From Thermanaerosceptrum fracticalcis (GTDB lineage: Bacteria > Bacillota > Peptococcia > DRI-13), in NCBI RefSeq assembly GCF_000746025.2, contig NZ_CP045798.1, positions 1,102,501 to 1,166,500 on the forward strand: DNA of 64,000 nucleotides, written 5' to 3'. Below, one piece after another: positions 1-64,000 of the stretch. The first letter of the stretch is position 1. Each line of letters starts with the position of its first letter. A program made the position numbers and the translations under genes. The notes beneath the pieces were generated by a model, which ran no database searches, was not told where the DNA came from, and was given only the letters and a program-made list of their open reading frames with translations.

Positions 1-182
1 CCAAACTAGAACAATACCTTGTACGCATCGAGCAAAACCACGGTGAAAAGCTCTCTGCCCTCTTTGACGCCAGGGAAGTACAGACCGATGTTAACGAAAA
101 AATACTCTCTACCCTGGGCCGTATCGAAGCTAAGGTAGATGTCTTACAAATGGAGACAGCTCACATCAGAAGAATAAAATAA
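1..182 (+). CDS. C-terminal end of a hypothetical coiled-coil protein (5' end outside window)
   Basis: An open frame runs from the window edge (first full codon at base 3) to a TAA at 180-182 and encodes about 59 residues. The segment is charged, has heptad-like spacing (LEQYLVRIEQ, then ILSTLGRIEAKVDVLQ) and looks like a single long amphipathic helix. The next gene starts 10 bases after the stop, so the two are probably co-transcribed. I do not recognise a family with confidence; short coiled-coil proteins of this kind are common in integrated elements of Clostridia. Confidence 0.6.
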   Translation, partial: KLEQYLVRIEQNHGEKLSALFDAREVQTDVNEKILSTLGRIEAKVDVLQMETAHIRRIK

Positions 183-192
183 GGTGGTCATC

Positions 193-654
193 ATGAACAT
201 TGCTATAAAAAAAGCCCTGGAGGTATTAGAACTCCACGGGCTTTTGGATTCTTATATAGATTTTCAACAATTATCGACCATTCTAGACAAAGAAAACATA
301 ATATTCTATACCTTTCCTTTTCAAGGAAGGCTCAAAGAAAGGTACATAGCAACAAACGATGAGATAACTCAAATCGCTGTTAAAGAAAGTATAGATATTG
401 CCCAAGAAAAACATATGATTGCCCATGCCCTGGGTCATCATTTCCTCCATCGGGGGAACTATGCACATATTGACGGCATCGTTCAGGACAAGCAGGAGAA
501 TCAGGCCGAAGATTTTGCCGCAGTTCTCCTGGTGCCACCATCAATTTTAAAGAAATTTCGTCCCACCTGGTCATTTCAAATCGCTGAGGAATGCAATATA
601 CCTTTAAGTCTGGCAGAAAGGCGGATAAGAATTCTTGAGGCAATCGGTATCTAG
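193..654 (+). CDS. ImmA/IrrE-like domain protein with altered zinc-protease motif
   Basis: This protein of about 153 residues has the layout of the ImmA/IrrE metallopeptidase family, which in mobile elements typically cleaves a repressor. The family zinc motif HELGH appears here as HALGH (DNA cat gcc ctg ggt cat, about 431-445), followed by HFLH. The downstream motif with the third ligand is present as NQAEDFAAVLLVPP. Both motif histidines are therefore kept but the catalytic Glu is Ala, so peptidase activity is doubtful. I chose ATG 193 because AAGGTGG (181-187) lies 5 bases upstream; a GTG at 184 in the same frame would sit inside that site. It lies between the coiled-coil protein and the Beta/sce7726 pair. 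Family assignment is good; activity is inferred to be lost or changed. Confidence 0.75.
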   Translation: MNIAIKKALEVLELHGLLDSYIDFQQLSTILDKENIIFYTFPFQGRLKERYIATNDEITQIAVKESIDIAQEKHMIAHALGHHFLHRGNYAHIDGIVQDKQENQAEDFAAVLLVPPSILKKFRPTWSFQIAEECNIPLSLAERRIRILEAIGI

Positions 655-661
655 GAGGAAG

Positions 662-724
662 ATGATGGAAATATCTTTGATCCTCAGACATATTAAAATC
701 GTTTCCGCAAACTCTTTACGATGA
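662..724 (+). CDS. possible 20-codon micro-ORF with strong ribosome binding site
   Basis: An AGGAGG (652-657), overlapping the stop of the ImmA-like gene, sits just upstream of tandem ATG codons at 662 and 665 and a short frame (MMEISLILRH...) that ends at 724. A second short frame starts at 721 (ATGA overlap) and ends at 792, just inside the Beta-family gene. The two could couple translation across the 130-base gap. No family is recognisable and a chance origin is quite possible. Confidence 0.2.
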   Translation: MMEISLILRHIKIVSANSLR

Positions 725-784
725 CAATAAAATTAATATCGGCGAGAGCGTTATGGAAATTCAATAACAGGGAGGTATTAATTG

Positions 785-1867
785 ATGTTTGACCAGAAAC
801 ATTATGTTCCGGTATTAAAATGGAAGAGGGGTGAACAAATAGCTCTTAAACAGCTTGACGCATCAAGCCGGGAATCCCTTACGCCTTTAATTGAATTGGT
901 TCCTGTTCCCTACGACTATGTCAATGAAAGACCAGCGAAATCAATTGATGACCATCTTAATGGTATCGGGGAAGAGTTATTGAACGCATGGGGGGAAAAA
1001 CGCCCTGTATTCATCGATCCATATTGGATTGACCAATCTGAGAGAATGTCAAATGGACTTCATCCGTTCTACTTCATCTTGGAAGATATCCGTAGAAACA
1101 AAATGAAAGCTATACCTGTAACTGGAACCTCTCGTGACAAAGACTATCAGCAAGAAGTAATAAAAGCCCATAAAAAAGACGGTTTAGGCGTATGTTTAAG
1201 ACTTGAGGACGAAGACTTTTTAGATGTTAAAGGGGCTATAATAGATTTAATAAAACTATTGAAGGTCACACCAGCTGAGACCGATATTATCATTGATTTA
1301 AGAAGCATATCTACAAACGACGACAGCAAGAATGCAATTTTCGCACTAACTCTTCTAAAAGACTTACCGTCTATTATGGATTGGCGTACATTAACAATTT
1401 GTGCGTCAGCGTTCCCCGAAACACTATCTGAAATACCCGCTAATAGTATAGGGATAATACCAAGATCGGAATGGGGTGTTTGGAAAATACTCAAAGGTAA
1501 AGAACATTTATTCAAGAGAATGCCGACATTTGGGGATTACGCAATAGCACATCCGGAGTATGTTGATATCGACCCAAGAATAATGCGGATGAGCGGCAAT
1601 ATTAGATATACCACAGAAAACTCTTGGCTCGTAGTAAAAGGGGTACAAGTCAAAAAGAACACCTGGGATCAAATGCACGGCTTGTCAGCCCAATTAGTCA
1701 ATCACCCAAGTTTCTGCGGCAAGGGCTTTAGCTGGGGGGATGAATACGTCTTCAATTGTTCTAACAGAGACTGTTCAAGTGGAAATGCAGAAACTTGGCG
1801 ACGGGTCGGAACAAACCATCATCTAACCTACGTTACTAAACAGATCTCCAATTTTTTCTCTTCTTAA
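785..1867 (+). CDS. Beta-family protein (PF14350-like), unknown function
   Basis: This protein of 360 residues opens with YVPVLKWKRGEQIAL followed by LTPLIELVPVP, the N-terminal signature of the family annotated as 'beta family protein' and similar to the sce7725 group. A later region (DIIIDLRSI, then LTICASAFPETL and IIPRSEWGVW) looks like alternating beta strands and helices. The biochemical role of the family is not known to me; members occur on mobile elements and near restriction-like genes. ATG 785 is preceded by GGGAGG (771-776). The 3' end overlaps the convergent sce7726-like gene by 32 bases, so the two messages are antisense at their ends. Family name is likely; function unknown. 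Confidence 0.65.
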   Translation: MFDQKHYVPVLKWKRGEQIALKQLDASSRESLTPLIELVPVPYDYVNERPAKSIDDHLNGIGEELLNAWGEKRPVFIDPYWIDQSERMSNGLHPFYFILEDIRRNKMKAIPVTGTSRDKDYQQEVIKAHKKDGLGVCLRLEDEDFLDVKGAIIDLIKLLKVTPAETDIIIDLRSISTNDDSKNAIFALTLLKDLPSIMDWRTLTICASAFPETLSEIPANSIGIIPRSEWGVWKILKGKEHLFKRMPTFGDYAIAHPEYVDIDPRIMRMSGNIRYTTENSWLVVKGVQVKKNTWDQMHGLSAQLVNHPSFCGKGFSWGDEYVFNCSNRDCSSGNAETWRRVGTNHHLTYVTKQISNFFSS

Positions 1868-2417
1868 GTTGATTCCTAACATGAAACTTCAACTCCTCCA
1901 AAGGAACACAATCTACTAGTCTATTCCATATATCTCTCCTCGGTTTACTTATAAATCCCCTTTCTGCCCCATAAACCTTAAGTAATTCCAAAGCCTCATC
2001 TCGCCACAATAATTGTACCAAGGAGTGTGGATCGATATCTGGGTTCTGTTTACCATTCCTTATCGTACTTAATATTATTGTTTTGGTATCACTCATTTCC
2101 GCCTGCTGTACCCCCCACCAGGGGGGTGTCATCTTTAAGATTCGATCAATGTGGCATTGCCCAGTTATTATTGTTATATTGTCTAAAATTTTGTTATATA
2201 TATCAATCTGATTCGGCAGTCTTTCTAATGTATCGCTCTCGCTTTTGATCTCGTAGCCGTGTATGGCGCCATTTATTACTGCAACATCAACTCTTGCGTC
2301 TCCTTGACATAGCCCGAGCTCATCAATGATTAATGTATTTGGATCATCTGAGAATTCCTCTGATAATATAGAATGCAAGCTCATACGTATATCAATGTCT
2401 CGGGTTTTCATAAACAT
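1836..2417 (-). CDS. sce7726-like protein, PD-(D/E)XK nuclease-like
   Basis: This protein of about 193 residues matches the sce7726 family pattern. Near residues 40-70 it has DARVDVAVIN, then HGYEIKSESDTLERL, then a QIDIYNK helix. The D...ExK spacing followed by Q...Y is what a PD-(D/E)XK nuclease core looks like, so a DNA-cleaving role is plausible but inferred. Families sce7725 and sce7726 take their names from adjacent genes; here the Beta-family neighbour plays the partner role but is convergent, with a 32-base 3' overlap. The start is uncertain: ATG 2417 follows AAAAGGA by 5 bases, and ATG 2411 follows GGAG by 6. Confidence 0.6.
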   Translation of the reverse strand: MFMKTRDIDIRMSLHSILSEEFSDDPNTLIIDELGLCQGDARVDVAVINGAIHGYEIKSESDTLERLPNQIDIYNKILDNITIITGQCHIDRILKMTPPWWGVQQAEMSDTKTIILSTIRNGKQNPDIDPHSLVQLLWRDEALELLKVYGAERGFISKPRRDIWNRLVDCVPLEELKFHVRNQLKKRKNWRSV

Positions 2418-2734
2418 CTCCATCCTTTTAAACAAAGAGATTAACCTTGGTTTTTATTGTATTCTGCTTGTCCTTTTTTCAGACGCTATTCCTTTGGTAA
2501 TTCTTCTCAATTGCCATTATATTTTTTGATTTGGTTAGTGTAAATAGGACTTTATTGTCCAGAAGAGCTTGAATAATTGTTCTAACCCAGATGGAAATCA
2601 ACTTTATGGGGAAACAAATCATGGCAACTAGCAAGCGTACTATTTACTCTTATGAAATTATATGATTACCTAAACGCTACTTCAAGACAAAGCTAAAAGC
2701 CCGCCCGGCTGGTTTTCTTATAGGAGGTTCCTGC
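2418..2734. other. AT-rich gap between divergent genes; no gene seen
   Basis: This gap separates the divergent sce7726-like gene and the integrase. It is AT-rich and must hold the promoters of both. I see no convincing ORF, tRNA or large inverted repeat. The only clear signal is the integrase ribosome binding site ATAGGAGG near 2720. Confidence 0.5.
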
Positions 2735-3910
2735 ATGAAATACACAAGCAGAATAGACAAAATTGGCGAAAAACACTATCGAATAGTAATAAACCTGGGA
2801 CGTGACCCCAAGACCGGTACTTACAAAAAAAAGCGAAAAGATGTTCATGTTTCAAGACCGGAAGCTGAAGCTATACTTCGGCAAATGTTGGACGAACTTG
2901 AAAATCCACCTAAGAAATACTCTGAACAATTAACAGCCGATTTTCTCATCAATTGGGTGGATACTATCGCTAAACCCGATCTTGAAAAGAATACATATGA
3001 TAGTTACAGGTGGGAAATAGAAAAACATATCAATCCTTGTATTGGACACATACCTCTTTCCGAGCTTACCCCGCTCCACATTCAAACCTTTTACAGCTAT
3101 AAAACAGAAGCCGGCCGACTTGATGGTAAAGGCGGCCTCTCAAACAGGTCGATCATATATATCGGCACAATTTTAAACCAGGCTCTCAATAAAGCTGTCG
3201 ATTTGGAACTGATAGAAAAAAATCCCTGTGACAGCGTTAAGCCGCCCAGGGATAAAAATAAAAAACGCAAAAAAGAAGAAATGGTTATCCTTTCCAAAGA
3301 AGAGCTTAAAACCTTCCTAGAAAACACCAGGAAACACATAGACTGGCCTCTTATACATACTGCCGCTTATACTGGCATGAGGCAATCAGAGCTTTTAGGG
3401 CTGCGTAGAGAGGATATCCTCTGGAAAGAAAAGAAAATACGAGTAACAATGACATTGCACCGCCATGAAGACGGGAAATATGAGCATCGACCCCGGACCA
3501 AAAACGAAACAAGCACGCGAATAATACCTGTGACAAGAAGAGTTCTTGCAGTCCTGAGATGGCATTTATGGAAACAGTCACGCAAACTCAAGGGATTAAA
3601 TGGTTCTTCCAAAAACAATGACCTAAGCAAAATTCTTGTTTTCCTGGATTCGCAAGGGAATCCAATAGATAGAAAAAATCTATCACATCGATTTTCAAAC
3701 CTCGCTGCTAAATACGGCCATAAAGGCATGAGATTTCACGATCTCCGCCATACCCATGCAACAATCCTGCTAGCTGCTGGCGAAATGATTAATGCTGTGA
3801 GTGAAAGGCTCGGCCACGCTGACATACAGACTACCCTAAATATTTACGGACATGTTTTACCAAAAAAAGCTCTAGATACCGCCCAAAAATTTGAACAACT
3901 GTTGAGCTAA
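2735..3910 (+). CDS. tyrosine site-specific integrase
   Basis: A full-length phage/ICE-type tyrosine recombinase of 391 residues. The N-terminal 60 residues are basic (arm-binding type). A SAM-like core-binding domain spans about 65-170 and the catalytic domain about 185-385. The catalytic set is visible: Arg in AAYTGMRQSELLGL, HxxR in FHDLRHTHATILL, and His/Tyr in LGHADIQTTLNIYGHVLP. ATG 2735 has AGGAGG 7 bases upstream. The gene ends 100 bp from the 3' end of tRNA-Leu and points toward it, the usual layout when the tRNA 3' end is the attachment site. The element it belongs to would then extend left, beyond base 1. Confidence 0.95.
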   Translation: MKYTSRIDKIGEKHYRIVINLGRDPKTGTYKKKRKDVHVSRPEAEAILRQMLDELENPPKKYSEQLTADFLINWVDTIAKPDLEKNTYDSYRWEIEKHINPCIGHIPLSELTPLHIQTFYSYKTEAGRLDGKGGLSNRSIIYIGTILNQALNKAVDLELIEKNPCDSVKPPRDKNKKRKKEEMVILSKEELKTFLENTRKHIDWPLIHTAAYTGMRQSELLGLRREDILWKEKKIRVTMTLHRHEDGKYEHRPRTKNETSTRIIPVTRRVLAVLRWHLWKQSRKLKGLNGSSKNNDLSKILVFLDSQGNPIDRKNLSHRFSNLAAKYGHKGMRFHDLRHTHATILLAAGEMINAVSERLGHADIQTTLNIYGHVLPKKALDTAQKFEQLLS

Positions 3911-3916
3911 ATTTTT

Positions 3917-3947
3917 TTAGCCTAAAATTAGCCCATTTTTAGCCCAC
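3917..3947. repeat. three TTAGCC(C) repeats, candidate integrase arm sites
   Basis: Three copies of TTAGCC followed by T or C lie in a row at about 3917, 3928 and 3939, spaced 11 bases apart (one helical turn) right after the integrase stop. Short direct repeats between an integrase gene and its core site are typical arm-type binding sites; that role is inferred. Confidence 0.35.
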
Positions 3948-3983
3948 AGTCTATTTTTTAGACCAAAAATGCAAAAATAAAAA

Positions 3984-4003
3984 AAGCCCCAAGGCCTTGA
4001 TTT
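3984..4003 (-). terminator. weak candidate terminator of the tRNA operon
   Basis: On the minus strand an AAGGCCTTGGGGC hairpin with a short stem is followed by seven T residues, just past the 3' end of tRNA-Leu. The stem has a bulge, so this is only a candidate. Confidence 0.35.
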
Positions 4004-4009
4004 TATTGG

Positions 4010-4096
4010 TGGTGCGGCTGAAGAGACTTGAACTCCCACGGGCTTGCACCCACTAGAACCTGAATCTAGCGCGTCTGCCAATTCCGCCACAGCCGC
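4010..4096 (-). tRNA. tRNA-Leu(CAG)
   Basis: 87 nt including the encoded CCA. The acceptor stem is GCGGCTG/CAGCCGC, the anticodon loop TTCAGGT, with a long class-II variable arm. The 3' CCA is repeated (CCACCA). It is the last gene of the tRNA operon, and its 3' end faces the integrase, so it is the probable attachment site of the left-hand element. Confidence 0.95.
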
Positions 4097-4100
4097 ATGT

Positions 4101-4195
4101 ATATTGTTGCTAGTTGCTAGTTGATCGTCACTAGTATAATTATACACATAATTTATTTTTTGTCCACTAGTAACTATGAACTAGTGACTAGAAAC
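4101..4195. repeat. degenerate CTAGT-word repeat tract, two clusters
   Basis: Between tRNA-Leu and tRNA-Gln there are two clusters of near-tandem words. One reads GTTGCTAGTTGCTAGTTG then CACTAGT (4104-4135). The other reads ACTAGTAACTATG then AACTAGTGACTAG (4166-4192). Both orientations of the word are present, so hairpins can form. This belongs to the second word family described in the findings. Confidence 0.7.
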
Positions 4196-4205
4196 TTTTT
4201 GAAGA

Positions 4206-4281
4206 TGGCAGGGGCGGCAGGACTCGAACCTACGCATGACGGAGTCAAAGTCCGTTGCCTTACCAACTTGGCTACGCCCCT
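4206..4281 (-). tRNA. tRNA-Gln(TTG)
   Basis: 76 nt including encoded CCA. The acceptor is AGGGGCG/CGCCCCT with discriminator G, anticodon loop CTTTGAC (anticodon TTG), and T-loop region GGTTCGAGTCC. Member of the minus-strand tRNA operon. Confidence 0.95.
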
Positions 4282-4285
4282 GTAT

Positions 4286-4371
4286 TGGTGGAGGGGGTAG
4301 GATTCGAACCTACGAAGGCAGTGCCAGCAGATTTACAGTCTGCCCCCTTTGGCCAGCTCGGGAACCCCTCC
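4286..4371 (-). tRNA. tRNA-Tyr(GTA)
   Basis: 86 nt including encoded CCA. The acceptor is GGAGGGG/CCCCTCC, the anticodon stem GCAGA/TCTGC with loop CTGTAAA (anticodon GTA), and there is a class-II variable arm. It is separated from tRNA-Gln by only 4 bases. Confidence 0.95.
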
Positions 4372-4380
4372 ATGTTGGAT

Positions 4381-4468
4381 ATTCGAGATTGGAAGTCCGA
4401 TTAACGTGGCAAACCCGATGGGGTTTGCATCTAGTCGAACCTCTAATTTCGAAAATCGAATCTCGAAG
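4381..4468. repeat. degenerate inverted TCGA-word tract between tRNA-Tyr and tRNA-Thr
   Basis: The left arm ATTCGAGATTGG and the right arm, which has AATTTCGAAAATCG then AATCTCGAA, are inverted versions of the same word. They enclose a separate perfect hairpin GCAAACCC/GGGTTTGC (about 4409-4428). This tract lies inside a transcribed tRNA operon. Confidence 0.6.
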
Positions 4469-4470
4469 AG

Positions 4471-4546
4471 TGGAGCCGACGATGGGACTCGAACCCGCAA
4501 CCTGCTGATTACAAGTCAGCTGCTCTGCCAATTGAGCTACGTCGGC
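4471..4546 (-). tRNA. tRNA-Thr(TGT)
   Basis: 76 nt including encoded CCA. The acceptor is GCCGACG/CGTCGGC, anticodon stem GCTGA/TCAGC, loop CTTGTAA (anticodon TGT). All four arms pair fully. Confidence 0.95.
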
Positions 4547-4551
4547 ATGTA

Positions 4552-4628
4552 TGGCGGAGCTGACGGGAGTCGAACCCGCGATCTCCTGCGTGACAGGCAG
4601 GCATGTTAGGCCACTACACCACAGCTCC
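4552..4628 (-). tRNA. tRNA-Asp(GTC)
   Basis: 77 nt including encoded CCA. The acceptor is GGAGCTG/CAGCTCC, anticodon stem CCTGC/GCAGG, loop CTGTCAC (anticodon GTC). It lies 5 bases from tRNA-Thr. Confidence 0.95.
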
Positions 4629-4633
4629 TTATA

Positions 4634-4677
4634 TAGTTGTTAGTTGCTAGTGGGTTTAGTCCACTAATAACTAGTAC
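4634..4677. repeat. hairpin of degenerate CTAGT words between tRNA-Asp and tRNA-Glu
   Basis: The left arm TAGTTGTTAGTTGCTAGTGG and the right arm CCACTAATAACTAGTACC pair over about 14 bases with few mismatches around the loop GTTTAGT. It uses the same words as the tract at 4101-4195. Confidence 0.7.
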
Positions 4678-4686
4678 CTGCTTTTT

Positions 4687-4761
4687 TGGTGACCCGTACG
4701 GGATTCGAACCCGTGTTACAGCCTTGAAAGGGCCGTGTCTTAACCACTTGACCAACGGGCC
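4687..4761 (-). tRNA. tRNA-Glu(TTC)
   Basis: 75 nt including encoded CCA. The acceptor is GGCCCGT/ACGGGTC, anticodon stem CGGCC/GGCTG, loop CTTTCAA (anticodon TTC). Confidence 0.95.
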
Positions 4762-4779
4762 ATGATTATCCTCTTGACA

Positions 4780-4856
4780 TGGTCGGGGCAGAGGGATTTG
4801 AACCCCCGACCCCCTGGTCCCAAACCAGGTGCGCTACCAAGCTGCGCTATGCCCCG
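4780..4856 (-). tRNA. tRNA-Pro(TGG)
   Basis: 77 nt including encoded CCA. The acceptor is CGGGGCA/TGCCCCG, anticodon stem CCTGG/CCAGG, loop TTTGGGA (anticodon TGG). First gene of the operon, 20 bases downstream of the promoter -10. Confidence 0.95.
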
Positions 4857-4875
4857 TCTCGACGTGACGAATTAT

Positions 4876-4904
4876 ATTTTAACAAAATATCATATGGCGG
4901 TCAA
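4876..4904 (-). promoter_or_regulatory. sigma-A-type promoter of the tRNA operon
   Basis: On the minus strand TTGACC (4899-4904) and TAAAAT (4876-4881) are separated by exactly 17 bases, about 20 bases upstream of tRNA-Pro. No other strong promoter is seen before the remaining tRNAs, so all seven are probably one transcript. Confidence 0.75.
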
Positions 4905-5012
4905 GACTAATTACTAAGATAATTTTTTGGTAGTTACTGGAGAAAAAACTTGGCATATTTGTCCTTTTTCATAATAACATTTAATAGAATTCCCCACACT
5001 GAGGTGATTAAT

Positions 5013-5669
5013 TTGAATCGCGATGACCGTCTTATTGAAAAAGCTATTTTATCACGTGTTGACCGTTTAGTCAACATATTAATCGAGTTAAGCCATACAA
5101 ACGAACATCATAAAGGAACATTATTGGAGGAAGCGGTTAAAGTAATTGAAGAAATGAAACCCTTGCTTTTAGGCCTTGTAGACGGACAGGAGCAACATCT
5201 GGAGCCCATGTTAAGGCAGTTGATCTCACAAAAATTACCTAACGGTGTTATTATGAACAGTTTTGGCGACCTGCAAAAAGATTTAACCCGTATTTTAAAT
5301 CTCGCCCTACGTCATGAAACCAGTGAGCAGCAGAACATCGTGGACAAAGTGGAACAACTCCACCAGCAGCAGTATAATCAATCTAAAACCGGTCACCCTG
5401 TAAAAAAGGAGAACCCCAAAGAACTGCTAGAACAGTTTCTCAAAAAAACATATCCTGATATGAAAATCGTTAAAGGCTATTATATACGCAGTTTATGCTT
5501 AGATTTCTACCTGCCCGAAAAGAAACTCGGCTTCATTCTTGTCTCGCCCCAGTATAGGAATAATAAAGTCCTGGAACATTTTCTAAAAAAGGAAGAAATA
5601 AAACTTATAGAGGTTTACCCCGCTGACCTGGAAAACAGCCGTTTACTGGCTCGTAAAATGCCAAAATAA
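5013..5669 (+). CDS. hypothetical protein with degenerate PD-(D/E)XK-like C-terminus
   Basis: A protein of about 218 residues. The N-terminal 130 residues are helical and charged. The last 80 residues resemble the core of VSR/DUF559-type endonuclease folds: LCLDFYLPEKKLGFILV, then a basic helix, then EIKLIEVYP. In active relatives an acidic residue and ExK-like pair follow the second strand; here that stretch is ILVSPQYRNN, so catalysis looks lost. TTG 5013 is chosen because GAGGTGA (5001-5007) sits 5 bases upstream; the longer frame from 4950 would overlap the tRNA promoter region and lacks such a site. Flanked by the tRNA operon and a terminator. Fold is inferred. Confidence 0.6.
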   Translation: MNRDDRLIEKAILSRVDRLVNILIELSHTNEHHKGTLLEEAVKVIEEMKPLLLGLVDGQEQHLEPMLRQLISQKLPNGVIMNSFGDLQKDLTRILNLALRHETSEQQNIVDKVEQLHQQQYNQSKTGHPVKKENPKELLEQFLKKTYPDMKIVKGYYIRSLCLDFYLPEKKLGFILVSPQYRNNKVLEHFLKKEEIKLIEVYPADLENSRLLARKMPK

Positions 5670-5711
5670 CAACTTAACTTTACTATAAGTACGCATAAAA
5701 ATAATTAGGCC

Positions 5712-5740
5712 AAAAAGCTAGCTTAGTCGCTAGTTTTTTA
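5712..5740. terminator. intrinsic terminator
   Basis: AAAAAGCTAGC and GCTAGTTTTTT form a stem with A and T runs on both flanks. It ends the gene at 5013-5669 and can also act for the minus-strand gene that ends at 5789. Confidence 0.75.
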
Positions 5741-5748
5741 TTTTTTAT

Positions 5749-5782
5749 AATCGGCAATCGGGAATCGGGAGTCGGAGATCGA
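5749..5782. repeat. degenerate tandem TCGG words
   Basis: Consecutive words AATCGGC, AATCGGG, AATCGGG, AGTCGG and AGATCG (unit 6-7 bp) lie directly after the terminator and stop 6 bases short of the stop codon of the FtsA-like gene. First word family. Confidence 0.75.
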
Positions 5783-5788
5783 AATATA

Positions 5789-7906
5789 TTATGTCCAGGA
5801 AATTTCAATTTTATCTCCATCTTGTAAAGGGTACGTATATTCTTTCTCTTCGTTATTTACCAAAAGCAAAAGCCGGGTTTTGCCAGGAGGCGGGTTTGGT
5901 GAAAAATTTATTTTATTAAATATATCGATGAGGATAGGAGGAAATTTTTTATCACAAAATTGATAGTCAATTTCATCACCTGGTTGAACCGGGGTAGTTC
6001 TTTCCGCAGGATTTTTATTCACCCAGATTTTTTCACCCTGCTGCAGAGCAACCTTTTCTCCGTTTACATAAACTTGTAGGGCAGTTCCTTTAGTGACAGT
6101 TCCGGGAAGAAAATTGTCCACAGTAAGATTTTTTACAGGTTCAAAATAAATGTGATCTCCCGGTGCTACCTGGTCATCGAGCTTTGCCTTTTTGCCGTTA
6201 ATTGTACAAAGGGACATATCCAGTAGAGATAAAACTTTACCATTAACCGTCACCTCTGTAGAACCCCCGAGAAAACCGGCTTCCGCCAGGACGTCTTTTA
6301 CAGTTTGCTTCGTCACCACTTCCGCTTTACTGCCATCAACGATGTTGTCTTCAAGAGAGATAATCTTATTACCTGTTTTAACAACCGGTTTTATCTCCAC
6401 ATTTTTTCCGTTTACTCGACAAAAACCAAAATAATCTTTCAAGACCTCTCCATAGGTAGCTTTGGCCTCTTCACCGGGCTTGCCCGGCGTAAAGATAATT
6501 TTATCTCCTTGTCTTACCGTATTGTTTAATTGGGCAGGCTCACCATTTAAAGTGATACTGCCGGGTGTTCCCATTTTACCGGGGATAGAAACCATCTGTC
6601 CGTTTATTTCAAAGGTTAAGGCCATACCAGGTCTGCCATAAAGGTCACGGAGATTAAAGCCTCCCGCCAGTAATGCTTCCGCCACGGTATTTTTCCCTAT
6701 ATTTAACAGGCGTACAGGTATATCATTAATGTTTACGGAAACAAACCCCATGGTTGGACAGGTTAAACCTGTATAGGCAATACCCAGTACTGTGATAAAA
6801 TTGGGCCCCAGAGAATCGGGCGGTAAATTTAAAACATTGTTCAGTTTGCCGGCCTGTTGCACGGCCACCCTGTTTTCGGGGAGCTGAAGTTTCTCAGCCA
6901 AGCTACGGGTTAGCCCGGGAGTAAGACTGCCGCCGCCCACTAACAATACAGCCTGCGGTGTTTTGCCGTTTAATCCATATATTTCTTGAGCAATTGCCTC
7001 CGCCAAACTATCTACAGCGGGGACTAAGGTTGTGAGAACTTCACTTTTTTTGAGATTTTGTTCAATACCTAATACGTCTGTTACGGTAATATTTTCATCA
7101 GTTAGGTTGCGTTTTACCTGTTCCCCCACGTTAAAATCTAATAAATACGCATCACAGATAGCCTCTGTAATTTCATCGCCCGCCATGGGTACCATGCCAA
7201 AGGCGCTGACAGTGTTATCACCGCACACGGCGATATCAGATGTTCCCGCCCCAATGTCAACCAGTACTAAATTTAAACGTCTCATGGTGGGATTTAAAAC
7301 CAGGTTGGCTACAGCAATGGGCTCCAGGGTGATACTGAACAACTCCAGCCCTGCCTGTTCCACCACAGTCTGCAAGGAGTCAACAACAATGCGCGGCAAG
7401 AAAGTAGCCACGACCTGAAGGTCCGCGTCCTGTCCCCTCTGACCAACTAAAGAACCGATGGTAATATTATCCAGATGTTGTTCCACCACACTGTAACCAA
7501 CACAGTAATACTGTTGGGAAAGAGGTATATAGCCTTGGTTTTTGGGCAGGGCAAGCTGGGCATCCTGTACTGCCTGCAATTCAAGAGATAAAACATCTTC
7601 CCTGGTGATGACAGTTCCCACAGGAAATTTAACTTTGGCCGTACCCCTCACTGTGCGTAAAGCCCTACCTGCTGCAGCTACAGCCACTTTTTTTAATTCC
7701 AAACCGGACAGGCTCCTAATTTCCTGTACTATTTCTTTGACAATTTGCGTAACTTGTTCTACATTATGTATTTGCCCGTCTAACATTGATCTGGTCTTAT
7801 GCTCTTTATAAATCAAATGAGAAACAGAAAGCTTCCCATCCTCTAATGAGGCGATTAAACCCATTACTGTCCTGGTGCCGATATCTAAGACAAAGATAGA
7901 TTCCAA
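5789..7906 (-). CDS. FtsA-like actin-fold ATPase with repeated NG...GD beta-rich C-terminal units
   Basis: 705 residues. Residues 1-390 are FtsA/PilM-like: LDIGTRTVMGLI (phosphate 1), VDIGAGTSDIAVCGD (phosphate 2) and VLLVGGGSLTPGL (adenosine loop). From about 390 the protein carries repeated short units with the pattern hydrophobic-NGxxxxL...GDxI (for example LNGEPAQLNNTVRQGDKI, INGKKAKL...APGDHI, VNGEKVAL...QPGDEI, VNNEEKEY...LQDGDKI), suggestive of beta-grasp or SLBB-like domains. A typical FtsA is about 420 residues, so nearly half is extra. No ftsZ is nearby. The start is TTG with GGGAGGTG upstream. It probably is a polymerising or complex-organising ATPase; its partner is unknown. Confidence 0.7.
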   Translation of the reverse strand: MESIFVLDIGTRTVMGLIASLEDGKLSVSHLIYKEHKTRSMLDGQIHNVEQVTQIVKEIVQEIRSLSGLELKKVAVAAAGRALRTVRGTAKVKFPVGTVITREDVLSLELQAVQDAQLALPKNQGYIPLSQQYYCVGYSVVEQHLDNITIGSLVGQRGQDADLQVVATFLPRIVVDSLQTVVEQAGLELFSITLEPIAVANLVLNPTMRRLNLVLVDIGAGTSDIAVCGDNTVSAFGMVPMAGDEITEAICDAYLLDFNVGEQVKRNLTDENITVTDVLGIEQNLKKSEVLTTLVPAVDSLAEAIAQEIYGLNGKTPQAVLLVGGGSLTPGLTRSLAEKLQLPENRVAVQQAGKLNNVLNLPPDSLGPNFITVLGIAYTGLTCPTMGFVSVNINDIPVRLLNIGKNTVAEALLAGGFNLRDLYGRPGMALTFEINGQMVSIPGKMGTPGSITLNGEPAQLNNTVRQGDKIIFTPGKPGEEAKATYGEVLKDYFGFCRVNGKNVEIKPVVKTGNKIISLEDNIVDGSKAEVVTKQTVKDVLAEAGFLGGSTEVTVNGKVLSLLDMSLCTINGKKAKLDDQVAPGDHIYFEPVKNLTVDNFLPGTVTKGTALQVYVNGEKVALQQGEKIWVNKNPAERTTPVQPGDEIDYQFCDKKFPPILIDIFNKINFSPNPPPGKTRLLLLVNNEEKEYTYPLQDGDKIEISWT

Positions 7907-7977
7907 TTGTCTTCACCTCCCAACATTTACCCTATTTCGACTTTATACCCAATAAATCCTTTTCTGAGCAAAAAATT

Positions 7978-8001
7978 AAAGCATTGATTACTCAATGCTT
8001 T
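7978..8001 (-). terminator. intrinsic terminator after the carbonic anhydrase gene
   Basis: A perfect 10-bp stem AAAGCATTGA/TCAATGCTTT with loop GTAA, followed on the minus strand by AATTTTTTG. Confidence 0.85.
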
Positions 8002-8014
8002 AAGATCCATGCTT

Positions 8015-8536
8015 TTATTCACTCAGGCTCTCTATATGCGCCCGACTCAATTTGTAATATCTAAGAGCATGGGTCTTTCTCTCTTCAAAACTAGAAGAAT
8101 CTAAGGTCTTAATTACTTTGGCCGGAGAACCAACTACCACAGAATAAGGGGGAATTTTAGTTCCTTTGGTAACTAACGCGCCGGCTCCAATCACAGCCCC
8201 TTCCCCGATCTCCACATCATTAAGAATGATAGCACCCATACCGATTAAGCTGTAGTCATTTATTTTGCAGCCATGAACCACTGCATTGTGACCAATGGTT
8301 ACATATTTACCGATAACTGTGGGTGATCCCGGATCAGCATGAACGATACAGTTATCCTGGATATTTGTATATTCATCCACGGAGATGGCTTCCACATCAC
8401 CACGGATGACAGCGTTGTACCAGATGTTAACACCTTTTTTTAAAGTAACCTTCCCGATAACGGTGGCACCGGGTGCAATAAAAACATCCTCCTCTGCCTG
8501 CGGCAAACTTCCTTTGTAAGGATACAAATTACTCAT
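8015..8536 (-). CDS. gamma-carbonic anhydrase family protein (left-handed beta-helix)
   Basis: 173 residues of hexapeptide repeats (for example [22 protein letters not shown], later [16 protein letters not shown]), the YrdA/PaaY type. The three metal-binding histidines are visible in [15 protein letters not shown] and VVHGC. The usual ending SPAKVIKTL is present. Such proteins bind zinc or iron and may hydrate CO2; activity varies in the family. It lies 17 bases downstream of speD on the same strand, with AGGAGGAG before the ATG. Confidence 0.85.
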
Positions 8537-8553
8537 TGAATCTCCTCCTGTAA

Positions 8554-8973
8554 CTAAAACTGCTCTATAGATTTGATTCTCCCTTTACCTTTCACTAATT
8601 TGTTTAAATCTTTCATACCCCTGTTTATATCTAAAACCGTTACGTACTCGGCATCAAACTCCACTACAATATGTTCAATGGCATCCCAGGGATCCACTGT
8701 TTCCCCACAGGTAAAGACATCTACGGCGGCATAACCCAGTTCGGGCCAGGTATGAATCGTGAGATGAGATTCAGAAATTACTACCACACCACTGACTCCC
8801 TGGGGTTCAAATTTGTGAAAGACAGTCTCCCTTATTTCCGCATGAGCAGCCTGGGCAGCTCCTACCATGATCTCCCGGCATTTCTCTATTTCATCTAAAT
8901 AATCTTTGTTACAGTCATGGAGTTCCGCTAAAATTTGATGACCAAGAGAGTGGATTAGAGGATTACTACCCAA
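8554..8973 (-). CDS. speD: S-adenosylmethionine decarboxylase proenzyme (first copy)
   Basis: Bacterial class 1b AdoMetDC, which supplies aminopropyl groups for spermidine. The self-cleavage site is in [14 protein letters not shown], where Ser becomes the pyruvoyl group, and the catalytic Cys is in VFTCGE. TTG 8973 is preferred because GGGAGG lies 9 bases upstream and it gives the usual N-terminus ([10 protein letters not shown]); the frame can extend to ATG 9015, but that site has only a weak binding sequence. A second speD occurs at 19713. No speE is visible in the window. Confidence 0.85.
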
Positions 8974-9047
8974 CGTATAATACCTCCCAGCATTGTTAAA
9001 TACTTTTTTTAGCATTCCCCAGCTAAAAAGTACTATTCAGCAAATCT

Positions 9048-9818
9048 TTAGGGTCGACGATAGAAGAATATGGCGACCGATTCATAGCCGATTTCCCTGG
9101 CCTGGATGATCTGTTCGGTACTGCCGGTAAAAAGTATTCCCTGCCTACGCAGTGCGTAAAAGAACTTCTTATAGAGTTCGTATTTTGTTTCTTCCGTAAA
9201 GTAAATCACTACATTGCGACATAAAATCAGGTCAAGCTGTTCGGGGAACTTATCGCGCATCAAATTATGATTACGGAAAGTGATCAGTCTCTTTAGTTCG
9301 TCTTTGACCCTGTATGTATCACCCTGCTGGATAAAATATTTCTGCAGGTAATGACCTGGAATCCCTGCTGTGGTTTTTGCCGGATAAGCACCTTCCTGGG
9401 CTTTTTTTAATACCCTGACATCAAAATCCGTGGCCAGGATGCTGTGCTGTCCCCGGGGAGCAACTTCTGATAACAGCATGGCCAGAGAATAAGGTTCTTC
9501 CCCCGTGGAACAACCTGCGCTCCAGATTTTTAAATTGGGATTTTGCGCTAAAAGGGCCGGCAAAATCTGTTTCTCTAAAACCTGCCACTGGGCAGGGTTA
9601 CGGAAAAACTCCGAAACGTTAATGGTTAGATGATCTAAAAACTGGTCAAATCTCTGTTTATCCCTAACCATTAAATCTATGAATTCATCATAGTCTTTTA
9701 CCCCTAAAGAACGCATAAGGGTATTGATTCTTCTTTCCATTTGCGGTCGCTTATACCCTGTAAGATCCACATCCAACCGCCGCTGTAAATCCTTTAAAAA
9801 CTTTTCGTATACGTCCAT
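9048..9818 (-). CDS. cheR: chemotaxis-type protein glutamate methyltransferase CheR
   Basis: About 256 residues. The N-terminal helical domain (YEKFLKDLQRRLDVDLTGYK) is followed by the SAM-binding domain with WSAGCSTGEEPYSLAM and DLILCRNVVIYF, the CheR signatures. The C-terminus has LFTGSTEQI. ATG 9818 follows GTGAGG by 6 bases; the frame can start from GTG 9830. No other chemotaxis gene is near, so it acts on receptors encoded elsewhere. Confidence 0.9.
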   Translation of the reverse strand: MDVYEKFLKDLQRRLDVDLTGYKRPQMERRINTLMRSLGVKDYDEFIDLMVRDKQRFDQFLDHLTINVSEFFRNPAQWQVLEKQILPALLAQNPNLKIWSAGCSTGEEPYSLAMLLSEVAPRGQHSILATDFDVRVLKKAQEGAYPAKTTAGIPGHYLQKYFIQQGDTYRVKDELKRLITFRNHNLMRDKFPEQLDLILCRNVVIYFTEETKYELYKKFFYALRRQGILFTGSTEQIIQAREIGYESVAIFFYRRP

Positions 9819-9881
9819 ATCAAGCCTCACCCCAAATTTTGTCCTTACTTTATTCGCTATTCTTTTGCCATCTCCTGCCTG

Positions 9882-9968
9882 CTAACGCTATCCGATCGCC
9901 GATTTCCGACATCGAGCCATCGCCCTCGATTTCCGATTTTCCCACATCCGACAGTTCGCAGTTATCAG
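9882..9968. repeat. degenerate TCCGA-word tract upstream of cheR
   Basis: Successive words read ATCCGATCGCCGATTTCCGAC, ATCGAGCCATCG, CTCGATTTCCGATTTTCC, ACATCCGAC, then AGTTCGCAGTTATCAG. It is the reverse complement, in word content, of the tract at 10071-10106; GTCGGATATCGG in one and CCGATTTCCGAC in the other can pair at 11 of 12 positions. The two tracts enclose the hemL terminator. Confidence 0.7.
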
Positions 9969-9981
9969 TTGGCTGAACTAA

Positions 9982-10006
9982 GAAAAAAACCCACAAAGTG
10001 TGGGTT
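9982..10006 (-). terminator. terminator of the hem operon
   Basis: An 8-bp stem AACCCACA/TGTGGGTT with a 3-base loop is followed on the minus strand by a T run. It lies 100 bases past the hemL stop. Confidence 0.85.
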
Positions 10007-10070
10007 AATCAACACGTATCTTGAACCAGCTTGAAATTGGTAATTCCGGGGATCTCTATAAATTTCCGTG

Positions 10071-10106
10071 GACGTCGGAAGTCGGATATCGGATTGTCGT
10101 AGTTCG
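10071..10106. repeat. degenerate TCGGA-word tract abutting the hemL stop codon
   Basis: Words GACGTCGGAAGTCGGATATCGG and ATTGTCGTAGTTCG run directly into the hemL stop codon at 10107. First word family. Confidence 0.75.
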
Positions 10107-11402
10107 TTATTTAATAGCAGCTCGGAAAGCTATACGGCTGGCGGCAATAGTTTTTTCCAGGTCCGCCATGCTGTGGGCACTGGAGACAAAAAGGGCTTCA
10201 AACTGGGAGGGAGCCAGATAAACACCCTGCTCCAGCATAGAACGGAAGAACTTCCCGAAGGCTTCCGTATCCGCAGTGGAAGCAGAAGTAAAATCGCGGA
10301 CTTTCTCTTCTGTAAAGAAGCAACACAGCATAGAGCCTACTCTGGTGAAATAGACTTTGGCCCCTGCCTCTTTAGCCGCATCGGCAAGGCCTTCTGCCAG
10401 GAAAGCAGCTTTTTTCTCTAATTCTTCATAAAAGCCCGGTGTGTTGATGACCCTTAAAGTAGCCAGTCCCGCCGCCATCGCCAGGGGATTGCCGGAAAGG
10501 GTACCGGCCTGGTACACAGGTCCCGTCGGGGCAATCATTTTCATAATCTCGGCTTTGCCTCCATAAGCACCCACAGGAAGCCCTCCGCCAATAATCTTGC
10601 CTAAACAGGTCAAATCGGGATCTATGTTATACAGGGCCTGGGCGCCACCAAGGGCTACACGGAATCCGGTCATTACTTCATCAAAGATTAAAAGGGCTCC
10701 ATACTGTTTGGTAATTTTTCTTAACCCTTCCAAAAACCCAGGTTCAGGAGAAACGACGCCCATATTGCCGGGAACCGGCTCCACGATCACAGCGGCAATA
10801 TTGTTTCCCTCCGCTCTAAAAATAGCCTCCATCCCAGCCAGATCATTAAACTGGGCCGTAATGGTATTCTGGGCAATACTATTAGGCACACCGGGGCTGG
10901 AGGGAATTCCTAAGGTTAAAACACCGGAACCTGCCTTCACCAAGAGGGGGTCGGCATGTCCATGATAACAACCGGCAAATTTCACGATTTTATCCCGACC
11001 GGTGTAAGCTCTGGCCAAACGCAAGGCACTCATGGTTGCTTCTGTCCCCGAATTCACCATCCTCACCATTTCAATGGAAGGAACGATTTCCCGGATAAGC
11101 TTAGCCATTTCCGTCTCCAGTAAAGTCGGTGCCCCGAAACTCGTCCCGATCTCCAGGGTTTTCCTTAGGGCTTCTTCTACCTGGGGATGCCGGTGTCCCA
11201 GGATGAGAGGTCCCCAGGAGCCCACATAATCAATATACTGGTTACCATCTACGTCATAGAGGTAAGCACCCTCGCCGCGGGCAATAAAAACAGGATCATG
11301 TCCCACGGCCTTAAAAGCCCTGACCGGGCTGTTCACACCGCCGGGTATATATTGTTGTGCTTCTTCATAGTAGGCCCGTGAGGTGGAATAGTTTTTACCC
11401 AT
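10107..11402 (-). CDS. hemL: glutamate-1-semialdehyde 2,1-aminomutase
   Basis: 431 residues, the usual length. It converts glutamate-1-semialdehyde to 5-aminolevulinate using [19 protein letters not shown] and [17 protein letters not shown] (with the PLP lysine) are the aminotransferase class III and HemL signatures. It is the last gene of the hem operon, 16 bases after hemB, with AGGAGG before its ATG. Another class III aminotransferase is present only as a fragment at 20304, but that one lacks HemL features. Confidence 0.97.
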
Positions 11403-11418
11403 ACCATCTACCTCCTAT

Positions 11419-12408
11419 CTAAAAATTTCCGTCCCGGATCCATTTGGCTATATCCTTGGCGTGATAAGTGATAATCATATCACTGCCCGCTCTTTTCATA
11501 CCCAGCATCATTTCCCGCACAGTTTTCTTTTCATCAAGCCAGCCATTCTGGGCGGCAGCTTTCACCATAGCGTACTCCCCGCTCACATTATAAGCGACAA
11601 CAGGAGCAGCGAAAGTATCCCTTACCCTGCGGATGACATCAAGGTAAGCCAGGGCAGGCTTGACTATCACCATATCGGCCCCTTCCGCCAGGTCCAGCCG
11701 CACCTCTTCTAAGGCTTGTTCCACAGAACTGGCCGGGTCCATCTGGTAGCTTCTCCTGTCACCAAACTGAGGGGCTGAGCCCGCTGCATCACGAAAAGGC
11801 CCGTAAAAACAGGAAGCATATTTGGCTGAATAAGCCATGATAGGGATGTGGCTGTAACCTTTTTCATCCAGCTTTTGACGGATGGCATAAACCCTCCCGT
11901 CCATCATATCAGAGGGAGCCACAATATCAGCACCGGCCTGGGCATGGCTTAGTGCGGTTAAAGCCAAAAGTTCCAGAGTTTCATCATTTTTGATTTCCCC
12001 TTTTTCCACGAGACCACAGTGACCATGGCTGGTATATTCGCAGAGGCAGACATCGGTAATCACCACAATTTCCGGGTATTTACCCTTTATCTCTTTGACC
12101 GCCTTTTGTACTATGCCCTGTTCGGCATAGGCCTGGCTGCCCACTTCATCTTTTGTTTCAGGAATGCCAAATAATAATATGGCAGGAATTCCCAAAGCCA
12201 CTACCTCTTCTGCTTCCTCCAAAACCCTGTCCAGGGAAAGCTGGTAAATCCCCGGCATAGAAGGTATGGGGTTTCTTACATTGTGGCCTTCACTGACAAA
12301 GATGGGATAAATCAAATCATCAAGCTGCAAATATGTATGCCTCACTAAGCGTCTTATTCCTTCGGATTGTCGTAACCTGCGCATGCGCAGCCAAGGAAAA
12401 ACTGACAT
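11419..12408 (-). CDS. hemB: delta-aminolevulinic acid dehydratase (porphobilinogen synthase)
   Basis: 329 residues. It condenses two 5-aminolevulinates to porphobilinogen. [14 protein letters not shown] carries the metal-site cysteines of the zinc type. The Schiff-base lysines are in [14 protein letters not shown] and in [12 protein letters not shown]. The frame opens at 12432, directly after the cobA/hemD stop, but AGGAGTGAGG then lies inside that stretch, 5 bases before ATG 12408 ([13 protein letters not shown]), which is also the family's normal N-terminus. I therefore chose 12408. Confidence 0.96.
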
Positions 12409-12432
12409 GCCTACCTCACTCCTTTTAAACAT

Positions 12433-13947
12433 TTAATGATAATAAGCGAGAATAGCCTTCACTAAACCGGGAATGGTGTACTCTTCTGCCTGAATTTCCA
12501 CTTTGAGCCCATATTCCTGGGCGGTTTGTGCCGTAATGGGCCCTATGCAGGCTATGACTACTCCTTCTAATAAAGAAAGGTTATCTTTACCTAACATCTC
12601 CACAAAATTTACCACTGTCGATGAACTGGTAAAGGTTACGACACTAATCTTGTTTTCCTTGAGGTAGTTTAACAGTTCCCGGACGGAACTCTTTTCCTTC
12701 ACTGTCCTGTAGACATCTACTTCCGTAACGTGCGCTCCCAGCTTTCGAAGTTCTTGCGGCAGGAGGGCTCTCGCTATGTCCGCTCTGGGTAGAAGAACCC
12801 TGTCCCCCGGTTTTATCCTGGTTTTCAGCCCTTCCACAATGGCCTCGGCCCGAAATTCCTGTGGTACATAATCCACCAGGAAGCCCTTTTCCGCTAAAGC
12901 CCGTTCAGTGGCCGGTCCAATGGCAGAGAGGCGAAGATTGTATAGTTCCCGGATATCCCGGCCCAGGTCCCGAAAACGCTTGAAAAAGTGCTGCACACCG
13001 TTGACACTGGTGAAAATCAGCCACTGATAATCACTAATCTCTTGAATGGCCTGGTCCAGGGGACCATAATCATCAGGTTCGGCAATGGTAATGGTTGGAA
13101 ACTCCAAAACTTCTCCACCTAAGCGACTAATTTCCTCACTGAGCTGGCTGGCCTGCTCTCGGGACCGTGTCACCACAATACGCTTCCCAAAAAGAGGTTT
13201 ATCCTCAAACCAGCTGAGTTTCCCTCGTAATTGAACCACTTCCCCTACAATAATGATGGCCGGAGAAGTGAGCCCAACCTCTTGTACCTTTACTTCAATA
13301 TCCGCCAGTGTTCCGGTAACCGTTTGCTGCTCAGGCCTGGTGCCCCAGCGAATAACACCCACCGGGGTTCCTGGATCTTTACCGTGTTTCAAGAGCTGTC
13401 CCACAATTAAGGGTAAATTTTCCATACCCATGAGAAATACCAGAGTACCAGACCTGCCGGCCAAGCATGGCCATTCGATACGGGAATCATCTTTGAGGGG
13501 ATCTTCATGCCCGGTAATAATGGTAAAGGTTGAGGTATAATCTCGATGGGTAACAGGAATTCCTGCATAGGCGGGAACGGCAATAGCAGAGGTTATACCA
13601 GGTACAACTTCAAAGGGTATCTGGTGTTCCCGCAGCACTTCTGCTTCTTCTCCCCCTCTGCCAAACACAAAGGGGTCCCCCCCTTTTAATCTGGCTACGG
13701 TTTTCCCGTCCAAGGAGAGCTTCACGAGGAGCTCATTGATTTCTTCCTGTTTTAAGACATGCCGTTCCGGTGATTTTCCGACGAAAATGAGTTCGGCATC
13801 TTTTCTGGCATAAGATAAAAGCCGCGGGCTGGCCAACCTGTCGTAGACAATACAATCAGCCTCTTTGATACATTCCAGCCCCTTTACGGTAATTAATTTG
13901 GGATCACCCGGGCCGGCGCCGATTAAATACACTTTTCCTTCATTCAT
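12433..13947 (-). CDS. cobA-hemD: fused uroporphyrinogen-III C-methyltransferase / uroporphyrinogen-III synthase
   Basis: 504 residues in two domains. Residues 1-245 are the SAM-dependent SUMT (VYLIGAGPGDPKLITVKG, then GGDPFVFGRGGEE), which makes precorrin-2. Residues 255-504 are HemD (VVTRSREQASQLSE ... WLIFTSVNGVQHF ... VVTFTSSSTVVNF), which closes the tetrapyrrole ring. This fusion is common in Clostridia. It overlaps hemC by 4 bases (ATGA). Together with sirC the operon supports siroheme and cobalamin as well as heme precursors. Confidence 0.95.
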   Translation of the reverse strand: MNEGKVYLIGAGPGDPKLITVKGLECIKEADCIVYDRLASPRLLSYARKDAELIFVGKSPERHVLKQEEINELLVKLSLDGKTVARLKGGDPFVFGRGGEEAEVLREHQIPFEVVPGITSAIAVPAYAGIPVTHRDYTSTFTIITGHEDPLKDDSRIEWPCLAGRSGTLVFLMGMENLPLIVGQLLKHGKDPGTPVGVIRWGTRPEQQTVTGTLADIEVKVQEVGLTSPAIIIVGEVVQLRGKLSWFEDKPLFGKRIVVTRSREQASQLSEEISRLGGEVLEFPTITIAEPDDYGPLDQAIQEISDYQWLIFTSVNGVQHFFKRFRDLGRDIRELYNLRLSAIGPATERALAEKGFLVDYVPQEFRAEAIVEGLKTRIKPGDRVLLPRADIARALLPQELRKLGAHVTEVDVYRTVKEKSSVRELLNYLKENKISVVTFTSSSTVVNFVEMLGKDNLSLLEGVVIACIGPITAQTAQEYGLKVEIQAEEYTIPGLVKAILAYYH

Positions 13948-14879
13948 CTTTCTATCTCCTGTAACACTTGGTTTAATATTTCCTGGGCTCCTTGGCTTCG
14001 CATCAATTCTGCCAGTTTTTCCCCGAGACTTGGGGCATTTTGCGGGGCATCCGTCATCGCTTGACGGATCAGCCTGGTACCATCCAGGCTTGCCACAACC
14101 CCGGTTAAAACCAGACCCTCTTTTTTAACCTCGCCATAGGCACCTATCGGTATCTGGCAGCCTCCTTCCAGGGTACGTAGAAAAGCCCTTTCCGCCGTGA
14201 TAGCCACCCTGGTTTCCCAATGGTCTATAACTGCCACAATTTCGGTGATTCTTTCATCATTTTCCCGGCTCTCTACGCCAATGGATCCCTGACCCACAGC
14301 AGGCACGATTTCCTCCGGCGAAAACCAGGTGCTGATTCGATCCTCCAACCCAAGCCTGGATAAACCGGCTGCGGCCAGCATAATGGCCGCAAAACCCTCC
14401 TTCTCCAGCTTGGCTAAACGGGTGTTAATATTACCTCTCAGGTCTTCTACCCTTAAATCCGGACGTTTATGCAAGAGTTGGGCACGTCTTCGCAAACTGC
14501 TGGTGCCAATCTTGGCCCCCGGGGGAAGCGTCTGCAGGTTGTAGTTATTGGTGGAAACCAGCACATCACGGGGATCATGACGTTCTGTCATGGCACTGAT
14601 GATTAATCCCTGGGGTAGTTTAGTCGGCAGGTCTTTCATACTGTGCACAGCCAGGTCGATCTCCCCGGCTAATAAGGCTGTCTCCAGTTCTTTGGTAAAG
14701 AGTCCTTTGTCGCCAATCTTGGCTAAGGCCACGTCTAATATTTTATCCCCTTTGGTTTTCATGGGAACGATGACAAAGTCATATTGAGGCCAGTATCTTT
14801 TCAGTTCTTCCACAACCCATTGGGTTTGCTGCAAGGCCAAGACGCTGTCACGCGTTCCCACCTTAATCCGGTTATCCAT
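13944..14879 (-). CDS. hemC: porphobilinogen deaminase (hydroxymethylbilane synthase)
   Basis: 311 residues. It polymerises four porphobilinogens to hydroxymethylbilane. TRDSVLALQQTQWV is the N-terminal motif, SMKDLPTKLP the active-site Asp region, IGTSSLRRRAQLL the substrate-binding arginines, and EGGCQIPIGAY holds the cysteine that binds the dipyrromethane cofactor. It lies between hemA and cobA/hemD in one operon. Confidence 0.97.
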   Translation of the reverse strand: MDNRIKVGTRDSVLALQQTQWVVEELKRYWPQYDFVIVPMKTKGDKILDVALAKIGDKGLFTKELETALLAGEIDLAVHSMKDLPTKLPQGLIISAMTERHDPRDVLVSTNNYNLQTLPPGAKIGTSSLRRRAQLLHKRPDLRVEDLRGNINTRLAKLEKEGFAAIMLAAAGLSRLGLEDRISTWFSPEEIVPAVGQGSIGVESRENDERITEIVAVIDHWETRVAITAERAFLRTLEGGCQIPIGAYGEVKKEGLVLTGVVASLDGTRLIRQAMTDAPQNAPSLGEKLAELMRSQGAQEILNQVLQEIER

Positions 14880-14897
14880 TTACTAAGCCCCACCCCT

Positions 14898-16199
14898 TTA
14901 GTGAGATTCAACCCGAGTCTTTTCGGGAGCTTCCTCAATTTGCAAATTGAAAAGTTTGTTGATCACTTCCGCGTATAAAAGTCCTTGGGTGCTGTATGAT
15001 GCGTCTTTTAACTCCAGTATGGCATCGTGTAACAGCTGGTTAACTACAGAACTGACACAAGAACTGATGACTTTCTTATCTTTTTCACTTAGATTCCCCA
15101 GGCGGCGAAAAGCCCGGTCCAGTTCCTTTTTCTTAAGACCTTCCGCTTTCTCTTTAAGGGCTACGATGGTGGGCACAACTTTTAAACTGCACACCCATTT
15201 AAAATAGTTTTCTTTTTCTTCTATGATAATATTTTCCACTTTTTCCGCTTCTTTAAGGCGCTCATTGATATTTTTCTGGACCACATTCTCCAAATCATCA
15301 ACATCGTAAAGAGTCACATTAGGATAGCTGGCACAGAGTGGATCAATATCCCGGGGTACCGCAATATCAATGAGAAACAAGGGTTTATTTTGACGCTGAT
15401 CCTGTATTCTTTCGATATCCGACGGGTGGACAATATAATTAGGTGCCGCTGTACAGCTGATGACAATGTCGGCTTCCTTTAGATAATCGTGAAACTGGTC
15501 CATCTTGACCGCCAGGCCGCCAAACTCCTGAGCCAGGGCTTGGGCACGGGCAAAAGTTCTATTGGCCACAATCACAGAGGAAATACCGTTGGCCACTAAA
15601 TGACGTGCCGTTAATTCACTGGTTTCCCCTGCTCCCAGCACCATGACCGTACGCCCCTCAAGATCACCAAAAATTCCTTTGGCCAGTTCTACCGCAGCGG
15701 AACTAACAGATACGGCCTGCCTGTCGATAAAAGTTTCTGTACGGGCCCTTTTCCCCACAATAATGGCTTTTTGCCATAAGTTATTAAGATAATTGTTGGT
15801 GGTGCCGGCCTTAAGTGCCTCCTGAAATGCTTCCTGCACCTGACCTAAGATCTGGCTTTCTCCTAAGATCATAGAATCTAATCCGGCCGATACCCGAAAA
15901 AGGTGATGTACAGCTTTTTCCTCCTCATAGGTATAAAGAAAAGGCAGAATCTCGGCCACAGTCATATTGGCGATTTTCCCATAATACTCCTGTAAAACCC
16001 CCTTGGCCAGTTCTATCTCCCCTGTAGACAGGTAAACTTCCGTCCTGTTGCAGGTGGAAAGAATCACAGCCCCACTCACACCCTGCTTCTCCATTAAATA
16101 GTGTAAATGATCCTGAAGGCGATATTTGGCTACAGCCACCTTTTCCCTTACTTCCACTGGCGCTGTTTTATGGTTTAATCCTGTAACGATAATAAACAA
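14898..16199 (-). CDS. hemA: glutamyl-tRNA reductase
   Basis: 433 residues. It reduces Glu-tRNA to glutamate-1-semialdehyde, the first step of the C5 heme route. LSTCNRTEVYLS contains the catalytic cysteine, GESQILGQVQEAF the substrate domain, VLGAGETSELTARHL the NADPH-binding fold; a C-terminal helical dimerisation domain follows. TTG start, overlapping the 3' end of sirC by 25 bases. tRNA-Glu is encoded in the window at 4687. Confidence 0.97.
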   Translation of the reverse strand: MFIIVTGLNHKTAPVEVREKVAVAKYRLQDHLHYLMEKQGVSGAVILSTCNRTEVYLSTGEIELAKGVLQEYYGKIANMTVAEILPFLYTYEEEKAVHHLFRVSAGLDSMILGESQILGQVQEAFQEALKAGTTNNYLNNLWQKAIIVGKRARTETFIDRQAVSVSSAAVELAKGIFGDLEGRTVMVLGAGETSELTARHLVANGISSVIVANRTFARAQALAQEFGGLAVKMDQFHDYLKEADIVISCTAAPNYIVHPSDIERIQDQRQNKPLFLIDIAVPRDIDPLCASYPNVTLYDVDDLENVVQKNINERLKEAEKVENIIIEEKENYFKWVCSLKVVPTIVALKEKAEGLKKKELDRAFRRLGNLSEKDKKVISSCVSSVVNQLLHDAILELKDASYSTQGLLYAEVINKLFNLQIEEAPEKTRVESH

Positions 16200-16816
16200 C
16201 GATTAATCCTCTCCTTTACAACCTCCAGTTGTCCATCTTCAATAAGTTTGAGCAATTCCCCGGTAACCAAACCCTGCAACACCTTACCCCGCATCTTGTC
16301 ATCAGGACATTCCGCAAACAGCGTCTCCCGCAGATTGCCCAGTAATTCTAAAGCTTGGGCAAATTCTCCCCGGAACTTTTCCGCCAGTTCTTCCTTGATG
16401 ACCCGGGCCAGAGCGGGACTTTTTCCATTGGTGGAGACAGCAATAAGCAAATCTCCCTGTCTGTGTACCGCAGGTAAAGTAAAGCTGCACCAAAGGGGGT
16501 CGTCCACAACGTTGATGAGAATATTTTTTTCCGTACAAAGGGCCGCCACCTCATGATTTAATTCTGCATTATCCGTAGCGGCAATCACCAGAAATTTATC
16601 GTTAATATCTTCTGCTTGAAAATTACGGTTCAGCCATACAATTTGTTTTTCTTCCGTTAATTTTAGGAGCAGGGGATGAAGCATAGGACTTACCACACAG
16701 ACCTTGCCCCCACATTCCAGAAGACCTCTTACTTTTCTTGCGGCAACGCTTCCCCCGCCGACTACCAGGCACCCTTTACCGCTAATATTTAAATTTACTG
16801 GATAAGATAAAGACAT
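16175..16816 (-). CDS. precorrin-2 dehydrogenase / sirohydrochlorin ferrochelatase family
   Basis: 213 residues, of the CysG N-terminal / Met8 / YlnF type. It oxidises precorrin-2 to sirohydrochlorin and may insert iron. The NAD-binding loop reads CLVVGGGSVAARKV; VSTNGKSPALAR and the WCSFTLPAV segment are family signatures. First gene of the hem operon, overlapping hemA by 25 bases, so siroheme synthesis is tied to heme precursor supply. Confidence 0.9.
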   Translation of the reverse strand: MSLSYPVNLNISGKGCLVVGGGSVAARKVRGLLECGGKVCVVSPMLHPLLLKLTEEKQIVWLNRNFQAEDINDKFLVIAATDNAELNHEVAALCTEKNILINVVDDPLWCSFTLPAVHRQGDLLIAVSTNGKSPALARVIKEELAEKFRGEFAQALELLGNLRETLFAECPDDKMRGKVLQGLVTGELLKLIEDGQLEVVKERINRCLLSLQD

Positions 16817-16874
16817 AACATCACCATCATTAACAAATTTAAACCCTACCTGTAAGTAGGGGGTAGAGCAATTG

Positions 16875-17843
16875 CTAGAATTGACGTCTTTTGATGAACA
16901 CGGCTAATTTGTGAAGGGATTCCGTAATTTCATTGGCGGGAAGCATTTCCAACTCTTTTAAAGCCTTTTCCACATAGAGGCCTGCAATATCCAGGGAATA
17001 AGGTATTGCCTCGCTTTGTTTGATTAATTCCACCACGTCATGAATATCATCCTGGGAGCTAACAGGAGAATTTAACTTTTCCCAAAGACTTTTTTTCACC
17101 GCTTCATTGCCGCAGTTTAAAAGATAGATAACCGGGAGTGTAATAATACCCTGTCGTAAATCACTGCCTACCGGTTTTCCTAATGTTTTTTCATCGGCGA
17201 TAAAGTCTAAAACATCATCAGTGATTTGGAAAGCCATCCCCAGATAATGCCCATACCTTCCCAGGGTTTTCACAATATGAGGGTCGGCTTGGGCAGCGAT
17301 GGCACCAATCTGGCAGCTGGCAGAAATTAAAAGTGAGGTCTTTCGTTTAATACGATAAAAATAATTACGAATGTTTTGTTCAAGTTTAAAAGCGGAGGCT
17401 ATCTGTTCTAATTCGCCCTGGCACATCTCGACGCTGACGTGGGCCAGCAACTGGTTAATCTTGTTATTCTTATATTTTTCAATAATAATTAAAGCCTTGG
17501 CAAAAAGAAAATCACCGGAATGAAGGGAAAAATTATTACCGTATTGGGCTTTAACGGTTTGTCTTCCTCTTCTAATGATAGAAGAATCAATGACATCATC
17601 ATGAACCAGAGTGGCCATATGGATGAGTTCCAAAGCTGCCGCCAGAGGTATGATCTTGCCGCTTTCATATTGGCCATATTTCGCCGATAATAAGGCAAAA
17701 GCCGGCCTAATCCTTTTTCCTCCCGCTTTTAACAGGTGCACAAAACTCTTTCGTAAATCTGCATGTCCTGCCTGAATATATTCCAATAAATATTCTTCAA
17801 CTTGTCTAAGTTCACCTTCTATTTCATAAAACAGATAATTCAC
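16875..17843 (-). CDS. hepT: heptaprenyl diphosphate synthase, catalytic component II (polyprenyl synthetase)
   Basis: 322 residues. It makes the long prenyl chain, probably for menaquinone. Both Asp-rich motifs are present: LVHDDVIDSS and QITDDVLDFIAD; KAGGKRIRPAFALL carries the IPP-binding residues. It lies 39 bases downstream of a HepS-like partner gene, as expected for the two-subunit Firmicute enzyme. Chain length cannot be read from sequence; hepta- is by analogy. Confidence 0.9.
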   Translation of the reverse strand: MNYLFYEIEGELRQVEEYLLEYIQAGHADLRKSFVHLLKAGGKRIRPAFALLSAKYGQYESGKIIPLAAALELIHMATLVHDDVIDSSIIRRGRQTVKAQYGNNFSLHSGDFLFAKALIIIEKYKNNKINQLLAHVSVEMCQGELEQIASAFKLEQNIRNYFYRIKRKTSLLISASCQIGAIAAQADPHIVKTLGRYGHYLGMAFQITDDVLDFIADEKTLGKPVGSDLRQGIITLPVIYLLNCGNEAVKKSLWEKLNSPVSSQDDIHDVVELIKQSEAIPYSLDIAGLYVEKALKELEMLPANEITESLHKLAVFIKRRQF

Positions 17844-17882
17844 TTGAATATCGCACCTTTATCATTTAGTGTTCACAGAAGA

Positions 17883-18650
17883 TTAAGCACGTAAATCTTT
17901 GCAGATAGGCGGTCTTTCCAATCCCCATTTACAACCCAGCCCTAATAATGAAGCTTGAAAACATTCTCGACCCGGGCCGGGAGGCAGTAACTCCAAAAGC
18001 TCCCAGGCACGGTACCACTTGGCCAGATAGGGATAAGGGTCATAGTTTTCTCCCCAAACACCCCTCAGGATACCGAGATGATTACCAATCTGTTTTATGG
18101 CTTCAGAAAGATAGGTTTTACCCACAAGGAGATGGGCTGCCAGGTAACAGGCGGTTTCCCCCAGCAGGGAATATATCCTTAGAACATGGGGTTCTTCGGG
18201 AAGATTTTGTTTTCTTTTCTCATTGCGCAGGACGTGTTCCTGATGAATATTCCCGATGAGGGTAGCTAGATATGCCAGGTATTGATCCAGTTCGTACCTG
18301 CAGATAGTGGCATAAAAACGGCTGTATAATAAATCCCCCAGTAAAATAGGGTACTGTATTTGCTCTTTTAATTTTAAACAATCTTTATCTTCAGGAATAG
18401 CCCAATGGATACGGGTTGCGAAATATAAAACCTGCATACTGGCAGCCAGGTGAAGCACCTTGGTATTTGGTTCTTTCAAAGTTTTGGCTGAAATGAGAGA
18501 GAGCAGAGGTAACCACAAATGATCATCGGGGGCTTCTTTGATACTAAGCAAATTTGCCACATGGCCCGCTTTGCTGTGCAGTGCTTTTTGAGTTTTGGCC
18601 TGGATGACGGCGATTTCAGGAGTAAATTCTAGTACAATTTTTTCTAGCAT
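17883..18650 (-). CDS. hepS: heptaprenyl diphosphate synthase component I-like subunit
   Basis: 255 residues, the length of Bacillus HepS (251). All-helical. It can be aligned by eye with the polyprenyl synthase downstream: LHLAASMQVLYFATRIHWAIPED corresponds to LAAALELIHMATLVHDDVID, and ILLGDLLYSRFY to LHSGDFLFAKA. The first Asp-rich motif is thus replaced (RIHWAIPED) and the second is absent, so it is non-catalytic. In known two-subunit enzymes this component sets chain length. Function inferred from context and this alignment. Confidence 0.75.
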   Translation of the reverse strand: MLEKIVLEFTPEIAVIQAKTQKALHSKAGHVANLLSIKEAPDDHLWLPLLSLISAKTLKEPNTKVLHLAASMQVLYFATRIHWAIPEDKDCLKLKEQIQYPILLGDLLYSRFYATICRYELDQYLAYLATLIGNIHQEHVLRNEKRKQNLPEEPHVLRIYSLLGETACYLAAHLLVGKTYLSEAIKQIGNHLGILRGVWGENYDPYPYLAKWYRAWELLELLPPGPGRECFQASLLGLGCKWGLERPPICKDLRA

Positions 18651-18769
18651 TGGGACCCCCCTATCTCAATTATACCAAATAAATGATGGTTTCTTCTCCC
18701 CGGTTAAATTCAATTAAAATATAGTAATTAATACATAATACTATTTCTTACATTATTTTAATCTTTTCT

Positions 18770-19513
18770 TCACAAACCGGCTTCTTCCTTTTCTTTCTCT
18801 TTTTTGCGATAGATTAACCAAGAGATGATAATACTTAACTCATAGAGTATTAACATGGGGATAGCCATTAATAACTGTGATATAACATCAGATCCCGGTG
18901 ACAACACCGCAGCCAGGATAAACATGCCTAATATAACATAACCTCTTTTCTCCCGCAAAAACTGGGGAGTAATTAATCCTAAACAGGTAAGAAAGTATGT
19001 AATGATGGGAATTTCAAAAACAATACCGAAAGGCACCAAAAAAGCAATAATAAAGGAAATATATTTACTTATGGAGATCATGGGGGTTAGACCGCCGCTA
19101 AAATCAATTAAAAGCACTTTCAGGCCTAATCCCAGCGCATATTTATACGCGAAGAAAATACCGGAAATAAACAAAAAGAGAGCAAGAAAAAATGCAGGTA
19201 CAAAGACCCTCTTCTCGTGCACGTGTAAAGCAGGAAGGAAAAACTTTAACAATTGCCATAAAACAATAGGGGACGCTAATATTATACCACCCATTAAGGC
19301 CAGCTTAATATGGATGAATATTCCTTCCGTAACGCCTAAAAACACCAAATTCATCCCCAGCTTCTTAATGGGTTCAAGCAAAATATCTTTAATGGTGTTA
19401 AGAAATAGAAAGTAGCTAAGAATAGAAGCAAAAAAAATTGAGACAAGGGATATTAACATAACCCTTCTCAGTTCTTCTAAATGTTCGGTTATAGGTGCAA
19501 TTTTCTCACTCAT
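18770..19513 (-). CDS. tatC: Sec-independent protein translocase TatC
   Basis: 247 residues with six membrane segments. It is the twin-arginine signal receptor of the Tat system. The N-terminus ITEHLEELRRVMLISL and the periplasmic SPIVLWQLLKFFLPALHVHEKR are strong family signatures. ATG 19513 follows AAGGTGAAAACG; the frame opens at 19630, but the extra 39 residues are not family-like. No tatA is visible here. Confidence 0.95.
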   Translation of the reverse strand: MSEKIAPITEHLEELRRVMLISLVSIFFASILSYFLFLNTIKDILLEPIKKLGMNLVFLGVTEGIFIHIKLALMGGIILASPIVLWQLLKFFLPALHVHEKRVFVPAFFLALFLFISGIFFAYKYALGLGLKVLLIDFSGGLTPMISISKYISFIIAFLVPFGIVFEIPIITYFLTCLGLITPQFLREKRGYVILGMFILAAVLSPGSDVISQLLMAIPMLILYELSIIISWLIYRKKEKEKEEAGL

Positions 19514-19623
19514 CGTTTTCACCTTATAAAACCGGCGTTTTGGAATATTATCATTCATAACAAAAATATTATACCAAAAACCCTGTAAAACTACAGAGAA
19601 AAAGCGTATAAATAATCCTAGAA

Positions 19624-19673
19624 AAAACAAAACGTCAACCTCACAAACTTGTGGGTCTGCAAGGTTGACGTTT
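19624..19673 (-). terminator. terminator after the second speD
   Basis: A long stem AAACGTCAACCT/AGGTTGACGTTT with an inner CCCAC/GTGAG region is followed on the minus strand by TGTTTTTTC. Confidence 0.85.
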
Positions 19674-19712
19674 AACCTTTCTTTTTTCGTCGGAATAAAA
19701 TAAATATCCCTC

Positions 19713-20090
19713 CTACAGATTTACCGCTTCCTTCTGAAGTCCTTCCATGATTCCTCTTTTAACCTCAGTAGCGGTCATGTGCCCAGCCTTGAATTTCTCA
19801 ACGAGATAATTGCAGGCATCCCATGGATTAACGCTTTCGCCACAGGTGAAGACATCAATTGCTGCATAACCTAGTTCAGGCCAGGTATGGATTGCCAGAT
19901 GTGATTCAGAGATTACTACGACTCCGCTTACCCCTTGAGGACTAAACTTATGAAATACGTACTCCCTTACTTCGGCACCAGCCTCAAGAGCCGCATTTAC
20001 CATAATTTCCTCTACTTTTTTTAGGTCATTAAGAATCTCAAATTCACATCCATAAACTTCGGCCAACACATGACGGCCCAATGCGCTCAT
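19713..20090 (-). CDS. speD: S-adenosylmethionine decarboxylase proenzyme (second copy)
   Basis: 125 residues, the standard length. The self-processing site [14 protein letters not shown] and the Cys in VFTCGES match the first copy at 8554, and the two are clearly paralogous. It starts at [15 protein letters not shown]. It is a single-gene unit with its own promoter (20167-20194) and terminator, unlike the first copy. A division of labour between the two is possible but not shown. Confidence 0.9.
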
Positions 20091-20166
20091 TTATCATGCC
20101 CCCTTTAGTGACTTTATTTTGAGAGAACCCGAACATTTTCGCCAGGGTCCAATCCAATCAAAAACA

Positions 20167-20194
20167 ATTTTAGCACATCTGGAAGTGATGTCAA
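20167..20194 (-). promoter_or_regulatory. speD: sigma-A-type promoter of the second speD
   Basis: On the minus strand TTGACA (20189-20194) and TAAAAT (20167-20172) are separated by 16 bases. The transcript would have about 70 bases before the ATG at 20090. Confidence 0.7.
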
Positions 20195-20303
20195 TAAAAA
20201 AGTTTGTTTTTCCCATTAGTGCCGCTGATATTTTATATTCCCCGCCCGAGCATTTTGTCTACCGCTCACATTAATACATCTTACTTTTTGTTATATAAGT
20301 TTG

Positions 20304-20558
20304 TTAAATATTTAACAGTTCTTCTGCATACTTGATGGCATTGTTCAAGGCCGCAGTAATGTAATCATTCTCCTCATAGGTAATGAATAAAGGCGGCTCT
20401 AACCGTATCACCTTGCGGTTTTGCAGGGTAGGGGCGGTGATTACTTTTTGTTCTAAAAGTTTCGCCATGATTATTGCCCCTGCTCTTTCGTCAGTAAGTT
20501 CAATCCCTGCGATTAAACCTCTTCCTCGTATTTCTTTGATCACCGTGGGAAATATTTT
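20304..20558 (-). pseudogene. C-terminal fragment of a class III aminotransferase
   Basis: The reading frame gives IKEIRGRGLIAGIELTDER..., the C-terminal domain of ornithine/acetylornithine/putrescine-type PLP aminotransferases. The frame is open for about 85 residues, but an in-frame TAG lies 15 bases before the GTG at 20543 (codons TTT TAG AAA ATA TTT CCC ACG), and nothing upstream resembles the 300-residue PLP domain. It is a remnant of a deleted gene. Confidence 0.8.
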
Positions 20559-20675
20559 CTAAAAAGCGTGAAGCTGTTGAAGCAGGTAATACCCTTTTAA
20601 AAAATAATGGTATTTTATACCATATTATAGTTTAGCCAAGTTTTGTCCGGGGTATAACTTTTCATAAGATATAGC

Positions 20676-20704
20676 AAAAAAACCTAAGTACGTTTGTACT
20701 TAGG
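20676..20704 (-). terminator. terminator of tRNA-Pro(GGG)
   Basis: A perfect 9-bp stem CCTAAGTAC/GTACTTAGG with loop AAAC is followed on the minus strand by seven T residues. Confidence 0.9.
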
Positions 20705-20728
20705 TTTGGTAAACTCAATTAAATTAAA

Positions 20729-20806
20729 TGGTCGGAGCGACTGGACTTGAACCAGCGGCCTCCACCACCCCAAGATGGCGCTCTAGCCAAACTGAGCTAC
20801 GCCCCG
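20729..20806 (-). tRNA. tRNA-Pro(GGG)
   Basis: 78 nt including encoded CCA. The acceptor is CGGGGCG/CGCTCCG with one G-T pair; anticodon stem CCATC/GGTGG, loop TTGGGGT (anticodon GGG). A solitary tRNA gene with its own terminator. Confidence 0.95.
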
Positions 20807-20878
20807 ACAACCACAATAATTATTATATTACCCCAAAACCCTTCTGTCAAGAAATTAATCCTGGTTTTTTGTAGAAGA

Positions 20879-21763
20879 TTAATTTATTATGATGGAATAT
20901 TCTGCTCCCTGGGAGGCTATGTTTAAGATATAGGCTTTCGCTTCAATATTATATTCTTTCCAGGTATCAACCATAATCCTGGCAATTGCCTCCTCCTCCT
21001 GATCCGCAAAGGCCAGAATGGAAGGTCCTGCTCCGCTTAAACAACTGCCGAGCGCTCCTTTGCTGACAGCTTCCTTAATTACCCGATCTAAACCCGGTAC
21101 TAAAGGCATGCGATACGGCTGGTGTAAGAAATCTTCCATGGCTACAGACAAAAATCTATAATCGCCTGTTAACAGCGAGGTCATAAAAAAACCGAAACGG
21201 CCGGTGTTATTCACTGCGTCTTTATGACTGATGAGGGAAGGTAACACTTTACGGGCTTCAGAAGTAGCAAGTTCGAAATCCGGAACGGCAACCACTGCTT
21301 TAAGAGGTTTTCCGGGCATTATTTTTTTATAAACCAATCCTTGTGAAGTCATCAGGGAAACGACCAAACCGCCGCATAAAGCCGGAGCGGCATTGTCAGG
21401 ATGGCCCTCCAATTGTGAGGCTAGCTCAATAAGTTTTTGTTCTGGGAGATTAGCCTGAAAAATCAGATTGGCGGCAATGATCCCGGCAACGGTAAGGGTA
21501 GCGCTGCTCCCCAATCCTCTGGACGGAGGTACATTACCCTTAACGGCGATATTGACCTGTGGTGTCCTTTCCCTAAAATACCGGGCAAAATGAGCTACAG
21601 CCCTATGGGCTAAGCTGTTTTCCAAAAGTGTTTGACATCCCTCAGGCGGGGTTTCCTTTTGGTCATAAAAGTAGAATTCATTATATAAATCTAAAGCAAT
21701 ACCAACACAATCAAAACCTGGTCCCAGGTTTGCCGATGTAGCCGGTACCCTTACTTTAATCAT
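20879..21763 (-). CDS. thrB: homoserine kinase
   Basis: 294 residues of the GHMP kinase superfamily. It phosphorylates homoserine on the way to threonine. VPATSANLGPGFDCVGIAL is the N-terminal motif, PPSRGLGSSATLTVAG the ATP loop, and SCLSGAGPSILAF the third motif. It lies about 60 bases after hom in one operon. No thrC is seen here. Confidence 0.96.
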   Translation of the reverse strand: MIKVRVPATSANLGPGFDCVGIALDLYNEFYFYDQKETPPEGCQTLLENSLAHRAVAHFARYFRERTPQVNIAVKGNVPPSRGLGSSATLTVAGIIAANLIFQANLPEQKLIELASQLEGHPDNAAPALCGGLVVSLMTSQGLVYKKIMPGKPLKAVVAVPDFELATSEARKVLPSLISHKDAVNNTGRFGFFMTSLLTGDYRFLSVAMEDFLHQPYRMPLVPGLDRVIKEAVSKGALGSCLSGAGPSILAFADQEEEAIARIMVDTWKEYNIEAKAYILNIASQGAEYSIIIN

Positions 21764-21823
21764 TGCATCTTTCCTCCTAACCTTAAGGGCCTGAACTAAA
21801 AATGCACATCCGCCTGCCTCAGC

Positions 21824-23110
21824 TCAGTTTTCTTCCACCCTGATTAAATTGGCAATCTCTTTGGTTATTGATAATTCACGGATAATTTTCAGAGCATCCT
21901 GAATATCGTTTTCCCTTACTTTATGGGTAATTACCACCAGTTCCGCAATACCATCCTCGCAATTTTTCTGGATAACCGAGGCGAGGCTTACGCCGTGGTT
22001 GCCAAATATACCGGCGATACTGGCCAATACACCGGGTCGATCGATAACATGTAAGCGTAAATAGTATTTGGTCATAATTTCACCCATGGGTTTAAAGGCT
22101 TTATGCTCATAGCAGGTACAGCTTAAACGTCCGGTACTGCCCTTCTCTATATTTTTAACCACTTCGATGATATCGCCGACTACCGCACTGCCTGTGGGCA
22201 TTTGGCCCGCCCCCCGTCCAAAGAACATGGTTTCGCCAACGGCATCGCCCCGTACAAATACGGCATTAAAAGAATCATAAACATTGGCCAGTGGATGGCT
22301 GGACGGGATTAAAGCGGGATGAACCCTAGCCTCCACTTGTCCACTTTCTTCTCTGGCAATTCCTAAAAGTTTAACGGTGTAACCTAATTCCCTGGCATAG
22401 GAGAGGTCTTTAGGTCTGATTTTCGTTATTCCTTCCACATAGACATCTTGGAAGGTAACTCTGGTATGAAAAGCCAAAGAGGCAAGAATAGCAATTTTCC
22501 GGGCCGCATCATAACCTTCTACGTCTGCAGTGGGATCAGCTTCGGCATAACCCAGCTCCTGGGCTCTTTTTAAGGCATCGGCAAAACCCATCCCTTCCTG
22601 GGTCATCCTGGTTAAGATGTAGTTGGTAGTACCATTCACAATCCCCATTACCTGTTCGATATTATTGGCAATAAGGCTTTGTTTTAAAGGATTGATGATA
22701 GGAATGCCGCCGGCAACGCTGGCCTCAAAATATAAATCACACCCGGCCGCTTGACTTTTTTCAAACAACTCGCGCCCATGTTCCGCCAGCAAATCCTTAT
22801 TTGCCGTAACAACATTTTTCCCCTTGGCTAGGGCTTCCATCACATAAGTCCTTGCCGGCTCAATACCACCCATAACCTCTACGATAATTTTAATTTCCGG
22901 GTCACTGATGATCTCTTGCCACCGGCCTGTTACCACATCCGGGGGCAGGCTGACATCTCTTTTTTTCGCGGGGTCCCTCACGAGAACCTTTTTAATTATT
23001 ATATTGGCACCGCACTTATTACGCCACTTTTCTGTATTTTCCTGTAATATTTTGACAACACCCTGTCCTACATTTCCTAATCCCAAAATAGCTATCTCTA
23101 TTTTTTCCAC
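21824..23110 (-). CDS. hom: homoserine dehydrogenase with C-terminal ACT domain
   Basis: 428 residues. NAD-binding loop ILGLGNVGQGVVKIL, catalytic region EASVAGGIPIINPLKQ, and substrate site GTTNYILTRM. From about 350 on, an ACT domain (YYLRLHVIDRPGVLASIAGIF) suggests feedback control by threonine. The start is GTG with AGGAGGG 6 bases upstream. It lies 11 bases after the ACT/HTH protein gene. Confidence 0.97.
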   Translation of the reverse strand: MEKIEIAILGLGNVGQGVVKILQENTEKWRNKCGANIIIKKVLVRDPAKKRDVSLPPDVVTGRWQEIISDPEIKIIVEVMGGIEPARTYVMEALAKGKNVVTANKDLLAEHGRELFEKSQAAGCDLYFEASVAGGIPIINPLKQSLIANNIEQVMGIVNGTTNYILTRMTQEGMGFADALKRAQELGYAEADPTADVEGYDAARKIAILASLAFHTRVTFQDVYVEGITKIRPKDLSYARELGYTVKLLGIAREESGQVEARVHPALIPSSHPLANVYDSFNAVFVRGDAVGETMFFGRGAGQMPTGSAVVGDIIEVVKNIEKGSTGRLSCTCYEHKAFKPMGEIMTKYYLRLHVIDRPGVLASIAGIFGNHGVSLASVIQKNCEDGIAELVVITHKVRENDIQDALKIIRELSITKEIANLIRVEEN

Positions 23111-23121
23111 GTGAAGCCCTC

Positions 23122-23571
23122 CTAGCTTTGGCCTACTATCTCTACTTTCTTTACACCACTAATCTGCTGTAATTTATAGATTAACTCTTCAAGGTCCCCT
23201 AAAACCTCTGCTGTGTCAATACTTAACGTGGCATTGGCAACCCCTTGCAAAGGTATCCCCTGGTTAATGGTTAAAATGTTTCCTTTAAAATGAGCTACAG
23301 CGTTAAGAACGTTGGACAGGATGCCAGGCCTGTGTTCCAGTATTAAAGAAACTGTAATAATTTTCTCCTTACTGGCTTGATAAAATGGGAAGACACCGTC
23401 CCGGTACTTGTAAAAAGCACTGCGGCTTAAGCCCACACGTTCTACAGCTTCATTCACGGTCAAAACTTCACCACGGGCTAATAATTCCTTCACCATAGCC
23501 GTTTTTAAGATGGCTTCCGGCAGGATGTCTTTGCTTACCATATAAAACTTTTTTGTCTGGTCAATTCCCAT
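23122..23571 (-). CDS. ACT-domain regulator, PheB/YszB-like
   Basis: 149 residues. The first 70 carry a helix-turn-helix-like segment (LTVNEAVERVGLSRSAFYKYRDGVFPF). The last 75 are an ACT domain (ITVSLILEHRPGILSNVLNAVA). This is the arrangement of the PheB-type ACT proteins. ATG 23571 has GGCGGTGA 8 bases upstream; a GTG 12 bases earlier is in frame but overlaps that site. First gene of the hom-thrB operon, so it may sense a pathway amino acid; the ligand is unknown. Confidence 0.85.
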   Translation of the reverse strand: MGIDQTKKFYMVSKDILPEAILKTAMVKELLARGEVLTVNEAVERVGLSRSAFYKYRDGVFPFYQASKEKIITVSLILEHRPGILSNVLNAVAHFKGNILTINQGIPLQGVANATLSIDTAEVLGDLEELIYKLQQISGVKKVEIVGQS

Positions 23572-23631
23572 AATGATTTTCACCGCCTTACATGTCCTCG
23601 TATCACGGATATAACTCCTTGTATGGTAGAC

Positions 23632-23660
23632 ATTATAACATCAACTTCATTCCAATTCAA
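23632..23660 (-). promoter_or_regulatory. promoter of the ACT protein-hom-thrB operon
   Basis: TTGAAT (23655-23660) and TATAAT (23632-23637) on the minus strand are separated by 17 bases. The leader is only about 55 bases, too short for a T-box, so I see no riboswitch. Confidence 0.75.
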
Positions 23661-23702
23661 TAAAAATCTTTTTACATAAAAATCTTTTCCCCCACCAAAA
23701 AG

Positions 23703-23726
23703 AAAAATCGGTCTTTTGGACCGATT
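23703..23726 (-). terminator. terminator of spoIVA
   Basis: An 8-bp stem AATCGGTC/GACCGATT followed on the minus strand by TTTC and a T-rich stretch. The stem ends 3 bases from the spoIVA stop. Confidence 0.85.
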
Positions 23727-23728
23727 AA

Positions 23729-25198
23729 CTAAATGATGATACAAATTATGCCCCCACTACCTTCGTTGACAATACGCCGCAAGGTTTCTTTTAATTTGGC
23801 TTGTGTATTTTCCGGCATCTCTTGCAGTTTGCCCTGGATGTTTTCTTTCACCAGGTCATGGAGGGATTTGCCGAAAATATCATAGGACCAAATCTGTGAG
23901 GGGTTCTCCTGAAATTTTTCCGTAATATAACGGGCAAGATCAGCACATTGTTTTTCCGTGCCCATAAGAGGCGTAATTTCCGTTGTGATGTCGGTGCGAA
24001 TAATATGCAGGGATGGAGCACTGGCCTTTAATTTCACACCAAAGAGACCACCCTGTTTAATAAGCTCCGGTTCTTCCAGATGCATTTCCGAAAGAAGATT
24101 AACTACACCGTAACCAGTTTCATGTACTTGAACTAATCCCTCAGCAACCTTATCGTATTCACGTTTGGCGGCACTCAGTTCTTTCATCAGCCGGAGGACA
24201 TCGTGGTCACCCTCGATTTTTAAGCCAGTCACTTCATTGATAACCTCGTGGAAGAGACCGGCTTTGGCTGTCATTTCAATAGCTGCAGCTCCCGTACCCA
24301 TATCCATGTTATCCAAAACAACATCCTCCACAAAATCCATCTGGGCTAAAACCTCAATAGCCTGGTCGATATCACGGAGTCTCCTCACAATGCTGATGGT
24401 ATCATGCACTGCTGTTTCAAACTTCTGGCGCAGCCAGTGTTCACTGTCAAGTTCTTCAATCCACTTAGGCAAACTTACATTAACTTCTGTTACCGGGAAT
24501 TCAAAGAGGGCCTCCTCTAAGATCTGAAGAATAGCTCCTTCACTGAGCTGTGCTACATCTATGGGCAGTACAGGAACCCCGTAAAGATTCTCTAATTCCT
24601 GGGCCAGTTCTATGGTCTCCACGTTATTGGGATGTAAAGAGTTCAGGACAACCACAAAGGGCTTGTTCTGGGCCTGTAATTCTTCAATAACCCTGGCTTC
24701 TGCTTCAAGATAGTTCTCCCGTGGGATGTCAGTGATGCTGCCATCGGTAGTTACAACGATACCTATAGTAGAGTGGTCAGCGATCACTTTCCGTGTTCCC
24801 ATCTCGGCTGCTTCCTGGAAGGGCATGGGCTCTTCCGCCCAAGGAGTATTCACCATACGTGGGCCCAACTCATCTTCATAACCCTTGGCCCCGGGCACTG
24901 TATAACCCACACAGTCAACTAAACGCACTCTTACGGAGAGTCCTTCTTTCACCTGGATTTCTACAGCCTCATTGGGCACAAATTTAGGCTCGGTAGTCAT
25001 GATGGTTCTGCCGGCGCCACTCTGGGGTAATTCGTCGATGGCTCTTTCTCTGTCGTAAACATCTTTGATATTGGGTATCACTAAGAGATCCATAAACTTT
25101 TTAATGAAAGTCGATTTGCCGGCACGAACCGGTCCGACTACACCTAAATACACATCACCCCCAGTTCGTTCGGCTAAGTCGCGGAAAATCCTTTCCAC
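23729..25198 (-). CDS. spoIVA: stage IV sporulation protein A (spore coat basement-layer ATPase)
   Basis: 489 residues, close to the usual 492. SpoIVA polymerises around the forespore and anchors the coat. The Walker A-like loop is VVGPVRAGKSTFIKKF; the C-terminal end (GSGGIICIII) is strongly conserved and needed for forespore targeting. GTG start with GGAGGGG upstream. Its presence, with spoIIP and sigK, shows a spore-forming lineage. Confidence 0.97.
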   Translation of the reverse strand: MERIFRDLAERTGGDVYLGVVGPVRAGKSTFIKKFMDLLVIPNIKDVYDRERAIDELPQSGAGRTIMTTEPKFVPNEAVEIQVKEGLSVRVRLVDCVGYTVPGAKGYEDELGPRMVNTPWAEEPMPFQEAAEMGTRKVIADHSTIGIVVTTDGSITDIPRENYLEAEARVIEELQAQNKPFVVVLNSLHPNNVETIELAQELENLYGVPVLPIDVAQLSEGAILQILEEALFEFPVTEVNVSLPKWIEELDSEHWLRQKFETAVHDTISIVRRLRDIDQAIEVLAQMDFVEDVVLDNMDMGTGAAAIEMTAKAGLFHEVINEVTGLKIEGDHDVLRLMKELSAAKREYDKVAEGLVQVHETGYGVVNLLSEMHLEEPELIKQGGLFGVKLKASAPSLHIIRTDITTEITPLMGTEKQCADLARYITEKFQENPSQIWSYDIFGKSLHDLVKENIQGKLQEMPENTQAKLKETLRRIVNEGSGGIICIII

Positions 25199-25360
25199 AT
25201 TATCCCCTCCTTCTACATATCATTTCGCAACCTTTGCAGTCGTACAGTAACATCCCCCCTTAAAATCAACAAGGAGTCACAAGTAAACACACCCCCAGGC
25301 TGGTATTCATTAACAATACATATATACTTGCAATAGGACTTATTTAGTACTGGTCTAAAA

Positions 25361-25400
25361 AAAAATGACCTTTAGCTTCTTAGAGCTAGAGGTCATTTTT
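25361..25400. terminator. bidirectional terminator downstream of gpsA
   Basis: The stem AAAAATGACCT/AGGTCATTTTT with inner TAGCT/AGCTA has A and T runs on both sides. It serves gpsA on the minus strand and insulates spoIVA. Confidence 0.85.
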
Positions 25401-25414
25401 TCACAGATAAATTC

Positions 25415-26440
25415 TTACCATTTGAGATTGGTTACTACCTCTTCCACTTCGTGGGTCTTCATCCTGAGCATCAGGTCCACCACTGCTTCTTTTGGTTTCT
25501 TATTCTCAAAAAGTACATGATAGGTCTCCGTTGTAATGGGCATGGGCACACCATATTTTTTACTTAAAGCAAAAGCTGCCGCTGTGGCTTTGACGCCCTC
25601 TACCACCATGCCCATGTTAGCCAGGACCTCTTCTAAAGGAATTCCCTGGCCTATTTGTATACCTGCCCGGCGGTTACGAGAGTGCATACTGGTACAGGTC
25701 ACCACTAGATCTCCGATGCCCGTCAGCCCGGCAAAGGTTAAGGGATTGGCCCCTGCCGCCACGCCTAACCGCGCCATTTCCGCTACACCACGGGTAATCA
25801 GGGCGGCTTTAGTATTATCGCCGAAACCCAACCCGTCTGCAATCCCTGTCCCCAAAGCGATGACATTTTTTAAGGCCCCGCCCAGTTCAATACCAATGAG
25901 ATCCGGGTTTGTATAAACCCGGAATTTGGGCGACATAAACAAATCCTGGACTTCTTCCGCTACCTGTCGTTTATGGGCCCCGGCAACGACAGCCGTAGGA
26001 ATATCCCTTCCTACTTCTTCCGCATGGCTGGGACCTGACAGCACTGCTATATGGGGTTTTTTTACGCTTAATTCCTCTTCTATCACCTGGCTTAATCGTT
26101 TGAGGGAGTCTGTTTCCAACCCCTTGGCCGTATTAATGATGACGGTTTCTTCCTCAATAAGGCCAACGATTTTACGACAGAGTTCCCTGATGCTGTGGGA
26201 AGGAACAGAAAGCACTATGTATTTTGCACTATCTATGCTTTCCCCTAAATCAGAGGTAGCCGTGACACCATGGGGTATAACCACTCCCGGTAAATAATGA
26301 AGATTTTCCCGTGCACGATTTAAGGAATCTATCTGTTCACTGTTCCTGCCCCACAGGTTCACCTTAAAACCCTTTTTGGCCAGTAGTACAGCTAAGGCCG
26401 TCCCCCAACTCCCAGCCCCTAAAACAGCCACATCTGCCAC
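25415..26440 (-). CDS. gpsA: NAD(P)-dependent glycerol-3-phosphate dehydrogenase
   Basis: 341 residues. It makes sn-glycerol-3-phosphate for phospholipids. The NAD loop is VLGAGSWGTALAVLLA; the catalytic lysine lies in ELGGALKNVIALGTGIADGL, and LTGIGDLVVTCTS is the second signature. GTG start. It forms der-plsY-gpsA, with plsY using its product. Confidence 0.97.
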   Translation of the reverse strand: MADVAVLGAGSWGTALAVLLAKKGFKVNLWGRNSEQIDSLNRARENLHYLPGVVIPHGVTATSDLGESIDSAKYIVLSVPSHSIRELCRKIVGLIEEETVIINTAKGLETDSLKRLSQVIEEELSVKKPHIAVLSGPSHAEEVGRDIPTAVVAGAHKRQVAEEVQDLFMSPKFRVYTNPDLIGIELGGALKNVIALGTGIADGLGFGDNTKAALITRGVAEMARLGVAAGANPLTFAGLTGIGDLVVTCTSMHSRNRRAGIQIGQGIPLEEVLANMGMVVEGVKATAAAFALSKKYGVPMPITTETYHVLFENKKPKEAVVDLMLRMKTHEVEEVVTNLKW

Positions 26441-26452
26441 ATCAGTCCCCCC

Positions 26453-27037
26453 TTATTTCTCCCCTACCTTATATTCAGTGCCATTCACAAGTCTTTTAAT
26501 ATTTGCCTTATGACGATAAATCACAAACCCCGCACCAAGTACACCGAAAAGAAGAATAGGCAAGGGTTTCTGTAAAATTGTCATAGTGAGCGGTACGCTT
26601 AAAGCCGCCAGAATAGAGCCTAAAGATACATAACGGCTGAGAAAAACCGTTAACAAAAAGATAGACAGGGCAATAAGGGTCACATCCGGGGTCAGTGTTA
26701 AAATTACCCCAAACCCTGTGGCTACGCCCCTGCCGCCTCTAAAACCGTGAAAAAGCGGGTAGGTATGACCGGCCATGGCAGCCAGCCCAGCTATCACCGC
26801 GTACACGGTACTTCCCAAGCTTAATCCTATCCCAACACTAACGGCTCCTTTTAAAGCATCACCTAACAGAACCAGCATAGCAGGGCCCTTGCCGATGGTT
26901 CGCATGACGTTGGTCATACCCGTGTTGCCACTGCCGTACTGCCTGATGTCCACACCCCTCAATAACTTAGTAAGGATAATGCCAAAGGAAACAGAACCCA
27001 CCAGATAACCGGAGATCACTGCCACAAACAACTCCAT
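26453..27037 (-). CDS. plsY: acyl-phosphate glycerol-3-phosphate acyltransferase
   Basis: 194 residues with five or six membrane segments. Family motifs are SGNTGMTNVMRTIGK, GHTYPLFHGFRGGRGVAT and an N-terminal GYLVGSVSFGIIL. It transfers acyl from acyl-phosphate to glycerol-3-phosphate. It lies 12 bases before gpsA. Confidence 0.96.
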   Translation of the reverse strand: MELFVAVISGYLVGSVSFGIILTKLLRGVDIRQYGSGNTGMTNVMRTIGKGPAMLVLLGDALKGAVSVGIGLSLGSTVYAVIAGLAAMAGHTYPLFHGFRGGRGVATGFGVILTLTPDVTLIALSIFLLTVFLSRYVSLGSILAALSVPLTMTILQKPLPILLFGVLGAGFVIYRHKANIKRLVNGTEYKVGEK

Positions 27038-27054
27038 CCATTACCCCTCCACTT

Positions 27055-28374
27055 TTACCCTTCTCTTTTTCTCACTGTGATGCGGATAGGTGTCCCCTCA
27101 AAACCAAAATTGTCCCTTATTTTATTTTCCAGGTATCTTAAATAGGAAAAATGCATCAATTCAGGTTCATTGACAAAGAAAATAAAGTTGGGCGGCTTAA
27201 TACCTGCCTGGGTACAAAAGAGTATTTTCAGTCTTTTACCCTTATCGGCCGGCGGTGGATTTAACTGAACCGCGTCGGTGATAACCTCATTGAGCACACT
27301 GGTATTAATTCGGTGATTCTGCTGTTCAGCCACAAAATTGACCAGGTCAATGATTTTAATAACCCGCTGCTTGGTGAGAGCCGAAACAAAGATAGTAGGA
27401 GCATACTGCATAAACGCCAGTTCAGAGCGGATAGTTTTTTCATATTTATGCATGGTTTTCTCATCTTTTTCTACCAAATCCCACTTGTTGATGACAATGA
27501 TAGTGGCCTTACCGGCTTCATGAATGTAACCGGCTATCCGTTTATCCTGTTCTGTGACGCCTTCCGTTCCATCCAAAACTAAAAGACAGACATCACTCCT
27601 GTCCACAGCCCGGAGGGAACGAATAACACTGTAACGTTCCGTTGTTTCTTCGATTTTCCCCTTGCGCCGCATTCCCGCTGTATCAATAATGGTATACCTT
27701 TGGTTATCCTTGATAAAGGGGGTGTCAATGGCGTCACGGGTTGTACCGGCTATGTCACTAACGATTACCCTTTCCTCGCCTAAGATCACATTGACCAGTG
27801 AAGATTTCCCCACGTTAGGTCTACCCACCACAGCGATTTTAATCACATCGGGCTCATAATCATCGTTAGGGATGTCTTTAAAGTGCCCTACGACCTCATC
27901 CAGCAGGTCACCAATATTCATGCCATGAGCTGCGGAAATGGGTACCGGATCACCCAGTCCCAGCTGATAAAATTCATAAACGGTCTCGTTGCCTTTAAAT
28001 TGCTCAACCTTGTTGACAACGAGAATTACAGGTTTATTTGTCCTACGCAGCATTTCCGCCACGTTCTCATCATCGGAGGTAATCCCCGTACGGCCATCCA
28101 CCACAAAAAGGATAACATCTGCTTCTTCTATGGCCAACTGGGCCTGTTTTCTCACTTGGCCCAGGATGGAGTTACTTTCACTGGCAAAATCAATCCCACC
28201 GGTATCCACTACGGTAAAGGATTTTCCCAGCCATTCGGCATCCCGGTAGAGCCTGTCCCTGGTTACACCGGGAGTATCTTCAACGATAGCCACAAGTCCA
28301 CCTGTTAACCGGTTAAAGAGCGTTGACTTACCTACATTAGGACGCCCAACTATGGCAACAATAGGTTTACTCAT
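27055..28374 (-). CDS. der: ribosome-associated GTPase Der (EngA)
   Basis: 439 residues with two GTPase domains in tandem and a C-terminal KH-like domain. G1 motifs are [12 protein letters not shown] (residue about 10) and [12 protein letters not shown] (about 185); NKVE and NKWD are the G4 motifs. It acts in 50S subunit maturation. It lies 17 bases downstream of the radical-SAM/PDZ gene. Confidence 0.98.
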
Positions 28375-28390
28375 CCTTCCACCTTCTTCC

Positions 28391-29686
28391 TCATCTCGAG
28401 ATGATCATTTCTAATAAAGCGCCGGCATGTATAGGAACGAGGGTAATCCTTACACCTAATCTTTCCTCAATATCCACGGGTGTAAGATCGTCGAGAAAAC
28501 GTCCTTCCTGTGTTTTCAGCATTACGGAAGGAAGAAAGACCTCGGTACCCGGCTCAAGCCCTTTTAGCCCGGATAAGAGACACATTCCTGTCAAAAGTCC
28601 CGTTACTGTCACTGTCGGTCCGAAAAATTCATTGGACACAACTTTTAACGACAGGTGCAAGCCCTTAATCTGATTAAGCTTTTCTATAAGTGGGTCCAGT
28701 ACATAGCGCCCGGAAACACCGGTTACCAGGGTAATTTTTTTTTCAGGCCTTACTTGTTCAGGGAGAGTTAGCTCAGAGAATTCCTGCCAAAAGAGTCTGA
28801 CCATACCCACACCATTTTCCAGTTGGGGAAAATCTTCGTAGGTATCATATCCTGGCAAGGCTTCTCCCGCCGCCAGGTAAAACTCGTCAGAAAGCCACAT
28901 AAAGTTGGAATGCCGTTTTTTTTGACATTCTCGCTGTTTTTCATGGACCCAGGCAATAATCTCCCTGGCCTCGCGGGGAGTGAAAAGCCGAAGTTCAGGG
29001 AGGTTCTCCCTGTACTTCGTAATCCCTACAGGTACAATGGCCAATGACCTAACGCCCTTAATCTTCAGCAAATCTTCATAAGTCTGTTCTAAATACTGCC
29101 CATCATTGATTCCAGGGCATAAAACAACCTGGGTATGGAACTCAATGCCTGCACGGGCTAAATCTTTCATAAGAGCCAGCAGCTGTCCCGCCCGGGGGTT
29201 TTTGAGAAGCCTTGTCCGTAGCTCACTGTCGGTGGCATGAACCGATACATACAAAGGAGATAAATGTTCTTTTTTGATCCTCTCTATATCCTCTTTTTTA
29301 AGGTTTGTCAGTGTCACAAAACTCCCCTGGAGAAAAGAAAGGCGGAAATCATCATCTTTAACATAAAGACTTTGGCGCATATTGAAAGGCATCTGGTCAA
29401 CAAAACAAAAAAGACATTTGTTTTGGCACACTTTGATACGATCAAAAACGGCACTGCCGAAAACCACACCCAATGGTTCGTCGTAGTCCTTATCAATCTC
29501 AAATATTTGCGGCTCTCCGTCTCGCTCTATTTCCAACTCTACTTCCTCTCCGGCCCATTCAAATTGAAACTCAATAACATCGCGTAATGTTTTACCGTTA
29601 ACACTGATAATCTTGTCTCCTGCTTTTAAGCCTAACTCCTCAGCCAATGAACCGGGTTCTATTTCAACTATTACTGCTGCCGTCAT
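28391..29686 (-). CDS. DUF512 radical-SAM-like protein with N-terminal PDZ domain
   Basis: 431 residues. Residues 1-65 form a PDZ domain ([21 protein letters not shown]). The cluster motif [14 protein letters not shown] is of the radical SAM CxxxCxxC type. The C-terminal half is the DUF512 domain ([12 protein letters not shown] ... [14 protein letters not shown]). This family is conserved next to der in many Clostridia and in cyanobacteria; its substrate is unknown. The linkage to der hints at a ribosome- or RNA-related job, but that is only inference. Confidence 0.9.
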
Positions 29687-29711
29687 TTACGATTACACCA
29701 CCATACTAAAT

Positions 29712-30194
29712 TCACACAATATATCTATTATACAAAGAAAACTTGGCTTGTGCTATTTCATCTAATTTTATTTTAACTAATTTCTTTATTTTTGGCAGCT
29801 CTCTCTTTAGGAAATAAGCGGAGCATAAACTCATCATGTACTTTAAGGGCTTAATCATTTGCAAATACCAGCATAGTCTGATAAAGAAATGGTTACAAGG
29901 AGAAACATCAATGACTAAAACTTGCTCCTTAGCTTCCAGCAATTTAAATAAATCCAAGGCAGCTATCGATATAATCTTGCCTTCCGATCCAACTCCCAGC
30001 GTAAATAGCTCAGTTCCCCGGGTATCTTTTCCCACATAGTATAACTTCCCCACACGAAAGTCAGTATGTGCCGCAAAATGCGGTAGCTTAAGGATATCCC
30101 GGCTGTGCATCGTTTCATCATAGAAACCGGCATACCAGGAGGCGGCAAGAACGGAAGCGTGACAACCAAGCTGATCAAGGTAAACAATTTTCAC
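29712..30194 (-). CDS. DUF3189 family protein, diverged copy
   Basis: 160 residues. It is related to the gene immediately upstream over the whole length (IVYLDQLGCHASVLAASWYAGF versus IIYNCYGGSHSSITAAAIHVGL), but the conserved CYGGSHSS loop is replaced by DQLGCHAS. GTG start with GGAGGAT upstream, overlapping the upstream gene by 20 bases, so translation is probably coupled. Function of DUF3189 is unknown; the pair probably acts together. Confidence 0.75.
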   Translation of the reverse strand: MKIVYLDQLGCHASVLAASWYAGFYDETMHSRDILKLPHFAAHTDFRVGKLYYVGKDTRGTELFTLGVGSEGKIISIAALDLFKLLEAKEQVLVIDVSPCNHFFIRLCWYLQMIKPLKYMMSLCSAYFLKRELPKIKKLVKIKLDEIAQAKFSLYNRYIV

Positions 30195-30669
30195 AGCGAT
30201 CCTCCATATTTTGCTTTAAAAACTTGTTTTTGACCAACCTCACCAGGTGGACAAATTTCATGTACGAAAGCTGTGTGCCCCTAATGACGATAGGACGGCC
30301 TAAAAGAGATAAACCCAGGCGGCGTGAAGTGTAACCTCCAATAACCATGAGAAAATTGACATAGGCCATAGTATTAATAAATAGGAAATCTTCCTGATTT
30401 CCGCCTGCCAGGTAAATAAATTGACGCATAATACTCTCGTATTGACGGCCCAGGTTTTTTTTGCTGGTGATATAGACTTCATTCCCGTACTCATCAAACC
30501 CTATAAACCTTATCCGTCCATGGTCAGGGGCAACCTGGGCATCAAAATAAGGAACATTCAGCAGTTCCTCTTTCTTGGCCACCCGAGTTTCCGGCAAGAG
30601 CCCTACGTGAATGGCCGCAGCAGTAATAGAAGAATGAGACCCCCCGTAACAGTTATATATAATCCTCAC
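30175..30669 (-). CDS. DUF3189 family protein
   Basis: 164 residues. It starts with IIYNCYGGSHSSITAAAIHVGLLP, the family hallmark, a glycine/serine loop reminiscent of a phosphate-binding turn. A central DFLFINTMAYVNFLMVIGGY segment is hydrophobic. DUF3189 occurs mainly in spore-forming Firmicutes. GTG start with GGGGTG upstream. It lies just beyond the terminator of spoIIP. Role unknown. Confidence 0.8.
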   Translation of the reverse strand: MRIIYNCYGGSHSSITAAAIHVGLLPETRVAKKEELLNVPYFDAQVAPDHGRIRFIGFDEYGNEVYITSKKNLGRQYESIMRQFIYLAGGNQEDFLFINTMAYVNFLMVIGGYTSRRLGLSLLGRPIVIRGTQLSYMKFVHLVRLVKNKFLKQNMEDRCENCLP

Positions 30670-30685
30670 TTTTTCACCCCAATAT

Positions 30686-30722
30686 TTAAAAAGGGGGGTA
30701 ACAAAAACTGCTACCCCCTTTT
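30686..30722 (-). terminator. terminator of spoIIP
   Basis: A G/C-rich stem AAAGGGGGTA/TACCCCCC with flanking A and T runs, 2 bases beyond the spoIIP stop on the minus strand. Confidence 0.85.
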
Positions 30723-30724
30723 AT

Positions 30725-31954
30725 CTATTTATTTGGGTTTTTTGTATCTTCATCCTTATCTTGTTTTTTCTTTCCCTGAACAGGACCTAAATAGTTGGCG
30801 AATTCCTTACCCAGTCCCCCCAGTTTATCCAGGGAGCCTTTAATACTGCCCGTACTGATAAGGAGAAAAGCACCGCCACCAATTACCAGGAAAGCTAAGA
30901 GCCATAATAGTGATCTACCTGCGCCGGGACTGGGGGCCCCTTGAAGTCCGGGAGCACCGGGAACTGGTGCGGCAGGTCCGGGTACTGCGGCTATACCTAG
31001 TACTTTGGGGATACCATCAGCAAACAGAGCCACACCCCTTTCCGCAGCAGTTCTACTATTGGTATGTGTCCCTACCTCAATAAGTATGGCCCGGGGACCC
31101 AGGTCCTGGTTGTAGTTCCCTTTAGCCATGAAAATTCCTTTAATCAGGCCGGGATAATTTTTATCATAATAGGCTTTAATCTGTTTGGCGAATTCCAGGT
31201 TGGAAGACATGTGGGGGTTCTGTCTTCCCACTACGAGCCTTACTTTAGTGGCTTCTCTACCATCGATCACTTTGCGATAGAAATTAGGGTCAGGCACACC
31301 ATCGCGGTGCACATCGATCAAAGCAATGGGATTCGTTTTTAGAAGCTGTACTGCCGTCTTACGGGAACGATGATAGGCATTGGCATCGTGGGGATCGTGA
31401 TTATTAAAGGAAACTACGGCATTAGCCCCTTTTTCCCTCAGGGCATTGCCCAGGGTGTTGCCAACCTGTTTAATACCGCCTTTACCGGGTTTACTTTCTG
31501 TACCGTCCGTAGGCACATAGGACTCGTCGGTATGGGTCATGTAAATGGCCACATGATTTTTCCCCTGGGCTAAATTCACGACAGGAACCTGATCCCACTC
31601 GGGCAGCCAGGCAATGTTTTCTTTTCCAACCAGTTTGCAATAGACTGTATCTTTCTCTATACGGACCACCTTATACCGGTTATTGTCTTCAACGATGATT
31701 TCATCCCCGATAAAGACATCGCGGGCCATCTGATCTATTTCTTTGCCGTTTTCATCGACAAAAGTATAATACCCTCCGTCTGTGCGCTCTCCTTCCCATT
31801 TTCCTAAATTATCCAGGAAATTTAGCTCTAAACCGGCTTCGGCCACCGTGTTGTAGACTTTGGGATTACTTTCATAATAATAAAGAGATCCGCCTACAAT
31901 GATGAGAAGCAGGCTTAAATATACAATAAAGCGATTAATCTTCTCTCTTTTCAT
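30725..31954 (-). CDS. spoIIP: stage II sporulation protein P (peptidoglycan endopeptidase/amidase)
   Basis: 409 residues. One membrane anchor lies near residues 8-26 (FIVYLSLLLIIVGGSLYYY), and a second hydrophobic stretch at the C-terminus (LLWLLAFLVIGGGAFLLIS) follows a Pro/Gly-rich linker. The catalytic region shows IYMTHTDESYVPTDG, HDPHDANAYHRSRKTA and LIDVHRDGVPDP, typical of SpoIIP, which degrades septal wall for engulfment. ATG 31954 follows AGGGTGAGG; the frame extends to 32116, but that part is the end of the DUF1614 gene in another frame. The C-terminal second anchor is unusual for the family. Confidence 0.9.
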   Translation of the reverse strand: MKREKINRFIVYLSLLLIIVGGSLYYYESNPKVYNTVAEAGLELNFLDNLGKWEGERTDGGYYTFVDENGKEIDQMARDVFIGDEIIVEDNNRYKVVRIEKDTVYCKLVGKENIAWLPEWDQVPVVNLAQGKNHVAIYMTHTDESYVPTDGTESKPGKGGIKQVGNTLGNALREKGANAVVSFNNHDPHDANAYHRSRKTAVQLLKTNPIALIDVHRDGVPDPNFYRKVIDGREATKVRLVVGRQNPHMSSNLEFAKQIKAYYDKNYPGLIKGIFMAKGNYNQDLGPRAILIEVGTHTNSRTAAERGVALFADGIPKVLGIAAVPGPAAPVPGAPGLQGAPSPGAGRSLLWLLAFLVIGGGAFLLISTGSIKGSLDKLGGLGKEFANYLGPVQGKKKQDKDEDTKNPNK

Positions 31955-32726
31955 TGGCCTCACCCTCCTTCTCGACACTCGGGGTATCTTGCCGTGCATA
32001 AAAGTCCTTTTCCTCCGCTGCTTCCTGTTTAGGTACTGTTTTGAGATGACTGATGAGTACTGGATCTCTTCCTTCCGATTCGGGCCCGCCCTGTAAACGT
32101 TCCCGGGTTTCACCAATCACTTCAGCCAGCAGGATGGCTACCAGACCGGCAATCACTATGGAGTCAAAAGCCCCTGCACCGCCGATATTGACAGTTCCCG
32201 GTGTACGTGTGGAAATGAGCCAAAACCAGTGAATTAAATCAAGAGACAAGACACCCATGGTAGCGGCCACAAAAGCTGCCCGTCGTGAACGCCCTACCAG
32301 ATAAGCGATGGTACCGCCAACTAATGGATAGACATACAGAGGGTCTACAACTGCCCGGTCACCGGGATCTCCTTTCATGAGAAAGTGACCGAGATAATAG
32401 ATTACTGCGCCTGTCACTACTGAGGCCCCTAAGGCTCTTACCCATTCTTTCGTGGTTCCCGCTGTCACTAATAAATAAACAGCAAGTCCAATAGGAACCA
32501 AGGCACCCCCAACGTTAATGGAGGCCTGGATGTTCCCGCGGGATAGAGGAATATCAATAAAACTTCCTACGATCAAGGCCGCAATCACAGCTAAGGCGGT
32601 TTTGTCCGATAAGCGCATGCGGTCTAACAGCCTTTGGGCAAGCCCAAAATAAATAAGAATTGAGGCAATAACCAACACTAACATGCCTATTGGCAACCTG
32701 GCCAAGAGAATCCTCTCCTTTTCCAT
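31935..32726 (-). CDS. DUF1614 membrane protein
   Basis: About 263 residues with seven or so membrane segments, such as LPIGMLVLVIASILIYFGLA and ALAVIAALIVGSFIDIPL, followed by a charged 55-residue C-terminal tail. GGAGAFDSIVIAGLVAILLAE is a family motif. It overlaps the spoIIP start by 20 bases. Function unknown; the coupling to spoIIP suggests a sporulation or envelope role. ATG 32726 follows AAAAGGG; ATG 32759 is an alternative. Confidence 0.85.
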   Translation of the reverse strand: MEKERILLARLPIGMLVLVIASILIYFGLAQRLLDRMRLSDKTALAVIAALIVGSFIDIPLSRGNIQASINVGGALVPIGLAVYLLVTAGTTKEWVRALGASVVTGAVIYYLGHFLMKGDPGDRAVVDPLYVYPLVGGTIAYLVGRSRRAAFVAATMGVLSLDLIHWFWLISTRTPGTVNIGGAGAFDSIVIAGLVAILLAEVIGETRERLQGGPESEGRDPVLISHLKTVPKQEAAEEKDFYARQDTPSVEKEGEANEKRED

Positions 32727-32790
32727 GTAAACCCTTTTGACCGTAGATTTCCCTGGCAAAAGCAGAAATATACAATCAACATTTCCCAGG

Positions 32791-32832
32791 AAATGGTAGA
32801 GCCTTCCCTTTTGAGGAAGGCTCTACCATTTA
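32791..32832. terminator. long perfect hairpin between nitrilase and DUF1614 genes
   Basis: The arms AAATGGTAGAGCCTTCC and GGAAGGCTCTACCATTT match perfectly over 17 bases around loop CTTTTGA. There is no T run, so it may be a terminator for the nitrilase-family gene or a processing site. It touches the word-repeat tract at 32831. Confidence 0.6.
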
Positions 32833-32895
32833 GTTGTTGGTTGATAGTTGTTATTCCCGGTTACTGGTCACTAACGTTAGATATCGGATGTCGAC
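32831..32895. repeat. degenerate word tract running into the stop codon of the nitrilase gene
   Basis: TAGTTGTTGGTTGATAGTTG, then GGTTACTGGTCACTAACG (second family) is followed by GATATCGGATGTCGACC (first family). The last part lies inside the gene: the minus-strand codons TCG ACA TCC GAT ATC TAA encode its final residues STSDI. Both word families thus occur in one tract. Confidence 0.7.
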
Positions 32896-33719
32896 CTGGT
32901 TAGCAGGTCCCGGTACAGTTCCGGTCTCCGTCCGGCCAGGTAAAAACTATGCCGCATAGAACGGCGTTCTTTCTGCCGAATAGTATTAATTAAGGAACTC
33001 TCCAGGGTGACACATAAGAGCCCCTCCCGCTGGGAAAAGTCTTCCGCTATAATATTGCCTTTCGGGTCAAAGACCAGAGCGCCACCGCTGTAACTGTGCC
33101 CATTATCTTCACCCACCAGGTTGCAGGCTGCCAGGAAAACAGAATTATCATAGGCCCGGGCTGTTAAATATTTCGTCCAAATCTCTTTCCTATCCCCTAC
33201 AATACTGGGAGAAGCATGAGGAGCAAAAATAATTTCTGCTCCTTTAAGGGATTGAATGATACTAATTTCGGGGAAATGGGTATCCCAGCATATCTGGACA
33301 GCAAATTTCCCTTTAGCGCTATGGAATACAGGGAGGCTTTCGCCAGCAGTATAATAAGGTTCCTCGCTTTGCCCCAGATGGGTTTTACGGTACACATCCC
33401 AGGACCCGTCGGGAAAGAAGAGTAATTGCGTGATATAGGGATTACCGGCCTGATTGTTTTCGGCCAGCCCCACGGCAATGATCATTTGATGTGATTCCGC
33501 CATCTGCCTGAGACTTGACATCCAGACACCAGGAATCTCCAGGGGACATTGGGGCGGAACACCGCGGCGGTAACCATGGATACACATCTCAGGGAAACAA
33601 AGGATATCTACCTTGTGTTCAGCGGCCTGCAAGCTAAAGTTAGTTACTTTACGCAAGTTTTCTTCAATCTGACCAAACCTGGCGGTCATTTGTACGAGAC
33701 CGATTGTAAGATCCTGCAC
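32877..33719 (-). CDS. carbon-nitrogen hydrolase (nitrilase superfamily)
   Basis: 280 residues. The Glu-Lys-Cys triad is visible: FPEMCIHGY (Glu), YRKTHLG (Lys) and QICWDTHFPE (Cys). Family members hydrolyse amides or nitriles; the substrate cannot be told, though N-carbamoylputrescine amidase-like proteins have this length. GTG start. The last residues STSDI are encoded by repeat-tract sequence, so the C-terminus may have been rewritten by the repeat. Confidence 0.85.
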   Translation of the reverse strand: MQDLTIGLVQMTARFGQIEENLRKVTNFSLQAAEHKVDILCFPEMCIHGYRRGVPPQCPLEIPGVWMSSLRQMAESHQMIIAVGLAENNQAGNPYITQLLFFPDGSWDVYRKTHLGQSEEPYYTAGESLPVFHSAKGKFAVQICWDTHFPEISIIQSLKGAEIIFAPHASPSIVGDRKEIWTKYLTARAYDNSVFLAACNLVGEDNGHSYSGGALVFDPKGNIIAEDFSQREGLLCVTLESSLINTIRQKERRSMRHSFYLAGRRPELYRDLLTRSTSDI

Positions 33720-33749
33720 GACTCTACCTCATCTTGTGATGTAAATCTT

Positions 33750-34320
33750 TTACAGTTCTAAAACAACATCCTTAAGTTTACGCTTAGGCACATGGTGAAC
33801 CCGGTTATTATCTCGCCAGTATTTAATATCGGCTTCATTTTCTATTTCATCCACCACCACTTCTTCCTTGGGCTGCCCCAGAGCTAACACCATGAGAATT
33901 TCATACTTTTCCGGGATATGGAGGACTTCACGTAATTTTTGGCGTTGTACCATATAAATCATACAGCCACCCAGTCCCTTTTCCGCCGCGCCCAGCATGA
34001 TACTCTGGGCGGCGATTCCAAAATCTATTTTGGGAACATTCATGTTGATGTCTTTATCCTCTAAGATAATAATATAAGCCGCCGGTCTTTCCCCAGCTTC
34101 AGGACCGGCCCAATCTGTCAAATAACCCGCCCAGGCTAAAGTGGGATAAATCAATTCATTTTTCTCTTTCTCCCAGGAAATAATGAATTTCAAGGGCTGT
34201 TTGTTCCCCCCGGTGGGCGAAAGCCTGCCCAGGTCTACCAGTTCCAGTAAAGTCTCTTGACTTACGGTTAAATCTTCATAAAAACCTCCATCTCGCGCCG
34301 CCGGTGCGGGCGACACAAAT
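33750..34320 (-). pseudogene. nitroreductase family protein, 5' end lost
   Basis: The body is a clear nitroreductase: VDLGRLSPTGGNKQPLKF (FMN-binding region), IDFGAIQS-like IDFGIAAQSIMLGAAEKGLGGC and LGQPKEE. The family N-terminus, a short helix with RRSxRxF, is missing; the frame instead opens with unrelated residues (MLCSVPSPQTDCTVIRVGVHLF...) and homology begins near RDGGFYEDL, around base 34300. The IS110 element lies just beyond, so insertion probably removed about a dozen codons and the promoter. The frame continues open to 34394, so a chimeric protein is possible. Confidence 0.65.
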
Positions 34321-34445
34321 AGTAATGAAAACAGGTGCACACCCACCCTGATTACAGTACAATCTGTCTGAGGAGAAGGCACACTACAAAGCACGGTGAG
34401 GCGAGTTGCAGACTGCCTCTTGGCTTAAATCAGTATAAAAACCAG

Positions 34446-34531
34446 TGTAAGGATCGCCTTACAAGCACAAATAAGTGGTGCCATGAGGCCGCACGCTAAT
34501 CATTGTTTTAACTCAGCGTTAAATGTGCGGC
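34446..34531 (+). ncRNA. structured non-coding end of the IS110 element, candidate bridge RNA region
   Basis: Two stem-loops lie upstream of the transposase: TGTAAGG/CCTTACA with a 4-base loop (34446-34463), and GCCGCAC/GTGCGGC enclosing about 30 bases (34488-34531) with further internal pairing. In characterised IS110 elements the non-coding end is transcribed into a bridge RNA that guides target and donor choice. That this region does so is inference from position and structure only. Confidence 0.35.
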
Positions 34532-34582
34532 GATCCAGTCACTGTCTTCTCCCTCACAATTTCATTGCAAGGAGGGAGAATT

Positions 34583-35842
34583 CTGAGAATCGTTTATCCC
34601 ATCTGTTGTGGCGTCGATGTACACAAGACATTTCTCGTCGCTACGCTCATCACAACGCAGGGTATCGTTCCGAGTTACAAAAAAAAGCGTTTTTCTACCT
34701 TTAACAAATCCATTCTGGCGTTTAAGCAGTGGCTGATTGACAACAACTGCTTTGACGTTTGCATGGAGAGCACCGGGAAGTATTATGTTCCCATATACAA
34801 TTTGCTGGAGGACAGCATCCGGGTTACCGTCGCCAACCCCAAGTGGGTTGCTGCTGTTAAGGGCAACAAGGATGATGTCAAGGATTCCAAGTGGATCGGC
34901 GATCTTTTTCGCCTCGGTCTGGTTCCCGGTAGCTTTATCCCGTCCAAGAACATCCGCATTTTGCGGGAGTATACGCGATACCGCTTCAAGCTCGTTTCCT
35001 GTAAATCCAGCGAAAAGAACCGCTTTCAGAACGCTTTCACCGTTTGCAATGTCGCCCTTGATGCTGTCGTTTCCGACATGTTTGGCAAATCTGCCTCTTC
35101 CATCACGGACTACCTTGTAAACTCGGATTCTTTCGATCCAAAACATTGCGTTTCCTTGCTGCAACGCTCCTTGAAGAAGAAAGCCGACGAGGTCATCGAA
35201 TCTATTGAGGGTTTTCAAATGTCTGCGGAACAGAAGACACGCATCCGTTTCGTCCGCAAACACTTGGATTTCGTGGAGCAGCTCATTGCCGACCTCGACC
35301 AAACCATCGCCCGGTTGGCTGCACCCTTGGAAAGCGCCATTGCCCTACTGTGTACCATTCCCGGAGTTGACCGTAACATAGCCATTACGATCCTCTCCGA
35401 AATTGGTACGGATATGTCTCAGTTCTCATCCTCGAAACGCTTATGCTGCTGGGGGGGACTAACGCCCGGCAACAATCAATCCGCAGGCAAAAAGAAGTCC
35501 GTTCGCATTACGAGGGCCGGGGTTTATCTCAAGCCCACGCTCGTGCAAGCAGCCCATGCCGCTGTAAAATCGAATTCTTCCGCTTACTACCGTATCAAAT
35601 ATGAGCGGATATCCAAGCGCCGAGGGAAGAAACGAGCCATAATCGCCATTGCCAGAATGATACTTACAGCCACTTATCATATGCTCCAATCAGGTGAAGT
35701 CTTCAATCCTTGTGACCTCTACCATGTTGATATGCCGGTGGAGCTTCGCAATAAGCAAAAGGAGAAAGCTTTGAGGCAAGCTGCTAAACTCTTGGTTGCC
35801 CATGGTATCGTAAACCCCGAACATATCACGCTGCCTGCTTAA
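34583..35842 (+). CDS. IS110-family transposase (DEDD recombinase)
   Basis: About 420 residues. N-terminal RuvC-like DEDD domain: Asp in CCGVDVHKTF, Glu in CMESTGKYYVP, Asp residues in GNKDDVKDSKWI. A long coiled region follows (residues 160-270), then the Transposase_20 domain with TIPGVDRNIAITILSEIG and GGLTPGNNQSAGK, which holds the conserved serine. The strong site AAGGAGG (34569-34575) is followed 7 bases later by CTG 34583, not by an ATG; the family N-terminus (IVYPICCGVDVHK) begins there. The upstream ATG at 34523 has no good site. The protein looks intact. Confidence 0.92.
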   Translation: MRIVYPICCGVDVHKTFLVATLITTQGIVPSYKKKRFSTFNKSILAFKQWLIDNNCFDVCMESTGKYYVPIYNLLEDSIRVTVANPKWVAAVKGNKDDVKDSKWIGDLFRLGLVPGSFIPSKNIRILREYTRYRFKLVSCKSSEKNRFQNAFTVCNVALDAVVSDMFGKSASSITDYLVNSDSFDPKHCVSLLQRSLKKKADEVIESIEGFQMSAEQKTRIRFVRKHLDFVEQLIADLDQTIARLAAPLESAIALLCTIPGVDRNIAITILSEIGTDMSQFSSSKRLCCWGGLTPGNNQSAGKKKSVRITRAGVYLKPTLVQAAHAAVKSNSSAYYRIKYERISKRRGKKRAIIAIARMILTATYHMLQSGEVFNPCDLYHVDMPVELRNKQKEKALRQAAKLLVAHGIVNPEHITLPA

Positions 35843-36033
35843 TCTTTCTGCGCTCTGCTTCCGTTAGGGCTTGTTTGCTATACCCTTTTTTAAGCTCAGG
35901 GGTCTTCGACGCTTGTCGAGAATGTTTTCACGCTATCTCCTGTAGCTCCTGCTTTTAAGAACCAGGTCCTTTAGCATAAAACTATCTTCTCCTTAGTTTG
36001 ATCTCTGGTAATCCTTCATTATTATTTTTTTTT

Positions 36034-36594
36034 CTAATCAGAAAAAGTTTCCTTTAAGCCCAAGGAGGAAAATTTTTGCTGGTAGCTCCCAATGGCTTCC
36101 GCAATGGTTCGTACTGCTTCTTCCCTTCCCAGGACCTCTTTCACGCTGGTTATTTTATGTTCTAATTGTTTATATACCTCGAAAAAATGGGATATTTCCT
36201 GGAACAGATGATGAGGCAGTTCATTGATGTGGCGGTACTCGTTAAAAGAAGGGTCTTTAAAAGGTATGGCAATAATTTTTTCATCTACTTCCTCATTATC
36301 AATCATTTTAATCAGGCCAACAGGATAACACTGGACAAGGGTGAGAGGATCCAAAACCTCAGAACATAAAACCAGAACGTCCAGAGGGTCATTATCCTGG
36401 GATAAGGTTTTCGGCAAAAAGCCGTAGTTAGCAGGATAATGGGTAGAAGTGTATAAAATCCGGTCCAGGATAATCATACCGGTTTCCTTATCCAGCTCAT
36501 ATTTTTTCTTGCTGCCTTTGGGTATCTCAATGACGGTCAGAAAATTCTCCGGTGTGATTCGGCGAGGGTCTACATCATGCCAAATATTAATCAT
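36034..36594 (-). CDS. ppa: soluble inorganic pyrophosphatase, family I
   Basis: 186 residues. It hydrolyses PPi to phosphate. VIEIPKGSKKKYELDKETG and the signature QDNDPLDVLVL carry the metal-binding aspartates; YPANYGFLPKTL is also conserved. Cytoplasmic. Monocistronic, convergent with the IS110 element and divergent from pepF. Confidence 0.95.
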   Translation of the reverse strand: MINIWHDVDPRRITPENFLTVIEIPKGSKKKYELDKETGMIILDRILYTSTHYPANYGFLPKTLSQDNDPLDVLVLCSEVLDPLTLVQCYPVGLIKMIDNEEVDEKIIAIPFKDPSFNEYRHINELPHHLFQEISHFFEVYKQLEHKITSVKEVLGREEAVRTIAEAIGSYQQKFSSLGLKETFSD

Positions 36595-36729
36595 TATCTC
36601 AACCTCCTATAAAAGCTATTATATCTTTTACCTATTTTTTTTAAAAGCCCTTGCCTGTCTTAACATGAGGAAATAATCTGTTATATACTGAAATTAACTA
36701 TATTTAACATTGTAAAGGAGTTCCAAACT

Positions 36730-38514
36730 ATGAAAAAACGTGAGGATTTACCGGCAGAATATACCTGGGATTTATCTCATCTCTATCCCACCCGCGCTGA
36801 ATGGGAAAAGGATTTACAGGAAATTAGCGTGCTGCTGCAAAGAATCGTCCAAAGGAAAGGTGAGATAACCAAGAGTTCTACAGCTTTACTGGATACACTT
36901 ACCCTTCTTGACCAACTTAACCTTAAACTGGAATGGGCCGCAAGCTATGCCCGGATGTCTTTTGACGTGGATATGGGTAACCCCCAAGCCAAAAAAGACT
37001 ATGAAACAATCTATAACCTCAATACTAATGTGGGTGACCAGTTAGCCTTTATCGAACCGGAATTATTGACTATTTCTCCGGAAACCTTGAAAACATATGA
37101 ACAGGAGAAACCTGAACTTCACACCTACGTCTTTATGTTTGAAAAACTCTTTAAACAAAAGGAACACATCCTGCGCCCGGAAGAGGAAGAAATACTGGCC
37201 CGCATGGAATCCCTCGGCGGTACTTTTGAAAAAATCTTCGACGATATTACCGTAAATGATTTGCAATTCCCTGAAATTGAGGACGAAAAGGGCGAAAAAG
37301 TAATAGCCAATGAAGTTAATTATAGAAAAAGCCTGACTTCCTACGACCGGGAAACCAGGAAAAGGTTTTTTAAAGGCCTTTTGAGTACCTATGGTTCTCA
37401 CATCAATTCTATCAGTTCCACCTTCTACGGCAGTGTAAAGTACCGTGCTTATCTCGCCAAAACGCGAAGATATCGTTCATCCCGCCATATGGCCGTGTCC
37501 CGGAACCATATACCTATTGAGGTCTATGATACCTTAATTAATACAGTCCGCAGTAATGTAGGGCTTCTCCAGGATTATATCAGGTTACGAAAAAAAACCT
37601 TAGGCTATGAGGACATCCACTTTTACGACATGTTTGTACCATTGGTTGAGGATATCAATAAAATCTACTCTTTGGAGGAAGCTCGGGAAACCGTACTGGA
37701 AGCTTTAAGTGTCCTGGGGGAGACATATATCACCGACTTAAAGCAAGCCTTTAATAAGCGCTGGCTGGATTATTATCCTAACAAAGGTAAAACTCCGGGG
37801 GCTTACGCCAATGGCGTGTATGGAGTTCATCCTTATTCCCTGCTTAACTTTACAGGAACTTTGGAAGACATTTTTACCATGGCCCATGAGTTAGGTCATG
37901 TGATGCACAGTTACTACAGCAATAAAAACCAGCCTTATATTAATTCTGACTACACCATTTTTACCGCCGAAGTAGCTTCCACTGTTAATGAATACTTCCT
38001 TTTCAGGTACCTGCTGAATAAGGCTGCTTCCGCCAAGGAAAAGGCTCATCTCCTCAGCATGCATCTGGACAGTATTCGTTCTACCCTCTTCCGCCAGGCC
38101 TTTTTTGCGGACTTTGAAATGCGCGTGCACCAGATGGCTGAAGAAGACCAGCCCCTTACGCCCGATGTCCTTTGCTCCCTGTACCGGCAGCTTTACGAGT
38201 ACTACCACGGTCCCGGTTTTACCATTGATGAAGAACTGACTTACGAGTGGGCCCGTATTCCCCATTTTTATAACGCTTTTTATGTCTATCAATATGCCAC
38301 GGGAATCTCCGCCGCCATCAGCCTGGCTCGCAATATCTTGGTGCAAAAACCCCAGGCTTTGGGGGCTTATCTTGATTTTCTTAAAGCAGGAGGTTCCGAT
38401 TATCCCATTAACATCCTGAAAAAGGCCGGTGTAGATATGTCTACTTCTGCGCCTATCCTGGCTGCCTTCCAGGACTTCTCGGACACCCTTCAGGAACTGA
38501 CCCAATTATTATGA
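36730..38514 (+). CDS. pepF: oligoendopeptidase F (M3 family)
   Basis: 594 residues, usual for PepF. Zinc motif FTMAHELGHVMHSYYS (HEXXH near residue 385) with the third ligand Glu in FTAEVASTVNEYF. It degrades peptides of 7-17 residues in the cytoplasm. ATG with AAGGAG upstream; a terminator follows at 38529. Confidence 0.96.
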   Translation: MKKREDLPAEYTWDLSHLYPTRAEWEKDLQEISVLLQRIVQRKGEITKSSTALLDTLTLLDQLNLKLEWAASYARMSFDVDMGNPQAKKDYETIYNLNTNVGDQLAFIEPELLTISPETLKTYEQEKPELHTYVFMFEKLFKQKEHILRPEEEEILARMESLGGTFEKIFDDITVNDLQFPEIEDEKGEKVIANEVNYRKSLTSYDRETRKRFFKGLLSTYGSHINSISSTFYGSVKYRAYLAKTRRYRSSRHMAVSRNHIPIEVYDTLINTVRSNVGLLQDYIRLRKKTLGYEDIHFYDMFVPLVEDINKIYSLEEARETVLEALSVLGETYITDLKQAFNKRWLDYYPNKGKTPGAYANGVYGVHPYSLLNFTGTLEDIFTMAHELGHVMHSYYSNKNQPYINSDYTIFTAEVASTVNEYFLFRYLLNKAASAKEKAHLLSMHLDSIRSTLFRQAFFADFEMRVHQMAEEDQPLTPDVLCSLYRQLYEYYHGPGFTIDEELTYEWARIPHFYNAFYVYQYATGISAAISLARNILVQKPQALGAYLDFLKAGGSDYPINILKKAGVDMSTSAPILAAFQDFSDTLQELTQLL

Positions 38515-38528
38515 TTTTGTTGTAAGAG

Positions 38529-38561
38529 AAAACAGCGTCCGGTTATCCGGGCGCTGTTTTT
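38529..38561 (+). terminator. pepF: terminator of pepF
   Basis: The stem AAACAGCG/CGCTGTTT with an inner CCGG/CCGG around TTAT is followed by a T run. Confidence 0.85.
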
Positions 38562-38655
38562 ATGCTTAAGACAACTTGGCTTACGCCAAGCTTTTAGCAC
38601 CGCTGGAGTTGCACTTACGCCAAATTATACTTTTCTTTAGTATAAAATAAGTAAA

Positions 38656-38688
38656 GGTTGTAGCCTTAAGACTACACCCTTTTTTTAC
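38656..38688. terminator. hairpin between pepF and comM
   Basis: GGTTGTAGCCTTAAG and its partner ACTACACC pair with one mismatch; a run of seven T follows on the plus strand and a weaker T-rich stretch on the minus strand, so it may end comM. Upstream at 38575-38630 the word TTGGCTTACGCCAAG and a second ACTTACGCCAAA form a small repeat. Confidence 0.6.
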
Positions 38689-40214
38689 ACGGGCTTCCGG
38701 TCAAAACTGCGGTACTGGATGGCTTCGGCCAGGTGGGCAGTGGTAATCTCCTCAGAACCGCCCAGGTCGGCAATGGTACGGGCAATTTTTAGTATCCTGT
38801 CATGGGCACGGGCGCTTAGGCCCAGGGAGTTAAAAGCCATTTTTAAAAGGTCTTTGGCTTCACCCTGTAAAGTACAGTATTTTCTTACTTCTTTCCCGCC
38901 CATCTGGGCATTACACTTGATACTGCTCCCGGCAAAACGGGCCAGCTGCTTCTCCCGGGCCTGAATGACCCTGGCCCTCACCACCTGGGAGGATTCCTCC
39001 TCTTTCTTGTTATCCAGGTCCTGAAAAGTCACGCGGGGCACATCCACATGAATATCGATCCGGTCCAGGAGAGGGCCCGATATTTTGTTACGGTATTTAT
39101 TAATCTGATGAGGAGTGCATGTACACTCCTTGAGGGGGTCACCATAGAAACCACAGTAACAGGGGTTAGCCGCAGCCGCCAGTTGAAACCTGGCCGGATA
39201 AGTCAAAGCGGCAGAAACCCGCGAGATGGTGACTACCTTGTCTTCGATGGGCTGGCGCAGGGCCTCCAGCACATCTCTCCGGTATTCGGGCAACTCATCC
39301 ATGAATAAGACTCCGTGGGTGGCTAAGCTGACTTCTCCCGGTCTGGGTATTTGCCCGCCGCCGATGAGGCTGGCGGGGGAAGAGGTATGGTGGGGAGCCC
39401 GGAAAGGCCTTCGCGTCACCAGAGGTGTATCCTTGGATAACAGCCCTGCAATACTGTAAATCTTACTGACATCCAGGGCTTCTTCCGCTGTTAAGGGCGG
39501 CAAAATTGAGGGCAGGCACCTGGCCAGCATACTCTTACCGGAGCCAGGAGTCCCTACTAATAAAATGTTATGCCCTCCTGCCGCCGCCACTTCCAGGGCC
39601 CGTTTGACCATGGCTTGTCCTTTGACTTCAGCCAGATCCGCCTCTCCAGGCTGTTCCTGGTTCAAGAATTCTGTTAAACTAATCTTTTCCACGGGGGTAA
39701 AGAGTTCCGGCTTCTCCAGGAATTCTTTCACCTGAGACAGGTTACAAAAGCCATAGGCATTCACGGGAGTAAGAGCCGCTTCACCGCTGTTATCTACAGC
39801 TACAACAAGAGCTTTGCTGTTTTTCTCTGCTAAAAATAAGGCCATAGGTAAAATTCCCGGCACCGGACGGATACTTCCGTCCAGGGATAGTTCTCCCACC
39901 AGAACATGGTTCTCTAAAAAGTCACTCTTTACCTGTTCGGTAGCCGCCAGGATACCCACAGCGATGGCAAGATCAAAACCAGGTCCTTCTTTCCTAATAT
40001 CGGCTGGAGCTAAATTTACAATGATTTTTCTAGGTGGAACCTCAAAGCCTGCGTTTTTGAGAGCTGTCCGTACCCGCTCCTTACTCTCCTTCACTGTTGT
40101 ATCAGGTAACCCAACTATCTCCAGATTAGGCAATCCTCCCGAAACGTCCACTTCTACTTCAATGATATAAGGGTCCAATCCTACCGTAGTACAGCTAAAG
40201 ACTTTTGCTAACAA
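38685..40214 (-). CDS. comM: YifB/ComM family Mg-chelatase-like AAA+ ATPase
   Basis: About 509 residues. An N-terminal Lon-like ChlI domain (VDVSGGLPNLEIVGLPDTTVKES), the AAA+ domain with Walker A LLVGTPGSGKSMLA and Walker B GVLFMDELPEYRRDV, and the C-terminal Mg-chelatase domain (CNAQMGGKEVRKYC). In Gram-negative bacteria ComM is a branch-migration helicase in natural transformation. TTG 40214 is preferred, as GGAG lies 8 bases upstream; GTG 40223 overlaps that site. Confidence 0.9.
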   Translation of the reverse strand: MLAKVFSCTTVGLDPYIIEVEVDVSGGLPNLEIVGLPDTTVKESKERVRTALKNAGFEVPPRKIIVNLAPADIRKEGPGFDLAIAVGILAATEQVKSDFLENHVLVGELSLDGSIRPVPGILPMALFLAEKNSKALVVAVDNSGEAALTPVNAYGFCNLSQVKEFLEKPELFTPVEKISLTEFLNQEQPGEADLAEVKGQAMVKRALEVAAAGGHNILLVGTPGSGKSMLARCLPSILPPLTAEEALDVSKIYSIAGLLSKDTPLVTRRPFRAPHHTSSPASLIGGGQIPRPGEVSLATHGVLFMDELPEYRRDVLEALRQPIEDKVVTISRVSAALTYPARFQLAAAANPCYCGFYGDPLKECTCTPHQINKYRNKISGPLLDRIDIHVDVPRVTFQDLDNKKEEESSQVVRARVIQAREKQLARFAGSSIKCNAQMGGKEVRKYCTLQGEAKDLLKMAFNSLGLSARAHDRILKIARTIADLGGSEEITTAHLAEAIQYRSFDRKPV

Positions 40215-40223
40215 AATTACCAC

Positions 40224-40556
40224 TCCGCTGACAATATTTTCTATAAAATTATATATTCTGGCGTGTTTGGGGATTTTCCTTCATTTATATCAGAAAAAGG
40301 GAAATTTTAATTGTTAACTATTCCATAATGCCTTTAAGATATGTTTTTTTCCGGGAAAGTATTACTTCAACCCCTAATCGTTTTTGCTAATTACTACCAC
40401 TTAAAATCCCCTGCCACAGACTCCTAATTCCTTTGACCTTTGAATATCATGGTGTAAGGAATCAAATATCCGCTGTGACATCTGATTATCGGAATGCACA
40501 CTTTTAAGTTCCCTGCATATGATGCAAAATGACGTTCTTTAGGAGGTGGAGATTTA
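40224..40556. other. 333-bp divergent region between comM and sigK
   Basis: This AT-rich gap must hold the comM promoter (a TATAAT is visible on the minus strand near 40240) and the promoter of sigK. I looked for a sigma-E promoter before sigK and saw no convincing -35/-10 pair. No ORF, tRNA or long inverted repeat is seen. AGGAGGTGG near 40541 is the sigK ribosome binding site. Confidence 0.5.
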
Positions 40557-41243
40557 ATGGGTATAGGAACAGCAGTGATCGCTTTGGCCACACTGCTGAA
40601 AAGTTTACTCCTGTTAATTTACTACCTGAACAACAATGCTTTTCCCCAACCCCTCTCGGAAGAGGAGGAAGCCCTCTATCTGGAGAAATTCAAAAAAGGG
40701 GATATGAACGCCCGCAACGTCTTGATTGAACGAAACCTGAGGCTGGTTGCTCATATCGCCAGGTCCTTTGAAAACACGGGGGAGGACCGGGAAGATATTA
40801 TCTCTATCGGTACCATTGGCCTGATTAAAGCTGTTAACACTTTTGATGAAACTAAAGGCACCAAGCTGGCCACCTATGCCACTAAATGCATCAAAAACGA
40901 AATCCTTATGCATTTGCGCAAGCGAAACAAGGCTGAGATTTTCCTTTACGACCCCATCAGCACGGATAAAGAAGGTAATGAAGTAGCTCTTATTGATATC
41001 CTGGGTACTAATCCCGATACTGTTCATGAAACAGTACAAAATAATGTAGAAATGGAGAAAATCATTTCTCAGATAAAATATTTAAGCAGTATCGAAAAAA
41101 AAGTGGTAGAAATGCGTTATGGTCTCTTAGACGGCATTCGTAAACCCCAGCGGGAAATCGCTAAAATTCTTAAATTCTCCCGCTCTTACGTTTCCCGCAT
41201 CGAAAAAAGGGCCTTAGAAAAATTGATAAAAGAGTTGTCTTAA
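40557..41243 (+). CDS. sigK: RNA polymerase sporulation sigma factor sigma-K
   Basis: 228 residues. The hydrophobic N-terminus (IALATLLKSLLLLIYYLNNNAF) is the pro-sequence that is removed by SpoIVFB-type cleavage. Region 2 (NLRLVAHIARSFENTGEDREDIISIGTIGL) and region 4 (REIAKILKFSRSYVSRIEKRALEKL) are complete. In some spore formers the gene is split by a skin element; here it is uninterrupted. It drives late mother-cell genes. Confidence 0.95.
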   Translation: MGIGTAVIALATLLKSLLLLIYYLNNNAFPQPLSEEEEALYLEKFKKGDMNARNVLIERNLRLVAHIARSFENTGEDREDIISIGTIGLIKAVNTFDETKGTKLATYATKCIKNEILMHLRKRNKAEIFLYDPISTDKEGNEVALIDILGTNPDTVHETVQNNVEMEKIISQIKYLSSIEKKVVEMRYGLLDGIRKPQREIAKILKFSRSYVSRIEKRALEKLIKELS

Positions 41244-41253
41244 TTTCAAGTTA

Positions 41254-41283
41254 TTGACATATAACTAAAGTATAAAATATAAT
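41254..41283 (+). promoter_or_regulatory. promoter of the larA-like operon
   Basis: TTGACA (41254-41259) and TATAAT (41278-41283) are separated by 18 bases, starting 10 bases after the sigK stop. This places transcription about 150 bases upstream of the larA-like gene. Confidence 0.75.
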
Positions 41284-41289
41284 CAAAGA

Positions 41290-41441
41290 AAGTTGTTTTT
41301 GTAGTATGGTGTTTAGGTATTCTTGGCTAATATTGAAAACACTGCAGGATGGAAGAATGGCAGGAGGTGTTGCTATGACATATTACAGCACCCCTTCTTG
41401 GGGTGTTTTTTTTTATTTTTTTACTTTAGGAGGCTTAAGCT
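41290..41441 (+). promoter_or_regulatory. leader RNA with intrinsic terminator and short ORF before the larA-like gene
   Basis: The stem CACCCC/GGGGTG (41389-41405) with nine following T residues is a full intrinsic terminator. It lies after the promoter and only about 28 bases before the larA-like ribosome binding site, leaving no room for another promoter. Just before it, GCAGGAGGTG precedes ATG 41375 of a 24-codon ORF (MTYYSTPSWGVFFYFF...) that reads through the terminator and ends at 41449, overlapping the larA-like ATG at 41442. AACAC (41337-41341 region) can pair with GTGTT next to that binding site. The layout is that of an attenuator; the signal is unknown. Confidence 0.6.
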
Positions 41442-42734
41442 ATGGCTGAGAAACATTTTAAATTGAAATACGGTTCTATCTACCTTCCCCTGGAACTGAA
41501 AGAGGAAAACATCCTGCACATCCTGGAGGGTCAAGATCTGGAACCCATTACAGACCTGGAAGCCGCAGTAAATGAAATCCTGGATAATCCCTTGGGAACT
41601 GAACCCTTTAATCACATTTTTGCCTCGGGTCAAAAAGTAGTTATTGTGGTAAGTGATGTCACACGCCTTTGGGTCAAAACCAGCCTCTTTCTTCCTTTTA
41701 TCATAAAGCGCTTAAACCAGCTGGGTATTACTGATGATGCTATTACTATCCTGGTAGCTACAGGCACCCATCGTGAAGAATCGGAAAGTGAACTGCGGGC
41801 CATCGTTGGAACTGATATTTTCCAGCGCATTAAAGTAATAGACCATATTTGTGACCAAAGGGAAAACCTGGTCTATGTGGGTACTACCTCCCGGGGCACG
41901 GAAGTAGAAGTAAACCGTTTTTTGTTAGAAGCCGACCGGGTCATTCTCACCGGGGGTATTGTCCACCACTTGATGGCCGGTTTTGGCGGCGGGCGCAAGA
42001 GCATTGTACCGGGGGTAGCCAGTAAAAAGACTATTGCCCAAAACCATCTCCATGCCTTAGATCCCCAGGCGAAAAAATCCAATCCCCTTATCGGCGTAGG
42101 AGCCCTGAGATACAATCCTCTTCACGAGGATATGGTGGAAGCCACTGCTCTGGTGAATCCCGATTTTCTCGTCAATAGTATCATTGATACAAAAGGTCAG
42201 ATTGTTAAGCTGGTGGGAGGTCACTGGCTAAAAGCCTGGGAAGAGGGCTGCCGGTGGTGTGATGATAATTTCGGTATTACTATCAATGAGCAAGCCGACC
42301 TGGTGATTGCCAGCTGCGGCGGTTACCCCAAGGATATGAACCTTTACCAGTCCACCAAGTCCCTGTTTAATGCGGCTAAAGCCGTAAAACCCGATGGTGT
42401 GATGATTTTAATTACGGAATGTCGTGAGGGAGCGGGCGCTGATGAATTTTTCGGCTGGAGCAAATTCCTGCTGGACGACACCATCGACCAGGAACTGCGC
42501 CATAATTTCACCATCCCCGGCTATGTCTTTTTTGCCGCCGTAGAAACAGCCCAAAAATGTAAAGTTATCCTGGTTTCCCAGATTTCACCGGAAGATGTAA
42601 AACCCATGGGCTTTCACGCCGTTCCTGACCTTCAGGAAGCCTTAAGTATAGCTTATGGCATCCTGGGCCCCAATCCTGTTACTATTCTTATGCCCTATGC
42701 GGGAAGTACGGTTCCTCTCTTTCCTCCTGTTTAA
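41442..42734 (+). CDS. LarA-like nickel-pincer racemase/epimerase family protein
   Basis: 430 residues, the LarA length. Two-domain layout with the key residues of lactate racemase: His in VATGTHREESE, His and Lys in GGIVHHLMAGFGGGRKSIVPG (the Lys binds the nickel-pincer cofactor), and a C-terminal SCGGYPKDMNLYQSTKSL. LarA homologues racemise various 2-hydroxyacids, so the substrate is not certain. No larB/C/E cofactor genes are in the window. A sodium:solute symporter follows 20 bases later and probably imports the substrate. Confidence 0.88.
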   Translation: MAEKHFKLKYGSIYLPLELKEENILHILEGQDLEPITDLEAAVNEILDNPLGTEPFNHIFASGQKVVIVVSDVTRLWVKTSLFLPFIIKRLNQLGITDDAITILVATGTHREESESELRAIVGTDIFQRIKVIDHICDQRENLVYVGTTSRGTEVEVNRFLLEADRVILTGGIVHHLMAGFGGGRKSIVPGVASKKTIAQNHLHALDPQAKKSNPLIGVGALRYNPLHEDMVEATALVNPDFLVNSIIDTKGQIVKLVGGHWLKAWEEGCRWCDDNFGITINEQADLVIASCGGYPKDMNLYQSTKSLFNAAKAVKPDGVMILITECREGAGADEFFGWSKFLLDDTIDQELRHNFTIPGYVFFAAVETAQKCKVILVSQISPEDVKPMGFHAVPDLQEALSIAYGILGPNPVTILMPYAGSTVPLFPPV

Positions 42735-42754
42735 AAATTAATATAAAGAGGTGC

Positions 42755-44182
42755 ATGACTATGAATATCCAACTCCTGATCGTTGTCTTATATATTGCCG
42801 TTTTATTTGGTATCAGCTGGTATGCCAAACGTTTAGCCTCCCAGGGCTCCACTCATTTTCTCCTGGCCGGTCGGGCTCTCTCCCCTGCTTTAGTGGCCGT
42901 CAGTATCGCTGGTTTGGCTATAGGGGGAGCCTCCACTATCGGTGTTTCCGAAAATGCCTACAACATGGGTCTCTCGGCCGGCTGGTATGACGTGGCCTGG
43001 GCAGCCGGAGCTTTTATCATGGGTTTACTGGCCGCAGGTAAATACCGGGAACTGCAGGTTACTACGATTCCAGAACTTTTTGAGCGCTTCTATGATAAAA
43101 AAGGACGAATTATCAGTGTCATTGGCCAGATCATTATTATGCTGGTGATCACCTCTCTTCAATATGTGGCTGGCGGAGCCATCTTAGCCTCCCTCCTCCC
43201 TCAATATTTCAACATGCAAACGGGTATGATAACCAGCGCCCTGGTCTTTATCGGCATGACCCTTATTGGCGGTATGTGGTCCGCCGGATTATCAAATCTT
43301 CTTAATGTTTCCTTAATCTACATAGGTACCATTATCGGTACCTTCATGTGCGTTAAATCCCAGGGTGGTTTACAGCAGATTGCCCTGGCCATACCGGACA
43401 GTGCCAAGTACTTCAGCCCCATCAAAGGTGCCGGTATGGGCACCATTATGGCCTGGATGGCGGTAATGATTACCCAAACCCTGTCTGCTCAGGGTCCCGT
43501 GCAGATTGCCTGCGGCGCCAAAGACGCCAGAGCTGCCCGTAATGGGTTCCTCCTGGGAGGTCTCTTAATCTTACCCATTGGTTTCCTCTCCGCCCTCATG
43601 GGTATTGCCGCCAGAGCCGCCTTCCCAGGTATTCAAGCTACCCTGGCTTTACCCAAAATCATCATGTCTTTAGACCCTGTGGTTGCCGGAATAACCCTGG
43701 CTGCCCTCTGGGCCGCTGATGTATCCACCGCAGGCACCCTGCTCTTAGGTTCTGCCACCCTCTTCTCCCAGGATATCTGGAAACGGTTTATTCAGAAAAA
43801 TATGGACGATAAACAGTATCTTCTGGTCAATCGTCTTGCCGTGGCCCTGCTCGGTATCCTTACCTACTGGATGGCTGCATCCGTGGTGGGAATTGTGAAA
43901 ACCCTGGTCATTGGGTTGAGCCTCACTACCGCTTTCACCGTTATCTTTCTCTTCACCGTTTTTGCCCCGGGTCTCTGCCGTAAAAATTCCGCCTTCTATA
44001 CCACGCTGGTCGGGATTATCGTTTTAGTTCTCTGGCAGTTTGTCCCTGCTATACGCATACTGCCCCATGTCATCTATCTGGAATGGATTGTCTGCCTCAT
44101 CACCTTCCTGGTGATTACCCTCTTTGACAGTAAACCTGCAAGGATTAGTATAGTAAATAACTTAAAGAACGTTAACCGTTAA
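42755..44182 (+). CDS. sodium:solute symporter (SSS family)
   Basis: 475 residues and 12-13 membrane helices. The N-terminal FLLAGRALSPALVAVSIAGLAIGGASTIGVSENAYN segment, read in parts, is the SSS family core with the Na+ site, and LAALWAADVSTAGTLLLGSA is the TM8 motif. Substrate unknown; the operon with the LarA-like gene suggests a hydroxyacid or related organic acid. The C-terminal residues NVNR and the stop codon are formed from a GTTAAC word repeat. Confidence 0.9.
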   Translation: MTMNIQLLIVVLYIAVLFGISWYAKRLASQGSTHFLLAGRALSPALVAVSIAGLAIGGASTIGVSENAYNMGLSAGWYDVAWAAGAFIMGLLAAGKYRELQVTTIPELFERFYDKKGRIISVIGQIIIMLVITSLQYVAGGAILASLLPQYFNMQTGMITSALVFIGMTLIGGMWSAGLSNLLNVSLIYIGTIIGTFMCVKSQGGLQQIALAIPDSAKYFSPIKGAGMGTIMAWMAVMITQTLSAQGPVQIACGAKDARAARNGFLLGGLLILPIGFLSALMGIAARAAFPGIQATLALPKIIMSLDPVVAGITLAALWAADVSTAGTLLLGSATLFSQDIWKRFIQKNMDDKQYLLVNRLAVALLGILTYWMAASVVGIVKTLVIGLSLTTAFTVIFLFTVFAPGLCRKNSAFYTTLVGIIVLVLWQFVPAIRILPHVIYLEWIVCLITFLVITLFDSKPARISIVNNLKNVNR

Positions 44183-44200
44183 AACGTTAACAGTTAACCG
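44167..44200. repeat. GTTAAC-word tract starting inside the symporter gene end
   Basis: Words GAACGTTAACCGTTAA, AACGTTAAC and AGTTAACCG (unit 7-9 bp) begin in the last four codons of the symporter gene and include its TAA stop. The convergent gene yraN has the same words at its own 3' end (44334-44359); the two tracts face each other across the shared terminator. Confidence 0.8.
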
Positions 44201-44271
44201 CTATATACCTGTGATTTAATAAATCAACAATATTACTAAGTAACGTAAACCATATATGTTTAAACATAACG

Positions 44272-44307
44272 AAAAGCCCGTTTCTCCTGGCGAGAGACGG
44301 GCTTTTT
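44272..44307. terminator. bidirectional terminator between symporter gene and yraN
   Basis: The stem AAAAGCCCGT/ACGGGCTTTTT with inner TCTC/GAGA has T runs in both directions and serves both convergent genes. Confidence 0.9.
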
Positions 44308-44333
44308 AAATGCCTAATAAAGACTAACCTTAG

Positions 44334-44359
44334 ATACGGTTCACGGTTAACGTTAACTA
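44334..44359. repeat. GTTAAC-word tract ending in the yraN stop codon
   Basis: ATACGGTTCACGGTTAACG then TTAACTAG: the final CTA is the yraN stop codon on the minus strand. Mirror partner of the tract at 44167-44200. Confidence 0.75.
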
Positions 44360-44713
44360 GAATGCATCCCGTATCAATTCCAATGACTTCACTTCCCCTT
44401 CTTCATTAAAAAGAATACCCACAACATCAAAACGGCAGGCTTTCTTCCAGGCGTTTTTGGTTTTCAGATAGTGGGTAGCAATTCTCTTTACCTTTTGCTG
44501 CTTGGCCCAGTTGACCGTTTCCTGGGGCAGTCCAAAGCGTGTCCCCTGCCTGCTTCTCACTTCTATGAAAACAAGGGTATTCCGATCTTCCGCAATAATA
44601 TCAATTTCCCCTAAAGGAGACCGGTAATTTCTCTCTAAAATTTGATAGCCCTGGTGTTTAAGATAGTGAACCGCCGCCTCTTCAGCTACCTGGCCCATAC
44701 GTTTTCTGTCCAT
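44357..44713 (-). CDS. yraN: YraN/UPF0102 family nuclease-like protein
   Basis: 118 residues. EEAAVHYLKHQGYQILERNYRSPLGEIDIIAEDRNTLVFIEVRSR, read in parts, holds the restriction-fold core: GEIDII and FIEVRSR give the D...ExR/K pattern of Holliday-junction-resolvase-like enzymes. Role not firmly known. ATG 44713 follows AAAGGTGAAAGA; the frame extends 14 codons further without support. Confidence 0.9.
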   Translation of the reverse strand: MDRKRMGQVAEEAAVHYLKHQGYQILERNYRSPLGEIDIIAEDRNTLVFIEVRSRQGTRFGLPQETVNWAKQQKVKRIATHYLKTKNAWKKACRFDVVGILFNEEGEVKSLELIRDAF

Positions 44714-44792
44714 TCTTTCACCTTTTTTCCCTGATTCACTAATATCATAACACACCCTAAGGCATAAGCAACAATTCTATACTAAAAAAACA

Positions 44793-44815
44793 GGCAGTTC
44801 CCCGCAGGAACTGCC
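44793..44815 (-). terminator. terminator of the nuo operon
   Basis: A perfect 9-bp stem GGCAGTTCC/GGAACTGCC with a 5-base loop is followed on the minus strand by TGTTTTTTT, 10 bases beyond the nuoN stop. Confidence 0.92.
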
Positions 44816-44824
44816 CAAATAATT

Positions 44825-46252
44825 TTACGGCAAGAAAACTCTGACCACACTTACGGCTACGTTGGTCAATGGATCGGGATATACGCCCAGGAAAACGGTA
44901 ATGACAAGGGTTACAATCATGGTAACTTTCATAGACAAGGAAACCGGTATAGTACTGGGTTCCTTAGGGTCATGGAGATACATGACCTTGGCTACCATGA
45001 GGTAATAGTATACAGATACGAGGCTCATGGCTAAAGCCACAAAGACCAGCCAGAGATAACCCTGTTCCATGACTGCTGTAAAGAGATAGAACTTTCCGTA
45101 GAAACCGGCCAAAGGCGGTATCCCGGCCAGGGATAAGAGACATACCAGCATGGTGGCAGCCATAAGGGGTGAGCGTTTCCATAAACCTGAATAATCTTCG
45201 ATCTCGTCACTTTGAATTTCTTTACCCATGACGGTAATGACGGCAAAGGCTCCCAGGTTGGAGAAGACATAAAGCATGGCGTAAAACATGGCGGCTTCCA
45301 GACCGGAGTTACTGTATGCAATTAAACCTAAGAGGATGTAGCCGGCCTGGGCAATACCGGAGTAAGCCATCAGGCGTTTGATGTTGGTCTGGGGAATAGC
45401 CACATAGTTTCCTAAAAGAATCGTCAAGGTGGCAATGGTAACGACGATGGGCATCCAGGCCTCGGCATTGGTAAAAGCCTGCATAAAGAGGCGTAACAGC
45501 ACTGCAAAGCCTGCTCCTTTGGAGGCCACAGAAAGGAAAGCAGTCACAGGTGTAGGAGCCCCTTCGTACACATCAGGCGCCCACATGTGGAAGGGAACAG
45601 CCGAAATCTTAAAACTGAAGCCGGCCAGCACAAAAACCAGGCCGAGAATCATCACGGGTTCCAGGGTAGGAGCATTGGCCACATATTTGGCGATCTTCAC
45701 CAGTAAAGGTGATTTGGAGAGCCCATATACCAGGGTTAAGCCGTACAACAGGAGGGCTGAAGACAGGGCGCTGAGCAGGATATATTTAATCGCCGCTTCT
45801 GATGATTTTTTCAGTCCCTTTCCAAAGCCTACGAGAGCAATAAAGGAAAGGGTCATCAGTTCCAATGCCATATAGAGGGTAATCACGTCCCCGGCGGATA
45901 CCAGGATCATCATGCCCAGGACGGCGAAGATGAGTAAAGAATAATACTCGCTCATAATCCCTGGTAATTCTTTATCAACGTATTCCGTAGAAATCATGGA
46001 AACAAAGATGGCCGAGATGACAATCAGGATTTTGAAATAGGTAGAAAAGCTGTCGACGATATACATGCCATCGAGGAAAGTATCATTGACTCCTAAGAGG
46101 TATATGAGATTACCCAGGATACCGAGGAGTCCCAGGGTGGTCACATAACTGAGTCCTCTCCTCTGCTCTTTGGGAATCATGAGGGATACCATCAGCACAA
46201 AGAAAGCCAGGGCGGTGGTTAGAATTTCCGGACTAATTAAAGTAAAGTTCAT
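44825..46252 (-). CDS. nuoN: NADH-quinone oxidoreductase subunit N
   Basis: 475 residues and 14 membrane helices, one of the three antiporter-like proton-pumping subunits of complex I. The TM5 Glu region (YMALELMTLSFIALVGF) and the broken-helix lysines (AIKYILLSALSSALLLYG; FKISAVPFHMWAPDVYEGAPTP) are present. Its ATG overlaps the nuoM stop by one base. Last gene of the operon. Confidence 0.96.
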   Translation of the reverse strand: MNFTLISPEILTTALAFFVLMVSLMIPKEQRRGLSYVTTLGLLGILGNLIYLLGVNDTFLDGMYIVDSFSTYFKILIVISAIFVSMISTEYVDKELPGIMSEYYSLLIFAVLGMMILVSAGDVITLYMALELMTLSFIALVGFGKGLKKSSEAAIKYILLSALSSALLLYGLTLVYGLSKSPLLVKIAKYVANAPTLEPVMILGLVFVLAGFSFKISAVPFHMWAPDVYEGAPTPVTAFLSVASKGAGFAVLLRLFMQAFTNAEAWMPIVVTIATLTILLGNYVAIPQTNIKRLMAYSGIAQAGYILLGLIAYSNSGLEAAMFYAMLYVFSNLGAFAVITVMGKEIQSDEIEDYSGLWKRSPLMAATMLVCLLSLAGIPPLAGFYGKFYLFTAVMEQGYLWLVFVALAMSLVSVYYYLMVAKVMYLHDPKEPSTIPVSLSMKVTMIVTLVITVFLGVYPDPLTNVAVSVVRVFLP

Positions 46253-47733
46253 TAGAATCCACCCCCTACGGTGATATGTTTCAAATAGGTGTTAACAAAA
46301 GGATCCACACCATTGTTAATCACATCGATCAAGAGGGATGGGAAGAAACCAAAGAGAATTAAAACGCCGCAGAGGACGACAATCGGTACCATCTGGGCAC
46401 CTTTGGCATCTGTCAGGTCAGCCCACTTGGGATTTACGGGGCCGAAGAATACCTTTTGCACAACCCTGAGAACATAGACAGCAGTGATGACCACACCGGA
46501 TACGGCCAGAATGGCCAAAATGGGATAGGTCTTATAAGCACCGACAAAAATCAAGAATTCAGCCACAAAGTTGTTGAGCCCTGGCAGTCCCAGGGAAGCC
46601 AAGCCGGCAATGACAAAACCTGTGGCCACACGGGGCATCTGGTAGGCCAGGCCCCCAAAATCGGCAATCACTCTGGTATGAGCCTTATCATAGATGACCC
46701 CTACCAGGGCGAAGAATAAAGCAGTCATGATACCATGGGCAAACATCTGGGCTACAGCGCCGTTAATACTGATGGTATTAAGGGCAGCAATACCCAATAA
46801 TACATAGCCCATGTGGCTTACACTGGAGTAACCGATCACAAACTTCAGGTCTTTCTGGGCCATGGCAACCATGGCACCGTAAACCACGTTAACGATACAC
46901 AATAAACCGATGACCGGTGACCAGAATACTGCTCCTTCCGGGAATAAGAAGATCCCGGCTCTGACTAAACCGTAGCCCCCTAATTTCATCAGAACCCCGG
47001 CGTGCAGCATACTGACGGCTGTAGGCGCAGCTACGTGACCGTCGGGAGACCAGGTATGGAGAGGCCACATAGGTACCAGGAAGCCAAAGCCAACCATCAT
47101 TAAAAAGAAGGCGAATTTCTGGAAGAAGGGGTCATATTTGAAGGCTGTTAAGGCCTGGATATCGAAGGTCCCTAACCCTGTATAAAGATAGACGGCGATG
47201 ACACCGATAAGGGCGAAAGCACTGCCCACCAGGAGGTAGAGGGTCAGCTTCATAGCGGCATACTCTTTACGGGTACTGCCCCATACGCCAATGAGGATAT
47301 ACATGGGGATTACCGCTACCTCGAAGAACAGATAGAAGAAAAATAAATCTCTGGATACAAAAACACCGAAAACCCCTGCTACCAGTGTCAAGAGGAAGAT
47401 AAAGAACTCTTTGACCCGTTTAGTCATCCCCCAGGAGGCAAAAACTCCTGTAAAGATAACGATGGCAGTTAGGAGGACTAAAGGTAAACTAATCCCGTCC
47501 ACACCTAGGGAGTAATTGATGCCAAACTTCTCGATCCAGGGAATATCCTCCAGGAACTGGAGACCACCTTTAGCTTGGTCATAAGACACATAAACATAGA
47601 TGGAAGCAATCAGGGATACGCCGGTAAAGAGAGCGGCCACCCATTTGATAATCCTATCTTCATTTTCTGGTATAAAGAGTATGATCAGTGCTCCCAAGAT
47701 GGGTGCTAAAACAATAATTGATAATAGTGGCAT
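46252..47733 (-). CDS. nuoM: NADH-quinone oxidoreductase subunit M
   Basis: 493 residues and 14 membrane helices. YSLGVDGISLPLVLLTA, FYLFFEVAVIPMYILIG (essential Glu), and GFLVPMWPLHTWSPDGHVAAPT are the NuoM signatures. Antiporter-like proton channel. It lies 2 bases after nuoL. Confidence 0.97.
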   Translation of the reverse strand: MPLLSIIVLAPILGALIILFIPENEDRIIKWVAALFTGVSLIASIYVYVSYDQAKGGLQFLEDIPWIEKFGINYSLGVDGISLPLVLLTAIVIFTGVFASWGMTKRVKEFFIFLLTLVAGVFGVFVSRDLFFFYLFFEVAVIPMYILIGVWGSTRKEYAAMKLTLYLLVGSAFALIGVIAVYLYTGLGTFDIQALTAFKYDPFFQKFAFFLMMVGFGFLVPMWPLHTWSPDGHVAAPTAVSMLHAGVLMKLGGYGLVRAGIFLFPEGAVFWSPVIGLLCIVNVVYGAMVAMAQKDLKFVIGYSSVSHMGYVLLGIAALNTISINGAVAQMFAHGIMTALFFALVGVIYDKAHTRVIADFGGLAYQMPRVATGFVIAGLASLGLPGLNNFVAEFLIFVGAYKTYPILAILAVSGVVITAVYVLRVVQKVFFGPVNPKWADLTDAKGAQMVPIVVLCGVLILFGFFPSLLIDVINNGVDPFVNTYLKHITVGGGF

Positions 47734-47735
47734 GC

Positions 47736-49610
47736 CTATTTTACACCTCCCAGCGCAGGTACGGCCATGAAGATTACAATGACCACCACGGCAGCAAAGA
47801 TGACCAGGGCATAACTCTGCAGGTTACCCGTGTGAATGTAGCGTAATCTCTTCCCGATTCCCCTTGTTCCATCAGCGATGGCATGGGCCAAACCATCCAC
47901 CAGGTTGCGGTCACTCCAGTTAAAGGCACTGGCAATTCTTAAGACTACATTGTCAAAGAACCAGAGATAGATTTCATCGATATAGTACTTGTTATAAAGT
48001 ACTTTATATACCCCAGGGAAGGTTTGGGCGATTTTCTCCGGGGAGATGGCTTTTTTCATATACATGAGCCAGGCAAGAAGAATACCAAGGACTGCCAGTA
48101 CCACCGAGGAACCCATGACCACTGCATTAACTGCCGGATGATGGGGTTCGCCAAAATAGACATAAGAGCTAAAACCGTGTTCCAGGAAAGGGGCACCGAT
48201 GAAACCGCTAAAGATGGAGAACACAGCCAGAATCATCAGGGGGACCGTCATAGTCCAGGGTGATTCATGGGGTTCATGGTGACTTTCACTTCTTGATTCA
48301 CCAAAGAAGGCCAGGAAGATCATCCGGAACATATAGAAAGCGGTGAGAAATGCGGTTAAGGAAGCCATGGCATAAAGACCATAATAACCGTGGTCAAAAG
48401 CAGCCAGGAGAATTTCGTCCTTACTCCAGAAACCGGCCAGAGGTGGAATTCCTGCGATGGCCAAACCACCGATTACCATGGTAATAGAGGTAATTTTCAT
48501 GTGCTTATACACGCCGCCCATTTTCATGATATCCTGCTCATGGAGGGCATGTATAACACTACCGGCACATAAGAACATGAGGGCTTTGAAAAAGGCATGG
48601 GTGGTAAGATGGAACATCCCTGCCGTCATGCTGCCAACCCCCATAGCCATGACCATGTAACCCAGCTGGCTTAAGGTAGAAAAAGCCAAGATACGTTTTA
48701 AGTCTCTCTGCACAATAGCAATGCTGGCGGCAAAAAGCGCAGTAAATCCACCGACTACCGCTACAGTATAGAGGGTAGTGTTAGAGGCTGCAAACAAGAT
48801 GTAACCCCTGGCAATCAGGTATACCCCGGCGGCAACCATGGTAGCGGCGTGGATCAAGGCACTCACAGGCGTAGGACCTTCCATGGCATCAGGCAGCCAC
48901 ACATGGAGGGGAAACTGACCGGACTTACCTACTGGGCCGATAAAGATCAGAATACCTGCCAGGGTGAGAAAGGCCAGGTCTTTACTTTGCTTAATGGCTT
49001 CGGCTAACTCGCCAAAGTTAAAGGTGCCAAAGTACAGGAAAAGGATGATGATACCGAGCAAAAAGCCGAAGTCCGCCACCCTGTTGGTGATAAAGGCTTT
49101 CTTATTGGCCTCGGCTGCAGAGTTCTTCTGGTACCAGAAGCCGATGAGAAGATAAGAACAAAGACCCACCAGTTCCCAGAATACGAACATCTGGAAGTAG
49201 TTGTTGGCAATGACCAAACCCAGCATGGAGAAAGCAAAGATGGAAACGTAGGAAAAGAATCTGGAAAAACCCGGGTCACCGTGCATATAACCTACAGAAT
49301 AGATTAAAACCAGAAGGGCAATGAAGGTTACAACAAACAGCATCACCGCTGTTAAAGGATCCACCAAAGCGCCCATTTCGATATAGAGCCCTGGGATATT
49401 AATCCAGTCCACCGCCATCTCTACCGGTTTTTCCATGGTAATTCCCTGTTTGAACACTTCTGCCATAATCCCCAGAGAGATTAGAAAAGAGCCGGCCATG
49501 GCCAAGATTGCGGTGAGGGCGCTTAACCCTTGATACCTTTTTGTTAGGAAATTAATCATAACAAAGGCCACCAAAGGCAAAAAGGGCACTAACCAAACCT
49601 GTTCAATCAT
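47736..49610 (-). CDS. nuoL: NADH-quinone oxidoreductase subunit L
   Basis: 624 residues. VFWELVGLCSYLLIGFWY, GKSGQFPLHVWLPDAMEGPTPVSALIHAAT (in parts) and a C-terminal amphipathic lateral-helix region mark NuoL. It is the distal proton-pumping subunit. A hydrophilic SESHHEPHESP loop near residue 445 is typical. Confidence 0.97.
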   Translation of the reverse strand: MIEQVWLVPFLPLVAFVMINFLTKRYQGLSALTAILAMAGSFLISLGIMAEVFKQGITMEKPVEMAVDWINIPGLYIEMGALVDPLTAVMLFVVTFIALLVLIYSVGYMHGDPGFSRFFSYVSIFAFSMLGLVIANNYFQMFVFWELVGLCSYLLIGFWYQKNSAAEANKKAFITNRVADFGFLLGIIILFLYFGTFNFGELAEAIKQSKDLAFLTLAGILIFIGPVGKSGQFPLHVWLPDAMEGPTPVSALIHAATMVAAGVYLIARGYILFAASNTTLYTVAVVGGFTALFAASIAIVQRDLKRILAFSTLSQLGYMVMAMGVGSMTAGMFHLTTHAFFKALMFLCAGSVIHALHEQDIMKMGGVYKHMKITSITMVIGGLAIAGIPPLAGFWSKDEILLAAFDHGYYGLYAMASLTAFLTAFYMFRMIFLAFFGESRSESHHEPHESPWTMTVPLMILAVFSIFSGFIGAPFLEHGFSSYVYFGEPHHPAVNAVVMGSSVVLAVLGILLAWLMYMKKAISPEKIAQTFPGVYKVLYNKYYIDEIYLWFFDNVVLRIASAFNWSDRNLVDGLAHAIADGTRGIGKRLRYIHTGNLQSYALVIFAAVVVIVIFMAVPALGGVK

Positions 49611-49646
49611 AATCGTTTCTACACCTGCCTTTGTGTTAGTACCTTA

Positions 49647-49955
49647 CTACCATTTCATCCAATCCAGATCTTCTACAGCCACAGAATTCCTCTGCCGGTA
49701 AATAGCTATAACTATGGCTAAAGCGAGGGCTACTTCTGCCGCGGCAACGACAATTACAAAGATAGCAAATACTTGACCAACCAATTCACCGGGTGTAAGG
49801 AATTTGGTAAAAGCAACTAAGTTGATATTGACGGCATTCAACATGAGCTCGATGGATAAGAGGATAGCAACGGCATTTTTTTTGGATAAAGCCCCAAAAA
49901 GCCCAATACAGAATAGTATGGCACTTAAGATAAGATAATGCTGTAAAGTAATCAT
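49647..49955 (-). CDS. nuoK: NADH-quinone oxidoreductase subunit K
   Basis: 102 residues and three membrane helices. The conserved Glu residues lie in [18 protein letters not shown] and [19 protein letters not shown]. It overlaps nuoJ by 4 bases (ATGA). Confidence 0.96.
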
Positions 49956-50455
49956 CGGGCGTTCTTCACCTCTTTCCCGATCACGATGGCCCCAATCAAA
50001 GCCACCAGCAAAAGAATAGCAGCTACTTCAAAAGGAATAGCATATTTGGTCAGCATTAATTCGGCAATTCCTGTAACCGTTGTTTCAGGGAGTTTTTTCT
50101 CCACAGTCTGCCAGCCGGTAATACTGATAAGCCAACTTAAGATTCCCACAGTAGCCAGGCTCACGACGAAAGCAGGTATTTTGAGATTACCGAAGAGATT
50201 AGTTTCCTTAATGGTCCCCCTTTGAATGAGCATGATGGCGAAGACAATTAAGACGGAAACAGCGCCGCCATAGACCAGAACCTGCACCAGGGCCACATAA
50301 TCGGCCTGGAGAGTAACATAAAGGGCAGCCACCCCGATAAAAGTAACCACTAAACTTAAAGCACTATGCACAATGTTTTTAAAAAGAACTACACCTAAAG
50401 CGGAAAGAATAGTAACCAAAGCGATAAAGCCAAAGGCTAAAGTGAATATATCCAT
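49952..50455 (-). CDS. nuoJ: NADH-quinone oxidoreductase subunit J
   Basis: 167 residues and five membrane helices. The conserved TM3 segment is [24 protein letters not shown], read in parts. It lies 3 bases after nuoI. Confidence 0.95.
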
Positions 50456-50458
50456 GGT

Positions 50459-50896
50459 TTAGCCCTCCTTCTTCTGTTCTGTCTTTTGGGCATAGGTAGA
50501 AGACGGAGCAGAAAGCTTAGGATTGTGATAAAGATCTAATTTGACATCGTCTCTGAAATAAGTGGCCAACTCATATTCCCGGGTAAATTTCAAACATTGT
50601 TTGGGACAGGCTTCCACACACAAACCGCAAACAAGGCAGCGTTCAAAATTCACTTCATACCTGGTAAGAAAACGCTTATTGTTCTCGTCTTTCCCTGATT
50701 CTAACGTAATGACACCGTTAGGGCAGGCGTTCACACACATATTGCAACAAATACAAGCATCCTTATCCAATTGCAAAGAACCGCGCCAGCGGTGATCGAT
50801 AAATGGACGCTCTTCGGGGTACTGCTCAGTAATCTTTTTGCTAAAAAATTTTTTTAAAGTTAAGGCTAAACCTTTTACAACTCCCGACCCGTACAT
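50459..50896 (-). CDS. nuoI: NADH-quinone oxidoreductase subunit I (2x[4Fe-4S])
   Basis: 145 residues. Two cluster motifs, CICCNMCVNACPNG and CLVCGLCVEACPKQC, carry iron-sulfur clusters N6a and N6b. Without NuoE/F/G this subunit would be the outermost electron-entry point, which suits ferredoxin as donor. Confidence 0.96.
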   Translation of the reverse strand: MYGSGVVKGLALTLKKFFSKKITEQYPEERPFIDHRWRGSLQLDKDACICCNMCVNACPNGVITLESGKDENNKRFLTRYEVNFERCLVCGLCVEACPKQCLKFTREYELATYFRDDVKLDLYHNPKLSAPSSTYAQKTEQKKEG

Positions 50897-50900
50897 TCAC

Positions 50901-51953
50901 TCACCACCCTATCGTCTTGTAGAGATAAACACCGATTCCTGTAATGAAGATATTGGCTAAGGATAAAGGAACCAGGAACTTCCAGCCAAAATGCATTAAA
51001 TGGTCCACCCTGACCCTTGGGAATGTCCAGCGCATCCACATAAAGAAGAAAATCATGATGGAAGTCTTAATAAAGAACCAGAACCAGCCCGGTAAAACAG
51101 GCCCATGCCAGCCTCCCAAAAACATGGTGGTAGCGATGGCGGAAACCAGGACCAGGTTAGCGTATTCGGCCAGGAAAAAGAGGGCCCACTTCATGCCGGT
51201 ATATTCAGTAAACACACCGGCCACCAGTTCCGATTCCCCTTCCGGAATATCAAAGGGTGCCCGGTTACATTCGGCCGTAGCGGCAATGACATAAATGAGA
51301 AACGCCACAGGCTGTAAAAGGACAAACCATACTTTACTCTGGGCTTCTACAATGGCTGACATCTGCAGGGACCCCACAATCATGACCACACCCAAGAGGG
51401 AAAAGACCATGGGTACTTCATAACTTACCATTTGAGCGACTGCTCTCATACCACCTAATAAGGAGTATTTATTGTTAGAACTCCAACCGGCCATCAAAAA
51501 GGGAATGGTGGCCAGGGACGAGACAGCAATCAAGTAAAAAATACCTATGTTGACATCGGTAGCAATCATACCCTTACCGAAAGGAATAACAGCAAAGGCC
51601 AGGATAGTCGGTACCAGGACCAGAACCGGTGCTAACATGAAGACCTTTCTATCCGCACAGGCGGGGATAATATCCTCCTTGGTTAAGAGTTTAATGGTAT
51701 CGGCTACTGTTTGCAGGCTTCCCCAGGGCCCTACACGGTTGGGACCTGGTCTTAATTGAATAAAGCCGGCGATTTTTCTTTCCACCAAAACCAGCACTAA
51801 GGCCGCTGTCATCATCACACCCAAAATACCTGCCAGGTAAAGGATGACCATAGCCAGGTTCACCCAGATATCCCCCAGGCCTAATCCAGTCAGGGTAGTG
51901 CGAACCAAAGCGGCTATTTTGACAAACAAGTTGTCCAGTACACTCATTATCAT
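50901..51953 (-). CDS. nuoH: NADH-quinone oxidoreductase subunit H
   Basis: 350 residues and eight membrane helices. [25 protein letters not shown] and [25 protein letters not shown] (in parts) form the quinone-site loops. It connects the peripheral arm to the membrane arm. Confidence 0.97.
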
Positions 51954-51984
51954 TCTCCCCTATACGTGGATTTTGTGTAAAATC

Positions 51985-53079
51985 CTAACCATCCACTTCG
52001 CCTAAAACGATATCAAGACTTGCTAAGATGGCTATCACGTCGGCAACTTTCCAGCCCTTAATGATTTCTTCCAAAACCCCCAGGTTTACGAAAGAAGGTC
52101 TTCTAATGTGTAAACGATATGGTTTAGGAGAGCCGTCACTCACAATATAGAAGCCAAGTTCTCCCTTGGGATTTTCAATGGAATGGTAAACTTCTCCAGC
52201 GGGTGGCTTGATTAATTTCGGTACTTTACCCAGCACAGGACCCTCAGGCAAATCTTTGATGGCCTGGCGAATGATTTTAACACTCTCTTCCATCTCAATC
52301 ATCCTGACCATGTAACGGTCAAAGGTATCACCAGATTCAAAGACAGGAACATTAAAATTGAAGCGGTCGTAAATCCCGTAAGGATGGGCTTTGCGCACAT
52401 CATAGCATACACCAGAAGCCCTTACATTCGGCCCGGACAGCCCGTAAGACATGGCCATTTCTTTCGTAATCACACCAACGCCCTTGGTACGGGCCAGGAA
52501 GATTTCATTGCCTGTAACAAGCTGATGATATTCCTCAAGGGCCGTACGCATATAATCCAAGAACTCCTGTAGTTTGGGCAGGAATTCCTCGGGAATATCA
52601 TGGGATAACCCGCCTATACGCATATAGTTATAGGTTAGGCGTCCCCCACAGGTCATACTGAATAAGTCTAATATTTTTTCCCTGTGGATAAAGGGATAAA
52701 ATACAGCCGTTACTGCCCCCAGGTCCATGACAAAGGTTCCAACCCCTACCATGTGGCTGGCAATCCGCTGCAGTTCCGCAAAAATCACCCGGAGATATTC
52801 TGCACGCTCCGGCACCTCTATGCCCATCAGTTTTTCCACTGTTTGTACATAAGCCAGGTTATTGCTCATGGAAGCAAGATAATCCAGGCGGTCTGTATAG
52901 GGAATAAACTGGGGATAGGTCCGGCTCTCGGCCAGTTTTTCCAAACCACGGTGAAGATATCCCAACACTGAAGTCCCACCTGTAGCCACTTCGCCGTCTA
53001 AGTGAATGACGAGGCGAAATACTCCGTGGGTACTGGGGTGCTGGGGACCCAAATTGACGGTGATTTCCTGTGTCCTCAC
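51985..53079 (-). CDS. nuoD: NADH-quinone oxidoreductase subunit D
   Basis: 364 residues, slightly shorter than the usual 370-400. [17 protein letters not shown] and [18 protein letters not shown] (quinone-site His and Tyr region) are present. It is related to the [NiFe]-hydrogenase large subunit but without the nickel cysteines. Separate from nuoC, 35 bases apart. Confidence 0.96.
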
Positions 53080-53114
53080 TAGCTCTCCACCCCTATTTAT
53101 TATGATTCGTTACC

Positions 53115-53525
53115 TTATCCAACGAAGTCTTTGCGCAGGGGATACCCCATAAAAGAATCATCCAGGAGAATGCGTTTAAGGTTGGGGTGCCCTGTAAACT
53201 TAATGCCAAACATGTCATAGACTTCTCTTTCCAACCAATCGGCAGAATCCCAAAGCCCCGTCATGGAAGGGACCACGGGTTTATCTTTGGCCACATTCAC
53301 TTTTACGGTAAGCTTATCGGGCTTTTCGTAGGATCGTACTTGATAAACAACCGTAAAGTGTTGGGGCCAGTCAACTGCAGTCACATCATGCAAATAGGCA
53401 AAACCGTTTTCTTTTAAAAAGTCCATAAGTTTTGCCAATTGCTCGGGGGATACCTGAAGATGACCTTCCTGTATCTCTAACTCGGGGAAACTGTCTTTGA
53501 TTAAAGCGTGAATGTTATTTTCCAT
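53115..53525 (-). CDS. nuoC: NADH-quinone oxidoreductase subunit C
   Basis: 136 residues, at the short end for Nuo[21 protein letters not shown] and the hallmark [27 protein letters not shown] (in parts) are clear. It overlaps nuoB by 11 bases. Confidence 0.95.
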
Positions 53526-54036
53526 ACTTCTTTAACCTCACCTTTGTGGGATTGTTAATTTTCTCCTTAAGCTGAAGCATACCGTAAATTAAAGCTTCAG
53601 GCCGTGGAGGACAGCCAGGAATATAAACATCCACCGGCAAAATCTCGTCTGCACCAGGCACAACAGCATAGGAGTCGGCAAAAGGTCCTCCGCCAATGGC
53701 ACAGTTTCCCATGGCGATAACCCATTTAGGTTCTGGCATCTGGTCATAAATTCTTCTAACGGCAGGCGCCATTTTTTTCGTGATGGTTCCAGCCACAATC
53801 ATGACATCGGCCTGTCTGGGGGAGGGCCGGAACACTTCATAACCGAAACGGGATAAATCATAACGGCTTTGTGTGGAACAGATCATTTCGATGGCACAAC
53901 AGGCTAAGCCAAAGGATACTGGCCACAAGGAATTGCCCCGGGCCCAGTTCAGGACGGTATCCAGGGAGGTTAAGAGGATATTTTTCTTAACCATTTCCTC
54001 AATTTCTTTTTGTTCTTTTTCTTGATCTACTGCCAT
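53515..54036 (-). CDS. nuoB: NADH-quinone oxidoreductase subunit B (N2 cluster)
   Basis: 173 residues. [20 protein letters not shown] (adjacent cysteines), [11 protein letters not shown] and [17 protein letters not shown] give the four ligands of cluster N2, which passes electrons to the quinone. It overlaps nuoA by 10 bases. Confidence 0.97.
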
Positions 54037-54383
54037 TCAAACGCTCCCTCCTTCCAGGCATACCAGAAGCCTACCACAAGTATGGCAAGAAAAATAAACA
54101 TTTCTACAAAAGCGAAGAAACCTAATTTTTGGAACGTTACTGCCCAGGGATACAGGAAAATTGTTTCTACGTCGAAGACGAGAAAAACAAGGGCGTACAG
54201 GAAATAATTGATTTTAAACTGTACCCAGGTTTCACCAATGGTCTCCATACCACACTCATATGTTTCTAATTTTACCTGGTGCGGCTTCTTGGGACGTAAT
54301 AACCAGTTGGTAGCTAAGGCTGCAAAACCGAAAATAATACCGAAAATGAAGAACAATCCTATGGCCCCGTATTGCTGAAGCAT
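54027..54383 (-). CDS. nuoA: NADH-quinone oxidoreductase subunit A
   Basis: 118 residues and three membrane helices. [44 protein letters not shown], read in parts, is the NuoA signature. First gene of the 11-gene operon; GGAAAGGAGG lies before its ATG. Confidence 0.96.
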
Positions 54384-54710
54384 TATATTACCTCCTTTCC
54401 CCTGTTATTTTTAACCCCAAACACTCTCGTGACTAGGGGTAAAGAGCTGTAGTGCGTGAAGTTTTTCACACAAGGATCAAACATATTTAATTTTCGCGAA
54501 AGAATAGCTCCTTTCCTCTTCCTTCTCTATAATAACCCATTATTCTTTCTTATCAAGATAAAATCAAATATTTTATACATATTAAATAACCTCAATATAA
54601 AATCCCCTCTTATGTTTTCTATCTTGAACCATAGTTTATAAATGCCCATCCGAAAACAACTCGATATTACTGCAAAAATTCCTTTCCTAAAGGATATTTT
54701 TCTGTTTTAA
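54384..54710. promoter_or_regulatory. nuo operon leader and promoter region
   Basis: 327 bases between nuoA and rnhB. On the minus strand TTGATA (54551-54556) and TATTAT (54529-54534) are 16 bases apart, giving a leader of about 140 bases. Within that leader, near 54455-54475, GTGTGAAAAACTTCACGC folds into a small hairpin. The rest is very AT-rich. No ORF is supported. Confidence 0.5.
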
Positions 54711-55499
54711 TCATCTATTATTATAACTTTTCATTATCTTTTGCATAAAACTTTGCCGGTGAATTTCACAGGGGCCATAACGCCTGATAGCTTCCACATG
54801 ACGGGGTGTAGCATATCCTTTATGCTCTTTGAATCCATATTGCGGGTATATTTGATCAAGTACATCCATCACCCTGTCGCGGTATGTCTTGGCAATTATA
54901 GAAGCTGCTGCGATAGCAGCGCATTTACAGTCTCCCTGAACAATACCTTCCTGGGGTATATTAAGAGGAAGCTTTAATGCATCAATGATCAGGTAATCAG
55001 GCTGGATTTTCAAAGACTGTACAGCCTTAACCATAGCTTTTATAGTGGCTTGATAAATATTAATACGATCAATCTCCTGATGATCACAGATGCCAATGCT
55101 CCAGGCTATACATTGTTCTTTGATTAACTCTGCCAATTTGGAACGCGCATCCAAGGTCAATTGTTTGGAATCATTAAGGCCGGGAAGACTGCAGCCGGAA
55201 GGTAAAACAACACAGGCAGCCACCACAGGCCCGGCCAGGGGACCGCGTCCCGCTTCATCAAGCCCGGCTATATGTGTATAGCCATTTTTTCGTAAGTCTG
55301 TTTCCTTTTCCCAAAGTATACTCAGGCGTTCTTCTTCCGCTATCTGTGAAGCTAACTCTTTTTGATAACGTCTAAGCAGAGTCTGGACGCCTTTACGCGC
55401 ATCCTGCTGAAACCGCGCCATTATTAGGGGCAAGGCCTCCCGGGGAGCAGTAGACAACATTTTCCTAATTTCTTCTATGGTCAAACGCCTAAGTTCCAT
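54711..55499 (-). CDS. rnhB: ribonuclease HII
   Basis: 262 residues. It removes RNA from RNA-DNA hybrids. The acidic catalytic set begins in IAGLDEAGRGPLAGPVVAA, with Asp in YLIIDALKLPL; the N-terminal 65-residue helical extension is typical of Firmicute RNase HII. ATG 55499 follows GGAG by 6 bases; ATG 55514 is in frame but unsupported. Confidence 0.95.
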   Translation of the reverse strand: MELRRLTIEEIRKMLSTAPREALPLIMARFQQDARKGVQTLLRRYQKELASQIAEEERLSILWEKETDLRKNGYTHIAGLDEAGRGPLAGPVVAACVVLPSGCSLPGLNDSKQLTLDARSKLAELIKEQCIAWSIGICDHQEIDRINIYQATIKAMVKAVQSLKIQPDYLIIDALKLPLNIPQEGIVQGDCKCAAIAAASIIAKTYRDRVMDVLDQIYPQYGFKEHKGYATPRHVEAIRRYGPCEIHRQSFMQKIMKSYNNR

Positions 55500-55582
55500 A
55501 ATCTCTCCACTCATATAGTCATATTATAGTATAAATTATACAATTTATAAATATTATTATATATAGAAATTTATTTTTTATT

Positions 55583-56437
55583 CTATTTTTGTGGTTCTTG
55601 ATCCAAGGTAACCTGCCCCAATTTGCCGGCACGAAATTCATCCAGCAGCATAATGGCGCCCTTTTCCAGGTCGGGAACACCCCCCGGCCGCAGGAAACCC
55701 CTTCTTTTACAGATATCTGTTAACATGAGAAAGACGTCCTCATTTTCCGTAATCTTATAGCGGGTCTCAACCCGTCCCGGTGCATGCAGACGGAACCAGT
55801 TTAAAAGCTCGAGACTGAGTTCCACCGGGTCGTAAGCATTTTCACTGATCGCTCCGGTAGCCGCCAGTTTGAACCCTACCTGGGGGTCTTCAAATTTGGG
55901 CCATAAAATCCCCGGCGTATCTAAGAGTTCCAAATCCTTTTCCAGGCGAATCCACTGTTTCCCCCGGGTAACACCGGGCCGGTCAGCAGTTTCAGCAGCA
56001 CCTTTTCCCACCAGGAAATTGATGAGGGTAGACTTACCCACATTGGGTATGCCAACAATCATCATACGGATGGTTTTGTTGATGATCCCTTTGTTCTTAC
56101 GTTTTTCCAAAAGGTTTTGGGCCTGGCTTTGAATTGCCTCCAATAATTGTTTTTTAGCACTGCGGGAAGCCCCTTGGAGGGCATTAAAAGGCAGCACGAC
56201 CAGTCCCTGGTCACTGTAATACTGAGTCCACAGGCGGGTTAATTGCTCATCTGCTAAATCCGCTTTGTTTAATAACATCACCCGGGGCTTATCACCAACA
56301 ATCTCATCAATTAAGGGATTCCGGCTGCTTAAAGGCAGTCTGGCATCTACTATCTCTATCACTACATCAACTAATTTGAGATTTTCCGTAATGAGCCTTC
56401 TCGTTTTGGCCATATGACCAGGAAACCATTGAATCAC
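55583..56437 (-). CDS. rbgA: ribosome biogenesis GTPase RbgA (YlqF)
   Basis: 284 residues. It is a circularly permuted GTPase: G4 LLNKADLAD comes before G1 [12 protein letters not shown] and G3 DTPGI. The N-terminal IQWFPGHMAKTRR is diagnostic. It acts in late 50S assembly. Order rplS-lepB-rbgA-rnhB as in other Firmicutes. Confidence 0.97.
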   Translation of the reverse strand: MIQWFPGHMAKTRRLITENLKLVDVVIEIVDARLPLSSRNPLIDEIVGDKPRVMLLNKADLADEQLTRLWTQYYSDQGLVVLPFNALQGASRSAKKQLLEAIQSQAQNLLEKRKNKGIINKTIRMMIVGIPNVGKSTLINFLVGKGAAETADRPGVTRGKQWIRLEKDLELLDTPGILWPKFEDPQVGFKLAATGAISENAYDPVELSLELLNWFRLHAPGRVETRYKITENEDVFLMLTDICKRRGFLRPGGVPDLEKGAIMLLDEFRAGKLGQVTLDQEPQK

Positions 56438-56449
56438 GCATGCGCCTCC

Positions 56450-56998
56450 TTAGTAAATTTTCCCTACCCTGGAGAGGGGCCAATAGCGGTACTGGGCTTT
56501 CCCCACCACCAGCCGCGCAGGAACATAACCCCAGGAGCGGCTGTCTTCACTGCTGTCTCTGTTATCCCCTAAAACAAAATAATGGCCGTCCGGGACCACC
56601 ACAGGCCCAAAATCCTGATATTTTTCGTTGTTAATATAAGGTTCGTCTAATAATTTACCGTTTATGTAAACTTGATTATTCCTGATACTAATAATTTCGC
56701 CACCCATACCAATGACGCGCTTAACCAGATGCTTGGACGTGTCTTTAGGGAAACGAAAGACAATAATGTCACCGCGTTGGGGTTCTTCGTACCAATAGCT
56801 GAATTTGGTCACGATGATCCGATCGTTAATTAACAATATTGGTTCCATGGAACGGGACGGTATCCAGAATAATTGCACAATAAATGTTTTGATAATAACC
56901 ACCAGGAAAAGAGCAACAAGCAAGGACTGCAACAGTTCCCGCAAGGTAAAGGCACCTTGATTTGTTTTATTCTCCCTTTCCACCGCTTTCACCTTCAT
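56450..56998 (-). CDS. lepB: signal peptidase I
   Basis: 182 residues. One N-terminal membrane helix (LLQSLLVALFLVVIIKTFIVQLF in part), catalytic Ser in WIPSRSMEPIL and Lys in HLVKRVIGMGGE, then GDNRDSSEDSRSWG. It cleaves Sec and Tat signal peptides on the outer face of the membrane. Confidence 0.96.
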   Translation of the reverse strand: MKVKAVERENKTNQGAFTLRELLQSLLVALFLVVIIKTFIVQLFWIPSRSMEPILLINDRIIVTKFSYWYEEPQRGDIIVFRFPKDTSKHLVKRVIGMGGEIISIRNNQVYINGKLLDEPYINNEKYQDFGPVVVPDGHYFVLGDNRDSSEDSRSWGYVPARLVVGKAQYRYWPLSRVGKIY

Positions 56999-57053
56999 AT
57001 CCTCCTAAGAATAGGTTAAAAGGGACTGACAGCTCAGTCCCTTCATAACGTCA

Positions 57054-57395
57054 TTATTCTCTTTCTTTAATTCTGGCGGCTTTGCCTCTTAGTTCACGGA
57101 GGTAGTAAAGTTTTGCCCTGCGCACACGACCTTTACGGATAACCTCTATCTTCTCAAGTCTGGGTGAATGTACAGGGAAGCAGCGCTCTACACCAACACC
57201 GTAGGATACACGGCGTACAGTAAATGTTTCATTCAAACCGCTGCCTCTTCTTTTGATAACTACTCCTTCAAAGGCCTGAATCCTTTCACGGTTTCCTTCC
57301 ACAACCTTTACGTTAACGCGTACGGTATCACCGGGGCGGAACTCAGGAATATCTTGACGCATTTGCTCTTTTTCCACAGCTTTTACTAAGTCCAT
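57054..57395 (-). CDS. rplS: 50S ribosomal protein L19
   Basis: 113 residues. [35 protein letters not shown], read in parts, and [18 protein letters not shown] are the L19 signatures. It has its own promoter and a conserved-looking leader (57396-57521). Confidence 0.98.
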
Positions 57396-57521
57396 ACTCT
57401 ATACCTCCTTCCCGCGTAGACGTTCATATCTTGCCCCTTTGTCAAGACAGCGGACCGTCCTGATAGCCATTACGGCAGGTAACCGTCAAGTATTATACCA
57501 TAAAGTTAAATTGGAAAACAA
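57396..57521 (-). promoter_or_regulatory. promoter and probable L19 leader RNA
   Basis: On the minus strand TTGTTT (57516-57521) and TATAAT (57492-57497) are 18 bases apart. The 90-base leader has pairing arms (TTACCTGCCG with CGGCAGG-like segments, GGACGGTCCGCTGTC, then CTTGACAAAGGGGCAAG as a hairpin). Position and word content resemble the Firmicute L19 autoregulatory leader (Rfam L19_leader); I could not run a covariance search. Confidence 0.6.
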
Positions 57522-57522
57522 C

Positions 57523-58098
57523 TTATTTCCACCATTTTTCGCCTAAAATCCTATCCAAAATGATGGCTACCGCGCTGCGTACGGAGAGATGATTATAATT
57601 ACCCTTCCCGTAGATGGGTTCCAGTACATAATCGGCACTTTCCATGACTTCTCCAATCATTCCCCAGCCGGTACCAAAAAGAAAGAAAAAATTATTCTCT
57701 TCATCCCTCTCGATAATTTCCCTTAGAGCCCGGTAACCAATGGTCCGGGGGTAAACCCGGGCATCTGTAACTACAGTGTAGACCGGTCCGCTAAACTGTT
57801 CCTGGATTTTTGCCCTGGCCCTTTCAATGGAATCGATAAGTTCCACGCTATTTAAGGCTTCTTTCCGGTCCGGATTGTACTGGGCCCCATATCCTTTCTG
57901 CCAGTAGTCGATAATTTCCTGGACAAGTTTATGCTGTGTAGGCAGGGGATGAATAATATAATATTTCTCCAGATTATAAGTGGTTACACAGCGGGCAATA
58001 TCATGAATATCGAGATTGGTCACAGAAGTAGCCACTGTTTCCAGATGCTTATTGTAAACAGGATAGTGAACAAGCCCTAAAAAAAATCGATTAGCCAT
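57523..58098 (-). CDS. SPOUT-type RNA methyltransferase (PF09936-like)
   Basis: 191 residues. FFLGLVHYPVYNKHLETVATSVTNLDIHDIAR, read in parts, and a C-terminal FLFGTGWGMIGEVMESADYVLEPIYGKGNYNHLSVRSA (in parts) give the alpha/beta-knot SAM site. It belongs to the family annotated as 'RNA methyltransferase' found next to trmD in Clostridia. RNA target unknown. ATG 58098 overlaps the trmD stop region by 8 bases; GGAGAAAGGA lies upstream. Confidence 0.85.
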   Translation of the reverse strand: MANRFFLGLVHYPVYNKHLETVATSVTNLDIHDIARCVTTYNLEKYYIIHPLPTQHKLVQEIIDYWQKGYGAQYNPDRKEALNSVELIDSIERARAKIQEQFSGPVYTVVTDARVYPRTIGYRALREIIERDEENNFFFLFGTGWGMIGEVMESADYVLEPIYGKGNYNHLSVRSAVAIILDRILGEKWWK

Positions 58099-58840
58099 TG
58101 GTTCCTTTCTCCTCATTGGCTATCTCTGCCAAAAGTTTTAGGTCTTCTTTCGTAAGATTTACCTTCTCCAGTAGTTCCGGGCGGCGCTCTAAGGTTCGTC
58201 TCAGGGACTCTTTGCGCCGCCACAGGCGAATTTTTTCATGATTTCCGGAGAGGAGTACATCCGGCACATTCATCCCTCTAAAAGAGCGGGGCCGCGTATA
58301 GTGAGGATATTCCAACAACCCATCGTAAAAAGAATCAGAAACAACGGATTCACTTTCACCCAACACGCCGGGAATTAAACGGCTGACGGCATCAATAATC
58401 ACCATGGCGGGAAGCTCTCCCCCCGTGAGCACATAGTCCCCAATAGAGATTTCTTTATGGGCCAGGGCCCGAACCCTTTCGTCAAAACCTTCATAGTGGC
58501 CGCAGATAAAGACTAAGCTTTGCTCTTTGGCTAACTCCTTGGCCAGTTCCTGGTTAAACTGTACACCCTGGGGTGACATGAGAAGAATTTGGCCCGGATA
58601 TGTGACGAGATCACCGAGTTTATCCTCCAAAGCCAGGTAAATAGGATCCGGCTTTAAGACCATACCGGCCCCTCCCCCAAAAGGAGCATCATCAACATTT
58701 TTATGTTTACTGGGCGAATAGGGGCGAAAATCAATGAGCTCGATGTTTAATATCTTTTTCTCCCGGGCCTTTTTCAGGATGCTGGTATTTAACGGTCCCT
58801 CAAACATCTCGGGAAATATGGTAAAAACATAAATATTCAT
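58091..58840 (-). CDS. trmD: tRNA (guanine-N1)-methyltransferase
   Basis: 249 residues. It methylates G37 of tRNAs with CCN and CUN anticodon sets. FTIFPEMFEGPLNTSIL, DDAPFGGGAGMVLKPDP, ICGHYEGFDERV and SIGDYVLTGGELPA are the knot motifs. Order rimM-trmD-(SPOUT)-rplS. Confidence 0.98.
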   Translation of the reverse strand: MNIYVFTIFPEMFEGPLNTSILKKAREKKILNIELIDFRPYSPSKHKNVDDAPFGGGAGMVLKPDPIYLALEDKLGDLVTYPGQILLMSPQGVQFNQELAKELAKEQSLVFICGHYEGFDERVRALAHKEISIGDYVLTGGELPAMVIIDAVSRLIPGVLGESESVVSDSFYDGLLEYPHYTRPRSFRGMNVPDVLLSGNHEKIRLWRRKESLRRTLERRPELLEKVNLTKEDLKLLAEIANEEKGTNG

Positions 58841-58849
58841 GCTCTCTCA

Positions 58850-59350
58850 CTACTCCAACAGTCCCGGCGGTATCTGTACCTCCATTTTACCGGAATCCAG
58901 GTCTATTTTCTTAATAACCTCTTTTAGAGCCGGTAAATAGATAGGTTTCTGCCGCTCCTTCTTCACCACATACACATCATTGCTGCCCGTCTCTAATATT
59001 TCTTCAACCTTACCAAGGTAATACTCACCTTCATAAACCTCCAGCCCCACGATTTGAAAATGATAATAATGTCCCGGCGGCAAAGGTCTAAGTTCTCCTG
59101 CGGGGAGTTCCAGGTACAGCCCTTTCATTTTTTCTCCTTCATTCATATCGGGGATTTCCCGGAGGGCGATAATCACCACATTTTGGTGAAGGCGCACACT
59201 ATGAACGTGATATTCCATATACTCATCGTTTCTCTTAATATAAACATGCTCTAGTTCATAAAAACGCTGGGGGTCATCACTTAAAGGATAAACCTTTAAT
59301 TCACCTCTATGCCCGTGGGTATTGACGATTTGTCCAATTTTTATGTACAT
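58850..59350 (-). CDS. rimM: ribosome maturation factor RimM
   Basis: 166 residues. N-terminal IGQIVNTHGHRGELKVYPLSDDPQRF (in parts) and a C-terminal PRC-barrel with LPALKEVIKKIDLDSGKMEVQIP. It assists 30S head assembly. It lies 10 bases before trmD. Confidence 0.96.
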   Translation of the reverse strand: MYIKIGQIVNTHGHRGELKVYPLSDDPQRFYELEHVYIKRNDEYMEYHVHSVRLHQNVVIIALREIPDMNEGEKMKGLYLELPAGELRPLPPGHYYHFQIVGLEVYEGEYYLGKVEEILETGSNDVYVVKKERQKPIYLPALKEVIKKIDLDSGKMEVQIPPGLLE

Positions 59351-59363
59351 CCCGCAATCACCT

Positions 59364-59768
59364 TTATCTTATATTGACAACCACACCATCTTTAATCACA
59401 ATCTCTTTGTCCAAAACCCCGTCCCAACTGTCACCCAGTTTGATCTCCACCGGCCCCTCCACTTCACCTTGCAAAACTTCTTGACCTTCCTCCAGAACAT
59501 TGATTTTTTTAAGCTGTTCTAAAAGTGTAGCCTTACCTTCTTCTCGTTTCTTCTTTTCCCACTCGAACTGTTCCCTGACGGCCTGTACCTGTGGTGACGC
59601 TTTAAGGGTTAACTCGGTAAGAGCTTTTTTGTTGCGCTGTTCCAGGAAACTTAACTCCATCTCCATCTTTTTTATTCCTTCCTGGATCTGCTGTACCAGT
59701 TCCTGTTTTAACCTTTCCGTGACAATAGCTTTAACTTTTATCCTGCGAATTATTGTTATTTTATCCAT
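59364..59768 (-). CDS. ylqD: YlqD-like protein
   Basis: 134 residues. A charged central coiled coil (KQELVQQIQEGIKKMEMELSFLEQR in parts) and a C-terminal small beta domain (GDSWDGVLDKEIVIKDGVVVNI in parts). It matches the YlqD family by position between khpA and rimM and by layout. Function unknown. Confidence 0.8.
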   Translation of the reverse strand: MDKITIIRRIKVKAIVTERLKQELVQQIQEGIKKMEMELSFLEQRNKKALTELTLKASPQVQAVREQFEWEKKKREEGKATLLEQLKKINVLEEGQEVLQGEVEGPVEIKLGDSWDGVLDKEIVIKDGVVVNIR

Positions 59769-59786
59769 ATTTTCCTCCTCAACACA

Positions 59787-59888
59787 TCAGTTTATGAGCT
59801 TACGAGTTAACGAGCAAGGGGGTTCAAAACCGGAGAACCAAGCAATACCTCAAACTCATTAACTCGTGAACTCATTAACTCATAAACT
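59787..59888. repeat. large hairpin of degenerate ACTCATTA words
   Basis: The left arm GTTTATGAGCTTACGAGTT, then AACGAG (59790-59814) pairs with the right arm ACTCATTAACTCGTGAACTC, then ATTAACTCATAAAC. Internally the right arm is a tandem of AACTCATT, AACTCGTG, AACTCATT, AACTCATA. About 35 bases separate the arms. Second word family. It lies in the middle of an otherwise tight ribosomal operon, between ylqD and khpA. Confidence 0.8.
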
Positions 59889-59917
59889 AAGGAAAGAGAG
59901 GCCAGGACGGCCCCCCT

Positions 59918-60151
59918 CTACTCAATGATGTCTACAATAACTTTCTTGTTTTCTTCACGTACCGCAGCTGCCTTAACTACAGTCCGTATAGCTTTAGCGA
60001 TCCGGCCCTGTTTACCAATGACCTTCCCCATATCTGTGGGCGCTACGCGCAGCTCAATGATGACAGCATCACCATCTTCGCGTCTCGTCACAGTTACATC
60101 TTCCGGCCGGTCAACCAGAGCCTGGGCTAATGTTTTTACTAATTCTTCCAT
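59918..60151 (-). CDS. khpA: KH-domain RNA-binding protein KhpA (YlqC)
   Basis: 77 residues. RVAPTDMGKVIGKQGRIAKAIRTVV, read in parts, contains the KH-type GxxG loop (GKQG). A small RNA chaperone-like protein acting with KhpB/Jag in related species. ATG 60151 follows GGGGGTAGGG; the frame extends five codons further. A G/C hairpin (GAGGCC...GGCCCCCCTC region, 59896-59918) follows the stop. Confidence 0.93.
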   Translation of the reverse strand: MEELVKTLAQALVDRPEDVTVTRREDGDAVIIELRVAPTDMGKVIGKQGRIAKAIRTVVKAAAVREENKKVIVDIIE

Positions 60152-60175
60152 ATACCCTACCCCCAAGCATGGGTG

Positions 60176-60433
60176 TTATTCACCCAGCTTATTTAATACA
60201 CCGGCTTTGTTCAGTAATGCTCTAGCAGTTTCGGAAGGCTGCGCACCGGTTTTTAACCACTTAAGTGCTTTTTCCTCATTAATTTCGATGACCGCCGGAT
60301 TCTTGGTGGGATCATAATAACCAATTTCCTCAATAAAGCGCCCGTCGCGAGGAGAGCGGGAATCAGCCACTACCAGGCGATAAAAAGGAGCTTTTTTGGC
60401 GCCCATACGTCTCAGCCTAATTCTTGTTGCCAT
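60176..60433 (-). CDS. rpsP: 30S ribosomal protein S16
   Basis: 85 residues. [39 protein letters not shown], read in parts, is unmistakable. ATG 60433 has AAGGAGGTGAT upstream; the longer frame to 60460 is unsupported. Confidence 0.98.
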
Positions 60434-60465
60434 GAATATCACCTCCTTGATAAAGTTCAAATATT

Positions 60466-60581
60466 TGCGACTGTCCGACTTCCGACATAGCGAGACTTGT
60501 GTCTGTGGTGTACCCCACTTCCCAATAGCAAAACCTGTTCTCCTATAACGGATAGCGGAAAACGGTTAGCGGATAGTCGTT
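60466..60581. repeat. degenerate TCCGAC / GCGGATA word tract between ffh and rpsP
   Basis: The left arm GCGACTGTCCGACTTCCGAC, then ATAGCGAGAC (60468-60496), and the right arm AACGGATAGCGG, AAAACGG, TTAGCGGATAGTCGTT (60547-60579) are inverted relatives of one word set, separated by about 50 bases. The right arm ends 4 bases from the ffh stop codon at 60583. First word family. Confidence 0.75.
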
Positions 60582-60582
60582 A

Positions 60583-61947
60583 TTATTTAAAGAAAGGCAG
60601 TTTGAAGCCACCTTTTTTTCCACTTTTTGCCCCCTGCTGCATTTGGGCTATTTGTTTCATCATTTTCTGGGCCTGCTCGAACTGTTTGAGCAGTTTATTC
60701 ACTTCCTGTACGGATGTCCCGCTCCCCAGGGCAATACGTTTTCTCCTGCTGCCGTTAATAATTTCCGGGTGCCTTCTTTCTTCCCTGGTCATGGAGCGAA
60801 TGATAGCCTCCGTATGTTTTACATCTTTTTCACTAATCTCCATACCCTTCAAGGCTTTCATCTGCCCCATCCCCGGCAGCATCCCCATCAATTCACTAAG
60901 AGGTCCCATGGATTTCATTTGCTGGATCTGATCAAGAAAATCTTCCAGGGTGAATTCGGCCTTACGTAATTTACGTTCCAATTCCTCCGCTTTTTTGGCG
61001 TCAAAATTAGCCTGGGCTTTTTCTATGAGGGTTAAAACATCACCCATACCTAAAATCCGGGAGGCCATCCTGTCGGGATAGAAGGGTTCCAGGGCATCGA
61101 GCTTTTCACCCATACCCACGAATTTAATAGGTTTCCCCGTCACTGCTTTTACAGAAAGGGCAGCTCCCCCCCGGGTATCTCCATCAAGTTTGGTAAGTAT
61201 AACGCCGTCTAAACCTAGCCTTGCATTAAAGGTTTCAGCCACGTTGACGGCATCCTGTCCGGTCATGGCATCAACCACAAGGAGTATTTCATGGGGCCTA
61301 ATATTGGTTTTGATGTTTTCCAGTTCAGACATCAAGGCATCGTCAATATGGAGACGGCCTGCCGTATCCACGATCATCAGGTCATGGCCCTGGTTTTCCG
61401 CATAAGCCCTGGCTGCCTTGGCAATATCCACGGGATTTTGTTTATCCCCCATGGAAAAAACGGGAATCTCCAGCTGCTCACCTAAAACCTGCAGCTGCTT
61501 GATGGCTGCGGGCCGGTAAATGTCACAGGCCACCAGCAAAGGACGCCGCCCTTGTTTTTTAAAGAGCCTGGCCAGTTTACCGCTGGAAGTGGTTTTGCCG
61601 GAACCCTGTAAGCCCACCATCATGACGATAGTCGGGGGTTTGGAAGCCAAATTTATCTTACTCTGAGTACCACCCATCAACTGGGTCATTTCATCATGGA
61701 CTACTTTGATGACCTGCTGTCCCGGCGTAAGGCTTTCCAGAACCTCCACACCCACAGCTCTTTCCTTAACTCTGTTTACGAAATCTTTAACAACTTTATA
61801 GTTGACATCTGCCTCCAAAAGAGCCATTCGTATTTCCCGCATGGCTTCAGTAACGTCTTTTTCCGAGATCTTACCCTTGCCGCGTAAATTTTTAAAAATT
61901 CCCTGGAGTTTTTCCGCTAAACCTTCGAAAGCCACATGTCTCACCAC
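60583..61947 (-). CDS. ffh: signal recognition particle protein Ffh
   Basis: 454 residues. Helical N domain, GTPase with G1 MVGLQGSGKTTSSGKLA, DTAGRLHID (G3), TKLDGDTRGGAAL (G4), then the methionine-rich M domain (QMKSMGPLSELMGMLPGMGQM in parts) that binds SRP RNA and signal sequences. It follows ylxM by 4 bases. Confidence 0.98.
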   Translation of the reverse strand: MVRHVAFEGLAEKLQGIFKNLRGKGKISEKDVTEAMREIRMALLEADVNYKVVKDFVNRVKERAVGVEVLESLTPGQQVIKVVHDEMTQLMGGTQSKINLASKPPTIVMMVGLQGSGKTTSSGKLARLFKKQGRRPLLVACDIYRPAAIKQLQVLGEQLEIPVFSMGDKQNPVDIAKAARAYAENQGHDLMIVDTAGRLHIDDALMSELENIKTNIRPHEILLVVDAMTGQDAVNVAETFNARLGLDGVILTKLDGDTRGGAALSVKAVTGKPIKFVGMGEKLDALEPFYPDRMASRILGMGDVLTLIEKAQANFDAKKAEELERKLRKAEFTLEDFLDQIQQMKSMGPLSELMGMLPGMGQMKALKGMEISEKDVKHTEAIIRSMTREERRHPEIINGSRRKRIALGSGTSVQEVNKLLKQFEQAQKMMKQIAQMQQGAKSGKKGGFKLPFFK

Positions 61948-61951
61948 CTTT

Positions 61952-62305
61952 TTATGCTTCGGCCATTTTTTTTAAAAGAGCGTAAACTTCCCTTATTTCG
62001 TAAGCCCCGTATTTTTCCTGGATGCTTTCTAATCTTTCCTGCACCTGTTTCAATATTTCTGTGTTATCGTTGTGTTTTCTCACCAGTCCCAGTTTGTTTT
62101 CGTACTCTTCCAAGGTCTCTTCCGTTCTTCTTAAGAGGTCATAGATGGCCTGCCGGGAAACCCTGTGCAGTTCCGCAATTTCTCCCAGGGACAAGTCTTG
62201 CTGGAAATAAAGGTCGTAGATTTCCTGCTGTTTTTTTGTTAACAGTTGACCGTAAAAATCAAACAATAAGGACCGCCGGGCGATATCCTGCACAACTCCC
62301 ACCAC
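61952..62305 (-). CDS. ylxM: YlxM-family helix-turn-helix protein
   Basis: 117 residues. [48 protein letters not shown], read in parts, is a sigma-70 region-4-like HTH, diagnostic of YlxM, the partner gene of ffh. GTG start; GTG 62305 or GTG 62293 (with GGTGGTGGGAG upstream) are both possible. Confidence 0.93.
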
Positions 62306-62529
62306 CCATGCTGTTAAGGATATTTACTTAACAGGCTTTATTCTACACTTTTCCCTCACCAGTGTCAACTCGTAATCTTAGTTTAAGTTTAAGATATTGT
62401 TTTTAAGTATTTGATAAACATACTCCGGGGCCGTTCCTTTAGGAATATTCTCTTCAATCACTAAATTCAAACTAAACACATCTTCAATATATTACTATAC
62501 TAGTATGTACGTTATGAAGGGTGAAATTT

Positions 62530-62560
62530 AAAAGACCTGCAAAAAAATATGCAGGTCTTT
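62530..62560 (-). terminator. terminator after the MTA/SAH deaminase gene
   Basis: A perfect 10-bp stem AAAGACCTGC/GCAGGTCTTT around an A/T loop, followed on the minus strand by TTAAATTTC. The rest of the 264-base gap 62306-62569 is AT-rich with no supported gene and must hold the ylxM-ffh promoter. Confidence 0.8.
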
Positions 62561-62569
62561 ATCACGCAT

Positions 62570-63865
62570 TTATTGTCTGGTCACCAGGTCCTGCCCGCGT
62601 TTCCGGGCTTCATAAATGACCCTTTCTTCATCCATGGTTACCATGTGACGGTCCTTCATGACAAGCTTGCCGTCTATAATAACATTTTTTACATCCGAAG
62701 ACTGGGCGGCATAAACCAGATTGGCCACGGGATCATGGAGGGGGGTTAGGTGGGGTTTATGTAGATCCACCATAATCAGGTCAGCTTTCTGACCTGGCGC
62801 AATCAAACCCACTTTTTCCAGGCCCAGAACTTGGGCACCATTTCGTGTAGCCATTTCTAAAACCTGATAAGCAGGAAGCACAGTAGGGTCCTGGGTAGTT
62901 ACTTTATGCAGGAGGGCACAGGTTCTCATTTCTTCCAGGAGATCCAGGTTATTGTTGCTGGCAGCGCCATCGGTGCCCAGTCCTACACGGGCTCCTTCCT
63001 TGACCAGCTCCGGGATGGGAGCCACACCACTGGCCAGTTTCATATTGCTTTCGGGGTTATGGGCGATCCCAACCTGGTGTTTGATTAAGATGGCCCGCTC
63101 TTCCGGGGTCAGGTGCACGCAGTGAGCGGCCAAAACATGGCGGCCTGTAAACAAGCCTAAGGAATCCATGAGCTTTACGGGGGTCATACCGTACTGTTTT
63201 TGGATATCTTCCACTTCCGTACGTGTTTCAGCTAAATGAATATGTAACCCCACCCCTAGCTTATCGGCCAGTGCCATGACCTCTTTCAGGTAATCGGGAG
63301 GACAGGTGTAGGGGGCGTGGGGCCCCAGTAAACAGGTGATTCGCCCCTGGGCCTTGCCATGCCACTTTTGCACAAACTCTTCACTTTCCCGCAAAGCTAA
63401 TTCCGCCTTATCACCAAGACCAATCATTCCCCGGGAAAGAGAAGCCCGGATACCCGTCTCTTCCACAGCCTGGGCCACCTGATCCATATAAAAGTACATA
63501 TCGGCAAAACAAGTGGTGCCTGATTTAATCATTTCCAGGATGGAGAGCATAGTACCCCAGTAAATGTCTTCCTCCGTAAGATGGGCTTCCCGGGGCCAGA
63601 TGCGCTGGGAGAGCCAGACCATCAGGGGCATATCGTCCCCATAACTCCTGAGCAAAGTCATGGCCGCATGGGTATGACAATTAACAAACCCCGGCAGCAC
63701 TACCGTATCCTGCCCATCCAGGATAGTAATATTGGGTGTGTCCGGCGAAAGCTCTTTACCGACCTCTTTGATTGAGTTTCCCTCAACGTAAATATCACCT
63801 TGAAACCACGTTGTTTCCTTATTCATAGGCAGTATTAAGGCATTCTTAATTAACAAGCCGGTCAT
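62570..63865 (-). CDS. mtaD: 5-methylthioadenosine/S-adenosylhomocysteine deaminase
   Basis: 431 residues of the amidohydrolase superfamily. Metal ligands: GFVNCHTHAAMTLLRSYGDD (HxH), HIHLAETRTEVED, VLAAHCVHL and GLGTDGAASNNNLDLLEEM. It deaminates MTA and SAH, recycling products of SAM use, which fits with the two speD genes (spermidine synthesis yields MTA). Other adenosine-like substrates are known in the family. ATG follows GGAGGAG. Confidence 0.92.
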   Translation of the reverse strand: MTGLLIKNALILPMNKETTWFQGDIYVEGNSIKEVGKELSPDTPNITILDGQDTVVLPGFVNCHTHAAMTLLRSYGDDMPLMVWLSQRIWPREAHLTEEDIYWGTMLSILEMIKSGTTCFADMYFYMDQVAQAVEETGIRASLSRGMIGLGDKAELALRESEEFVQKWHGKAQGRITCLLGPHAPYTCPPDYLKEVMALADKLGVGLHIHLAETRTEVEDIQKQYGMTPVKLMDSLGLFTGRHVLAAHCVHLTPEERAILIKHQVGIAHNPESNMKLASGVAPIPELVKEGARVGLGTDGAASNNNLDLLEEMRTCALLHKVTTQDPTVLPAYQVLEMATRNGAQVLGLEKVGLIAPGQKADLIMVDLHKPHLTPLHDPVANLVYAAQSSDVKNVIIDGKLVMKDRHMVTMDEERVIYEARKRGQDLVTRQ

Positions 63866-64000
63866 TTACTTCTCCTCCTTTTGTCCGTAGTGAAATAAAT
63901 AAGCCTGGCGCATGATTCTTTTCTCATTGTCACTCAAAAGAACAGGTTCTCCCAGCATTTTGGCCATGATGCCTATCTGGGCCGTCTTTTCAATTAACTG
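63866..64000 (-). CDS. C-terminal end of an unidentified protein (5' end outside window)
   Basis: An open frame of 44 codons runs in from the window edge to a TAA at 63866-63868, directly before the mtaD ATG. It reads QLIEKTAQIGIMAKMLGEP..., with IMRQAYLFHYGQ near the end. The tight spacing says it is co-transcribed with mtaD. I do not recognise the family from this fragment. Confidence 0.7.
   Translation of the reverse strand, partial: QLIEKTAQIGIMAKMLGEPVLLSDNEKRIMRQAYLFHYGQKEEK

Follow-up and report, generated by a model that had tools for sequence, protein, structure and literature searches.

We find that the GTTAAC tracts flanking a convergent symporter–yraN gene pair in Thermanaerosceptrum fracticalcis are members of a family of heptad repeats, specific to the genus and confined almost wholly to intergenic DNA, that is probably tolerated after stop codons, with the stops that fall inside tracts and the few residues that tracts encode as by-products. 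The pair lies in a window of 64,000 nucleotides, the whole stretch of DNA that was analyzed. Such a family would be repeat DNA able to sit exactly at gene boundaries, pass on stop codons and, with no dedicated targeting, lengthen or alter C-termini by a few residues. The junction has the following features:

42755–44182, plus strand: sodium:solute symporter gene (SSF, PF00474), with its stop codon within the left tract
44168–44200, plus strand: left heptad tract, CGTTAAC/CGTTAAA/ACGTTAAC/AGTTAAC, whose first 15 nt are the NVNR codons and stop TAA of the symporter
44272–44306, no strand assigned: two-way intrinsic terminator hairpin, AAAAGCCCGTTTCTC-CTGGC-GAGAGACGGGCTTTT, between the two tracts
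44336–44359, minus strand: right heptad tract, an inverted copy of the left, reading TAG TTAAC GTTAACC GTGAACC G; it abuts and includes the yraN stop
44357–44755, minus strand: yraN (UPF0102, PF02021), with its stop at the right-tract edge and a C-terminus, IRDAF-stop, that is conserved in orthologues

The earlier note had assigned the last residues and stop of the symporter to a GTTAAC tract and the yraN stop to an inverted one, with a shared terminator between the two. All three placements agree with the letters. The symporter reading frame (475 aa) closes with AAC GTT AAC CGT TAA at 44168–44182, encoding NVNR and the stop, and the tract continues to 44200. On its own minus strand, yraN ends TTC TAG and is followed directly by TTAACGTTAACCGTGAACCG; its stop is the complement of CTA at 44357–44359, and it is contained in GTTAACTAG on the plus strand solely because CTAG is palindromic. 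The left and right tracts are inverted copies, with 18-nt arms 89% complementary and 15-nt arms 93% complementary. The hairpin between them has the G+C-rich stem, the T run on the plus strand and the upstream A run of an intrinsic terminator working in both directions, and was missed by a consensus terminator scan. The same convergent layout of stop, tract, terminator, inverted tract and stop recurs in two more gene pairs (L112 12567 and L134 16027), consistent with tracts being tolerated in the 3′ UTRs on either side of an essential terminator.

To place these tracts among others, we sampled 1.26 Mb from the host genome, a single contig of 3.8 Mb, with genes called ab initio. At scores of at least 10, a word-blind scan of this sample gave 156 intergenic tracts for lag 7, 106 for lag 14 and 0–11 for the other lags tested, so that the tandem periodicity is strictly one of 7 nt. 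At a score of at least 9, 196 of 206 tracts are intergenic; overlaps with reading frames occur only at their ends, 12 of them at stops and none at starts. In a cross-validated model, the junction tracts score 15.6–15.8 and 16.8–17.5, and coding false positives at scores of at least 12 occur at 0.001–0.002 per kb.

The heptad words vary by locus (TAGTTAC, TAGTTGG, TCGGAAG, CGGTTAA/CGGTTCA, CCAGTGA and others), and the variation is limited to set positions, as in AGTT[AG]NT, CGGA[AT]NN and GGTTNAC; we counted 291 variable phases, whereas permutations averaged 354 and never fell below 340. Composite cassettes with inverted arms occupy 28 of 61 intergenic regions (mean 19, maximum 29 expected), a modest excess. 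Among 46 genomes of the class, comprising the host, its sister and 44 relatives, AGTT heptads number 237 in the host genome, 172 in the sister, 33 in one other and about zero elsewhere. CGGTT heptads number 50 and 25 in the first two and 0 in all but one other genome of the class. The tracts are a genus-level expansion of one family of degenerate heptad repeats.

Clusters of GTTAAC in heptad register are not a chance product. That they reflect chance or low-complexity clustering, or a sequencing artefact, is most improbable: the hexamer alone is indeed not enriched in the window (21 occurrences, 15.4 expected), but the strict 7-nt periodicity and near-total intergenic confinement contradict this reading, as does the sister genome (G001, approximately 95% nucleotide identity), which was assembled separately and carries tracts of this kind at corresponding loci.

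Several other intergenic arrangements were observed in the sample. A repeat of about 109 bp with a palindromic heptad core (CCGACTGCCGACCACCGATTACCGACATCGGAT...) occurs at least seven times at L109:5876-6597; the copies have a CRISPR-like spacing and are built from heptads. A hairpin module (CGCTTCCCG...CGGGTATCGGGAAACGGGAAGCG) adjoining AACTACC tracts is common to the heptad cassettes at L106:11067-11263, L123:18316-18471 and L109:5220-5310, which suggests ordered composite elements. A further intergenic repeat, TTGGGGACATTCCTGTCCCC, lies at L128:4526-4729 and L128:9412-9543 and differs between the two sister genomes. A perfect AACTAAC array of about 11 units at L128:1016-1092, shorter and mixed in the sister genome, is a candidate site of fast slippage.

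Elsewhere in the window, heptad tracts lie near gene ends at the following positions:

5749–5783, minus strand: AATCGGG tract after the stop at 5789; in the sister genome it is shorter by one unit (8-bp gap)
9891–9972, no strand assigned: heptad tracts in inverted orientation, lying beyond the hemL terminator
10072–10105, minus strand: tract immediately following the hemL stop; the sister genome shares it, with a single substitution within the heptads
32832–32892, minus strand: tract encoding the C-terminal STSDI-stop of a carbon-nitrogen hydrolase (32877–33719, minus strand); the tract is also in the sister genome
60547–60585, minus strand: tract of CGGATAG/CGGAAAA/CGGTTAG reaching the stop at 60583

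Anchoring to stop codons had been claimed at 10107 (hemL) and, to within a few bases, at 5789 and 60583. True heptad tracts do lie near all three stops, but just imperfect or partial units touch them; for hemL, the tract-to-stop gap is approximately 12 bp in the model. Heptad tracts are often joined to another dispersed element of intergenic DNA (GTAGCGAGACTTGTGCCTGTGGTG / CATAGCGAGACTAGGA), which is seen in the window at 60474–60520 and also at L123:16927-17020, L277:3000-3075 and L112:9430-9550.

From such cases the earlier note had proposed that tracts are generated at, or selected at, gene 3′ ends. Their placement does not bear this out. Tract blocks overlap or come within 8 bp of 27 of 93 gene 3′ ends, compared with 17.0 or 20.7 under two random-placement nulls. 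The P value for this excess is 0.0005 or 0.046 depending on the null, 0.0005 being that of the strictest. At gene starts, 0 of 83 lie within 8 bp of a tract block, compared with 12.2–15.4 expected, and the nearest gap is 11 bp. The dominant placement signal is therefore exclusion from ribosome-binding sites, with placement at 3′ ends near uniform; a weak but real 3′-end preference may exist, given the mild excess under some nulls. Tracts are also found at a distance from any stop, and in the DNA preceding gene starts. Stop usage (TAA/TAG/TGA) is 10/5/4 in genes with a tract within 3 bp, matching 545/269/221 in the genome. Given this match, insertion primed by a stop codon (TAG) was considered and rejected.

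A stop codon inside a tract, seen in 12 of 1130 genes, is the expected mechanical outcome of the repeat itself. Seven is coprime with three, and therefore a tandem word that contains TAA, TAG or TGA presents a stop in all three frames; GTTAACC does so in all six. A reading frame that enters such a tract ends within about 21 nt because the stop in the heptad recurs in every frame. All three frames carry a stop within 24 nt in 27% of tract strands, compared with 2.3% of control intergenic DNA.

We then consider the protein ends. The tract has not rewritten the end of YraN: 14 of the 15 loci with an orthologue lack the present tract and yet share the position of the last residue (...DAF, NAF or AAF followed by the stop); the remaining locus is two residues longer. 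The proposal that the tract rewrote this C-terminus thus fails, since tract-free orthologues keep both the last residues and the stop position, the outcome its author had named as decisive against it. The symporter differs. Its NVNR tail is tract-encoded, and homologues with 59–68% identity have unalignable tails of 8–10 residues past the last aligned column, compared with 12 here. The locus is absent from the sister genome, where we found only a homologue with 63% amino acid and 67% nucleotide identity, and the stop of the 59% homologue, from G031, likewise lies at heptad-like sequence (TAGTTCACCGTTAATAGTTAATAG). Rewriting of the symporter tail by the tract is plausible.

Comparison with the sister genome allows turnover to be followed directly. 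At hemL and the hydrolase gene at 32877, both tracts and gene ends are conserved. Units have been gained or lost at 5762, L123 18253 and L097 17042, with one 14-bp change and two of approximately one unit (8- and 11-bp gaps). Several intergenic regions, lying between genes that are 95–99% identical, have been swapped wholesale for other heptad cassettes, and the swapped DNA extends from the stop codon to the ribosome-binding site. We saw cassette swaps and no clean empty site with a target duplication.

These swaps exchange stop codons and, in a few genes, the last 1–14 residues. At L106 6718, the ending ITK-stop is kept, with TGA followed by CGACGTCCG in one genome and TAG followed by TTGCTAGTT in the other. 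The Mur ligase gene at L278 2729-4096 ends KND-TAA in a CGAC tract in one genome and KNS-TGA in an AGTT tract in the other. At L125 8597, the end KELVTV-stop is matched by a tract-encoded TVHD-stop in the other genome, and in the GTPase gene at L112 12567 a tract-encoded tail, ...RRATSDF-stop, is matched by ...EQEGIQA-stop. The broader claim that tracts can rewrite C-termini therefore stands for such exchanges between sister species and falls for YraN, with the symporter a plausible case. Among 194 compared 3′ ends, stop-codon changes are commoner beside tracts (5/18 versus 15/176, P = 0.025), and stops next to tracts evolve faster. Tail changes in the same set are not commoner there (1/18 versus 11/176); the L112 12567 case is not among the 18 tract-adjacent ends counted.

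It is quite unlikely, in our estimate, that tracts are actively made or inserted at gene 3′ ends, for instance with the stop codon, or RNA at a terminator, as primer, and so rewrite C-termini. The overlapped stops, the replacement of stops and, rarely, residues in swaps, and the recurrence of the convergent layout at the junction and two other gene pairs would fit such a process. However, near-uniform placement, the tracts remote from stops or preceding starts, and unaltered stop usage argue against it, as do the absence of a raised rate of tail changes and the shared YraN end.

The inverted arms suggest another alternative, in which tracts are functional RNA elements of the 3′ UTR that flank terminators and are under selection, with paired arms protecting or processing mRNA ends. 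In addition to the complementarity of the arms around the terminator, the junction region folds better than shuffled sequences (z = −4.83), the heptad cores are less variable than expected and inverted pairs are somewhat in excess. Most of the folding energy comes from the terminator itself, however, and the far arm would fall past the terminator of each mRNA. An Rfam search of the junction gave no family above threshold, and the sister species carry unrelated words in the exchanged cassettes at several genes. We regard a role as RNA elements as unlikely.

The reading we favor, a tolerated intergenic heptad family, can be set out as a mechanism. Each heptad consists of a core of 4–5 nt (AGTT, CGGA, GGTT..AC) and 2–3 variable positions, often arranged in composite inverted cassettes. 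Cassettes grow and shrink by whole 7-nt units, presumably through replication slippage, and are exchanged wholesale between loci or strains, presumably by recombination or gene conversion. Purifying selection would tolerate tracts throughout the space behind a stop, provided they end short of the following ribosome-binding site, and would spare terminators. At the junction, yraN would have kept its ancestral end, and the symporter has a short tract-encoded tail (NVNR-stop); tract-internal stops and the few tract-encoded residues would be by-products of all-frame stops. A more radical reading, which we consider doubtful, is that DNA is actively made in 7-nt steps, its core constant and its other positions free to vary, and repeatedly fills the gap from stop codon to ribosome-binding site; it would then provide new stops, and gene boundaries in the genus would be rewritten as fast as species diverge.

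Short intergenic repeats of several kinds offer comparison. REP/BIME and MITE-type repeats are intergenic and palindromic, with a family sequence that is fixed and, for some, a transposase, and often lie at 3′ ends near terminators. They share inverted arms, intergenic location and proximity to terminators with the tracts described here, whose heptad words differ from locus to locus. The STRR heptanucleotide repeats of heterocystous cyanobacteria are degenerate 7-nt tandem repeats dispersed between genes, as here, but in a different phylum.

The closest parallels we cite are the TAACTGA heptamer direct repeats found between genes in Beggiatoaceae, some Cyanobacteria and Bacteroidetes (MacGregor 2015, PMC4679880). 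Read in one orientation, these put a stop in each of the three frames; they overlap the stop in 13 ORFs, show indels in 7-nt steps between related strains and encode residues at protein ends. The one word TAACTGA is dominant, and in the Guaymas genome most sets lie just upstream of start codons (PMC4679880). The tracts here are alike in being intergenic 7-nt tandem repeats with stop overlaps, copy changes in 7-nt steps and encoded protein ends. They differ in having many words with a common core pattern, inverted composite cassettes, and whole cassettes swapped between sister species; rather than a single word upstream of starts, they avoid the last 10 bp or so before starts (0 of 83 blocks within 8 bp). 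Stop-overlapping heptads are thus already known from Beggiatoaceae, and what is new is the multi-word form, the composite inverted cassettes, the occurrence in a clostridial genus and the fast wholesale turnover. A literature search for such heptad repeats in Clostridia found nothing, which does not prove their absence.

With a genome pair about 95% identical, turnover can be read directly, and the same pair offers a way to test where DNA that is built in heptad steps around a constant core comes from. In the draft assembly of the sister genome, contigs (L250, L246, L231 and L233) tend to end at heptad tracts, probably reflecting assembly breaks at repeats.
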